This document shows positions 1 to 36,931 of a DNA stretch of 36,931 nucleotides, piece after piece. The stretch spans positions 1-36,931 of the forward strand of contig JAEUSX010000060.1 of the NCBI GenBank assembly GCA_016788405.1. Reading direction: 5' to 3'. The DNA comes from Flavobacteriales bacterium (GTDB taxonomy: Bacteria; Bacteroidota; Bacteroidia; Flavobacteriales_F; PHOS-HE28). The notes beneath the pieces are model-generated. The model was not told the origin of the DNA, did not search any database, and saw only the letters and a program-made list of their open reading frames with translations. Position 1 is the stretch's first letter. Every line of letters starts with the position of its first letter. Both the position numbers and the translations under genes were made by a program.

Positions 1-446
1 AGCAGATGCACGATGAGCAGCGCGGCGGTGGAAAGGAAGGTGATGGAGGTGTAAAGCCTCTCGCTGTGGAGCGCGCCGACGATCGCCAGCACCAGCGCGA
101 CGGCCGTTGCCAGCGGCCGGGCCAGGCGCGCGAGCGGATCACGCTTGAACGCGAAGCGCATCACCTCATACATGTAGATGCAGCTGTACGGGATGGCGAT
201 GAAGAAGAGCCACTCTTCCAGCGGCAGATGGAGGAAGCGGACGCCGAGCGTGTACCGATCGTTGAAGCCCCAAACGCCGTTCGCCGTGAACAGCGCATCC
301 CATGCGATGAACACGATCATCATCACCGCGATGCCTGTGAATAGGCCCCGCCATTTCCGCCAGTAGGCGATGCGCGGCTCGAAGCTGGCAGCGAGCGGGA
401 AGGCGATGCTGAGCAGGTCGAGCGCGAGGTAGTACCAGCGTTCCAT
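1..446 (-). CDS. Lycopene cyclase-domain membrane protein (partial, C-terminus off window)
   Basis: This is the first 148 codons of a membrane protein that runs off the left edge of the window. It reads from an ATG whose A is at 446. Several hydrophobic helices are visible (about residues 6-20, 36-55, 78-95 and 112-127). The motif PLEEWLFF at residues 75-82, following an Asp at residue 50, is the acidic signature of the small CrtYc/CrtYd-type lycopene cyclase-domain family. Members of that family cyclise the ends of lycopene during carotenoid synthesis in the inner membrane. Bacteroidota members are usually about 230 residues, so roughly one third is missing here. A TTGCTTTG element lies 5 nt before the start codon. 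The next carotenoid genes, if any, would be outside the window, so the pathway role is inferred from the family alone. Confidence 0.85.
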   Translation of the reverse strand, partial: MERWYYLALDLLSIAFPLAASFEPRIAYWRKWRGLFTGIAVMMIVFIAWDALFTANGVWGFNDRYTLGVRFLHLPLEEWLFFIAIPYSCIYMYEVMRFAFKRDPLARLARPLATAVALVLAIVGALHSERLYTSITFLSTAALLIVHL

Positions 447-451
447 CGGGG

Positions 452-459
452 CAAAGCAA
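452..459 (-). promoter_or_regulatory. Possible -7 element of the lycopene cyclase gene
   Basis: On the minus strand the sequence is TTGCTTTG, one base off the Bacteroidota TAnnTTTG element. It ends 5 nt before the ATG, so the transcript would be leaderless or nearly so. No convincing -33 TTTG was found. Confidence 0.35.
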
Positions 460-479
460 CGCCCGGTGGTGCGAAAAGT

Positions 480-506
480 GCGGGGCGGCGTCAGGCGCCG
501 CCCCGC
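480..506 (-). terminator. Strong GC-rich hairpin terminator after the 524-2353 gene
   Basis: A perfect 11-bp inverted repeat, GCGGGGCGGCG and its complement, encloses a 5-nt loop (TCAGG on the plus strand). It lies 18 nt after the stop codon of the minus-strand T9SS gene. On that strand it is followed by ACTTTTCG, a short T run. The position and form fit a Rho-independent terminator separating the T9SS gene from the lycopene cyclase gene. Confidence 0.75.
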
Positions 507-523
507 GAACAGGCTGCGAGCGA

Positions 524-2353
524 TCAGGGCCGCACGAGGCGTGCCTGCCTTGGCCCGCTGGCGGTCTCCACGCGCACCGCGTACACCCCGGCCGCCAGCC
601 CGGAGGCATCGAGCACGATGGCGTCATCCACGCGTTGCCATGGAACACTCACCGAGCGGCCATTCGAATCCATGAGCCCGACGGCAGCGCTCTTCGACTC
701 CGGGACACCGACGATCCGGACGTGCGCCACGGCGGGATTCGGCGATAGCGAAAGCGTGCTCGCGGACGCAGAGTCGTCCATGCCCAGCGTGAGGTCCAGC
801 ACGGCCAGGTGCGGCGCCCAGTTGGTGAATTCGCCGCCGATGATGAGCTGCTCTTCAAGCACGCACAAGGCGTGGACCGGAGCCTCCGGAATGGCCAACT
901 CCACCACTTGATCGATCCCATCCCAGCGTCCGACGTTGTAGCCGAAGACCATCATGCTGGAACTGATGCCGAAGTCGCCCACGAAATAGATGCTGCCCTG
1001 GTGCTCAGCGATGCGCTCGATGCGCGGGTCGGTTAGGCCGGCATTGAAGATGTAGTTGCTCAGCCCGGGCATGAGCGGCTCCCAATTCGTCGCGCCGGGA
1101 CTGACTCGCGCCAAGCCGAATGCGGGCGCCACGTTCACCAGGAGGTCGCCGGCGGCGTACAGCTGGCCGTTGATGGTGAGGAAATCGCGCACCGTGGCAT
1201 CAAGGCCGTTGGCGAGCTGGCTCCACTCATTGCCTTCGATCTCGGCCACGTGGCTCAGGGTCTGATTCGGATCCATGAAGAAGCCGGTGAAAGCGCCTCC
1301 CGCCACCAGCGCGCCCGCACGCGTGTCGAGCGCATGGATGACCCCGTTGAGCCCGCTTCCCACGGGCTGCCAGTCCGAACCATCGAAGCGTGCCACATGA
1401 TAGGAGCTGCCGGCGAAACCGGTGATGGTGCCCGCGGCGAGCAGCTCCCCGTCATGCTCATGCAGGGCGGTCACTTCCGGGTACTTGCTATCGAAGACTG
1501 TTTGATAGCTCCATGCCGACCCATTCCACTTAGCGAGGTCGGCCGCACCGTTGAGCATCGCGCCGCCCACGTAGATCTCACCATTGAACTCCAAGGCGCA
1601 GTTCACGTTGCCCTGCAGTCCTGCACCCAACGCCTCGAATGAAGTCCCATTCCAGATGGCCACTTGATTCGCCGCTGTACCGCCGGCATCGGTGAAGGTC
1701 CCCGCGATGAGCATGTCGCCATTGGCGAGCTTCTCCATCACCAGCACGGTGCCGTTCGCCCCGCCGCCGAAAGGCTGCCAAGGCAGGCTGGGGGGATAAC
1801 CCGGCTGTATCCAGGCGAGCTCATCCGCAGTGAAGCCGTGCTCGCTCGCCCACTCTCCAACCGGTTCAGCGAATCGCGGGTCAGCGATGATCTCGTGGAT
1901 GTAGCCCGCATTGAACCCGTCGCGGATCCTCAGCGCGAGCTCCTCATGACCGCTCTCGATCATGAGCCAGCCCACCGCGCACGCCGTGCCATGCGGATCG
2001 ATGAAGATCGGGTTGCGGTGCGGAAGCGCATGGTTCTGCGGGAACGCACGCGCATCGGCGTACTCGGCGAGCCGATGCAGCAACCGCTCGCGTTCACCGC
2101 GCCGCGTCGCATCGCCTGCCGCTCCCCGCTCGAGCAGGTCCGCGCTCACGCGGAGCAGGTGCTCGCGGATGCGCGCTGGCTCGTCGACGAATGCGGTGAT
2201 GGACGCGTTGATTGGCAGGGCAGGATGTTGCACGCTCCATTGCGCGTTCACTTCGAGGAGGTGATCCTTCAGCGGAGCCGGGACCGTCGGTGGCAGCGCT
2301 GCGAAGGCGTTCAAGCCGATGGGCAGGAGAAGAGTGAGCGTAGCGTGTCGCAT
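524..2353 (-). CDS. T9SS type A sorting domain protein with beta-propeller repeats
   Basis: A 609-residue secreted protein. It begins with a signal peptide (about residues 1-19). An uncharacterised mainly helical region follows (about 25-190), containing the block NPIFIDPHGTACAVGWLM at 114-131 and nearby His residues. From about 195 to 515 there are repeats of roughly 45-50 residues built on phrases such as LIAGTF, IYVGGAM, LVAGGAF and LIIGGEF followed by a tryptophan-rich strand, which fits a Kelch-like or delta-60-like beta-propeller. The C-terminal 80 residues start with LSLSPNPA and look like a type A sorting domain, the signal for export by the type IX system and attachment or release at the cell surface. 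No catalytic motif is apparent. Its ligand and function are unknown; adhesion or binding of an extracellular target is a guess. Confidence 0.85.
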   Translation of the reverse strand: MRHATLTLLLPIGLNAFAALPPTVPAPLKDHLLEVNAQWSVQHPALPINASITAFVDEPARIREHLLRVSADLLERGAAGDATRRGERERLLHRLAEYADARAFPQNHALPHRNPIFIDPHGTACAVGWLMIESGHEELALRIRDGFNAGYIHEIIADPRFAEPVGEWASEHGFTADELAWIQPGYPPSLPWQPFGGGANGTVLVMEKLANGDMLIAGTFTDAGGTAANQVAIWNGTSFEALGAGLQGNVNCALEFNGEIYVGGAMLNGAADLAKWNGSAWSYQTVFDSKYPEVTALHEHDGELLAAGTITGFAGSSYHVARFDGSDWQPVGSGLNGVIHALDTRAGALVAGGAFTGFFMDPNQTLSHVAEIEGNEWSQLANGLDATVRDFLTINGQLYAAGDLLVNVAPAFGLARVSPGATNWEPLMPGLSNYIFNAGLTDPRIERIAEHQGSIYFVGDFGISSSMMVFGYNVGRWDGIDQVVELAIPEAPVHALCVLEEQLIIGGEFTNWAPHLAVLDLTLGMDDSASASTLSLSPNPAVAHVRIVGVPESKSAAVGLMDSNGRSVSVPWQRVDDAIVLDASGLAAGVYAVRVETASGPRQARLVRP

Positions 2354-2423
2354 GGTGCTTCGTGTTTGCGGATGGATGACAGGATCCCGCCGCTCGGCGC
2401 TGCCTGCAGCGGTGATGGAACGT

Positions 2424-2431
2424 TACTTTTC
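2424..2431 (+). promoter_or_regulatory. Possible -7 element of the NadR-like gene
   Basis: TACTTTTC, one base off TAnnTTTG, ends 11 nt before the ATG at 2443. The 89-nt gap here separates two divergent genes, so both need promoters; no clear element was seen for the minus-strand gene. Confidence 0.35.
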
Positions 2432-2442
2432 GGCGGAACGCC

Positions 2443-2961
2443 ATGACGAAGATCGCCATCGTCGGCCCCGAAAGCTCTGGCAAGACCACGCTCGCGGAAG
2501 CGCTCAAGCTCGAAACGCGCGCGTGGCATGTGGGCGAAGCGGCCCGCGAGTACCTCGCTGGCATCGGCAGACCATACGTGGAGGATGACTTGCTGGAGAT
2601 CGCGCGTGCTCAAATCGCCCATGAGGATCTCGTGGGCGAGGAGTTCAACGGCATCGTGGCATGCGATACCGATCTGATCACCATCCGCATCTGGAGCGAA
2701 GAGAAATTCGGCCGATGCCATCCTTGGATCATCCAACAGAGCGAACACCGCTCCTACGACCTCTGGCTGCTCTGCGCCCCCGATATCCCGTGGGAGGCGG
2801 ACCCACTGCGCGAGAACCCGCATGACCGGGACCGCTTGTTCGAGGTCTATGAGAAGATGCTCATACGGCTGGGGAAACCGTACCGCATCATCCGCGGTGC
2901 GCATGAAGAACGGCTGCAGGCCGCTTTGCTGGCCATCGCCGAGCATCATGTCATGAAATGA
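2443..2961 (+). CDS. NadR-like AAA family ATPase / nucleoside kinase
   Basis: A 172-residue cytoplasmic P-loop protein. Walker A is GPESSGKT at residues 8-15. The conserved EAAREYL block (about 33-39), the CDTDLITIRIWSE block in the middle, and the PWEADPLRENPHDRDRLF segment match the ribosylnicotinamide kinase domain of NadR and related stand-alone ATPases. In NadR this domain phosphorylates nicotinamide riboside in NAD salvage. This protein lacks both the nucleotidyltransferase and the helix-turn-helix domains of full NadR, so the substrate here is inferred only. The ATG at 2443 gives a start directly at the beta strand preceding the P-loop. It is 81 bases upstream of gldA on the same strand. 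Confidence 0.8.
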   Translation: MTKIAIVGPESSGKTTLAEALKLETRAWHVGEAAREYLAGIGRPYVEDDLLEIARAQIAHEDLVGEEFNGIVACDTDLITIRIWSEEKFGRCHPWIIQQSEHRSYDLWLLCAPDIPWEADPLRENPHDRDRLFEVYEKMLIRLGKPYRIIRGAHEERLQAALLAIAEHHVMK

Positions 2962-3029
2962 ACCGGTTGCCATGAAGGGCCTGGGCTCGCCGTATCCCGG
3001 AACGCTCGGGCGCCTGGGGTTCGGGCCAC

Positions 3030-3037
3030 TACTTTCG
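3030..3037 (+). promoter_or_regulatory. Possible -7 element of gldA
   Basis: TACTTTCG ends 5 nt before the GTG start at 3043. The same octamer occurs upstream of the glutaryl-CoA dehydrogenase gene (22359-22366, minus). The spacing implies a leaderless transcript. Confidence 0.45.
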
Positions 3038-3042
3038 GCGCC

Positions 3043-3951
3043 GTGAGCATCTCCGTCAAGGGCATCGTCAAGCAATACGGCGCGCAGAAAGCGCTGGATC
3101 ACGTCTCGTTCGAGATCGGCAAGCGGGAGGTGGTGGGCTTCCTCGGACCGAACGGCGCCGGCAAGAGCACGATGATGAAGATCCTCACTTGCTTCGTTCC
3201 TCCGACCGAAGGCGATGCCGTGGTGTGCGGCTACGACACCCGCACGAAGAGCATGGACGTGCGCCGCCGCGTGGGCTACCTGCCGGAGCACAACCCGCTC
3301 TACCTGGACCTGTACGTCAGGGAGCACCTCGACTTCGTGGCTGGAGTGCACGGATTGAGTGATCGAAGCGCGCGCGTTCGGCGCATGATCGAGCGCGTAG
3401 GCCTGGGTCCTGAACAGCATAAGCGCGTGGGACAGCTCAGCAAGGGCTACCGCCAGCGGGTGGGCCTGGCGCAGGCGCTCATCCACGACCCCGAAGTGCT
3501 CATCCTCGATGAGCCCACCAGCGGCCTCGACCCCAATCAACTGGTCGACATCCGTGCATTGATCAAAGAGCTTGGCCGCGAGAAGACGGTGATGCTCAGC
3601 ACGCACATCATGCAGGAGGTTGAGGCCATCTGCGACCGCGTGATCATCATCGATAAAGGGCGCATCGTGGCGGATGACACGGCCAGGTCATTGCGCTCTC
3701 GGCAGCGTGAGATGGAGGTGCTCGAGGTGGAGTTCGATCGCGCACCGGCTGCCAATGAACTGCTCAATCTTCCCGGTGTCCGGCAGGCACGTCTCAAGGA
3801 TGGCCACCGCTGGCTCATCGCCCATGATGCCGGGACCGATGCGCGGCCCGCCATCTTCGAGTTCGCGGTGGAGCAAGGGCTGAAGGTGCTTGGCATGCAG
3901 AAGAGCGAGCGCGGGCTCGAAGAGGTCTTCAAGGAGCTGACGAAGCGCTGA
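3043..3951 (+). CDS. gldA: Gliding motility-associated ABC transporter ATP-binding protein GldA
   Basis: A 302-residue ABC ATPase. Walker [10 protein letters not shown] is at residues 35-43, the ABC signature LSKGYRQ at 132-138, Walker B EVLILDEP at 151-158 and the H-loop STH at 186-188. The N-terminal sequence, the early TKxYGxQKALD pattern and the 80-residue C-terminal extension fit GldA, the ATPase that with GldF and GldG is required for gliding in many flavobacteria. The membrane partners are not in this window, which is common, since gldA often stands apart from gldFG. The start is GTG; the domain begins directly after it and a promoter-like element sits only 5 nt upstream. A generic multidrug or copper ABC ATPase cannot be fully excluded. 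Confidence 0.85.
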
Positions 3952-3977
3952 GCCTCCGACCATTCATCGCGAAGCAT

Positions 3978-3985
3978 TTCCTTTG
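3978..3985 (+). promoter_or_regulatory. Possible -7 element of metK
   Basis: TTCCTTTG, one base off TAnnTTTG, ends 19 nt before the metK ATG, within the 53-nt gap after gldA. The gap is too short to hold a SAM riboswitch. Confidence 0.3.
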
Positions 3986-4004
3986 CGGCCCGAAAAAGAC
4001 GCAT

Positions 4005-5264
4005 ATGCCTTACCTCTTCACCTCTGAGTCCGTCAGCGAAGGCCACCCCGACAAGGTCGCCGATCAGATCAGCGACGCCCTCATCGATCACTTCCTGGCC
4101 TTCGACCCCAGCAGCAAAGTGGCCTGCGAGACCTTGGTTACAACCGGTCAGGTGGTGCTTGCCGGAGAGGTGAAGAGCAAGGCCTACCTCGATGTGCAGC
4201 AGATCGCGCGCGAGGTGATCGAGCGCATCGGCTACACCAAGAGCGAGTACATGTTCGAGGCGCACAGCTGTGGCGTGCTCAGCGCCATCCACGAGCAGAG
4301 CCCCGACATCAATCAGGGCGTGGAGCGCAAGAAGCCCGAGGAACAGGGCGCTGGCGACCAGGGCATGATGTTCGGCTATGCCTGCACGGACACGGACACC
4401 TACATGCCGCTGCCGCTTGAATTGAGCCACCTGCTGCTGCGGGAGCTGGCTGCCATCCGCCGCGAGAAGAACAGCCCCATGCCTTACCTGCGCCCTGATG
4501 CGAAGAGCCAGGTGACCATCGAGTACAACGACGACCACACGCCCAAGCGCATCGACGCCATCGTGGTGAGCACGCAGCACGACGACTTCGGGAAGGAGAA
4601 GGCGATGCTGGCGAAGATCAAGGCCGATGTGATCGGCATCCTGATACCGCGCGTGATCAAGAAGCTGCCCGCGCGCCTGCGTCCGCTCTTCGGCAAGGAC
4701 ATCACCTACCACATCAACCCCACGGGCAAATTCGTGATCGGCGGCCCGCACGGCGATACCGGCCTCACCGGTCGCAAGATCATCGTGGACACTTACGGGG
4801 GCAAGGGAGCGCATGGCGGCGGTGCCTTCAGCGGCAAGGACCCCAGCAAGGTGGACCGCAGCGCGGCCTATGCGGCCCGCCACGTGGCCAAGCATCTGGT
4901 GGCCGCCGGCGTATGCACCGAGGTGCTCGTGCAGGTGGCTTACGCCATCGGCGTGGCGAAGCCGGTGGGCTTCTATGTGAACACCTACGGCACCTCAAAA
5001 GTCAAGATGAGTGACGGCGACATCGCAAAGACCATCGCTAGGATGCCTGAGTTCGACATGCGCCCGTACTTCATCGAGAAACGCTTCGCCTTGCGCACGC
5101 CCATTTATAGCGAGACCGCCAGCTACGGGCACATGGGCCGTGAGAGCAAGACGGTGACGAAGACCTTCAGCAATGCGGGGCAGACCGCCAAGGTCACGGT
5201 GAAGCTCTTCCCTTGGGAGGAACTCAACGCGTTGGGGCTGGTGAAGAAGGCGTTCGGCCTGTGA
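4005..5264 (+). CDS. metK: S-adenosylmethionine synthetase (methionine adenosyltransferase)
   Basis: A 419-residue cytoplasmic enzyme that makes S-adenosylmethionine from ATP and methionine. The family motifs are all present: GHPDK at 13-17, [12 protein letters not shown] at 116-127, and [13 protein letters not shown] at 246-258 followed by the [16 protein letters not shown] block near 271-286. It is about 35 residues longer than the E. coli enzyme, with an extension around residues 140-215, which is usual in Bacteroidota. Its 3' end overlaps the convergent SPOR-domain gene by 41 bp. No SAM riboswitch or other leader structure is visible in the short upstream gap. Confidence 0.97.
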
Positions 5265-5703
5265 CGGCAGTCGCCATCTCGATCTGGTCCGGCACGATGT
5301 AGCAACCCGGATAGTTCGCTCGCAGATCGCGCTGTAAGCGCTCAGCTTCAAGGCGCGTTGGGCAATCACCGATCCGTAACCGCCAATTGGGCGCCAGCCA
5401 GCTCAGATAGGCGGGCATGTCCGGGTTCGAAAGCAGGAAAGCGCGCTTCGACTCCTCGGCCATCTTCCGATCGCCCAGGAAGACCTGCACCCGATAACCC
5501 GAGCGCGGATGCTTAAGCGCGGTGAATCGTTCCATGAGATGCTGCACCTTCTCGTCGGACTTCACGTCCACTTTCCCTGGCACGGTCTCCAGAACGGCGG
5601 GCGTGTCCGTCAAAGTCGTGTTTGACTGGAAGTAGACCGGGGGAGGTTGCTGCGCCTTGAGGCAGAGCGGAGCGAGAACGAGGAACAGAGCGTAACGGGT
5701 CAC
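5224..5703 (-). CDS. Secreted SPOR-domain protein
   Basis: A 159-residue protein. I take the GTG at 5703 as start, because it gives a clean signal peptide (hydrophobic residues 4-15, likely cleavage after LKA at 15-17), and because the longer TTG start at 5727 would sit inside the promoter-like TACTTTTG. After a linker (18-65), residues 68-141 form a SPOR domain: a strand [10 protein letters not shown], a helix, a strand WRLRIGDCP, a helix and a final strand [12 protein letters not shown] domains bind denuded glycan strands of peptidoglycan, so a periplasmic wall-associated role is likely. Two Cys residues (114 and 134) in the domain could form a disulfide. The last codons overlap metK on the other strand. 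Confidence 0.8.
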
Positions 5704-5724
5704 GAATGCGCGGGCTGGCGAGGC

Positions 5725-5732
5725 CAAAAGTA
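5725..5732 (-). promoter_or_regulatory. Possible -7 element of the SPOR-domain gene
   Basis: On the minus strand TACTTTTG is an exact match to TAnnTTTG. It ends 21 nt before the chosen GTG start at 5703, giving a leader of about 15 nt. Confidence 0.5.
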
Positions 5733-5787
5733 GTCCCGTGGATCGGGTCTGAATCCGACTTCCGCTCCGGCGCTCGGCGCCCCACTG

Positions 5788-5804
5788 TTTAGACCAGCTC
5801 TAAA
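5788..5804. promoter_or_regulatory. Dyad upstream of the ACIII operon, possible operator
   Basis: TTTAGA and its perfect complement TCTAAA flank CCAGC. The dyad lies in the 206-nt divergent region between the SPOR gene and actA, about 57 nt upstream of the proposed act -7 element. Its form fits a binding site for a dimeric regulator, but no regulator is identified. Confidence 0.35.
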
Positions 5805-5861
5805 TAGTGACGCTTGTGTGGCAAGCAGGCTGAACAACCTAGCGCCGTACACATCCCCGGC

Positions 5862-5869
5862 TATTTTTG
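5862..5869 (+). promoter_or_regulatory. Probable -7 element of the act-cox operon
   Basis: TATTTTTG is an exact match to TAnnTTTG and stands out in GC-rich surroundings. It ends 40 nt before the actA ATG. CGGC and GCCG flank the T run symmetrically. No clear -33 TTTG is seen at the usual distance. Confidence 0.5.
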
Positions 5870-5909
5870 CCGCCGACTTAAAGGGGCCTACGCCCAAAAT
5901 CCCTCCGGA

Positions 5910-7235
5910 ATGCCGCTTCCAGCCTGTATTTCACGACGTTCCAAAGGGTCCATCCGCACAGCATTCGCACTCTTCCTGTCCCTGAGCCTCTCGGCCGCGC
6001 ATGCGCAGGCTGACCCGGCGCTCATGGCGCAAGGAGAGAAGCTCTTCAAGGGCAATTGCGCCAGCTGCCACAAGGTGGACTCGAAGATGACCGGTCCCGC
6101 CCTGAAAGGCGCGAAGGCCAAGTGGGAAGGGAAAGGCGACATCTACGCGTGGGTGAAGAACAGCCAGGCCTATCTGAAGACGGGCAACGAGATGGCTGTG
6201 AAGATCTGGGAGGAGTTCAAGCCCGTGCCCATGACCCCGATCGCCCTCACCAACGAGGAGATCGATCAGGTATTCTACTACATCGACAACTATGCGCCTC
6301 CGAAGCCGGTCGTGACGGTCGCGCAGGATGTCGCGGCGAATGACGAAGGGTCCAACAACTGGCTCTGGCTGCTGGTGCTGGGCCTGTTGTTCGCGGTGAT
6401 CGTGCTCTCCCTGGGTGGCGTGAAGCGCAGTTTGCAGAGCGCAGTGCACGAGGCCGAGGGCAAAGGCCCGCTGCCGGATGCATCGGGCTGGCAGCGATTC
6501 AAGGCTTGGGCCTGGGATCACAAGGTCTTCATGAGCTTCGTGAGTCTTTTCATCACCGTTTGGGTGATTTTGAAGCTCTGGGATGCGGCTTGGGTGATCG
6601 GCGTTTATGGCGGCGACGAGGTCGCTCATTACAAGCCTGAGCAGCCCATCCTCTTCAACCACACGCTCCACGCAGGCAAGGCCGACAAGGGCAACCTGGC
6701 CATCAACTGCCAGTACTGCCACAGCAGCGCGGAGAAGAGCAAGCACGCCGGGATACCCAGCGTGAACGTGTGCATGAACTGCCACAAGGCCGTGAGCACC
6801 GGCCGCACCGAAGCAGGCACCGCCGAGATCCAGAAGATCTACAAGCACGCCGGCTGGGACGCCACCGCCGGCAAGTACACCGGCAAGGAGGAGCCTGTGC
6901 GCTGGGTGAAGGTGCACAACCTGCCCGACCATGCATTCTTCAACCACGGCTCGCACGTCGCCATCGGCAAGATTGAATGCCAGACCTGCCATGGACCCAT
7001 CGATGAGCAGATGGATGTCGCCGAGCAGTGGGCGCCGCTCACCATGGGGTGGTGCATCGACTGCCACAACAAGACCGAAGTGAAGATGGCCGGCAATGGC
7101 TATTACGATGAAGTGATGGCCCGGCTGAATAACGACGAGAAGCTGGGCCACCGCGAATTGCAGCAGTATCTGGAGGACGGCAAGATCACCGTGAAGGAGC
7201 TTGGCGGCTGGGAATGCGCCAAGTGCCACTACTAA
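5910..7235 (+). CDS. actA: ACIII subunit ActA: six-heme c-type cytochrome (monoheme + pentaheme)
   Basis: A 441-residue membrane-anchored cytochrome of Alternative Complex III. The ATG at 5910 leads into a signal peptide (about residues 13-32, ending AHA). Six CXXCH heme sites are present: C50, C267, C288, C357, C382 and C436. The first lies in an N-terminal class I-like cytochrome c domain (about 35-130) with candidate Met ligands near 99-108. Two membrane helices follow (about 151-170 and 208-228), then the pentaheme domain typical of ActA. Thus both heme regions should face the periplasm. It passes electrons from the Fe-S subunit ActB towards the oxidase. It is the first gene of the operon, 14 bp before actB. 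An upstream in-frame start at 5814 would include the promoter region and is rejected. Confidence 0.93.
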   Translation: MPLPACISRRSKGSIRTAFALFLSLSLSAAHAQADPALMAQGEKLFKGNCASCHKVDSKMTGPALKGAKAKWEGKGDIYAWVKNSQAYLKTGNEMAVKIWEEFKPVPMTPIALTNEEIDQVFYYIDNYAPPKPVVTVAQDVAANDEGSNNWLWLLVLGLLFAVIVLSLGGVKRSLQSAVHEAEGKGPLPDASGWQRFKAWAWDHKVFMSFVSLFITVWVILKLWDAAWVIGVYGGDEVAHYKPEQPILFNHTLHAGKADKGNLAINCQYCHSSAEKSKHAGIPSVNVCMNCHKAVSTGRTEAGTAEIQKIYKHAGWDATAGKYTGKEEPVRWVKVHNLPDHAFFNHGSHVAIGKIECQTCHGPIDEQMDVAEQWAPLTMGWCIDCHNKTEVKMAGNGYYDEVMARLNNDEKLGHRELQQYLEDGKITVKELGGWECAKCHY

Positions 7236-7249
7236 GAAACGCGCGCACG

Positions 7250-10200
7250 ATGTCGAGCACGAAGCAGTACTGGATGGACGCGGCCGACCTGCGTCAGGAC
7301 CCCGATGCACTCAAGGCGAGCGAGAGCGAATTCGCTCAGCCGTTGGCCATCGACCAGGTGCTGGGCGATGCCAGCTTCCAAGGCGCCAGCACGGGCCGTC
7401 GCGATTTCCTCAAGTTCCTGGGCTTCTCCCTGGGCGCCGCCACGCTGGCCGCTTGCGAGACGCCGGTGATCAAGAGCATCCCCTACGTGACCAAACCCGA
7501 GGAGATCACCCCCGGAGTGGCCAATTGGTACGCGAGCACCTATTACGACGGCCAGGACTTCGCCAGTGTGCTGGTGAAGACGCGCGAAGGCCGTCCCATA
7601 CACATCAAGGGCAACACGCGTCACGGCATCAACCGGAATCCTGCGCTGAACAAGGGCGTGGTGAACGCCCGCATCAATAGCAGCGTGCTCTCGCTGTACG
7701 ACGGAGAGCGTCTCAAAGGCGTGCTGAAGGCAGCCGATGGCAAGTTGACGGGTGCCAAGTGGAGCGAGGCCGATGCGGCCATCAGTCAGGGATTGGATGC
7801 CGCAACGGCCGCGGGCAAGCGCATCGTGCTGCTCACCAGCACCGTGATCAGCCCGAGCTCCAAAGCGGCCATCGCCGCAATGAAGGCGAAGCATGCCACG
7901 GCTGAGCATGTGCAATACGACAGCATCAGCTACAGCGGCCTCACCGGAGCCAACCTCAAGAGCTTCGGCAAACGGGTTTTCCCCGCCTACGACTTCACCA
8001 AGGCCGATGTGGTGGTGAGCGTCGATGCCGACTTCCTCAGCAGCTGGGGCAGCACGACGGAGTACGCCTGGCAGTACGCCAGCCGCCGAAATCCGGATGG
8101 GGCCATGAACAAGCACTTCCAGGTGGAGGCGCGCATGAGCATGAGCGGGGCGAACGCCGATCATCGCGTGCCGGTGAAGGTGAGTGAGATCCCGTTGGCG
8201 GTGATCGCCCTGCACGATGCCATCGCCAAACAGAGCGGTGGAATGACCGTGGGCGGCGGATTGGACAACCCGGAATTGGCCCATGCCGCCCAGGCGCTGC
8301 TCGGCGCGCGTGGTCGCAGCGTGGTGATCTGCGGCAGCAACGATGAGGGCGTGCAGATTCTGGTGAACAGCATCAACAGCATGCTGGGCAACTACGGCAG
8401 CACCATCGATCTGGACAACCACACCTTCTTCTTCCAGGGGGATGACGCTGCGGTTGCGCAGCTTGTGAAGGACATGAATGCCGGCGCGATCGGCGCGCTG
8501 CTCATCGCCGAGGCGAACCCGGCATACAACCTTCCGAATGCCGCGGAGTTCAAGAGCGGTCTTGCCAAGGTGGGCCTTAGCGTGAGCTTCAGCCGGTACG
8601 CCGACGAGACCGCAAGCCTCTGCCAATGGCTCTGCCCCGACAACCACTTCCTGGAGAGCTGGGGCGACTACATGCCGAAGGTGGGCCAATACGCTTTGGC
8701 ACAGCCCACGATCAACAAGCTCTTCGATACACGCGCCTGGCAGGGCAGCTTGCTCAAGTGGAGCGGTGCCGAATTGAAGTGGCCTGACTTCATCGAGCAG
8801 ACCTGGCAGGCCAACCTCGCCGCGCACGGCGCTACCATGGATTTCGGCTCCGTTTGGAATCAGAGCCTGCACGACGGCGTATTCGTCTCGCACGCCATGC
8901 CCGCCACGCCGGTCGCCTTCGCGGGCGATGTGGCCGCCGCGGGTGCCGCAGCCAAGAAAGCCGCAAGCGGTGCAGGCGAATGGGAGTTGAGCCTTTACAC
9001 CACCGAAGCGATCGGGGACGGCCAGCACGCCAATAACCCCTGGCTGCAGGAGATGCCCGATCCGCTCACCAAGATCACGTGGGACAACTACGTGTGCATG
9101 AGCTTCGCGGATGTGCGCAAGCTCGGCCTGCCCGACTACCTCGGCGAGCAATCGCCCGCAGGCGTTGTGACCGTGAAGTCCGGTGATGCCGAATTGAAGC
9201 TCCCCGTGGTGCCCAGCCCTGGTCAGAAGCCGGGCACCATCGCCATAGCTCTTGGATATGGCCGAGGCGCCAGCGGCGAAAAGGTGGGCAAGGCCGCCGT
9301 GGTCACCGACCAAAATGGTGAGCGCAAGCCTGTTGGGCAGAATGCGTTCCCGCTCGCCACGATGCGCAATGGAGCAGTGAGCTATGAGGCGCTCAATGTG
9401 AGCGTTAGCGCCACGGGCGAGACCTACCCGGTGGCCATCACGCAGACGCACCTCACGCACATGGACCGCCACAGCATCGTGAAGGAGACTTCCCTCGCGG
9501 TGTACAAGGCAGGCGACAAGGACGCCTACAACGAGGCGCACACCCTCGCCGTGCATGAGGACGTGAACGAGGACGGCGTGATCGACTCCCGCGACCGCAA
9601 GCCCGTCGCGGAATTCGACCTGTGGGCCGAGCATCCTGTCGAGGGCGTGGGCCACCGTTGGGGCCTGAGCATCGACTTGAACAGCTGCACGGGCTGTGGT
9701 GCCTGCGTGACCGCGTGCAACAGCGAGAACAACATCCCGGTGGTGGGCAAGGATGAAGTGCGCCGCAGCCGTGAGATGCACTGGCTGCGCATCGACCGCT
9801 ATTACAGCAGCGACACCAAGTGGGAAGAGGGCCGTAAGGCGGGCGAGAGCAAGATCTCCCTCTATACCCGGATGGAGGAGCCCAGCGAGCGCCCCAGCGT
9901 GTTCTTCATGCCGGTGATGTGCCAGCACTGCAACCATGCACCGTGCGAGACGGTGTGCCCGGTGGCCGCTACCACGCACAGCAACGAAGGCCTCAACCAG
10001 ATGGCCTACAACCGGTGCATCGGCACGCGCTACTGCGCGAACAACTGCCCTTACAAGGTGCGCCGTTTCAACTGGTTCAACTATGTGACAGAGAAGTTCG
10101 GCGAGGTGAACCCGGCTTGGGACGATCTGGGTCGCATGGTGCTGAATCCCGACGTGACCGTGCGCGCGCGCGGCGTGATCGAGAAGTGCAGCCTGTGCGT

Positions 10201-10459
10201 GCAGCAGATCCAGGCAGGCAAGTTCGCGGCGAAGAAGGCCGGCACTCCGGTGAAGGACGGCAGCATCGAGACCGCATGCAGCGCTGCTTGTGGCACCGGC
10301 GCGATCGTCTTCGGCGACCTGAACGACAAGGGCAGCATGGTGCGCGGCCTGGCCGATGGGAACCGCAGCTACCACATGCTGGAAGAGATCGGCGTGAAGC
10401 CGAACGTGAACTACCTCGTGAAGGTGCGCAACTCTGAAGAGGCCGCTCACCACGCTTAA
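7250..10459 (+). CDS. actB: ACIII subunit ActB: molybdopterin oxidoreductase-like iron-sulfur protein
   Basis: A 1069-residue periplasmic subunit. It starts with an unusually long, hydrophilic lead before the twin-arginine motif GRRDFLKFLGFS (residues 49-60), as expected for the extended Tat signal of this family, and then LAAC (66-69), a possible lipobox. The large middle region (about 75-780) resembles molybdopterin oxidoreductases, a fold that in ACIII is known not to carry molybdenum. The C-terminal ferredoxin-like part has the cluster motifs CTGCGACVTAC (about 813), CQHCNHAPCETVC (about 891), CIGTRYCANNC (about 923), CSLC (about 980) and a last Cys group near 1009, for four Fe-S clusters. 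It takes electrons from the quinol site in ActC and passes them to ActA. The ATG at 7250 is 14 bp after actA. Confidence 0.95.
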   Translation: MSSTKQYWMDAADLRQDPDALKASESEFAQPLAIDQVLGDASFQGASTGRRDFLKFLGFSLGAATLAACETPVIKSIPYVTKPEEITPGVANWYASTYYDGQDFASVLVKTREGRPIHIKGNTRHGINRNPALNKGVVNARINSSVLSLYDGERLKGVLKAADGKLTGAKWSEADAAISQGLDAATAAGKRIVLLTSTVISPSSKAAIAAMKAKHATAEHVQYDSISYSGLTGANLKSFGKRVFPAYDFTKADVVVSVDADFLSSWGSTTEYAWQYASRRNPDGAMNKHFQVEARMSMSGANADHRVPVKVSEIPLAVIALHDAIAKQSGGMTVGGGLDNPELAHAAQALLGARGRSVVICGSNDEGVQILVNSINSMLGNYGSTIDLDNHTFFFQGDDAAVAQLVKDMNAGAIGALLIAEANPAYNLPNAAEFKSGLAKVGLSVSFSRYADETASLCQWLCPDNHFLESWGDYMPKVGQYALAQPTINKLFDTRAWQGSLLKWSGAELKWPDFIEQTWQANLAAHGATMDFGSVWNQSLHDGVFVSHAMPATPVAFAGDVAAAGAAAKKAASGAGEWELSLYTTEAIGDGQHANNPWLQEMPDPLTKITWDNYVCMSFADVRKLGLPDYLGEQSPAGVVTVKSGDAELKLPVVPSPGQKPGTIAIALGYGRGASGEKVGKAAVVTDQNGERKPVGQNAFPLATMRNGAVSYEALNVSVSATGETYPVAITQTHLTHMDRHSIVKETSLAVYKAGDKDAYNEAHTLAVHEDVNEDGVIDSRDRKPVAEFDLWAEHPVEGVGHRWGLSIDLNSCTGCGACVTACNSENNIPVVGKDEVRRSREMHWLRIDRYYSSDTKWEEGRKAGESKISLYTRMEEPSERPSVFFMPVMCQHCNHAPCETVCPVAATTHSNEGLNQMAYNRCIGTRYCANNCPYKVRRFNWFNYVTEKFGEVNPAWDDLGRMVLNPDVTVRARGVIEKCSLCVQQIQAGKFAAKKAGTPVKDGSIETACSAACGTGAIVFGDLNDKGSMVRGLADGNRSYHMLEEIGVKPNVNYLVKVRNSEEAAHHA

Positions 10460-10477
10460 GCGAAACGACCAGGAACC

Positions 10478-11866
10478 ATGCACGCCGAATCAGCGATCAG
10501 AGAACCGCTCATCCTGGGTCACAAGACCTACCACGATATCACGAACGATATCGTCGGCCCGATCGAGAACAAGGCCCCGCGCGGCTGGTACATCCTCATC
10601 ACCATCGCCGGCTTGATCGCCGCCTACGGCACGGGCTGCATCCTGTACCTCATCGGCAAGGGCATCGGCACCTGGGGCCTGAACAAGACGGTGGATTGGG
10701 CCTGGGACATCACCAACTTCGTATGGTGGGTGGGCATCGGTCACGCCGGCACGCTCATCAGCGCGGTGCTGCTGCTCTTCCGTCAGCGCTGGCGCATGGC
10801 CATCAACCGCAGCGCGGAAGCCATGACCATCTTCGCTGTGATCATGGCGGCCACCTTCCCCGGCATTCACATGGGAAGGATCTGGATGGCCTACTGGGTG
10901 TTCCCGCTGCCCAACCAATTCGGAAGCTTGTGGGTGAACTTCAACAGCCCGCTGCTTTGGGACGTGTTCGCGATCAGCACCTACTTCAGCGTGAGCCTTG
11001 TGTTCTGGTACATCGGCCTCATCCCGGATTTCGCCACCATACGCGACCGGGTCACCAGGCCGATGATGAAGAAGGCGTACGGCATCCTGAGCTTCGGCTG
11101 GACGGGCAATGCCAAGGCCTGGACGCGCTTCGAGGAAGTGAGCCTGGTGCTGGCCGGCATCGCCACCCCGCTGGTGTTCTCGGTGCACAGCGTGGTGAGC
11201 TTCGACTTCGCCACCAGCGTGATCCCCGGCTGGCACACCACCATCTTCCCCCCCTACTTCGTGAGCGGTGCCGTGTTCAGCGGCTTCGCCATGGTGCAGA
11301 CGCTGCTGCTTGTGATGCGCAAGGTGATGCACCTGGAGGCCTATATCACGAAGAAGCACATCGAGTACATGAACATCGTGATCATCGTCACCGGCTCCAT
11401 CGTCGGCGTGGCGTACATCACAGAGCTCTTCATCAGCTGGTACAGCGGCGTGGAGTACGAGAGCTACGCCTTCATCAACCGCGCCACCGGTCCTTACCTC
11501 TGGGCCTACTGGAGCATGATGACCTGTAACGTGATCAGCCCGCAGCTCTTCTGGTTCAAGAAGCTGCGCACCCACCTCGGATTCACCTTCTTCATGAGCA
11601 TCATCGTGAACATCGGCATGTGGTTCGAGCGCTTCGTGATCATCGTCACCTCGCTGCACCGTGACTACATGCCCAGCGCATGGACCATGTTCCACCCCAC
11701 CTGGGTGGATGTGGGCGTGTTCCTCGGGACCATCGGCATCTTCTTCACCCTTTACCTGCTCTTCGCCCGTTTCTTCCCGGTGCTGGCGCTGAACGAGGTG
11801 AAGTCAATCCTGAAAGTGAGCGGCGAGAGCTACAAGCAGCAAGCCGCGCAACACCACCATCACTAG
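10478..11866 (+). CDS. actC: ACIII subunit ActC: NrfD-like quinol-binding membrane subunit
   Basis: A 462-residue integral membrane protein of the NrfD/PsrC family with about ten hydrophobic helices. In ACIII this subunit holds the quinol oxidation site next to the Fe-S chain of ActB. The sequence shows the family's histidine- and acid-bearing helices, for example WWVGIGHAGTLIS in the second helix and FPGIHMGRIW further on. It begins 18 bp after actB, with AGGA just upstream of the ATG, and ends 3 bp before actD. The C-terminus is QHHHH, which looks like a tag but is encoded in the natural context and is mirrored by the His-rich N-terminus of CoxA. Confidence 0.95.
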   Translation: MHAESAIREPLILGHKTYHDITNDIVGPIENKAPRGWYILITIAGLIAAYGTGCILYLIGKGIGTWGLNKTVDWAWDITNFVWWVGIGHAGTLISAVLLLFRQRWRMAINRSAEAMTIFAVIMAATFPGIHMGRIWMAYWVFPLPNQFGSLWVNFNSPLLWDVFAISTYFSVSLVFWYIGLIPDFATIRDRVTRPMMKKAYGILSFGWTGNAKAWTRFEEVSLVLAGIATPLVFSVHSVVSFDFATSVIPGWHTTIFPPYFVSGAVFSGFAMVQTLLLVMRKVMHLEAYITKKHIEYMNIVIIVTGSIVGVAYITELFISWYSGVEYESYAFINRATGPYLWAYWSMMTCNVISPQLFWFKKLRTHLGFTFFMSIIVNIGMWFERFVIIVTSLHRDYMPSAWTMFHPTWVDVGVFLGTIGIFFTLYLLFARFFPVLALNEVKSILKVSGESYKQQAAQHHHH

Positions 11867-11869
11867 GCC

Positions 11870-12403
11870 ATGGCGAACAAGGTCATTTACGCGGTCTACG
11901 ACGACCCTGAGCAGCTGAAGGACGGCGCGCGCAAGCTCGTCTCCAGCGGCATCAAGGTGAAGGACGTGTTCTCCCCGTTCCCCGTGCACGGGCTCGACCC
12001 CATCATCGGGATCAAGCGCACGCGCCTGGGCATCGTGAGCTTCATGTTCGGCATCACAGGCACGGCGCTGGCGGTGCTGGGCATCTGGTACTTCAACATC
12101 TACGACTGGCCGATGAACATCGGCGGCAAGCCAAGCTTCCACTATTACCAGAACGTGCCCGCCTTCATCCCGGTCACGTTCGAATTCACAGTGCTCTGCG
12201 CCGCGCACGGCATGGCCATCACCTACCTGATCCGCAACAAGACGCTGCCGGGCCTGCCCGCACGCAATCCCGATCCGCGCACGACCGATGACAAGTTCAT
12301 CATGGAGGTGCGCACCGCCGACAATCATGGCCACAGTTCCGAGGAGATCGCCGGCCTGCTCCGTCAGACCCCTGTGACCGAGATCAACGAGCGCCAATGC
12401 TGA
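11870..12403 (+). CDS. actD: ACIII subunit ActD (DUF3341)
   Basis: A 177-residue protein with a small cytoplasmic N-terminal domain (residues 1-60) containing the DUF3341 pattern of a predicted alpha/beta fold, then two membrane helices (about 58-80 and 97-125) and a cytoplasmic tail. Position and size match ActD, an accessory membrane subunit of ACIII with no cofactor. It begins 3 bp after actC. Its stop codon overlaps the start of actE, which suggests translational coupling. Confidence 0.93.
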   Translation: MANKVIYAVYDDPEQLKDGARKLVSSGIKVKDVFSPFPVHGLDPIIGIKRTRLGIVSFMFGITGTALAVLGIWYFNIYDWPMNIGGKPSFHYYQNVPAFIPVTFEFTVLCAAHGMAITYLIRNKTLPGLPARNPDPRTTDDKFIMEVRTADNHGHSSEEIAGLLRQTPVTEINERQC

Positions 12404-13074
12404 GCACCATGCGCACCGCGAAGACACTCACCACGCTCTTGGGCATCGCGATGCTCACGGCCTGCGGAAGCGACCCGAACAGCCCCGGTGTGGAGTACAT
12501 GCCCGACATGTACCGCAGCCCCGCCGTCGAGGCCTACGTCGATTACGGCCAGGACCCTTATCACCGCAGCGAGGAACTCGCGCAGGAGCAGCGCAACCGA
12601 CCCAGCGCGCGCAAGCCCGTGCCAGGCACCATCGCTTTCAGCGCCGATGCGAGCAAGGCGCAGTTCAACATGCCTTACCCCTACGCGAACACCCCGGAGG
12701 ATTATGAGCGCGCGGGCATTGAGCTGAAGAGCCCGATCGCGATGACGGAAGCGACCGTCGAGAAAGGGAAGGTGATCTACGAGAAGTTCTGCATGCATTG
12801 CCATGGAGCGAACGGCGCTGGCGACGGCCCTGTGGTGAACAATGGGAAGTACCCGCCTCCGGGCGCCTACAATGGCCCCTTGAAGGACCTTCCGGAAGGC
12901 AAGATCTTCCACTCTTTGACCTACGGCAAGAACGTGGCCATGGGCTCCCACGCCTCTCAGTTGAACAAGGAAGAGCGTTGGCTGGTGACGCACTACGTGC
13001 AATACCTGCAGAACGGCGGCAAGATGACCCGAGAAGCTTCCGCAGACACCACCGCAACGGCCGCCACGAACTGA
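12397..13074 (+). CDS. actE: ACIII subunit ActE: monoheme cytochrome c lipoprotein
   Basis: A 225-residue protein with a lipoprotein signal ending in LTAC (Cys23). The mature protein would be anchored by lipid on the periplasmic face. One heme site is present, CMHCH at 132-136, in a class I cytochrome c domain (about 115-215). The preceding YMPDMYRSPAVEAY region is typical of ActE. It works with ActA as the exit route for electrons from ACIII. The start at 12397 overlaps the actD stop by 7 bp; an ATG at 12409 would equally give an intact signal peptide, so the start is uncertain by four codons. It lies 22 bp before actF. Confidence 0.93.
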   Translation: MLSTMRTAKTLTTLLGIAMLTACGSDPNSPGVEYMPDMYRSPAVEAYVDYGQDPYHRSEELAQEQRNRPSARKPVPGTIAFSADASKAQFNMPYPYANTPEDYERAGIELKSPIAMTEATVEKGKVIYEKFCMHCHGANGAGDGPVVNNGKYPPPGAYNGPLKDLPEGKIFHSLTYGKNVAMGSHASQLNKEERWLVTHYVQYLQNGGKMTREASADTTATAATN

Positions 13075-13096
13075 ACCGCACGACAACGGAACCGCG

Positions 13097-14299
13097 ATGA
13101 ACTTCACCATCAGCAAACGGGCGAGCACGCTGAGCATGATCCTGATCGGCGTGGGCGTTCTGGCCACGGTGGCCGGCGTCCTCGGCGACCACAGCGATCA
13201 CCACCAGCGCACTTGGAGCGCTCTGCTCGTGAATGGCTTCTTCTTCTTCGGCATCGGCTTGGGCGCGCTCTTCTTCTACTCGCTCCAGAACGCCACCGAG
13301 ACCGCCTGGAGCGTTCTCGTGAAGCGCGTTTACGAGGCGGTCATGGGCTGGATCCCGGTGGGCGCCATCGTCATGGTCGTGGTGCTCGCGGCGGGCAGCA
13401 TGGGGCTGCATCACGTTTACCACTGGATGGATGCCAGCCTTTATGTGGAAGGACCGAACTACGATCCCATCATGGCCGGCAAGAAGGCCTTCCTGAACCA
13501 GCCTTTCTTCTGGGTCCGCACGCTGGCCTACATCGGTACGTTCGTCTTCGCTGCCCGTTGGTTCCGGAAGAAGAGCCTGGAGATGGACGGCCTCACCGGC
13601 GAGAGCCTCGTGCGCACCCACCTGCTCACCTACCGCCGCGGCGCGCTCTTCCTGGTGTTCTTCGCCGTGTTCAGCAGCACGCTCGCGTGGGACTGGCTCA
13701 TGAGCATCGATGCGCATTGGTTCAGCACCCTCTTCGGCTGGTACGTCTTCAGCGGCATGTGGGTGAGCGCCATGATCACCGGCGTGGTGATGGTGCTTTA
13801 CCTGAAGCGCAAAGGCTACCTGCCCCAGGTGAACAACAGCCACATCCACGACATGGGCAAGTGGGTGTTCGCCGTCAGCTTCCTGTGGACCTACCTGTAC
13901 TTCTCGCAGTTCATGCTGATCTGGTACAGCAACATCCCGGAGGAAGTGACCTATTTCCAGCAGCGCATCAATGAGCATCCCGGACTGATGTGGACGACCT
14001 TCTTCATCAACTTCGCGGTGCCCATGGTGCTGCTCATGAGCCGCGATGCGAAGCGCAACCCGCGCTTCCTCATCGGCGTGGGCACGGTGATCTTCATCGG
14101 CCACTGGATGGACATCAACATGATCGTCATGCCCGGTGCCGTTGGCCATCATTTCCATGGCCTCGGGCTGCTCGATGCCGGCCTATTCGTGCTCTTCCTG
14201 GGCGCCTTCATCCGCGTGGTGCTGGGCACCCTGGCGAAGGCGCCGCTCACGCCGGTGAACCACCCTTACCTGGAGGAGAGCGTACACCATAGCATCTGA
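13097..14299 (+). CDS. actF: ACIII subunit ActF: NrfD-like membrane subunit
   Basis: A 400-residue integral membrane protein with about ten helices, distantly related to ActC. In ACIII it packs beside ActC and is a proposed part of a proton path, without a bound redox cofactor. Features that fit are the alternating hydrophobic helices, a histidine-rich second half (GHWMDINMIVMPGAVGHHFH around residues 334-353) and the position directly after actE. The 45-bp gap before coxB is the longest inside the operon but holds no terminator. Confidence 0.93.
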   Translation: MNFTISKRASTLSMILIGVGVLATVAGVLGDHSDHHQRTWSALLVNGFFFFGIGLGALFFYSLQNATETAWSVLVKRVYEAVMGWIPVGAIVMVVVLAAGSMGLHHVYHWMDASLYVEGPNYDPIMAGKKAFLNQPFFWVRTLAYIGTFVFAARWFRKKSLEMDGLTGESLVRTHLLTYRRGALFLVFFAVFSSTLAWDWLMSIDAHWFSTLFGWYVFSGMWVSAMITGVVMVLYLKRKGYLPQVNNSHIHDMGKWVFAVSFLWTYLYFSQFMLIWYSNIPEEVTYFQQRINEHPGLMWTTFFINFAVPMVLLMSRDAKRNPRFLIGVGTVIFIGHWMDINMIVMPGAVGHHFHGLGLLDAGLFVLFLGAFIRVVLGTLAKAPLTPVNHPYLEESVHHSI

Positions 14300-14344
14300 T
14301 CCACGAACACAAGGCCCAACTGCCGGGTTGAAGCATAGCGGACA

Positions 14345-15667
14345 ATGACCAAGCTCCTGATCCTGATCGTCGTGGTACTGGGCATCCTGGCGGTGGCCCA
14401 GCTGGCCCGCGTGTACGAGCTCACCTCCAAGCTTCGCGGCAAGCGCGAGGAGGATATCACGCCTGCCGACAACCGCATGAACGCGATGCTCATGTGGCTC
14501 TTCCCCTTCGCCTATTTCGGCTTCTTCCTCTGGCTGGTGCTCGCATACGGCGACAAGATGCTCCCCGTGGCGGCGAGCACCCAAGGCGCTGACACCGACG
14601 CGCTGCTCGACTTCAACTGGTGGATACTCATCTCGGTGTTCATCATCACGAACGCGCTGCTTTTCTTCTATGCGGGCAAATACGTGTACGATAAGAACCG
14701 AAAGGCCTTCTGGCAGCCGCACAACAACAAGCTCGAATTGGCCTGGACCATCGCGCCGGCGATCGTGCTGTTCGTGATCATCATCTACGGCCTCACCACG
14801 TGGCAGCACATCACGGCTCCGGCCGGACCCGATGCGGTGCACGTGGAGCTCTACGCCAAGCAGTTCGACTGGACCGCGCGCTATCCCGGCCAGGACGGCA
14901 TGCTGGGCGCAACGGATTACCGCCTCATCAACGGGGAGAACCCGCTGGGCATCGTCACGGAGAAGGCGCTGGCCGCGCGCTTGGCGGAGATCGAGAAGGA
15001 GAAGGCCGAAGCCATGGCCAGCCTGGACCAAGTGCTCCCGGAATCGAAAGTGGCGGAGATCGAGCACCGCATCGAATACCTGGATCGCATGGCCGCCCGG
15101 TTGGTGAACCTGCGCATGGTGATGGAGCAGGACATCAAGACGAACGGTGATGCCAGTGCTTATCTGCATGGCGCTGACGATGTGGTGACCAAGGACTTCC
15201 ATCTGCCCGTGAACAAGGAGTCGAACATCCTGATCCGCAGCCGCGACATCATCCACAGCGCCTTCATCCCGCACCTGCGCATTCAGATGAACGCCGTGCC
15301 CGGCATGACCACGAGCATGAAAGTGGTGCCCACCATCACCACCGACAGCATGCGCACCATCCCGGAAGTGATGCGCCAGGTCGAGGAGATCAATGCTTTG
15401 CGCCAGAAGCAGGGCAAGGAGGCCTATGTGTTCGATTTCATCCTGCTCTGCAACAAGATCTGCGGCGCCAGCCATTACAACATGCAGATGCCGCTGATCG
15501 TGACCAGCGCCGCTGAATTCGATGCCTGGGTGGCCGAAGCGAACAAGAAGCCCTTCGAGGGGAGCGCCGAAGCCGCCGCGCCCACGACGACAGATTCCAC
15601 GAACACCAGCGCTGGCGCTGACTCCATGGCGGTTGCCATGGCCAATGGCCAGCCGACGAACCCGTAA
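14345..15667 (+). CDS. coxB: Cytochrome c oxidase subunit II with a long helical insertion
   Basis: A 440-residue subunit II, which receives electrons at the CuA centre. Four hydrophobic helices are visible (about 3-22, 47-69, 92-114 and 133-153), one or two more than classical subunit II. The CuA ligands are in place: His304, then CNKICGASHYNM with Cys369, Cys373, His377 and Met380. The usual Glu between the cysteines is Lys371, a change I believe is shared by many Bacteroidota. Between the first cupredoxin strands (ending about 195) and DVVTKDFHLPV (from 279) there is an 80-residue insertion rich in Glu, Lys, Ala and Leu that looks like a coiled coil. A second shorter helical insertion lies at 340-360. 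The tail (405-440) is low-complexity. It is 12 bp before coxA. Confidence 0.95.
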   Translation: MTKLLILIVVVLGILAVAQLARVYELTSKLRGKREEDITPADNRMNAMLMWLFPFAYFGFFLWLVLAYGDKMLPVAASTQGADTDALLDFNWWILISVFIITNALLFFYAGKYVYDKNRKAFWQPHNNKLELAWTIAPAIVLFVIIIYGLTTWQHITAPAGPDAVHVELYAKQFDWTARYPGQDGMLGATDYRLINGENPLGIVTEKALAARLAEIEKEKAEAMASLDQVLPESKVAEIEHRIEYLDRMAARLVNLRMVMEQDIKTNGDASAYLHGADDVVTKDFHLPVNKESNILIRSRDIIHSAFIPHLRIQMNAVPGMTTSMKVVPTITTDSMRTIPEVMRQVEEINALRQKQGKEAYVFDFILLCNKICGASHYNMQMPLIVTSAAEFDAWVAEANKKPFEGSAEAAAPTTTDSTNTSAGADSMAVAMANGQPTNP

Positions 15668-15679
15668 GCAGAGACGACC

Positions 15680-17482
15680 ATGGGTGCACACGCGCACGCA
15701 GCAGACGCCGGGCACGCCGCCGGCCATCACGCGCATCATCATCACGAGGAGAGCTTCATCTCCAAGTGGGTGTTCTCGCAGGACCATAAGATGATCGGGA
15801 AGCAGTTCCTGGTCACCGCCATTGTCATGGCCTGGGTGGCCGTGATCATGTCGCTCATCTTCCGCCTGCAGCTGGCCTGGCCCAATGAGGGCTTCGCCTT
15901 CACCAACTTCTTCCTCGGTGACAAATGGGCGCCGGGCGGCGTGCTTGATAGCAACATGTACCTGGCCCTCGTCACGATACACGGCACCATCATGGTGTTC
16001 TTCGTGCTCACCGGCGGATTGAGCGGCACGTTCGCCAATCTGCTCATCCCCTTGCAGGTCGGAGCCCGCGACATGGCCAGCGGCTTCATCAACATGCTCA
16101 GTTATTGGTTCTTCTTCCTGAGCAGCGTGGTGATGCTCGCATCGCTCTTCGTGGAAGGCGGGCCCGCCAGTGCCGGATGGACGATTTATCCACCGCTAAG
16201 CGCATTGCCGAAAGCCATCCCGGGATCAGGCACCGGCATGACCCTCTGGCTGGTGAGCATGACGCTCTTCATCGCCAGCTCGCTCATGGGCGGCCTCAAT
16301 TACGTGGTCACCATCCTCAACCTGCGCACGAAGGGGATGAAGATGACCCGCCTGCCGCTCACCATCTGGGCGCTCTTCCTCACCGCGGTGCTCGGCATCC
16401 TGAGCTTCCCGGTGCTCCTCAGCGCTGCATTGCTCCTTCTGCTCGACCGCACCATCGGCACGAGCTTCTACCTCAGCGACATCCACCTGGCCGGTGAGGC
16501 GCTTGAGCAAACAGGCGGCAGCCCGATCCTGTTCCAGCACCTGTTCTGGTTCCTCGGGCACCCTGAAGTGTACATCGTGCTGCTGCCCGCGTTGGGCATC
16601 ACCTCGGAGATCATCTCCACCAATGCTCGGAAGCCCATCTTCGGTTATCGCGCCATGATCGGCTCCATCCTCGCGATCGGATTCCTCAGCTTCATCGTGT
16701 GGGGGCACCACATGTTCGTCACGGGCATGAACCCCTTCCTGGGAAGCGTGTTCGTGGCCACCACGCTGCTGATCGCGATACCCAGCGCCGTGAAGGTGTT
16801 CAACTACATCACCACGCTCTGGCGCGGCAACATCGTCTTCACCCCGGGCATGCTCTTCAGCATCGGCTTGGTGGCCACCTTCATCGCAGGCGGCCTCACA
16901 GGCATCATCCTCGCGGACAGCGCGCTCGACATCGCCGTCCACGACACCTACTTCGTGGTCGCGCACTTCCATATCGTGATGGGCATGAGCGCCATCTTCG
17001 GCATGTTCGCCGGCATCTACCATTGGTTCCCGAAGATGTACGGGAAGATGATGAACACGAAGCTGGGCTACGCGCACTTCTGGATCACCTTCATCTGCGC
17101 GTTCGGCGTGTTCTTCCCCATGCACTTCATCGGGCTGGCCGGTGCCCCGCGCCGCTATTACAACTACACGGAATTCCCCATGTTCGACAGCGTGGTGGAC
17201 CTGAACATCGTGGTGACCATCTTCGCCATCGTCGGCGCGCTGGCCCAGGTGATCTTCACGTACAATTTCTTCTACAGCGTTTTCCGAGGGCCCAAAGCCG
17301 TGCAGAACCCCTGGAAGAGCAATACACTGGAGTGGACCACGCCGGTGGAGCATATCCATGGCAACTGGCCCGGGCCCATCCCCACCGTTCACCGCTGGCC
17401 ATATGATTACAGCAAGCCCGGCAAGCAGGAGGATTGGGTGAGCCAGATCACCCCGCTCGATCACGACGAGGAAGAGCACTGA
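15680..17482 (+). CDS. coxA: Cytochrome c oxidase subunit I (A1-type heme-copper oxidase)
   Basis: A 600-residue, twelve-helix subunit I that reduces oxygen and pumps protons. All metal ligands are visible: His101 and His431 for the low-spin heme, His429 for heme a3, and His294, His343 and His344 for CuB. The motif GHPEVY (293-298) supplies the D-channel Glu296 and the crosslinked Tyr298, which places it in type A1. The N-terminus (residues 4-22) is very His-rich. A subunit III gene does not follow; the next gene is unrelated and the cox genes end at a strong inverted repeat. In Flavobacterium an ACIII-aa3 supercomplex is known, and the shared operon here fits the same arrangement. Confidence 0.97.
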   Translation: MGAHAHAADAGHAAGHHAHHHHEESFISKWVFSQDHKMIGKQFLVTAIVMAWVAVIMSLIFRLQLAWPNEGFAFTNFFLGDKWAPGGVLDSNMYLALVTIHGTIMVFFVLTGGLSGTFANLLIPLQVGARDMASGFINMLSYWFFFLSSVVMLASLFVEGGPASAGWTIYPPLSALPKAIPGSGTGMTLWLVSMTLFIASSLMGGLNYVVTILNLRTKGMKMTRLPLTIWALFLTAVLGILSFPVLLSAALLLLLDRTIGTSFYLSDIHLAGEALEQTGGSPILFQHLFWFLGHPEVYIVLLPALGITSEIISTNARKPIFGYRAMIGSILAIGFLSFIVWGHHMFVTGMNPFLGSVFVATTLLIAIPSAVKVFNYITTLWRGNIVFTPGMLFSIGLVATFIAGGLTGIILADSALDIAVHDTYFVVAHFHIVMGMSAIFGMFAGIYHWFPKMYGKMMNTKLGYAHFWITFICAFGVFFPMHFIGLAGAPRRYYNYTEFPMFDSVVDLNIVVTIFAIVGALAQVIFTYNFFYSVFRGPKAVQNPWKSNTLEWTTPVEHIHGNWPGPIPTVHRWPYDYSKPGKQEDWVSQITPLDHDEEEH

Positions 17483-17512
17483 GCCTTCCGCGTGAGCAGC
17501 ACGCCACCGTTG

Positions 17513-17544
17513 GGAATGTCCGCACCTTTGGTCGCGGACATTCC
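17513..17544. terminator. Perfect 11-bp inverted repeat after coxA
   Basis: GGAATGTCCGC (17513-17523) pairs exactly with GCGGACATTCC (17534-17544); the 10-nt loop can pair further as ACC with GGT across a one-base bulge. It lies 30 nt after the coxA stop and 13 nt before the next start. No T run follows on either strand, so it may be a 3'-end stabiliser or attenuating hairpin rather than a classic terminator. Confidence 0.5.
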
Positions 17545-17557
17545 GGTTTCTGGGCCC

Positions 17558-18184
17558 ATGCGCGCAAGGTTCCTTCTGCTTCTCCTGCTCGTCTCGTGCA
17601 GCAGCCATGCGCAACTGTTGGACAGCATCGGCCTTTTCGTCAAGGAACCGCCCCGAGTGCTCGTGCGCTTCGATGCCCGCGGAGGCTTCATCAGTAACCG
17701 CGGCGTGCGATTCGTGGGCCTGAAAGTGGGCCGCGAGCACGCGCGCCGGTTCCAGTACGGCATTGGCTACAGCATGCTCTTCCCCAGCGAAGCGCGCGAT
17801 GTGACCGTGGGTGGGCGGATCGAATCCGGACGCCTTCGCATGGGGTACATCGCACCATACGTGGACTATGCCTTCTTCCAGCGCGGGCATTGGGAGGCGC
17901 GCATCCCGATGCAGGTCGGGTTCGGAACCGGCTCTCTCTCCTACCGGGACGCCGAAGGCAGGCGCCGCAACATCGCGCGCACCGGGCTCATCCTGTACGA
18001 GCCTGCCATGACGGTGCAGTACCGGTTCCTGCGCTACTTCGCCATCGGCGCGGGCTGGGGCTTCCGGCTGGTGATACAGACTGGCGATGACCTGGGTGAA
18101 AGGCTCACGGCACCGGTGTACCTCTTCGGGCTGCGCATTTTCATTGGCGATATGTGGCGCGATGCGCGCGGAGCCCCGGAATGA
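17558..18184 (+). CDS. Small outer-membrane beta-barrel-like protein, hypothetical
   Basis: A 208-residue exported protein that I do not assign to a named family. The ATG at 17558 gives a short signal peptide with seven Leu-rich residues. It ends either in LVSC (Cys14, a lipobox) or in SHA followed by Gln (type I cleavage). The rest alternates polar and hydrophobic or aromatic residues in about eight short strands, for example RLRMGYIAPYVDYAFF and YFAIGAGWGFRLVI, which suggests a small membrane beta-barrel. An earlier in-frame start at 17492 would read through the inverted repeat and add a poor N-terminus, so I reject it. It precedes ruvB by 24 bp and may be cotranscribed with it, though ruvB has its own promoter-like element. 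Confidence 0.65.
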   Translation: MRARFLLLLLLVSCSSHAQLLDSIGLFVKEPPRVLVRFDARGGFISNRGVRFVGLKVGREHARRFQYGIGYSMLFPSEARDVTVGGRIESGRLRMGYIAPYVDYAFFQRGHWEARIPMQVGFGTGSLSYRDAEGRRRNIARTGLILYEPAMTVQYRFLRYFAIGAGWGFRLVIQTGDDLGERLTAPVYLFGLRIFIGDMWRDARGAPE

Positions 18185-18192
18185 CGAAGGCC

Positions 18193-18200
18193 TACATTCG
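18193..18200 (+). promoter_or_regulatory. Possible -7 element of ruvB
   Basis: TACATTCG matches TAnnTT(T/C)G and ends 8 nt before the ruvB ATG, implying a leader of only a few bases. Confidence 0.4.
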
Positions 18201-18208
18201 CCATCGAC

Positions 18209-19234
18209 ATGAGCGAGGCTTTCGACGCGCGCAACGAGCAGCGCACGGCATCGGATAAGGAGATGGAGCAGGTGCTCCGGCCCAGGCGTTTCGAGGAGTT
18301 CGCCGGCCAGAATGCCGTTACCGACAACCTGAAGGTATTCGTACAGGCCGCCAGGCGGCGAGGCGAGGCGCTCGACCATGTGCTCCTGCACGGTCCTCCT
18401 GGCCTGGGCAAGACCACGCTCGCCAACATCATCGCGCAGGAGATGGGCGTCGGCATCCGAATCACGAGCGGCCCGGTGCTGGACAAACCCGCCGACCTCG
18501 CCGGCCTGCTCACCAACCTGGAGCCGCACGATGTGCTCTTCATCGACGAGATCCATCGGCTCACCCCGGTGATCGAGGAGTACCTGTACAGCGCGATGGA
18601 GGATTACCGCATCGACCTGGTGATCGACGCCGGGCCGAACGCGCGCACGGTGCAGATCGCGCTGAACCCGTTCACCTTGGTGGGCGCCACCACGCGCAGC
18701 GGCCTGCTCACAGCACCCCTGCGGGCTCGCTTCGGCATCAACAGCCGCCTCGATTACTACGATGCGGCGACGCTGCAAGGCATCGTGAAACGAAGCGCCG
18801 GACTGCTCGATGTGCCGACGGTGGATGATGCCGCGCACGAGATCGCGCGCCGCAGCCGTGGCACGCCGCGCATCGCCAATGCGCTGCTTCGCCGCGTGCG
18901 CGATTTCGCGCAGATACAAGGCGATGGAACGATTGACCTTCCCATCGCGCAGCATGCGCTGAAGGCACTGAACGTGGATGCGCATGGCCTGGATGAGATG
19001 GACAACCGCATCCTCGGTGCCATCATCGACAAGTTCAGCGGGGGGCCAGTTGGCCTGAACACCGTTGCGACCGCCGTCGGCGAAGAGGCTGGCACCATTG
19101 AAGAGGTGTATGAGCCCTTCCTGATCATGGAGGGCTACCTGCAACGCACGCCGCGCGGCAGGCAGGCCACCGAGCGCGCGTACAAGCACCTGGGCCGCGT
19201 GCCCAGCGTGAAGCCGGGGGGGCTGTTCGAGTAG
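18209..19234 (+). CDS. ruvB: Holliday junction branch migration ATPase RuvB
   Basis: A 341-residue AAA+ motor that, with RuvA and RuvC, drives branch migration of Holliday junctions during recombination and repair. Walker [10 protein letters not shown] is at 62-70 and Walker [11 protein letters not shown] at 109-118. The sensor and arginine-finger region [18 protein letters not shown] is near 172-189, and the C-terminal winged-helix DNA-binding domain ends with [16 protein letters not shown]. The start [12 protein letters not shown] region at 23-34 is canonical. Length and motifs are complete. ruvA and ruvC are not in the window, as is common in Bacteroidota. Confidence 0.97.
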
Positions 19235-19322
19235 GCATTACCAATCGGAGCGAATTCACCATTTGTGGGCGTTGCGACCCGCCTGCGACGCATCGACCTT
19301 TCGGACATCAATTCCAACCGCC

Positions 19323-19811
19323 ATGAACGCTAACACTCACCTCCGGATCGTCGTCATCGCCCTGATGGCGGTCAGCACCATGTCGCCGGTCCTTGCCGAA
19401 GCGGATGGCGGCTTACCGGATGACGTCGTGTTCACCGGCTGGCTCCGCGTGGAGGACCGCGACGTGGATGACTTGATCCTGGTGGTTGAAATGGCGGAGA
19501 GCTGCCACTATGCAGAGGTTCTGCCCAACGGGCGCTTCATCGCCATAGTACCGGTCGGCTCGCAAGCCCGGTTGACGTTCGCCAAACCCGGGTACCTGAC
19601 GAAGGAGGTGGATCTGGATACGCGCCATAGCATGCCCAGCCGCAAAGCCGCACGTGCCAACCGGACTGTGAAGTTCGATGTGGTGCTTGAGCCGAAAGAG
19701 AGCCGGCTCGGACGGAAGTACGATGGACCGGTGGGCACGCTCGGCTTCCATAAAGGCACCGGCAGCACCCGGGTGCGCCATACCATGAATGTCGTGGCCG
19801 ACCTGCCGTGA
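19323..19811 (+). CDS. Secreted hypothetical protein, carboxypeptidase-regulatory-like fold possible
   Basis: A 162-residue protein with a signal peptide (about residues 1-25, ending VLA). The mature part has the order strand-turn-strand with GRFIAIVPVGSQARLTF and KPGYLTKEVDLDT, a pattern like the small beta-sandwich domains (PEGA or carboxypeptidase-regulatory type) common in flavobacterial exported proteins. A basic patch (MPSRKAARANR) interrupts this region. No catalytic motif or sorting domain is present. The ATG at 19323 is preferred over a TTG at 19263, since it begins a normal signal peptide. Its function is unknown; it sits alone between ruvB and a GT-C-like membrane protein. Confidence 0.65.
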   Translation: MNANTHLRIVVIALMAVSTMSPVLAEADGGLPDDVVFTGWLRVEDRDVDDLILVVEMAESCHYAEVLPNGRFIAIVPVGSQARLTFAKPGYLTKEVDLDTRHSMPSRKAARANRTVKFDVVLEPKESRLGRKYDGPVGTLGFHKGTGSTRVRHTMNVVADLP

Positions 19812-19833
19812 CGCGGTGAGAAAGCCCGTCAAG

Positions 19834-19857
19834 GTGCCCGCTATTTTAGCGCGGCAC
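19834..19857. promoter_or_regulatory. Dyad enclosing the -7-like element before the membrane protein gene
   Basis: GTGCCCGCT (19834-19842) pairs with AGCGCGGCAC (19848-19857) through nine base pairs with one bulged C and an ATTTT loop. The -7-like octamer TATTTTAG (19842-19849) is its centre, and the dyad ends 1 nt before the ATG at 19859. It could act as an operator across the core promoter, or as an RNA hairpin. Confidence 0.4.
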
Positions 19858-19858
19858 C

Positions 19859-21106
19859 ATGGCGCTGGATCCCACCCCCGAAGACCCCGGATCCGGGAAG
19901 AGGAGCGAGATGCTCCTCTTCGCGCTCTCGATCGTGATCTCGATCGGGGCCTTGGTGTTCAGGCGACCGGACGCGTTCACCATGCCCTGGTTCTATGGTG
20001 AAGAGGGACGCGAATTCATGGCCGATGCCCATAACGAGGGCTGGGCATCGATCTTCCATACGGCGAACGGCTATTTCCACTTGTATCCCCGACTCATCGC
20101 GAATCTGGGCCTTTCGGTGGGAGTGCCCGTCCTGAAGATGGCCTGGGTGAACCTCGTCGCCGTGCTGGTCATCTACCTGGTGGTGTGGCGGTACACCTGG
20201 ACCCGATTCCCGGGACCACGGCGCGCTCGTTTCTTCGCTGTGATCGCGATCACGCTGGTGCCATTGGGCAATGAGATCTGGATGAACCAGACGAACCTGC
20301 AATGGCCGATGTCGCTGCTGATCCTGCTCATCCTGTTCGGAACACCCCCCAGCAACGGTCTTGGTCGATGGCTGGACGCCTTTCTGCTGCTGCTCACATG
20401 CCTGACCGGCCCCTATGTGCTGATCCTATTGCCGCTTGTCGTCTGGCACACGTGGAAGCGATGGCAAGCCCATGATCCGGAGCGTGGCAGGATGGCAGTG
20501 AACACAGCCGTCATGCTCGCTGCCGCCATCGCCTCCGCCCTTTCCTTGTCGGACTATGGGACCGTCCAGCGCACTGATGGCGCCTTCGACCCGCTCAACA
20601 CGGGTTTCGCGAACGCGGCCTACTTGCAGCTCTGGTACCCGCTCATCGGCAAGGGCGTTCAATCAACTCCCCGCTGGCTTGGTGCATCGCTGTTGGCCAT
20701 CGGCGTGGCAGCACTGGCTCTGTTCTGGCGCTTGGCGCGAGGGCATGCGCCCACACGGCTCTTGCTCGTGGCCGGGCTCCTGCAGTTCACTGCGGTCCTC
20801 ATCAGCTACCGCGGCCTGCCGGAATTCCTCTCGCCTTACAGCGCGGGCATCCGGACATTCTACCTGCCGGTGGTGATGCTGGCATGGGCCGTCATCGCCC
20901 GGCTGGATTGGAGCAAGAGAGGATCGATGACGCTCATGGGCATGCTCATGGCCTGGTGGGCCGCGCAGACCATCCTCTTCGTTGGACCGCAGCGATTCAG
21001 GGACAGGCCTGCTGAGGCGGACCTTGCCCCGCTCACGAGGGGCGAAGCGGTGGTGGTTCCGATCGACCCAAGTCCATGGGTGATGCGGCTTGAGCCTAGC
21101 GAGTAG
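19859..21106 (+). CDS. Polytopic membrane protein, GT-C glycosyltransferase-like
   Basis: A 415-residue integral membrane protein with about ten hydrophobic helices. The first extracytoplasmic loop carries acidic residues (FYGEEGREFMADA, about 45-57), followed by the phrase NGYFHLYPRLIANLGL. This arrangement resembles GT-C-fold membrane glycosyltransferases that use polyprenyl-phosphate sugars, but no exact family is recognised and the donor and acceptor are unknown. It ends 2 bp before the stop codon of the convergent dehydrogenase gene. A role in cell-surface glycan synthesis is an inference from the fold alone. Confidence 0.65.
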   Translation: MALDPTPEDPGSGKRSEMLLFALSIVISIGALVFRRPDAFTMPWFYGEEGREFMADAHNEGWASIFHTANGYFHLYPRLIANLGLSVGVPVLKMAWVNLVAVLVIYLVVWRYTWTRFPGPRRARFFAVIAITLVPLGNEIWMNQTNLQWPMSLLILLILFGTPPSNGLGRWLDAFLLLLTCLTGPYVLILLPLVVWHTWKRWQAHDPERGRMAVNTAVMLAAAIASALSLSDYGTVQRTDGAFDPLNTGFANAAYLQLWYPLIGKGVQSTPRWLGASLLAIGVAALALFWRLARGHAPTRLLLVAGLLQFTAVLISYRGLPEFLSPYSAGIRTFYLPVVMLAWAVIARLDWSKRGSMTLMGMLMAWWAAQTILFVGPQRFRDRPAEADLAPLTRGEAVVVPIDPSPWVMRLEPSE

Positions 21107-21108
21107 CG

Positions 21109-22320
21109 CTACTTGAACGCCGGGATGCCGGTCACCTCGGCGCCCGTGATGAGCAAGTGGATGTCGTGCGTGCCCTCATAGGTCACCACGCTCTCCAGAT
21201 TCATCATGTGGCGCATGATGGGGTACTCATTGGTGATGCCCATGCCGCCCAGCATCTGGCGCGCTTCGCGGGCCACAGTGAGCGCCAGGTGCACGTTGTT
21301 CCGCTTGGCCATGCTGATCTGCTGCGTGGTGGCGCGGCCGTCACTGCGCAACACCCCCAGGCGCCAGGTGAGCAACTGCGCCTTCGTGATCTCGGTGATC
21401 ATCTCGGCGAGCTTCTTCTGCGTGAGCTGGAACGCACCGATGGGCTTGCCGAATTGGATGCGCTGCTTGCTGTAGCGCAACGCCGTATCGTAGCACTCCA
21501 TGGCCACGCCGAGCGTTCCCCAGGCGATGCCGTAGCGCGCGCTATCGAGGCAGCCCATGGGCGCGCCGAGACCGCTCTTATTGGGGAGCAGGTTGCCCTT
21601 GGGCACTTTCACATTGTCGAAGACCAGTTCACCGGTGGGGCTGGCGCGGAGCGAGAGCTTCCCGTGCGTGGTGGGCGTGGTGAAGCCCTCCATGCCACGC
21701 TCGACGATGAGTCCGTGGATGCGGCCCTCGGTATTCTCGGCCTTGGCCCATACGATCGCGAGGTCGGCGAAGGGCGCATTGCTGATCCACATCTTGGCGC
21801 CGTTCAGCACATAGTGGTCGCCCGCATCCTTGAAGGTGGTGACCATGCCGCTAGGGTTGCTGCCATAGTCGGGCTCGGTGAGGCCGAAGCAGCCGATCTT
21901 CCTGCCTTGCACCATGTCCGGCAGCCACTTCTTCTTCTGCTCCTCGCTGCCGTACTTCCAGATGGGGTACATGGCGAGCGAGCCTTGCACGCTGCATAAG
22001 CTGCGCAAGCCGCTATCGCAGCGCTCGATCTCCTGCATGATCAAGCCATAGCTGATCTGGTCGAGGCCAGGGCCCCCGTACTGCTCCGGAACGAAGGGGC
22101 CGAAGGCTCCGATCTCCGCGAGGCCAGGGATGATGTCCTTGCTGAATTCCGCCTTCTCGAAGCGCTCTTCGATGATGGGCTTGAGATGAGCGCTCACATG
22201 CTTGCGCGCGGTTTCGCGGATCAGTTTCTGCTCCTCGGTGAGCAATTCATCCACCAGGTAATGGTCGTGGCTCTGGAACAGGTCGGTCGTGGCCTTCTTA
22301 TGGATGGTGGCGGTGCTCAT
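21109..22320 (-). CDS. gcdH: Glutaryl-CoA dehydrogenase (acyl-CoA dehydrogenase family)
   Basis: A 403-residue FAD enzyme. The ATG at 22320 starts MSTATIHKK; longer reading through to 22686 would include the divergent promoter region and is rejected. Sequence blocks match glutaryl-CoA dehydrogenase over general acyl-CoA dehydrogenases: SVQGSLAMYPIWKYGSEEQK, GCFGLTEPDYGSNPSG, LSLRASPTGEL, CLDSARYGIAWG and TYEGTHDIH. Glu382 in the last block is the catalytic base. The reaction is oxidation and decarboxylation of glutaryl-CoA to crotonyl-CoA in lysine and tryptophan breakdown. It shares a divergent promoter region with the DUF4271 gene. A short hairpin, CCTGCC-AGC-GGCAGG at 22338-22352, lies in its leader. 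Confidence 0.92.
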   Translation of the reverse strand: MSTATIHKKATTDLFQSHDHYLVDELLTEEQKLIRETARKHVSAHLKPIIEERFEKAEFSKDIIPGLAEIGAFGPFVPEQYGGPGLDQISYGLIMQEIERCDSGLRSLCSVQGSLAMYPIWKYGSEEQKKKWLPDMVQGRKIGCFGLTEPDYGSNPSGMVTTFKDAGDHYVLNGAKMWISNAPFADLAIVWAKAENTEGRIHGLIVERGMEGFTTPTTHGKLSLRASPTGELVFDNVKVPKGNLLPNKSGLGAPMGCLDSARYGIAWGTLGVAMECYDTALRYSKQRIQFGKPIGAFQLTQKKLAEMITEITKAQLLTWRLGVLRSDGRATTQQISMAKRNNVHLALTVAREARQMLGGMGITNEYPIMRHMMNLESVVTYEGTHDIHLLITGAEVTGIPAFK

Positions 22321-22358
22321 GCTGCTTCTGTTGCGGCCCTGCCAGCGGCAGGCAGGCG

Positions 22359-22366
22359 CGAAAGTA
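22359..22366 (-). promoter_or_regulatory. Possible -7 element of gcdH
   Basis: On the minus strand TACTTTCG, identical to the octamer before gldA, ends 38 nt before the gcdH ATG. It lies 28 nt from the divergent element for the DUF4271 gene. Confidence 0.45.
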
Positions 22367-22394
22367 GGCAGCAGCCCGCCCGCGCTCCCCCGGA

Positions 22395-22402
22395 TACCTT
22401 TG
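22395..22402 (+). promoter_or_regulatory. Probable -7 element of the DUF4271-hemD genes
   Basis: TACCTTTG is an exact TAnnTTTG match and ends 6 nt before the ATG at 22409, which predicts a leaderless transcript. Confidence 0.5.
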
Positions 22403-22408
22403 GCGCCG

Positions 22409-23077
22409 ATGCAAGGCGCGCCGCGATTCGAGGACCCATTCACGGCGCTCTGGGCGACGGGCGTGTTCATGAGCTGCCTGGTCATACTCGCCACCATCAA
22501 CATCGCTTCGCCCCGCAAATGGAAGATGCTTCGGCAGGCGGCCTTGCGCATGCGGCTCGGCAACCAGGCCTTGCGGGGCGAGGTGGAGGCAGGCGATCGC
22601 GACACGCTCGGCCTGCAAGCGGTGGCTATTTCATCGATGGCCATGCTGCTGTGGCAAGCCGGCTCCTTATCCGGCGCAGCGGCCAAGGCGTCCTACCTCT
22701 ATTTCTTCATCGGCACAGCGGCCGTTATCATCACGCAGGCATTCCTGTTGCGGACCATCGCGCTCTTCGCGCGTTCCGATGCGGGCATCGGTGAGTTCCT
22801 GCATACGGGACGGCTCCTGCACGCGGTCGTGGGCATCTCGGTGCTGCCACTGACGATGCTCGCTGCGTATCACGCGCCCTGGCGCGAAGCCATGGTCTGG
22901 ATCGGTATCCTGCTCTTGGGGGCCGGGGTGCTCTACCGATGGTTCAGGGGCGCTTGGATCGGGCTGAGCGCGGGGGTTCCGGCACGTTTCATTGTGCTCT
23001 ACCTTTGCGCCGCTGAAATCGGCCCCCTTCTCCTCGCGCTGAGCTTATTGAGGAAGAGCCCCACCCTCCACTCCTAA
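22409..23077 (+). CDS. DUF4271 family membrane protein
   Basis: A 222-residue protein with about six membrane helices and a cytoplasmic loop after the first. The order, size and position directly before hemD match the DUF4271 family, which is restricted to Bacteroidota and has no established function. The ATG at 22409 (MQGAPRFEDPF) is supported by the promoter element immediately upstream; a start at 22289 would run back into the divergent gene. The stop is 11 bp before the hemD start, so the two are probably translated from one transcript, possibly linking it to heme synthesis or the envelope. Confidence 0.8.
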   Translation: MQGAPRFEDPFTALWATGVFMSCLVILATINIASPRKWKMLRQAALRMRLGNQALRGEVEAGDRDTLGLQAVAISSMAMLLWQAGSLSGAAAKASYLYFFIGTAAVIITQAFLLRTIALFARSDAGIGEFLHTGRLLHAVVGISVLPLTMLAAYHAPWREAMVWIGILLLGAGVLYRWFRGAWIGLSAGVPARFIVLYLCAAEIGPLLLALSLLRKSPTLHS

Positions 23078-23088
23078 GACGACCGGCC

Positions 23089-23838
23089 TTGAAGATCAAG
23101 CGGATCCTTGTATCGCAGCCTGCGCCCACGGATGAGAAATCGCCGTACCACGAACTCGCCCGCAAATTCGGCCTGAAGCTCGATTTCAGGCCCTTCATCA
23201 AGGTGGAGCCTGTCGCGGGGCAGGACTTCCGACAAGAGCGCATCAGCATCCTGGACCACACGGCCATCGTGCTCACCAGCCGCAATGCGGTGGACCATTT
23301 CTTCCGCATGTGCAAGGAATTGCGCATCACGGTGCCCGAGTCGATGAAGTACTTCTGCATCAGCGAGAGCGTGGCCTACTACGTCCAGAAGTACATCGTG
23401 TATCGCAAGCGCAAGGTGTTCATCGGGCGCCAGAGCTTCGGCGAGTTGATCGACGTGATCAAGAAGCACAAGGATGAGAAGTACCTGGTTCCTTGCAGCG
23501 ACATCCAGAAGGCGGAGATCCCGGAGCTGCTGGACAAAGTGGGCGTGAAGTACACCAACGCCGTCTTCTATCGGACCGTGGCCAGCGACCTGAGCGACAT
23601 GAAGTCGCTCGATTACGACATGCTGGTCTTCTTCAGCCCGGGCGGAATCGAGAGCCTGCGGAAGAACTTCCCGGACTTCAAGCAGAACGGCGTGTTCATC
23701 GCCGCCTTCGGGCCCACCACGGCGAAGGCCGTCGTCGACAATGGCTACCGCCTTGACCTGCAGGCCCCGCTCCCTGAAGCGCCGAGCATGACCGGGGCCA
23801 TGGAGCTCTTCATCAAGCGCGAAGCGAAGAAGAAGTGA
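23089..23838 (+). CDS. hemD: Uroporphyrinogen-III synthase
   Basis: A 249-residue cytoplasmic enzyme that cyclises hydroxymethylbilane to uroporphyrinogen III in heme synthesis. The start is TTG at 23089, because the family's opening strand KIKRILVSQP follows it directly and no ATG lies nearby. Typical blocks include IVLTSRNAVDHFF, the loop FCISESVAYYV, and VFFSPGGIESLRKNF with AAFGPTTAKAVVDNGYR near the end. Heme is needed for the seven c hemes and the oxidase hemes encoded upstream, although there is no direct operon link. Confidence 0.92.
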   Translation: MKIKRILVSQPAPTDEKSPYHELARKFGLKLDFRPFIKVEPVAGQDFRQERISILDHTAIVLTSRNAVDHFFRMCKELRITVPESMKYFCISESVAYYVQKYIVYRKRKVFIGRQSFGELIDVIKKHKDEKYLVPCSDIQKAEIPELLDKVGVKYTNAVFYRTVASDLSDMKSLDYDMLVFFSPGGIESLRKNFPDFKQNGVFIAAFGPTTAKAVVDNGYRLDLQAPLPEAPSMTGAMELFIKREAKKK

Positions 23839-23843
23839 GCCCC

Positions 23844-23875
23844 GGCCGGCACAGGGTCAACCTCCTGCACCGGCC
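23844..23875 (+). terminator. Interrupted hairpin between hemD and rnpA
   Basis: GGCCGG pairs with CCGGCC and CAGG with CCTG, separated by a 2x2 internal mismatch, with an 8-nt loop. It starts 5 nt after the hemD stop and ends 9 nt before the rnpA start. No T run follows, so a full stop of transcription is uncertain. Confidence 0.4.
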
Positions 23876-23884
23876 ATCAGCACC

Positions 23885-24274
23885 GTGCCTGAGCAGCGCC
23901 ATACCTTTTCGAAGAACGAGCGGCTCTGCGGGAGGCTCCGCCTGAAGGAGGTGGCCACCACGGGCCGCGCGGTGAATGAGCCTCCATTCCGTCTCGTAGG
24001 TAAACGCATGCCATTGCCCACCGAAGCCCCTGCGCAGATCGCGTTCGCCGTGCCCAGCCGGAACCTTCCGCGCGCCGTGGACCGCAATCGCATGAAGCGT
24101 CTGATGCGCGAGGCCTATCGCCTGCACAAGGGCCCCATCATCGAACGCCTCCGACTCCAGGGGGTACAGTGCGCGTGGCTCTTCATCTTCCAAGGCCGCG
24201 AACCGGTGAACGCTGCGCAGACAACCCTCAGACTAACGCGCGCGCTTGACCGTTGGATGAACGAGCATGGCTAG
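23885..24274 (+). CDS. rnpA: Ribonuclease P protein component
   Basis: A 129-residue basic protein that partners the RNase P RNA in 5' maturation of tRNA. The start is GTG at 23885, followed by the family's HTFSKNERL opening. The central RNA-binding helix carries [18 protein letters not shown] (about 60-77), the RNR signature. Its 3' end overlaps yidD by 8 bp, a very common rnpA-yidD pairing. rpmH is not adjacent. Confidence 0.93.
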
Positions 24275-24518
24275 GATACTCGCATGGCCGCTGATCCTCC
24301 TGGTGCGCTTCTACCAGGGAGCGCTCTCGCCGCTGCTGCCGGGCGCGTGCCGGTACACGCCCAGTTGCTCCGAGTACGGCTTGATCGCCCTGCGCCGTCA
24401 TGGCGCGTTCCGCGGCGGCTGGCTCACCCTGAAGCGCTTCCTATCTTGTCACCCATGGGGCGGACATGGTTTCGACCCCGTACCCGAATCTCACGAGAAG
24501 CATGAACACGCGCACTGA
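24267..24518 (+). CDS. yidD: Membrane protein insertion efficiency factor YidD
   Basis: An 83-residue protein with an N-terminal amphipathic or membrane helix ([18 protein letters not shown]) and the family core [19 protein letters not shown], followed by [13 protein letters not shown]. All invariant cysteines are present. YidD proteins help the YidC insertase place membrane proteins. It overlaps rnpA upstream by 8 bp and the next gene by 17 bp. The tail HEKHEHAH is His-rich. Confidence 0.93.
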
Positions 24519-26175
24519 ATCCCGCGCTCCGCGCTGGCGCGCATACCTGGCGGCCGCAGCCATCACCTGTGGCGGGGCCTTCACGATCGCAGCCGGCGAC
24601 AACTACTTCGAGATCAGCAAGAACCTGGAGATCTTCACCGACCTCTACAAGGAGCTGAACATCTACTACGTGGATGACACGCAGCCCGGCAAGCTGATGA
24701 AGACCGGGATCGATGCGATGCTCAACTCGCTCGACCCGTACACGCAGTACATCCCCGAGAGCGACATCGAGGACTACCGGTTCCAGACCACCGGCCAGTA
24801 CGGCGGGATCGGTGCGCTGATCAAGCGCAAGGACGACCGGGTGCTGGTGAGCGAGCCCTATGAGGACTACCCGGCCATGAAGGCCGGCATCTGGGCAGGC
24901 GACGAGATCATCGAGGTCGACGGGCGCAAGGTGACGGGCATGAACACGGACGAAGTGAGCAAATTGCTCAAAGGGCAGAGCGGCACGTCCGTGAAGGTGA
25001 TCACGCGCCGCGATGCGGAAGTCACCACGCACACGCTCACGCGCGAGGAGATCAAGATCCCTGACGTGCCGTACAAAGGCATCGTTGATGCCAGCGGAAA
25101 GGTCGGGTACATCAAGCTCAACGCCTTCACGCAGACCGCGAGCGCCGATGTGCGCAGCGCGCTCAAGGAGCTGAAGGACCAGGGCGCGGCCAAGCTCATC
25201 CTCGACCTGCGCGGGAACGGGGGCGGGCTGCTCCGTGAAGCGGTGAGCATCGTGAACCTGTTCGTGCCGAAGAACCAGCTGGTGGTGGAGACGCGCGGGC
25301 GCATCGCTGAATGGGACAAGACGTACAAGACCCTGAGCGAGCCGATGGATGCCGACATGCCGCTGGTGGTGCTCACGGATGGCCAGAGCGCCAGCGCCAG
25401 CGAGATCGTGAGCGGCGCCCTTCAGGACCTTGATCGCGCCGTGATCGTGGGCGAGCGCACGTTCGGCAAAGGACTCGTGCAGCAGACCAAGGACCTGCTG
25501 TACAACAGCAAGCTCAAGGTGACCGTGGCGAAGTATTACATACCCAGCGGGCGCTGCATCCAGAAGCTCGATTACGCCAAGCGCGACAGCACGGGCAAGG
25601 CGACCGAAGTGCCCACCGGCACCGCGACCGCATTCAAGACGCGGAACGGCCGGGCGGTGGAGGAAGGCCGGGGAATCATGCCCGATGTGGAGGTGACCGA
25701 GCCTGACCTCGCGAAGGTGGTCGGCGGACTTTACGAAGCCGACCTCTTCTTCGACTTCGCCACCGACTACCGGCGGAAGCATGCCGAGATCGGTCCAGCC
25801 GAGGAGTTCCGGATCAACGACGCCCTCTTCCAGGAATTCGCCGCCTTCGTGAAGGACAAGAAGTTCGAATACGACAACGAGAGCATCGCCGTCCTCGATT
25901 CACTGGTGCTCACGGCCAAGGAGGAACGCTATTTCGAGCACGCGCAGGAGGAGATCGAGGCGCTCCGCAAGGAACTGCTGCCCGACCGTGCCGAGGATGT
26001 CATCCGATTCCGAACCGACATCGAGGAAGTGCTGCGCAACGAGATCGTCTCCCGCTACCATCATCAGACCGGACGCGCGAAGGCTGGGCTCGCTTACGAC
26101 CCGTACGTGAAGAAGGCCGTTGATCTCTTCGCTTCAGGCGGCGTGGCCCCCATCCTCGCGGGCTCGAAGAATTAG
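24502..26175 (+). CDS. S41 family C-terminal processing peptidase
   Basis: A 557-residue exported serine protease. I use the ATG at 24502, inside the end of yidD; an earlier ATG at 24466 adds twelve residues before the same signal-anchor helix (about 13-32). A PDZ domain (about 95-175) is followed by the S41 core. The catalytic dyad is Ser298 in SASASEI and Lys323 in TFGKG. A C-terminal helical region (about 390-550) is typical for Bacteroidota CtpA-like enzymes. Such proteases trim periplasmic or envelope proteins at their C-termini. Its substrate is not indicated by the context; the 12-bp gap to the next gene suggests shared transcription. Confidence 0.9.
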
Positions 26176-26187
26176 GGCTGGCTTCCC

Positions 26188-27780
26188 ATGCCCACGCCGG
26201 CACTCCGCACTGCGTTCCAACGCGTGCATGTGGCTTCGCTCGCGCTGTGCGCCATCATGCTGCCATGGAGCACGGCATTCCTCAGCATGTCGGAGATGCT
26301 GCTCGCCGCGAACTGGATCGCCGGCGGCTTGGTGCTCGGCGAAGGGCGCATGCGTTGGAGAGCCGGCTTCGCCACGGCGCCCGCTCTGATCTTCCTGTCG
26401 TTCCTGGCGCTCCATCTCGTCGGCCTGCTGTGGACGGAGGATCTCGGCTGGGGCTTCGACCTGTGCCGGATCCTGGCGCCCGTGCTCGTGTTCGGCGCCG
26501 TGCTGGCCGGCAGCGATCGCCTGCAAGCCCGGGAATTCCGGACTATCCTGCTGCTCGGCGCATGGAGCGCCATCGCCTCCGGACTCTTCGGCCTGTTCTT
26601 CAGTGGCGCCCGCGAAGGCGACTACCGCAGCATCTCGATGTTCGTGAGCCATATCCGGCTCGCGTTGATGCTGAGCTTCTCGGTGGCTGTTCTGCTCTGG
26701 GCCTGGCCGCGCTCCAATTGGCAGCGGGCGGCGCACGTGGCCGGGTGCATCGCTGCGACCTATCTCATCGCCCGGCTGGGCAGCCTGCAAGGGTTCATCA
26801 TCCTCGGCCTGCTCGTGCTTCTTTTCATCTGGCGGAGGTCGGGCCGTGCGGGTCCCGTGTGGCGGATCATCACGCGCGCAGGCGTCATTGCGCTGCTCCT
26901 CCTTCCGATTGGCCTGGCGCGCCTGGCTTGGAGCGCGATCTCGGCGCCGGTCGCGGCCGGCTCCATTGATCCTGCCGAGCGCACCGCCGGGGGCGAGGCC
27001 TATCAGCACGATACGCTGAGCACGCAGACAGAGAACGGCACGCACGTATGGACGTACGTGGCATGGGGCGAATTCTATCGCACCTGGAGCCGCAGGAGCC
27101 AGCGCCCGTTGGAAGGGAACGACGCGCTCGGGCATCCGTTGTATTCCACGGCCGCGCGCTACCTCTCGTCCAAAGGCCTTCGCAAGGACAGCCTGGGCGT
27201 GATGGCGCTGAGCGATGCGGAGCTCCGCGCGATTGAGCAGGGAGCATCGAGCGCGGTGCGCGGCGCGCAGGGTCCCTTGCGCGCGCGTGTCGAGGAAGTG
27301 CTTTTCGAGTTGGAGCAGTACCGCAGCACGGGACGGGCCGATGGTCACTCGGTGGCCATGCGCATGGAATTCCTGCGCGCCGGGTGGGCGATCGCGCGGG
27401 ACCACTGGCTGCTGGGCGTCGGCACAGGCGACACGCAGCGCGCGTTCGATGCGCACTACGAAGAGAGCGGCTCGTTGCTCGCTCCGGAATGGCGGCTGCG
27501 CGCGCACAACCAGTACCTCACGCTCTGGATCAGCTTCGGCGCGCTGGGCCTCGTCCTTGCGCTCTTCACGTGGTGGTGGCCCGCCAAACATCTGAAGGCC
27601 TGGAGCGATCCGCTCTTCCAATGCTGGGCGGTCGCCTTCGGTGTCTCGTGCCTCACGGACGACACCATCGAGACGCAGGCCGGCGCCACCTTCTTCGCGC
27701 TGTACTACGCCCTCTTCGTCTTCGCCGCGCCGCGTGCGGTGTTCAGCGCTCCAAGGCCTCCCGCACCATGGCGGCCGTGA
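26188..27780 (+). CDS. O-antigen ligase family membrane protein (Wzy_C)
   Basis: A 530-residue membrane protein with about eleven helices, one large extracytoplasmic loop (about residues 251-445) and the HNQYLTLW motif at 440-447. That motif corresponds to the conserved His region of the Wzy_C family (O-antigen ligases and polymerases). The loop includes an amphipathic helical segment (345-380) that is longer than I expect. Such enzymes join or polymerise lipid-linked glycans at the periplasmic face. The C-terminus overlaps the convergent glycosyltransferase gene by 38 bp. The glycosyltransferases next door support a role in surface polysaccharide or lipopolysaccharide assembly; ligase versus polymerase cannot be decided. 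Confidence 0.78.
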   Translation: MPTPALRTAFQRVHVASLALCAIMLPWSTAFLSMSEMLLAANWIAGGLVLGEGRMRWRAGFATAPALIFLSFLALHLVGLLWTEDLGWGFDLCRILAPVLVFGAVLAGSDRLQAREFRTILLLGAWSAIASGLFGLFFSGAREGDYRSISMFVSHIRLALMLSFSVAVLLWAWPRSNWQRAAHVAGCIAATYLIARLGSLQGFIILGLLVLLFIWRRSGRAGPVWRIITRAGVIALLLLPIGLARLAWSAISAPVAAGSIDPAERTAGGEAYQHDTLSTQTENGTHVWTYVAWGEFYRTWSRRSQRPLEGNDALGHPLYSTAARYLSSKGLRKDSLGVMALSDAELRAIEQGASSAVRGAQGPLRARVEEVLFELEQYRSTGRADGHSVAMRMEFLRAGWAIARDHWLLGVGTGDTQRAFDAHYEESGSLLAPEWRLRAHNQYLTLWISFGALGLVLALFTWWWPAKHLKAWSDPLFQCWAVAFGVSCLTDDTIETQAGATFFALYYALFVFAAPRAVFSAPRPPAPWRP

Positions 27781-28735
27781 TCGCGTGGATGTGCGCTTGT
27801 GGATCGCCCTTCGGTCCCTGCCCTTGCGCCACCAAGGCGCGCGCGCCGGCACCGATGGGCCCCCATCGTCCAGGATGGATGGGTGGCTGCGGTGAATAGA
27901 GCCCGATGGCCTTGATGCCGCACGCCGCAGCGATGTGAAGCGGTCCGGTGCTCGCGGCGACGAGCGCATCACTGGCCCCGATCAGGGTGATGAGCTGGTC
28001 GAGCGAGAGCTTGCCTCCGGCATCGACCACATGCGGTCCGACGCCACCGAGCTCCTTGCGGTAGACCTCCGCCTCCGCACGCGTGCCCGTGATGATGATG
28101 CGGTACCTGCCCGGATCGAGAAGCGCGATCAACTCGCGGAAACGGTCCAGTCCCCACTCCACCGCGCTGCCCTGCGACAGCGGATGCAGGATCACATGCG
28201 CGCGTCCCGGCTCGAGCAACCCGCGCACGGCTTCATCCGGCTGCGGCGCAACGAATCCGCTGAAACGAGCGAGCTCATCGGTCGTGACCGGCTCGCTGAT
28301 GCCGAATGGGTCGAGCAGCTTGATATTCAGCTGCGCTTCATGCAGCTCGCTCCGCCTGCGGCTGAACGGCACGCGATGGTTGCACGTGAGCCAATGCCAC
28401 CATCGATGGCTGGTGCCGATGCGCACGGGGATCTCGGCATGCCTGGCCCAGCTCGCCACTTCACGGCGCGGGAAGACGTGCACGATGGCATCGGCCTTCA
28501 GTTTGCGCAAGCGATGCGGCGCGGCATCATCACCCACATCGATGAGCTCCTCCAGGGCGATCGCTTCATCCACATGCGCGCAGCAGCGGAGCACGGGGAG
28601 CGTGTAGCGCCTGCCGATGAAGGTGATGCGCACGCCGGGCATGCGGTGCTTCAAGAGGCCAGCCATGGGAAGCGTGAGCATCACATCGCCGATGCTGTCC
28701 GTGCGGCTCAGGATGATATGCTCAGGCGATCGCAT
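27743..28735 (-). CDS. Glycosyltransferase family 9 (heptosyltransferase-like)
   Basis: A 330-residue cytoplasmic GT-B enzyme. The N-terminus ILSRTDSIGDVMLTLPMAG (residues 7-25) carries the GT9 glycine-aspartate loop. The C-terminal half has ILHPLSQGSAVEWGLDRF and VAASTGPLHIAAACG, the sugar-nucleotide binding region, then LYSPQPPIHPGRWGP. GT9 enzymes such as the heptosyltransferases add core sugars to lipopolysaccharide. The start overlaps the end of the upstream family 2 gene by 14 bp, so the two are translated together. The 3' end overlaps the O-antigen ligase-like gene. The sugar transferred is not clear from the sequence. Confidence 0.87.
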   Translation of the reverse strand: MRSPEHIILSRTDSIGDVMLTLPMAGLLKHRMPGVRITFIGRRYTLPVLRCCAHVDEAIALEELIDVGDDAAPHRLRKLKADAIVHVFPRREVASWARHAEIPVRIGTSHRWWHWLTCNHRVPFSRRRSELHEAQLNIKLLDPFGISEPVTTDELARFSGFVAPQPDEAVRGLLEPGRAHVILHPLSQGSAVEWGLDRFRELIALLDPGRYRIIITGTRAEAEVYRKELGGVGPHVVDAGGKLSLDQLITLIGASDALVAASTGPLHIAAACGIKAIGLYSPQPPIHPGRWGPIGAGARALVAQGQGPKGDPQAHIHAITAAMVREALER

Positions 28736-29483
28736 GCTGGTGCAGGAGCTTGTGCAGTTTGCTGTACTTCAGCCTCACGGCGCGCGCGCTCAGCGTGGCG
28801 ATCCGCCAGCCCGCCACGCCATCGAGGAAGCCGCCGAGCAGCAGATACCCTTGAATGAACTTGAACGCCGGCGCGAACAGCCGCTTCCAGACCGGAGCCT
28901 TCCTGCCGCGCTCGAGCATGGCGCGCGCGTGCAGGGTGCTGTACCGTTCGATGCGATCACGATGGTCCTGCACGCTGTGGTAGCTGTAATGGTGCAGATC
29001 GCCCTGAAGGTCGCTCACCTCGCAGCCGTTGGGCAGCACGAGCTCCTCATGGACGTGATCGCCTCGCCAAGCGGCGCCCTCCTTGGGGAAGAGCCGCACC
29101 TTGGCGTCGGGGTACCAGCCGCCGTGGCGCACCCACGCACCGCAGTAATTCGTGAGCCTCTTCACCCGGTAGGCGCCGCGCAAGCCCTCCGATTCCCGAC
29201 GGGCGATATCCGCGCGCAGTTCGTCCGTGAGCGCCTCATCGGCGTCGAGCGAGAGGATGTAAGGATGCCGCGCGAGGCTGTTGGCGAAATTCTTCTGGTC
29301 GCTGTACCCCTTCCACGCCCGTTCCACCACGTGCGCTCCATGCGCCTCAGCGATGGCGCGCGTGCGGTCGGTGCTGCCGGAATCCACGAGGATCACCTCA
29401 TCGGCGATGCCTTGCAGGGAACCCAGGCAGCGCGCGATGTTGCGCTCCTCATCGCGAGTGATGATCACAACGCTCAGGCCCAC
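28722..29483 (-). CDS. Glycosyltransferase family 2 (WaaE/KdtX-like)
   Basis: A 253-residue GT-A enzyme. The opening LSVVIITRDEERNIARCL (3-20), the EVILVDSGSTDRT block and the DxD-containing LSLDADEAL are typical, and the later RGDHVHEELVL and HHYSYHSVQDH segments match the WaaE/KdtX group that adds glucose to the lipopolysaccharide core. The C-terminal hydrophobic stretch (about 215-235) may lie along the membrane. The start is GTG at 29483. It forms a two-gene unit with the GT9 gene, by a 14-bp overlap. Confidence 0.87.
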   Translation of the reverse strand: MGLSVVIITRDEERNIARCLGSLQGIADEVILVDSGSTDRTRAIAEAHGAHVVERAWKGYSDQKNFANSLARHPYILSLDADEALTDELRADIARRESEGLRGAYRVKRLTNYCGAWVRHGGWYPDAKVRLFPKEGAAWRGDHVHEELVLPNGCEVSDLQGDLHHYSYHSVQDHRDRIERYSTLHARAMLERGRKAPVWKRLFAPAFKFIQGYLLLGGFLDGVAGWRIATLSARAVRLKYSKLHKLLHQHAIA

Positions 29484-29487
29484 GGCC

Positions 29488-29495
29488 GCAAGCTA
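29488..29495 (-). promoter_or_regulatory. Possible -7 element of the GT2-GT9 pair
   Basis: TAGCTTGC on the minus strand is a weak variant of TAnnTTTG, ending 4 nt before the GTG. A close relative, TAGCTTGG, precedes the PDZ gene. This is the weakest of the promoter calls. Confidence 0.25.
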
Positions 29496-29515
29496 CGCCC
29501 GGGCCGCGGTGCGGC

Positions 29516-32287
29516 TCACCAGAGGTGCTCCACGACGATCCGGCCCGTGTGCATCACCACGCCGTCGCGCACCAGGCGGTAGGCGTAGATGCCATCGGCC
29601 AGATGCGCCGCGGCGATCGTGGTGCGCCCGCCGACCACGCGCTTCTGCACCACCCGGCGACCGGTCGCATCGGTCAATTCGAAGGCGATGTCGCCGTTGG
29701 CCAACGGTCCGTCAATGTCCACGAAGAAGTCGCGGTCAGCGGGATGGGGGAATACGCGCACGTTCGATGCAGCGGCCTCCTCAACACCTTGCGGAAGCTC
29801 CACCACCACTTCCTCGGGCGCGCTCTCGCAGGCCACGAAGGGCAGGCTCACTTCCCAGTCGTAGAAGAAGTAGTAGTACGAGGTGGCGTTGCCTCCGGTG
29901 GCCGAGCTGGTGGTCACGCTGCCGAAGCTGCCGAGCGGATAGGGATACGACTGCGCGCTGCCCACGCCGTCGCGCCAGAGACCAACGGTGTTCCCCAGCA
30001 GGCGCAGGCCATAGTTGCCGGCGCCCGGCACGATGAAGTCGAGGGTCACCCTGCTCTCACCATCCGGGATGTTGAACACGCCCTGCTGGATGACATTCGC
30101 GCTGGCGTCGACCAGGGCGATGGTGCGGTTGCCCGCGCTGTTGGCGTACACTTTCACGCTGCGGATGGCGAACTGCTGATTGGCGGTGAAGAGCTCGTAG
30201 TTGTTCGCGTTGGTGTGGTACTGGCCGCTGGTGGTGTTATCGGTCTTGGCACCGTAGGTGCTGGTCACGCCGTTGGTATTCGCGCTGGTGCACCAATAGC
30301 TCGTGGTGGTGCTCAGCACGGGCGTATTGAACGTGTTGCCGGTACCGACCACGTTGCCGCCCGGGGCATCGTACCAGGTGATGCTGCTGCCCGTGGCATT
30401 GAGCGTGGCGCTGCCGGGGCCGGGCAGCTGCACATCGCTGGCCGTCGGCGGCGCGGGCGCATCGATCATCGTGATCGTGACGGGGTCGGAAGTGAGCGCG
30501 CCGCACCCGTTGTCGAAGGTGACGGTGTAGGTGCCGCTCTGCTGCGGGCTGATGGATGCCGAGCCCTGACCGCTGCTCCAGGTGATGTCGTTGGCGATGC
30601 TGCTGGTGAGGGTGAAGGGGTCGCCCGCGCAGAAGGTGGTGTAGCCACTGGCCGTGATCTCGGGCGGAACGCTGCTCGGTCCGGCCAGTACGGTGCTGTT
30701 GGAGTAACCGCTCGTCTCGCCCGTGCACACGGCCTCCACTTGGAATTCGTACGCCACGCACGGATCCAGACCGTTCACGGTCACGGTACTCTCATCCACG
30801 GCGAGGATGTCGATCCACGTGGCGCTGCCCACCGCGCGGTAGCGCACATTGTAGGGGCCGCCGCCCGCCGCATTCCAGGAGTAGGTAGCATTGGTGCTCT
30901 CGCGCGTGGCCTGCGCGCCGAAGGGCGGCGGGCAGGTGCTGCAGGCGCTCATGATGAGCTGCATGCTGTTGCCGGAGGAGATGCGCCCGCCGGTCACGGT
31001 GTTGCCGGGGAGGTTGCCCACCTGCTCCACGCCTTCGAAGAGCTTGGTGCGGATGTACAGCGCGCCCTCGGTCGGGTCGGCATGCACCACGCTCATGAGC
31101 GCAGGGCAGGGCGCGCTGTAAAGCAGGCCGATGACCCCGGCGGCGAGCGGGCATGCGAAGCTAGTGCCGCTGGTGTTGCCGTAGCCGCCCCCGATGCTGG
31201 TGGTGCGCACGCTGGATCCCGGCGCGCCCACATCGATGGTGGTGAGGCCCCAGGCGCTGAAGGTGCGCGTATCGTTCACGTCGGTGGCGGTGACGCTGAT
31301 CATGAAGTCGCTGCCGCACGCCGTGGGCAGATCCCCGACCTGGTCCACGTCAACCGCGTTGTTCGCGGTGGCGCCGCAATTGAGGATGCCAGCGGTGCCG
31401 AGCGTGTCGAACATGGCGCACCACATCGGTGAACTGGACGGCTGGCCGCCATCGATGCCCCAGCTCGCACTGGTGGCCACCACGAAGGCGCCGAGATCAC
31501 CATTGGTGCTGTTGTAGAGACGGCGCATCCGGAGCGGATAGGTGTAAGCCGCCACCACGGCGCTCTCGCTGGTGCCGCCGTAGTTCACCGGCATCAGCTT
31601 CACGTTCCAGTTGGCGCCGGTGACGCCGAGGTTGTTGTTGCCCACGGCGCCGGCCATGCCCGCGCATTGCGTGCCATGGCTGCCGCTGTATACGTTATCG
31701 TTGTTGTTGGGCGTGTTCCACCCGCGGCGGTCATCGACGTACTGATTGCCATCGTCGTCGATGCCGTTGCCGGGGATCTCGTCGTAGTTGAGCCAGGCGT
31801 TGGCAGCAAGGTCGGCGTGCGAGAGGTCGGCGTTCTCGATGATGGCCACCACGATGGTGTCGCCCGCTGCCGTGACGCCGCCGGTGCTTATGTCCCACGC
31901 CGCTTCGCTGTCGATGTTCTGATGGTGCCAGACCTGATCGTACTGCGTATCGTTGGGCACCACGCGCTCCTTCACGAGGTGGTTGTTCTGCGCGAGCTGG
32001 ATGCCGGGGTGGGCCCAGGTGGCGCGCAGCATGCTCCACTGGCTCTGGAGCGCGGGATCGAAGCGCAGCAGCCAGGCGCGCATCTCACGGCTCACCTCCT
32101 CCACCACGGTCATGCCGGTGGGCTGGCCGTCGAGCTGGGAGAGGTCGCGGGCGATGGCGTGCGCGTCCGCTCCCGGCTTCGTCATCACGAGGATGTCGCC
32201 GGGGATGTACTCGGTGTCGTTCAATTGGGCGCTCACCGTGGGGGTCAGCAGGAGCGCGGAGAGCAGGAAGGAAAACGGACGGTTCAT
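29516..32287 (-). CDS. T9SS-secreted S8 (subtilisin-like) peptidase
   Basis: A 923-residue exported protein: signal peptide (1-20), inhibitor-like propeptide (about 25-110), S8 domain (about 115-395), a fibronectin III-like domain (about 455-545), two Ig-like domains (about 545-690), a jelly-roll-like region and a type A sorting domain (about 845-923). His204 (HGTQCAG), Asn309 for the oxyanion hole and Ser376 (GTSFACP) are visible. The catalytic Asp position reads IENADLSHADL, so Glu151 stands where the usual D(S/T)G Asp is expected. This subfamily also has a calcium-loop-like GNGIDDDGNQYVDD at 173-186. It would be secreted by the type IX system to digest extracellular proteins, if active. 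Confidence 0.88.
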   Translation of the reverse strand: MNRPFSFLLSALLLTPTVSAQLNDTEYIPGDILVMTKPGADAHAIARDLSQLDGQPTGMTVVEEVSREMRAWLLRFDPALQSQWSMLRATWAHPGIQLAQNNHLVKERVVPNDTQYDQVWHHQNIDSEAAWDISTGGVTAAGDTIVVAIIENADLSHADLAANAWLNYDEIPGNGIDDDGNQYVDDRRGWNTPNNNDNVYSGSHGTQCAGMAGAVGNNNLGVTGANWNVKLMPVNYGGTSESAVVAAYTYPLRMRRLYNSTNGDLGAFVVATSASWGIDGGQPSSSPMWCAMFDTLGTAGILNCGATANNAVDVDQVGDLPTACGSDFMISVTATDVNDTRTFSAWGLTTIDVGAPGSSVRTTSIGGGYGNTSGTSFACPLAAGVIGLLYSAPCPALMSVVHADPTEGALYIRTKLFEGVEQVGNLPGNTVTGGRISSGNSMQLIMSACSTCPPPFGAQATRESTNATYSWNAAGGGPYNVRYRAVGSATWIDILAVDESTVTVNGLDPCVAYEFQVEAVCTGETSGYSNSTVLAGPSSVPPEITASGYTTFCAGDPFTLTSSIANDITWSSGQGSASISPQQSGTYTVTFDNGCGALTSDPVTITMIDAPAPPTASDVQLPGPGSATLNATGSSITWYDAPGGNVVGTGNTFNTPVLSTTTSYWCTSANTNGVTSTYGAKTDNTTSGQYHTNANNYELFTANQQFAIRSVKVYANSAGNRTIALVDASANVIQQGVFNIPDGESRVTLDFIVPGAGNYGLRLLGNTVGLWRDGVGSAQSYPYPLGSFGSVTTSSATGGNATSYYYFFYDWEVSLPFVACESAPEEVVVELPQGVEEAAASNVRVFPHPADRDFFVDIDGPLANGDIAFELTDATGRRVVQKRVVGGRTTIAAAHLADGIYAYRLVRDGVVMHTGRIVVEHLW

Positions 32288-32306
32288 GATCGGTGCTGGT
32301 TCACGA

Positions 32307-32314
32307 CAAACTTA
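32307..32314 (-). promoter_or_regulatory. Probable -7 element of the T9SS subtilase gene
   Basis: TAAGTTTG on the minus strand is an exact TAnnTTTG match, ending 19 nt before the ATG at 32287. Confidence 0.5.
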
Positions 32315-32394
32315 GGCGGCCAACCGTTCACGTCAGGCCGCGCCGGATGGATCGTGACGCCTGCTTGACAGAGGCCCTTGGAAGCCCGATGGGC

Positions 32395-32775
32395 CTATGG
32401 CTCGGGCTGCTGCCGGGGCTTGTCCATGCGGCTCAGGAGGCCCTGGACGAAGGAGACGATGAGGCTGAAGCCGAGGGCCCACCAGAAGCGGGGCGGCTCG
32501 ATGGTGAACGCCGGCACCAGGTTATCGGCCAGCATCACCAGGGCGGCATTGATCACCAGCATGAAGAGGCCCAGGGTGAAGAGCGTGATGGGCAGGGTGA
32601 AGAGCACGAGCAAGGGCTTGAGGAAGGCGTTGAGCAGGGCCAGCACCACGGCGGTGAGGATGGCTGTGAGCAGGCCGTTGGTGGTTTCCATGTCGCCGAG
32701 GCTCACGCCACGGAGCAGCATGTCGGCCACCAGCACCGCGATGGTGCCGATGAGGATCCGGAGCAGGATGTTCAT
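32395..32775 (-). CDS. Four-helix membrane protein, PF04020 (phage holin IV-like)
   Basis: A 126-residue protein with four membrane helices (about 3-20, 34-52, 56-77 and 95-112) matching the PF04020 family, often annotated as phage holin superfamily IV although it is chromosomal and not linked to phage. The pattern LNAFLKPLLVLFTLPITL is diagnostic of this family. I start it at the ATG at 32775, because the ATG at 32781 overlaps a T-rich promoter-like element; the difference is two residues. No phage gene lies nearby. The function is unknown. Confidence 0.82.
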   Translation of the reverse strand: MNILLRILIGTIAVLVADMLLRGVSLGDMETTNGLLTAILTAVVLALLNAFLKPLLVLFTLPITLFTLGLFMLVINAALVMLADNLVPAFTIEPPRFWWALGFSLIVSFVQGLLSRMDKPRQQPEP

Positions 32776-32780
32776 GGGCA

Positions 32781-32812
32781 TAAAAATAGGAAAGGGCCTC
32801 CCGGCCCCTTCC
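32781..32812 (-). terminator. Hairpin and T run ending the PDZ gene; T run may also serve the next promoter
   Basis: The stem GGAAAGGGCC with GGCCCCTTCC (32789-32812, one A-C mismatch, loop TCCC) lies 19 nt past the stop of the minus-strand PDZ gene. On that strand it is followed by TATTTTTA (32788-32781), as in Rho-independent terminators. The same TATTTTTA ends 5 nt before the ATG at 32775 and could double as a -7 element. Confidence 0.65.
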
Positions 32813-32831
32813 CATCAGGAGGCGCACGGCC

Positions 32832-34334
32832 TCACTCCTTCACCAATTTCACCGTGGCCGTCTTGCCGCCTTGCGCGATCACGAGGTAGTAGCTGCCCGT
32901 GGCCTGGTCGCTCAGGTCCAGCGTGCGCTCATACCGCCCCTTGAAGCCGATGATCTTCTCCTGGTACACGCGCTCGCCCTTGGCGTCGTGCACGTCCACC
33001 ATGAGGTCGCCGCGCTCCGGCACGTCGAATTGCAAGCGGTAATGGCCGGCGCTCGGATTGGGGAAGGCGCTCACGTCACCGAGCTGCAGCTGCTTATCCA
33101 CCGCCACGCCCTTCTGGCGCAGCACGGCCTTCTCTTCTTCGCTGAGCTCCCGCGCCTGCACGCGCACGCGCACCTCGCGGCGGATGTCCTTGCCCATCTC
33201 ACGCCGCAGCTCGTCCATCTCGCGGCGCAGCGCATCCATCTCGCGTCGCAGCGCATCGCGGTCCTCGGGCGCCATGCCGTTCCAATGGAAGCCCTTCATG
33301 CCATCCATGCCCTTCATGTACACGTGCGCCTTGCGCTCGCCCAGCGCGCCGCTGAATTCCTGCTCCTTGCCCTCGCGCTGCACGGTCACCTTCACTTCGC
33401 TGCCGGGCTCCATGGCGCGGATGCGCTCCGCAAGCGCGTCGAAGTCGGCCACGGCCTCGCCGTTGATCGCTGTGATGCGGTCGCCGGCCTTCAGTCCCAT
33501 CTTCTCGGCCGCGCTGCCTTCTTCCACGCTGCCGATGCGGGTCCCGGGCTGGTCGCTCTCCTCATCGGAAGGCGTCACCCCAAGGAAAGCGCGCTTCTCG
33601 CTCGTCCACGCATCCGTGTCGCCGAGCCGTTCCAGCTCTTTCAGTTCCTCGAGGTCGTCCCCGTCGAATTTGAACGAGTAGGTGAACTCCTCCGCTTTCC
33701 GCTCACCCAGCTTGGCCGTGCCTTTCATGGTCTTGCCATCGCGCAGCCAGACCAGCTTCACCTCGTCACCGGGATCGCGGTCGCGCACCAGTTCCGCCAG
33801 GGATTCGGGGCCCTGCACCGCCTTGCCGCCCACTTCCGTGATGATGTCGCCTTCCTGCAGGCCGAGCTTGGCGGCGGGGCTCTCGTCCACCACTTCCACC
33901 ACCACGGCGCCCTGCTTCACCAGCTTGGACCGCTTGTCGTCATCGCTCAGGTCGCGCGTGCTCACGCCGAGGTAGGCCGTCGGTTCTTGGCTCATGGCCA
34001 TCGGCGCATCGGGCGGCATCGGAGGCATGGGCGGCACAGGCGCCATGCGCATGAATACATCGCCGTCCTCGCCATCGCCGAAGCCGCGGATGTCGATGGT
34101 GACGTCGCGCTCGCCGTGGTTGAGCTTCATCTGGTTGAGCACGCCCAGCTCGCGCAGCGCATCCTGCAGCTGAGCTTCATCGGCGGCATCGAATTCCTTG
34201 GTCACGCGCTTGGTCTCGCCGTTCTCGGTGGTCACCACCTCGATGCGCACCTTGCGATCGGGAACAGGCACCTGCGGCTCTTGCTGCATGCTGATCACCG
34301 AGGCCAGCGGAAGGAAGAGGAAGGGCTTGATCAT
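32832..34334 (-). CDS. Tandem-PDZ protein with T9SS type A sorting domain
   Basis: A 500-residue exported protein without a protease domain. It has a signal peptide (1-16), a segment rich in charged residues (20-95), a Pro/Met linker (98-112), PDZ1 (119-209), PDZ2 (248-331), a heptad helix with repeated LRREMD units (361-385), and a T9SS sorting domain (422-500). Both PDZ domains end in the same LGERKA phrase, which suggests internal duplication. HtrA proteases also have two PDZ domains, but the Ser-His-Asp core is absent. It may scaffold or bind proteins at the cell surface. The ATG at 34334 starts a normal signal peptide; an upstream TTG would not. Confidence 0.85.
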   Translation of the reverse strand: MIKPFLFLPLASVISMQQEPQVPVPDRKVRIEVVTTENGETKRVTKEFDAADEAQLQDALRELGVLNQMKLNHGERDVTIDIRGFGDGEDGDVFMRMAPVPPMPPMPPDAPMAMSQEPTAYLGVSTRDLSDDDKRSKLVKQGAVVVEVVDESPAAKLGLQEGDIITEVGGKAVQGPESLAELVRDRDPGDEVKLVWLRDGKTMKGTAKLGERKAEEFTYSFKFDGDDLEELKELERLGDTDAWTSEKRAFLGVTPSDEESDQPGTRIGSVEEGSAAEKMGLKAGDRITAINGEAVADFDALAERIRAMEPGSEVKVTVQREGKEQEFSGALGERKAHVYMKGMDGMKGFHWNGMAPEDRDALRREMDALRREMDELRREMGKDIRREVRVRVQARELSEEEKAVLRQKGVAVDKQLQLGDVSAFPNPSAGHYRLQFDVPERGDLMVDVHDAKGERVYQEKIIGFKGRYERTLDLSDQATGSYYLVIAQGGKTATVKLVKE

Positions 34335-34357
34335 GACGGTTGGTGTTTGAAGTGCCG

Positions 34358-34365
34358 CCAAGCTA
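34358..34365 (-). promoter_or_regulatory. Possible -7 element of the tandem-PDZ gene
   Basis: TAGCTTGG on the minus strand ends 23 nt before the ATG at 34334. It is a weak match. Confidence 0.25.
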
Positions 34366-34449
34366 TCGGCGACCTTCTCCGGATTGTTCCGCTGGAATTC
34401 GAAAGAACGTTAAGCGACGGGGCGGATGGTTGGCGCCGGGGCCAATGGC

Positions 34450-34815
34450 TCACTCCCCGGTGAACCGCTCGATGTCGCGGCGGTCGCGCTTGGTTGGCCG
34501 CCCCTCTCCTGCCGGGCGATGCTGCGCTTTCACCAGGCGGGCCATCTCCAGCTTCTCCAGGTCGGCGAAGTCGGTGCGCTCCGCCATCAGGCCCGGAACC
34601 AGCTTGGCGCCGACCCGCGATGCAGGCATCACCAGGATCTCCCAGCTCCGCCAGATCGGGGGCTCGCGCAGGGCGATGCGGTCGCCGGGCCTCACCTCCA
34701 CGCTGGGCTTCACCACGCGGCCATTCACCTGCACCTGCTCGCGGCGCACGGCGTCGGTGGCGAGGCTGCGCGTCTTGAAGAGGCGCACGCACCAGAGGAA
34801 TTTGTCGATGCGCAT
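34450..34815 (-). CDS. hslR: S4-domain RNA-binding protein, Hsp15-like
   Basis: A 121-residue basic protein. The S4 domain (residues 1-60) begins with MRIDKFLWCVRLFKTRSLAT and contains VQVNGRVVKPS. The C-terminal GRPTKRDRRDIERF is close to the end of Hsp15, a heat-shock protein that rescues stalled 50S subunits carrying nascent chains. The start is the ATG at 34815; the frame is open upstream, but the added sequence reads through the inverted repeat described next. No chaperone operon is adjacent, so the symbol is by homology. Confidence 0.85.
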   Translation of the reverse strand: MRIDKFLWCVRLFKTRSLATDAVRREQVQVNGRVVKPSVEVRPGDRIALREPPIWRSWEILVMPASRVGAKLVPGLMAERTDFADLEKLEMARLVKAQHRPAGEGRPTKRDRRDIERFTGE

Positions 34816-34822
34816 AACGGAG

Positions 34823-34830
34823 CGAAGTAA
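34823..34830 (-). promoter_or_regulatory. Possible -7 element of the S4-domain gene
   Basis: TTACTTCG on the minus strand ends 7 nt before the ATG at 34815, a close variant of TAnnTTCG. Confidence 0.3.
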
Positions 34831-34831
34831 G

Positions 34832-34940
34832 GGCCGCAGAGACGCGGAGGCGCAGAGCTCAGGTCCAAGCTCACTTTCGCCTTGGCCCAGCTCGGGAGGC
34901 GCTGCGATTGCATTCTCCGCGCCTCGGCGCCTCTGCGGCC
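34832..34940. repeat. Imperfect 26-bp inverted repeat upstream of carB
   Basis: The arm at 34832-34857 and the reverse complement of 34915-34940 match at 23 of 26 positions. The 57-nt centre has no gene. The arms carry the words CGCAGAG and GCGCCTCTGCGG, of the kind found in the interspersed repeats of many environmental bacterial genomes. It fills most of the 220-nt gap between the S4 gene and carB. A single copy cannot show whether it is mobile. Confidence 0.5.
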
Positions 34941-34992
34941 TTCCCCCGCATTTCTCCACGATCCCCCCTCCTTTTCCACATTCCCGTTCCGG

Positions 34993-35006
34993 CCCCGCTG
35001 GCGGGG
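34993..35006. promoter_or_regulatory. Short GC dyad at the carB promoter
   Basis: CCCCGC, TG and GCGGGG form a 14-bp dyad that abuts the proposed -7 element of carB (35007-35014). An operator is possible, and chance is not excluded in such GC-rich DNA. Confidence 0.25.
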
Positions 35007-35014
35007 TAGCTTCG
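35007..35014 (+). promoter_or_regulatory. Possible -7 element of carB
   Basis: TAGCTTCG matches TAnnTT(T/C)G and ends 21 nt before the carB ATG. Confidence 0.4.
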
Positions 35015-35035
35015 CGGCCCGGATACCATCCGGAC

Positions 35036-36931
<1,896 letters not shown>

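Follow-up and report, generated by a model that had tools for sequence, protein, structure and literature searches.

What does a long helical insertion do inside the CuA domain of a cytochrome c oxidase subunit II whose gene follows a set of ACIII genes? The question is raised by coxB in a 36,931-nt stretch of DNA, hereafter the window, from contig JAEUSX010000060.1 of a Flavobacteriales bacterium (GCA_016788405.1). A sequence-only reading had proposed that an insertion at about residues 200-275 is a docking arm that contacts ActA, ActE or the membrane surface and belongs with ACIII, and had pointed out a second helical insertion at about residues 340-360 and a Lys at position 371 that could alter the region of the Mg site.

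In the window, the genes are ordered actABCDEF-coxB-coxA (Table 1), and the first CxxCH of actA sits in an N-terminal mono-heme domain. An unassigned 230-residue ORF (17492-18184) with no Pfam or NCBIfam match lies between coxA and ruvB; none of the ORFs scanned beside coxA was recognized as a subunit III gene. The genome consists of 262 contigs (2.53 Mb, completeness 79.5%) and yields one COX2 match. CoxB passes the Pfam cut-offs for the transmembrane (PF02790, 35.9 vs 22.8 bits) and periplasmic (PF00116, 27.1 vs 22) domains, with a CuA match that spans just 45 profile positions, and matches the NCBIfam equivalog TIGR02866 (E 1.6e-25, 89.9 bits) below its cut-off of 147.7, which we ascribe to the divergence of CoxB and its insertions. 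The five residues of the CuA ligand region are invariant in the 72 rows of an alignment designated A1. By its two domains and these ligands, CoxB is classified as an A-type cytochrome c oxidase subunit II. Four predicted helices (residues 2-30, 40-71, 79-112 and 128-157) precede the CuA domain.

Table 1. Features of the ACIII and oxidase genes in the window, with positions counted from its first nucleotide.
Feature	Position	Strand	Basis
actA	5814..7235	+	longest frame, TTG start, six CxxCH; true start may be further in
actB	7214-10459	+	
actC	10478-11866	+	
actD	11870-12403	+	
actE	12397-13074	+	one CxxCH
actF	13097-14299	+	by position; no Pfam or NCBIfam match
coxB, cytochrome c oxidase subunit II, 440 aa	14345..15667	+	ORF; Pfam, NCBIfam matches
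Insertion 1, residues ~203-277, predicted helical hairpin	14951..15175	+	alignment lengths; AlphaFold2
Hairpin helix 1, residues 206-227	14960..15025	+	AlphaFold2, pLDDT about 97-98
Hairpin helix 2, residues 233-270	15041..15154	+	AlphaFold2, pLDDT about 97-98
CuA ligand region: His304, Cys369, Cys373, His377, Met380	15254..15484	+	
Insertion 2, 18 residues within residues ~337-360, predicted helix 340-355	15353..15424	+	alignment lengths; AlphaFold2
Lys371, equivalent to bovine Glu198 (ligand of Mg and, by its backbone, of CuA)	15455..15457	+	
coxA, subunit I	15680..17482	+	Pfam, NCBIfam matches
CoxA His421-Asp422, subunit I side of Mg site	16940..16945 (Asp 16943-16945)	+	

Alphaproteobacterial CoxB (Rhodobacter sphaeroides, 1M56/2GSM; Paracoccus denitrificans, 1AR1/7AU6) has the same transmembrane region and CuA cupredoxin fold, with presumably two fewer N-terminal helices, and a Glu where the window protein has Lys371. 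The window model aligns with the Paracoccus chain 7au6_B over 211 residues (VIA Z 15.6, rmsd 2.8), and the Rhodobacter protein also has an enlarged loop at the position of insertion 1, which at 45 residues is much shorter than that of the window. In caa3 oxidases (Thermus, 2YEV; Rhodothermus marinus), the cytochrome c domain is C-terminal on subunit II. The window CoxB contains no CxxCH and falls outside the caa3 type, which is recognized by that domain; some of its relatives likewise have a CoxB with a cytochrome c domain but, unlike the caa3 oxidases, at the N-terminus, and these belong to families other than that of the window. Actinobacterial CtaC of the bcc-aa3 supercomplexes (6ADQ, 7QHM, 7Q21) likewise carries CuA for an oxidase that is coupled directly to its reductase, and more of the window model (262 residues) aligns to it, but more loosely (6adq_E, rmsd 5.5); there the reductase is bcc, not ACIII, and Glu287 keeps a Mn site, as described in the accessible part of PMC8795186. 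The Flavobacterium johnsoniae ACIII-aa3 complex (6BTM, EMD-7447) is of the same class as that of the window, with ACIII joined to aa3 and a mobile heme domain at the N-terminus of ActA (PMC8552683, in part). The relative compared within that genus was Flavobacterium cheniae, not F. johnsoniae itself; its CoxB (locus L108) is devoid of insertion 1 and has a longer insertion 2 (the respective stretches measure 45 and 47 residues).

The first insertion is real, with borders close to those first proposed. CoxB was aligned from 111 loci, a set then widened to 183 distinct proteins (a locus scan kept the best 80 loci), and the stretch matching residues 175-285 was measured. It counts 111 residues in the window vs 45-48 in 69 of the 183 rows, termed uninserted here; two further rows have 51 and 55 residues, and 111 inserted rows have 102-178. 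A fragment row, L109, is grouped with the uninserted rows in this set but is actually inserted, at 113 residues. Insertion 1 adds ~65 residues to the window protein and is confidently predicted to form a helical hairpin in an AlphaFold2 model of CoxB alone built on 72 sequences (mean pLDDT 89.1, pTM 0.79; the two helices are listed in Table 1). In the model of an f52 CoxB (L067, 160-residue stretch), the arm starts at the same place but is longer and broken, with helices at 204-243, 257-276 and 284-314 and block means of pLDDT from 75 to 97. A search of insertion 1 for a tandem repeat found none. In the 183-row alignment, the hairpin sequence is poorly conserved away from its base, tip included; among the columns of helix 2 filled in all inserted rows, no single residue is commoner than Arg248 (76%) and Arg252 (66%). 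Very long hairpins (157-176-residue stretch) of families f13 (L070, L082, L152) and f52 (L067, L173) have His-rich tips, which could possibly bind metal.

A Flavobacterium-led CoxB profile built from 20 uninserted loci (A2) matched no PDB sequence so closely that it could be a CoxB from Bacteroidota; its best match was Rhodobacter CoxB (E 1.1e-23), and bovine residue numbers were transferred through this alignment. The loop that follows Tyr192 and precedes the strand at ~285-288 corresponds to the bovine Cox2 loop from Ser117-Tyr121 to Asp139, and insertion 1 falls between the equivalents of these residues. In the bovine complex, Tyr105, Ser117, Asp119, Tyr121 and Asp139 contact cytochrome c (PMC5286356, in the part available). 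Uninserted loops follow the pattern NxxGxDxxDxxxxDD, with Asp in 92% of rows at position 204, 96% at 207 and 100% at 278 and 279; in inserted rows, Asp278 and Asp279 are retained (98% and 100%), whereas Asp is not the commonest residue at 204 and 207. In the alignment, the hairpin stands where uninserted rows have a conserved acidic loop. Because insertion 1 lies in the donor docking region beside CuA, its contact with an ACIII heme domain is plausible. We favor, with evenly balanced confidence, a reading in which insertion 1 would be a part of the heme-donor docking site that varies between lineages and Lys371 would be a separate feature, a Lys-Asp bridge that stands in for Mg. The hairpin would have grown from the loop of the CuA domain at which the electron donor docks. 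It would flank the place where a mono-heme cytochrome domain meets CuA and would shape or guide the docking, not tie ACIII to the oxidase; the donor to CuA would most likely be the mobile N-terminal heme domain of ActA.

The hairpin could instead be an ornament that only caps or stabilizes the CuA domain, or the product of a loop that tolerates changes in length with nearly neutral effect. Between two shared landmarks, the window CoxB has about 101 residues, Rhodobacter CoxB has 45 and the Thermus caa3 subunit has 9, and therefore the loop varies in length in other oxidases too; this variation and the poor conservation of the tip both favor the ornament, as does the history of the insertion. 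On an operon tree (FastTree; ActB, ActC, ActF and CoxA of 119 units from the class Bacteroidia, 71 of them inserted, after gap-rich columns and rows were dropped), insertion 1 requires 6 changes, all 6 forced by starred branches, vs ~38 with shuffled labels; a CoxB-core tree has 7 changes, 3 of them forced. Among the families read, insertion 1 occurs in f1, f5, f11, f13, f19, f28, f38, f52, f53 and f60, and in a phylum-wide sample CoxB matches that span the insertion come only from class members (f1, f19 and f52) among the matches listed. Against the ornament, the acidic residues displaced by the hairpin are more than 90% conserved in uninserted rows, the long helices are confidently ordered in the model, and in the order of the window the hairpin is kept in all 43 of the 45 genomes (the window genome included) that have a CoxB match, each match running unbroken through insertion 1, with 50-79% identity in the relatives. 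We regard mere ornament as unlikely.

That the hairpin clamps the oxidase to ActA or ActE and evolved with the ACIII operon, as first supposed, agrees with its place in the donor docking region and with actF lying directly 5' of coxB, but the survey of relatives did not bear out the association. Upstream sequence of 8.5 kb or more was available for 61 of 80 named loci, and in these actA-F is complete beside CoxB of both types, in 46/46 inserted loci (L109 counted as inserted) and 15/15 uninserted ones. Five inserted loci (L216-L220, from f38, f53 and f60) have no ActB-F match in the 9-11 kb upstream, and their genomes carry ACIII genes elsewhere. In the order of the window, ActD is found in 39/45 genomes, and both CoxB and ActD in 30/30 of those at least 90% complete; across a sample of the class, CoxB is found in 269/295 genomes and ActD in 267/295, yet most of the CoxB matches are split in two pieces around insertion 1. 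On the operon tree, insertion 1 appears to have changed at least six times without tracking ACIII, and co-occurrence with ACIII was rejected as its cause. In F. johnsoniae, furthermore, the interactions between ACIII and aa3 are mediated by oxidase subunit III, according to the accessible portion of a review (PMC8361435). A clamp is improbable. There is no more than a slim chance that the hairpin is a platform to which another protein of the periplasm binds, whether a soluble cytochrome, an accessory subunit or a factor that loads copper. The His-rich tips of f13 and f52, which could bind metal, would speak for it, but the insertion in the window has no His cluster, nor do most of the inserts inspected.

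In F. johnsoniae, cytochrome aa3 receives electrons from ACIII alone, and the transfer can proceed without ActE. The mobile heme domain at the N-terminus of ActA is proposed to shuttle the electrons; its docking site is reported as not known in the available text of the same paper (PMC8552683). The accessible part of PMC5928083 places ActE near subunit IIc in a 20 A map of the R. marinus complex and notes that Flavobacterium ActA has an extra heme domain, which seems to substitute for the heme domain of caa3 oxidases. In nine families (f10, f16, f17, f38, f50, f53, f56, f58 and f59), CoxB has an N-terminal extension with one CxxCH (L163-L166, L174-L177, L182, L189, L195, L198, L202, L204, L206 and L207) that matches the N-terminal mono-heme domain of ActA. 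Seven genomes (five of f53, one each of f16 and f58) encode an ActA with only five CxxCH that has lost its own N-terminal heme domain, as if the domain had moved between ActA and CoxB in these families; ActA retains six CxxCH in nine genomes read from the remaining families with the fusion. The fusions and the five-CxxCH ActA proteins together fit an electron route from the ActA domain to CuA, and the donor is probably this domain. CoxB with a fused heme domain occurs both with the hairpin (f38, f53) and without it, and thus a heme domain can dock in the absence of the hairpin.

A search for a partner subunit by co-variation singled out none: of 3,652 operon columns scanned in six contrasts (with residues counted from the open-frame start, a few above protein numbering, and with gap-rich columns and rows dropped, as also for the CoxB-core tree and the CoxA column comparison), 29 followed insertion 1 at a score of at least 3. 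The top two are insertion columns in CoxB itself, and ActA-F and CoxA share the remaining 27 among them. One candidate for a partner signature, a shift of a Trp within the heme domain of ActA, was considered and rejected. It was present in 47/49 inserted and 0/22 uninserted members of an early set and agrees with the insertion in 94 of the 108 units for which both traits are known, but exceptions run both ways (f3 and f30 without the insertion; f11, f38, f53, f60 and L109 with it) and independent pairs gave 3 changes the same way, 1 opposite and 2 unchanged (p 0.625). A Pagel-type likelihood test returned a ratio of 29.5, which is not relied on because the test inflates with few independent changes and the optimizer had few restarts. 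Two separate observations were made on ACIII genes. Residue ~159 of ActB (open-frame count) is mostly Lys in inserted rows and mostly Glu in uninserted ones and is positive in 6/6 contrasts, which could be chance among so many columns. In one genome of f13 (G099; L225, L263, L264), actA is split over two open frames, and the record may hold a real break or an assembly error.

The second insertion is also real and has a history of its own. The stretch 331-367 measures 37 residues in the window vs 19-20 in 149 of the 183 rows, and the extra residues are modeled as a helix. Insertion 2 is present in 29 rows, 21 of which lack insertion 1, and several families without insertion 1 have 37-47 residues in this stretch; it changes 13 times on the CoxB-core tree and 9 times on the operon tree. 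From these alignments, insertion 2 is a separate trait, patchy across Bacteroidia, and the idea that the two insertions form one device was rejected on these counts. The initial statement that typical subunit II has neither insertion survives for insertion 1 at this length only; insertion 2 is common in the Bacteroidia read. Within the genus of the window (g1), the 37-residue form was seen only in the window and in L113 (G057), the other congeners read having 19-20 residues and the sister rows of the window, L003 and L032, having 20. This pattern suggests recombination or repeated loss.

Lys371 lies at the position of bovine Glu198. In the bovine enzyme, the Glu198 carboxylate binds Mg and its backbone binds CuA (PMC10194837); Thermus ba3 has Gln at this position and no Mg (PMC12901375); and Corynebacterium Glu287, which we take to be the equivalent of CoxB residue 371, is a CuA ligand at a Mn site and a proposed proton exit (PMC8795186), each according to the part of the source available. 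The window oxidase retains the subunit I half of the classical Mg/Mn site and has Lys in place of the subunit II Glu, and because of this replacement it is not filed as a Mg-site oxidase. The subunit I half is CoxA His421-Asp422, which we take to be bovine His368-Asp369. Lys371 is found in 158 of the 183 CoxB rows: residue 371 is Lys in 106 and Asn in 5 of the 111 inserted rows, and Lys in 52, Gln in 13, Glu in 5, Arg in 1 and a gap in 1 of the other 72 (fragment row L109 included).

The residue at 371 goes with a particular residue in CoxA. Among 151 distinct CoxA/CoxB pairs, the residues at CoxB 371 and CoxA 422 are 128 Lys/Asp (one of them with Asn for the CoxA His), 4 Glu/Asp, 8 Gln/Asn, 2 Gln/Asp, 5 Asn/His, 1 Asn/Asn and 3 Arg/Gly, frequencies that do not represent a random sample because families with Gln, Glu or Arg at CoxB 371 were added deliberately; the families of L311, L314, L322 and L323, 4 of the 20 added loci, in which the CoxA motif was not found, are outside these pairs. 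Glu or Lys always occurs with Asp in CoxA (132/132), and Gln, Asn or Arg occurs with another residue in 17/19. Asp422 (numbered 426 in the column scan, which uses the open-frame count) is the best separator of Glu/Lys from the rest among 512 CoxA columns. The co-change counts only four independent transitions, with a mean of 3.7 changes the same way, 0 opposite and 0.3 unchanged (p 0.125). A salt bridge between Lys371 and Asp422 probably replaces Mg. The suggestion that Lys371 alters the Mg site thus held up, with a matching change at CoxA Asp422, and the replacement turned out to be widespread in the class and not peculiar to the window gene. As judged from sequence, remodeling of the Mg site is better supported than a docking arm, and it is more testable.

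Literature searches judged by titles and abstract openings, with most of the subscription literature outside their reach, turned up nothing on an insertion in CoxB of Bacteroidota or on a Mg site with Lys. The residue pair at the Mg site is Lys-Asp in most of the proteins read, and Gln-Asn, Asn-His and Arg-Gly also occur. A broader proposition, which we advance tentatively and hold at somewhat less than even confidence, is that Bacteroidia may have rebuilt the Mg site in several ways and that a repeatedly gained rail beside CuA may steer a heme domain that moves between ActA and CoxB. Glu198 and Mg are central to published ideas on how pumped protons are stored and released (PMC10194837, PMC12901375, PMC8795186, each in the part accessible). 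If the proposition is true, proton pumping in the greater part of a bacterial class would do without Glu198-Mg, an element used by current models of proton storage and proton exit. The many A-type oxidases of one class that lack this Glu and have matching changes in subunit I would provide a natural test of these models, and the hairpin, together with the relocating heme domain, would show how the hand-over of electrons from ACIII to the oxidase is remodeled.
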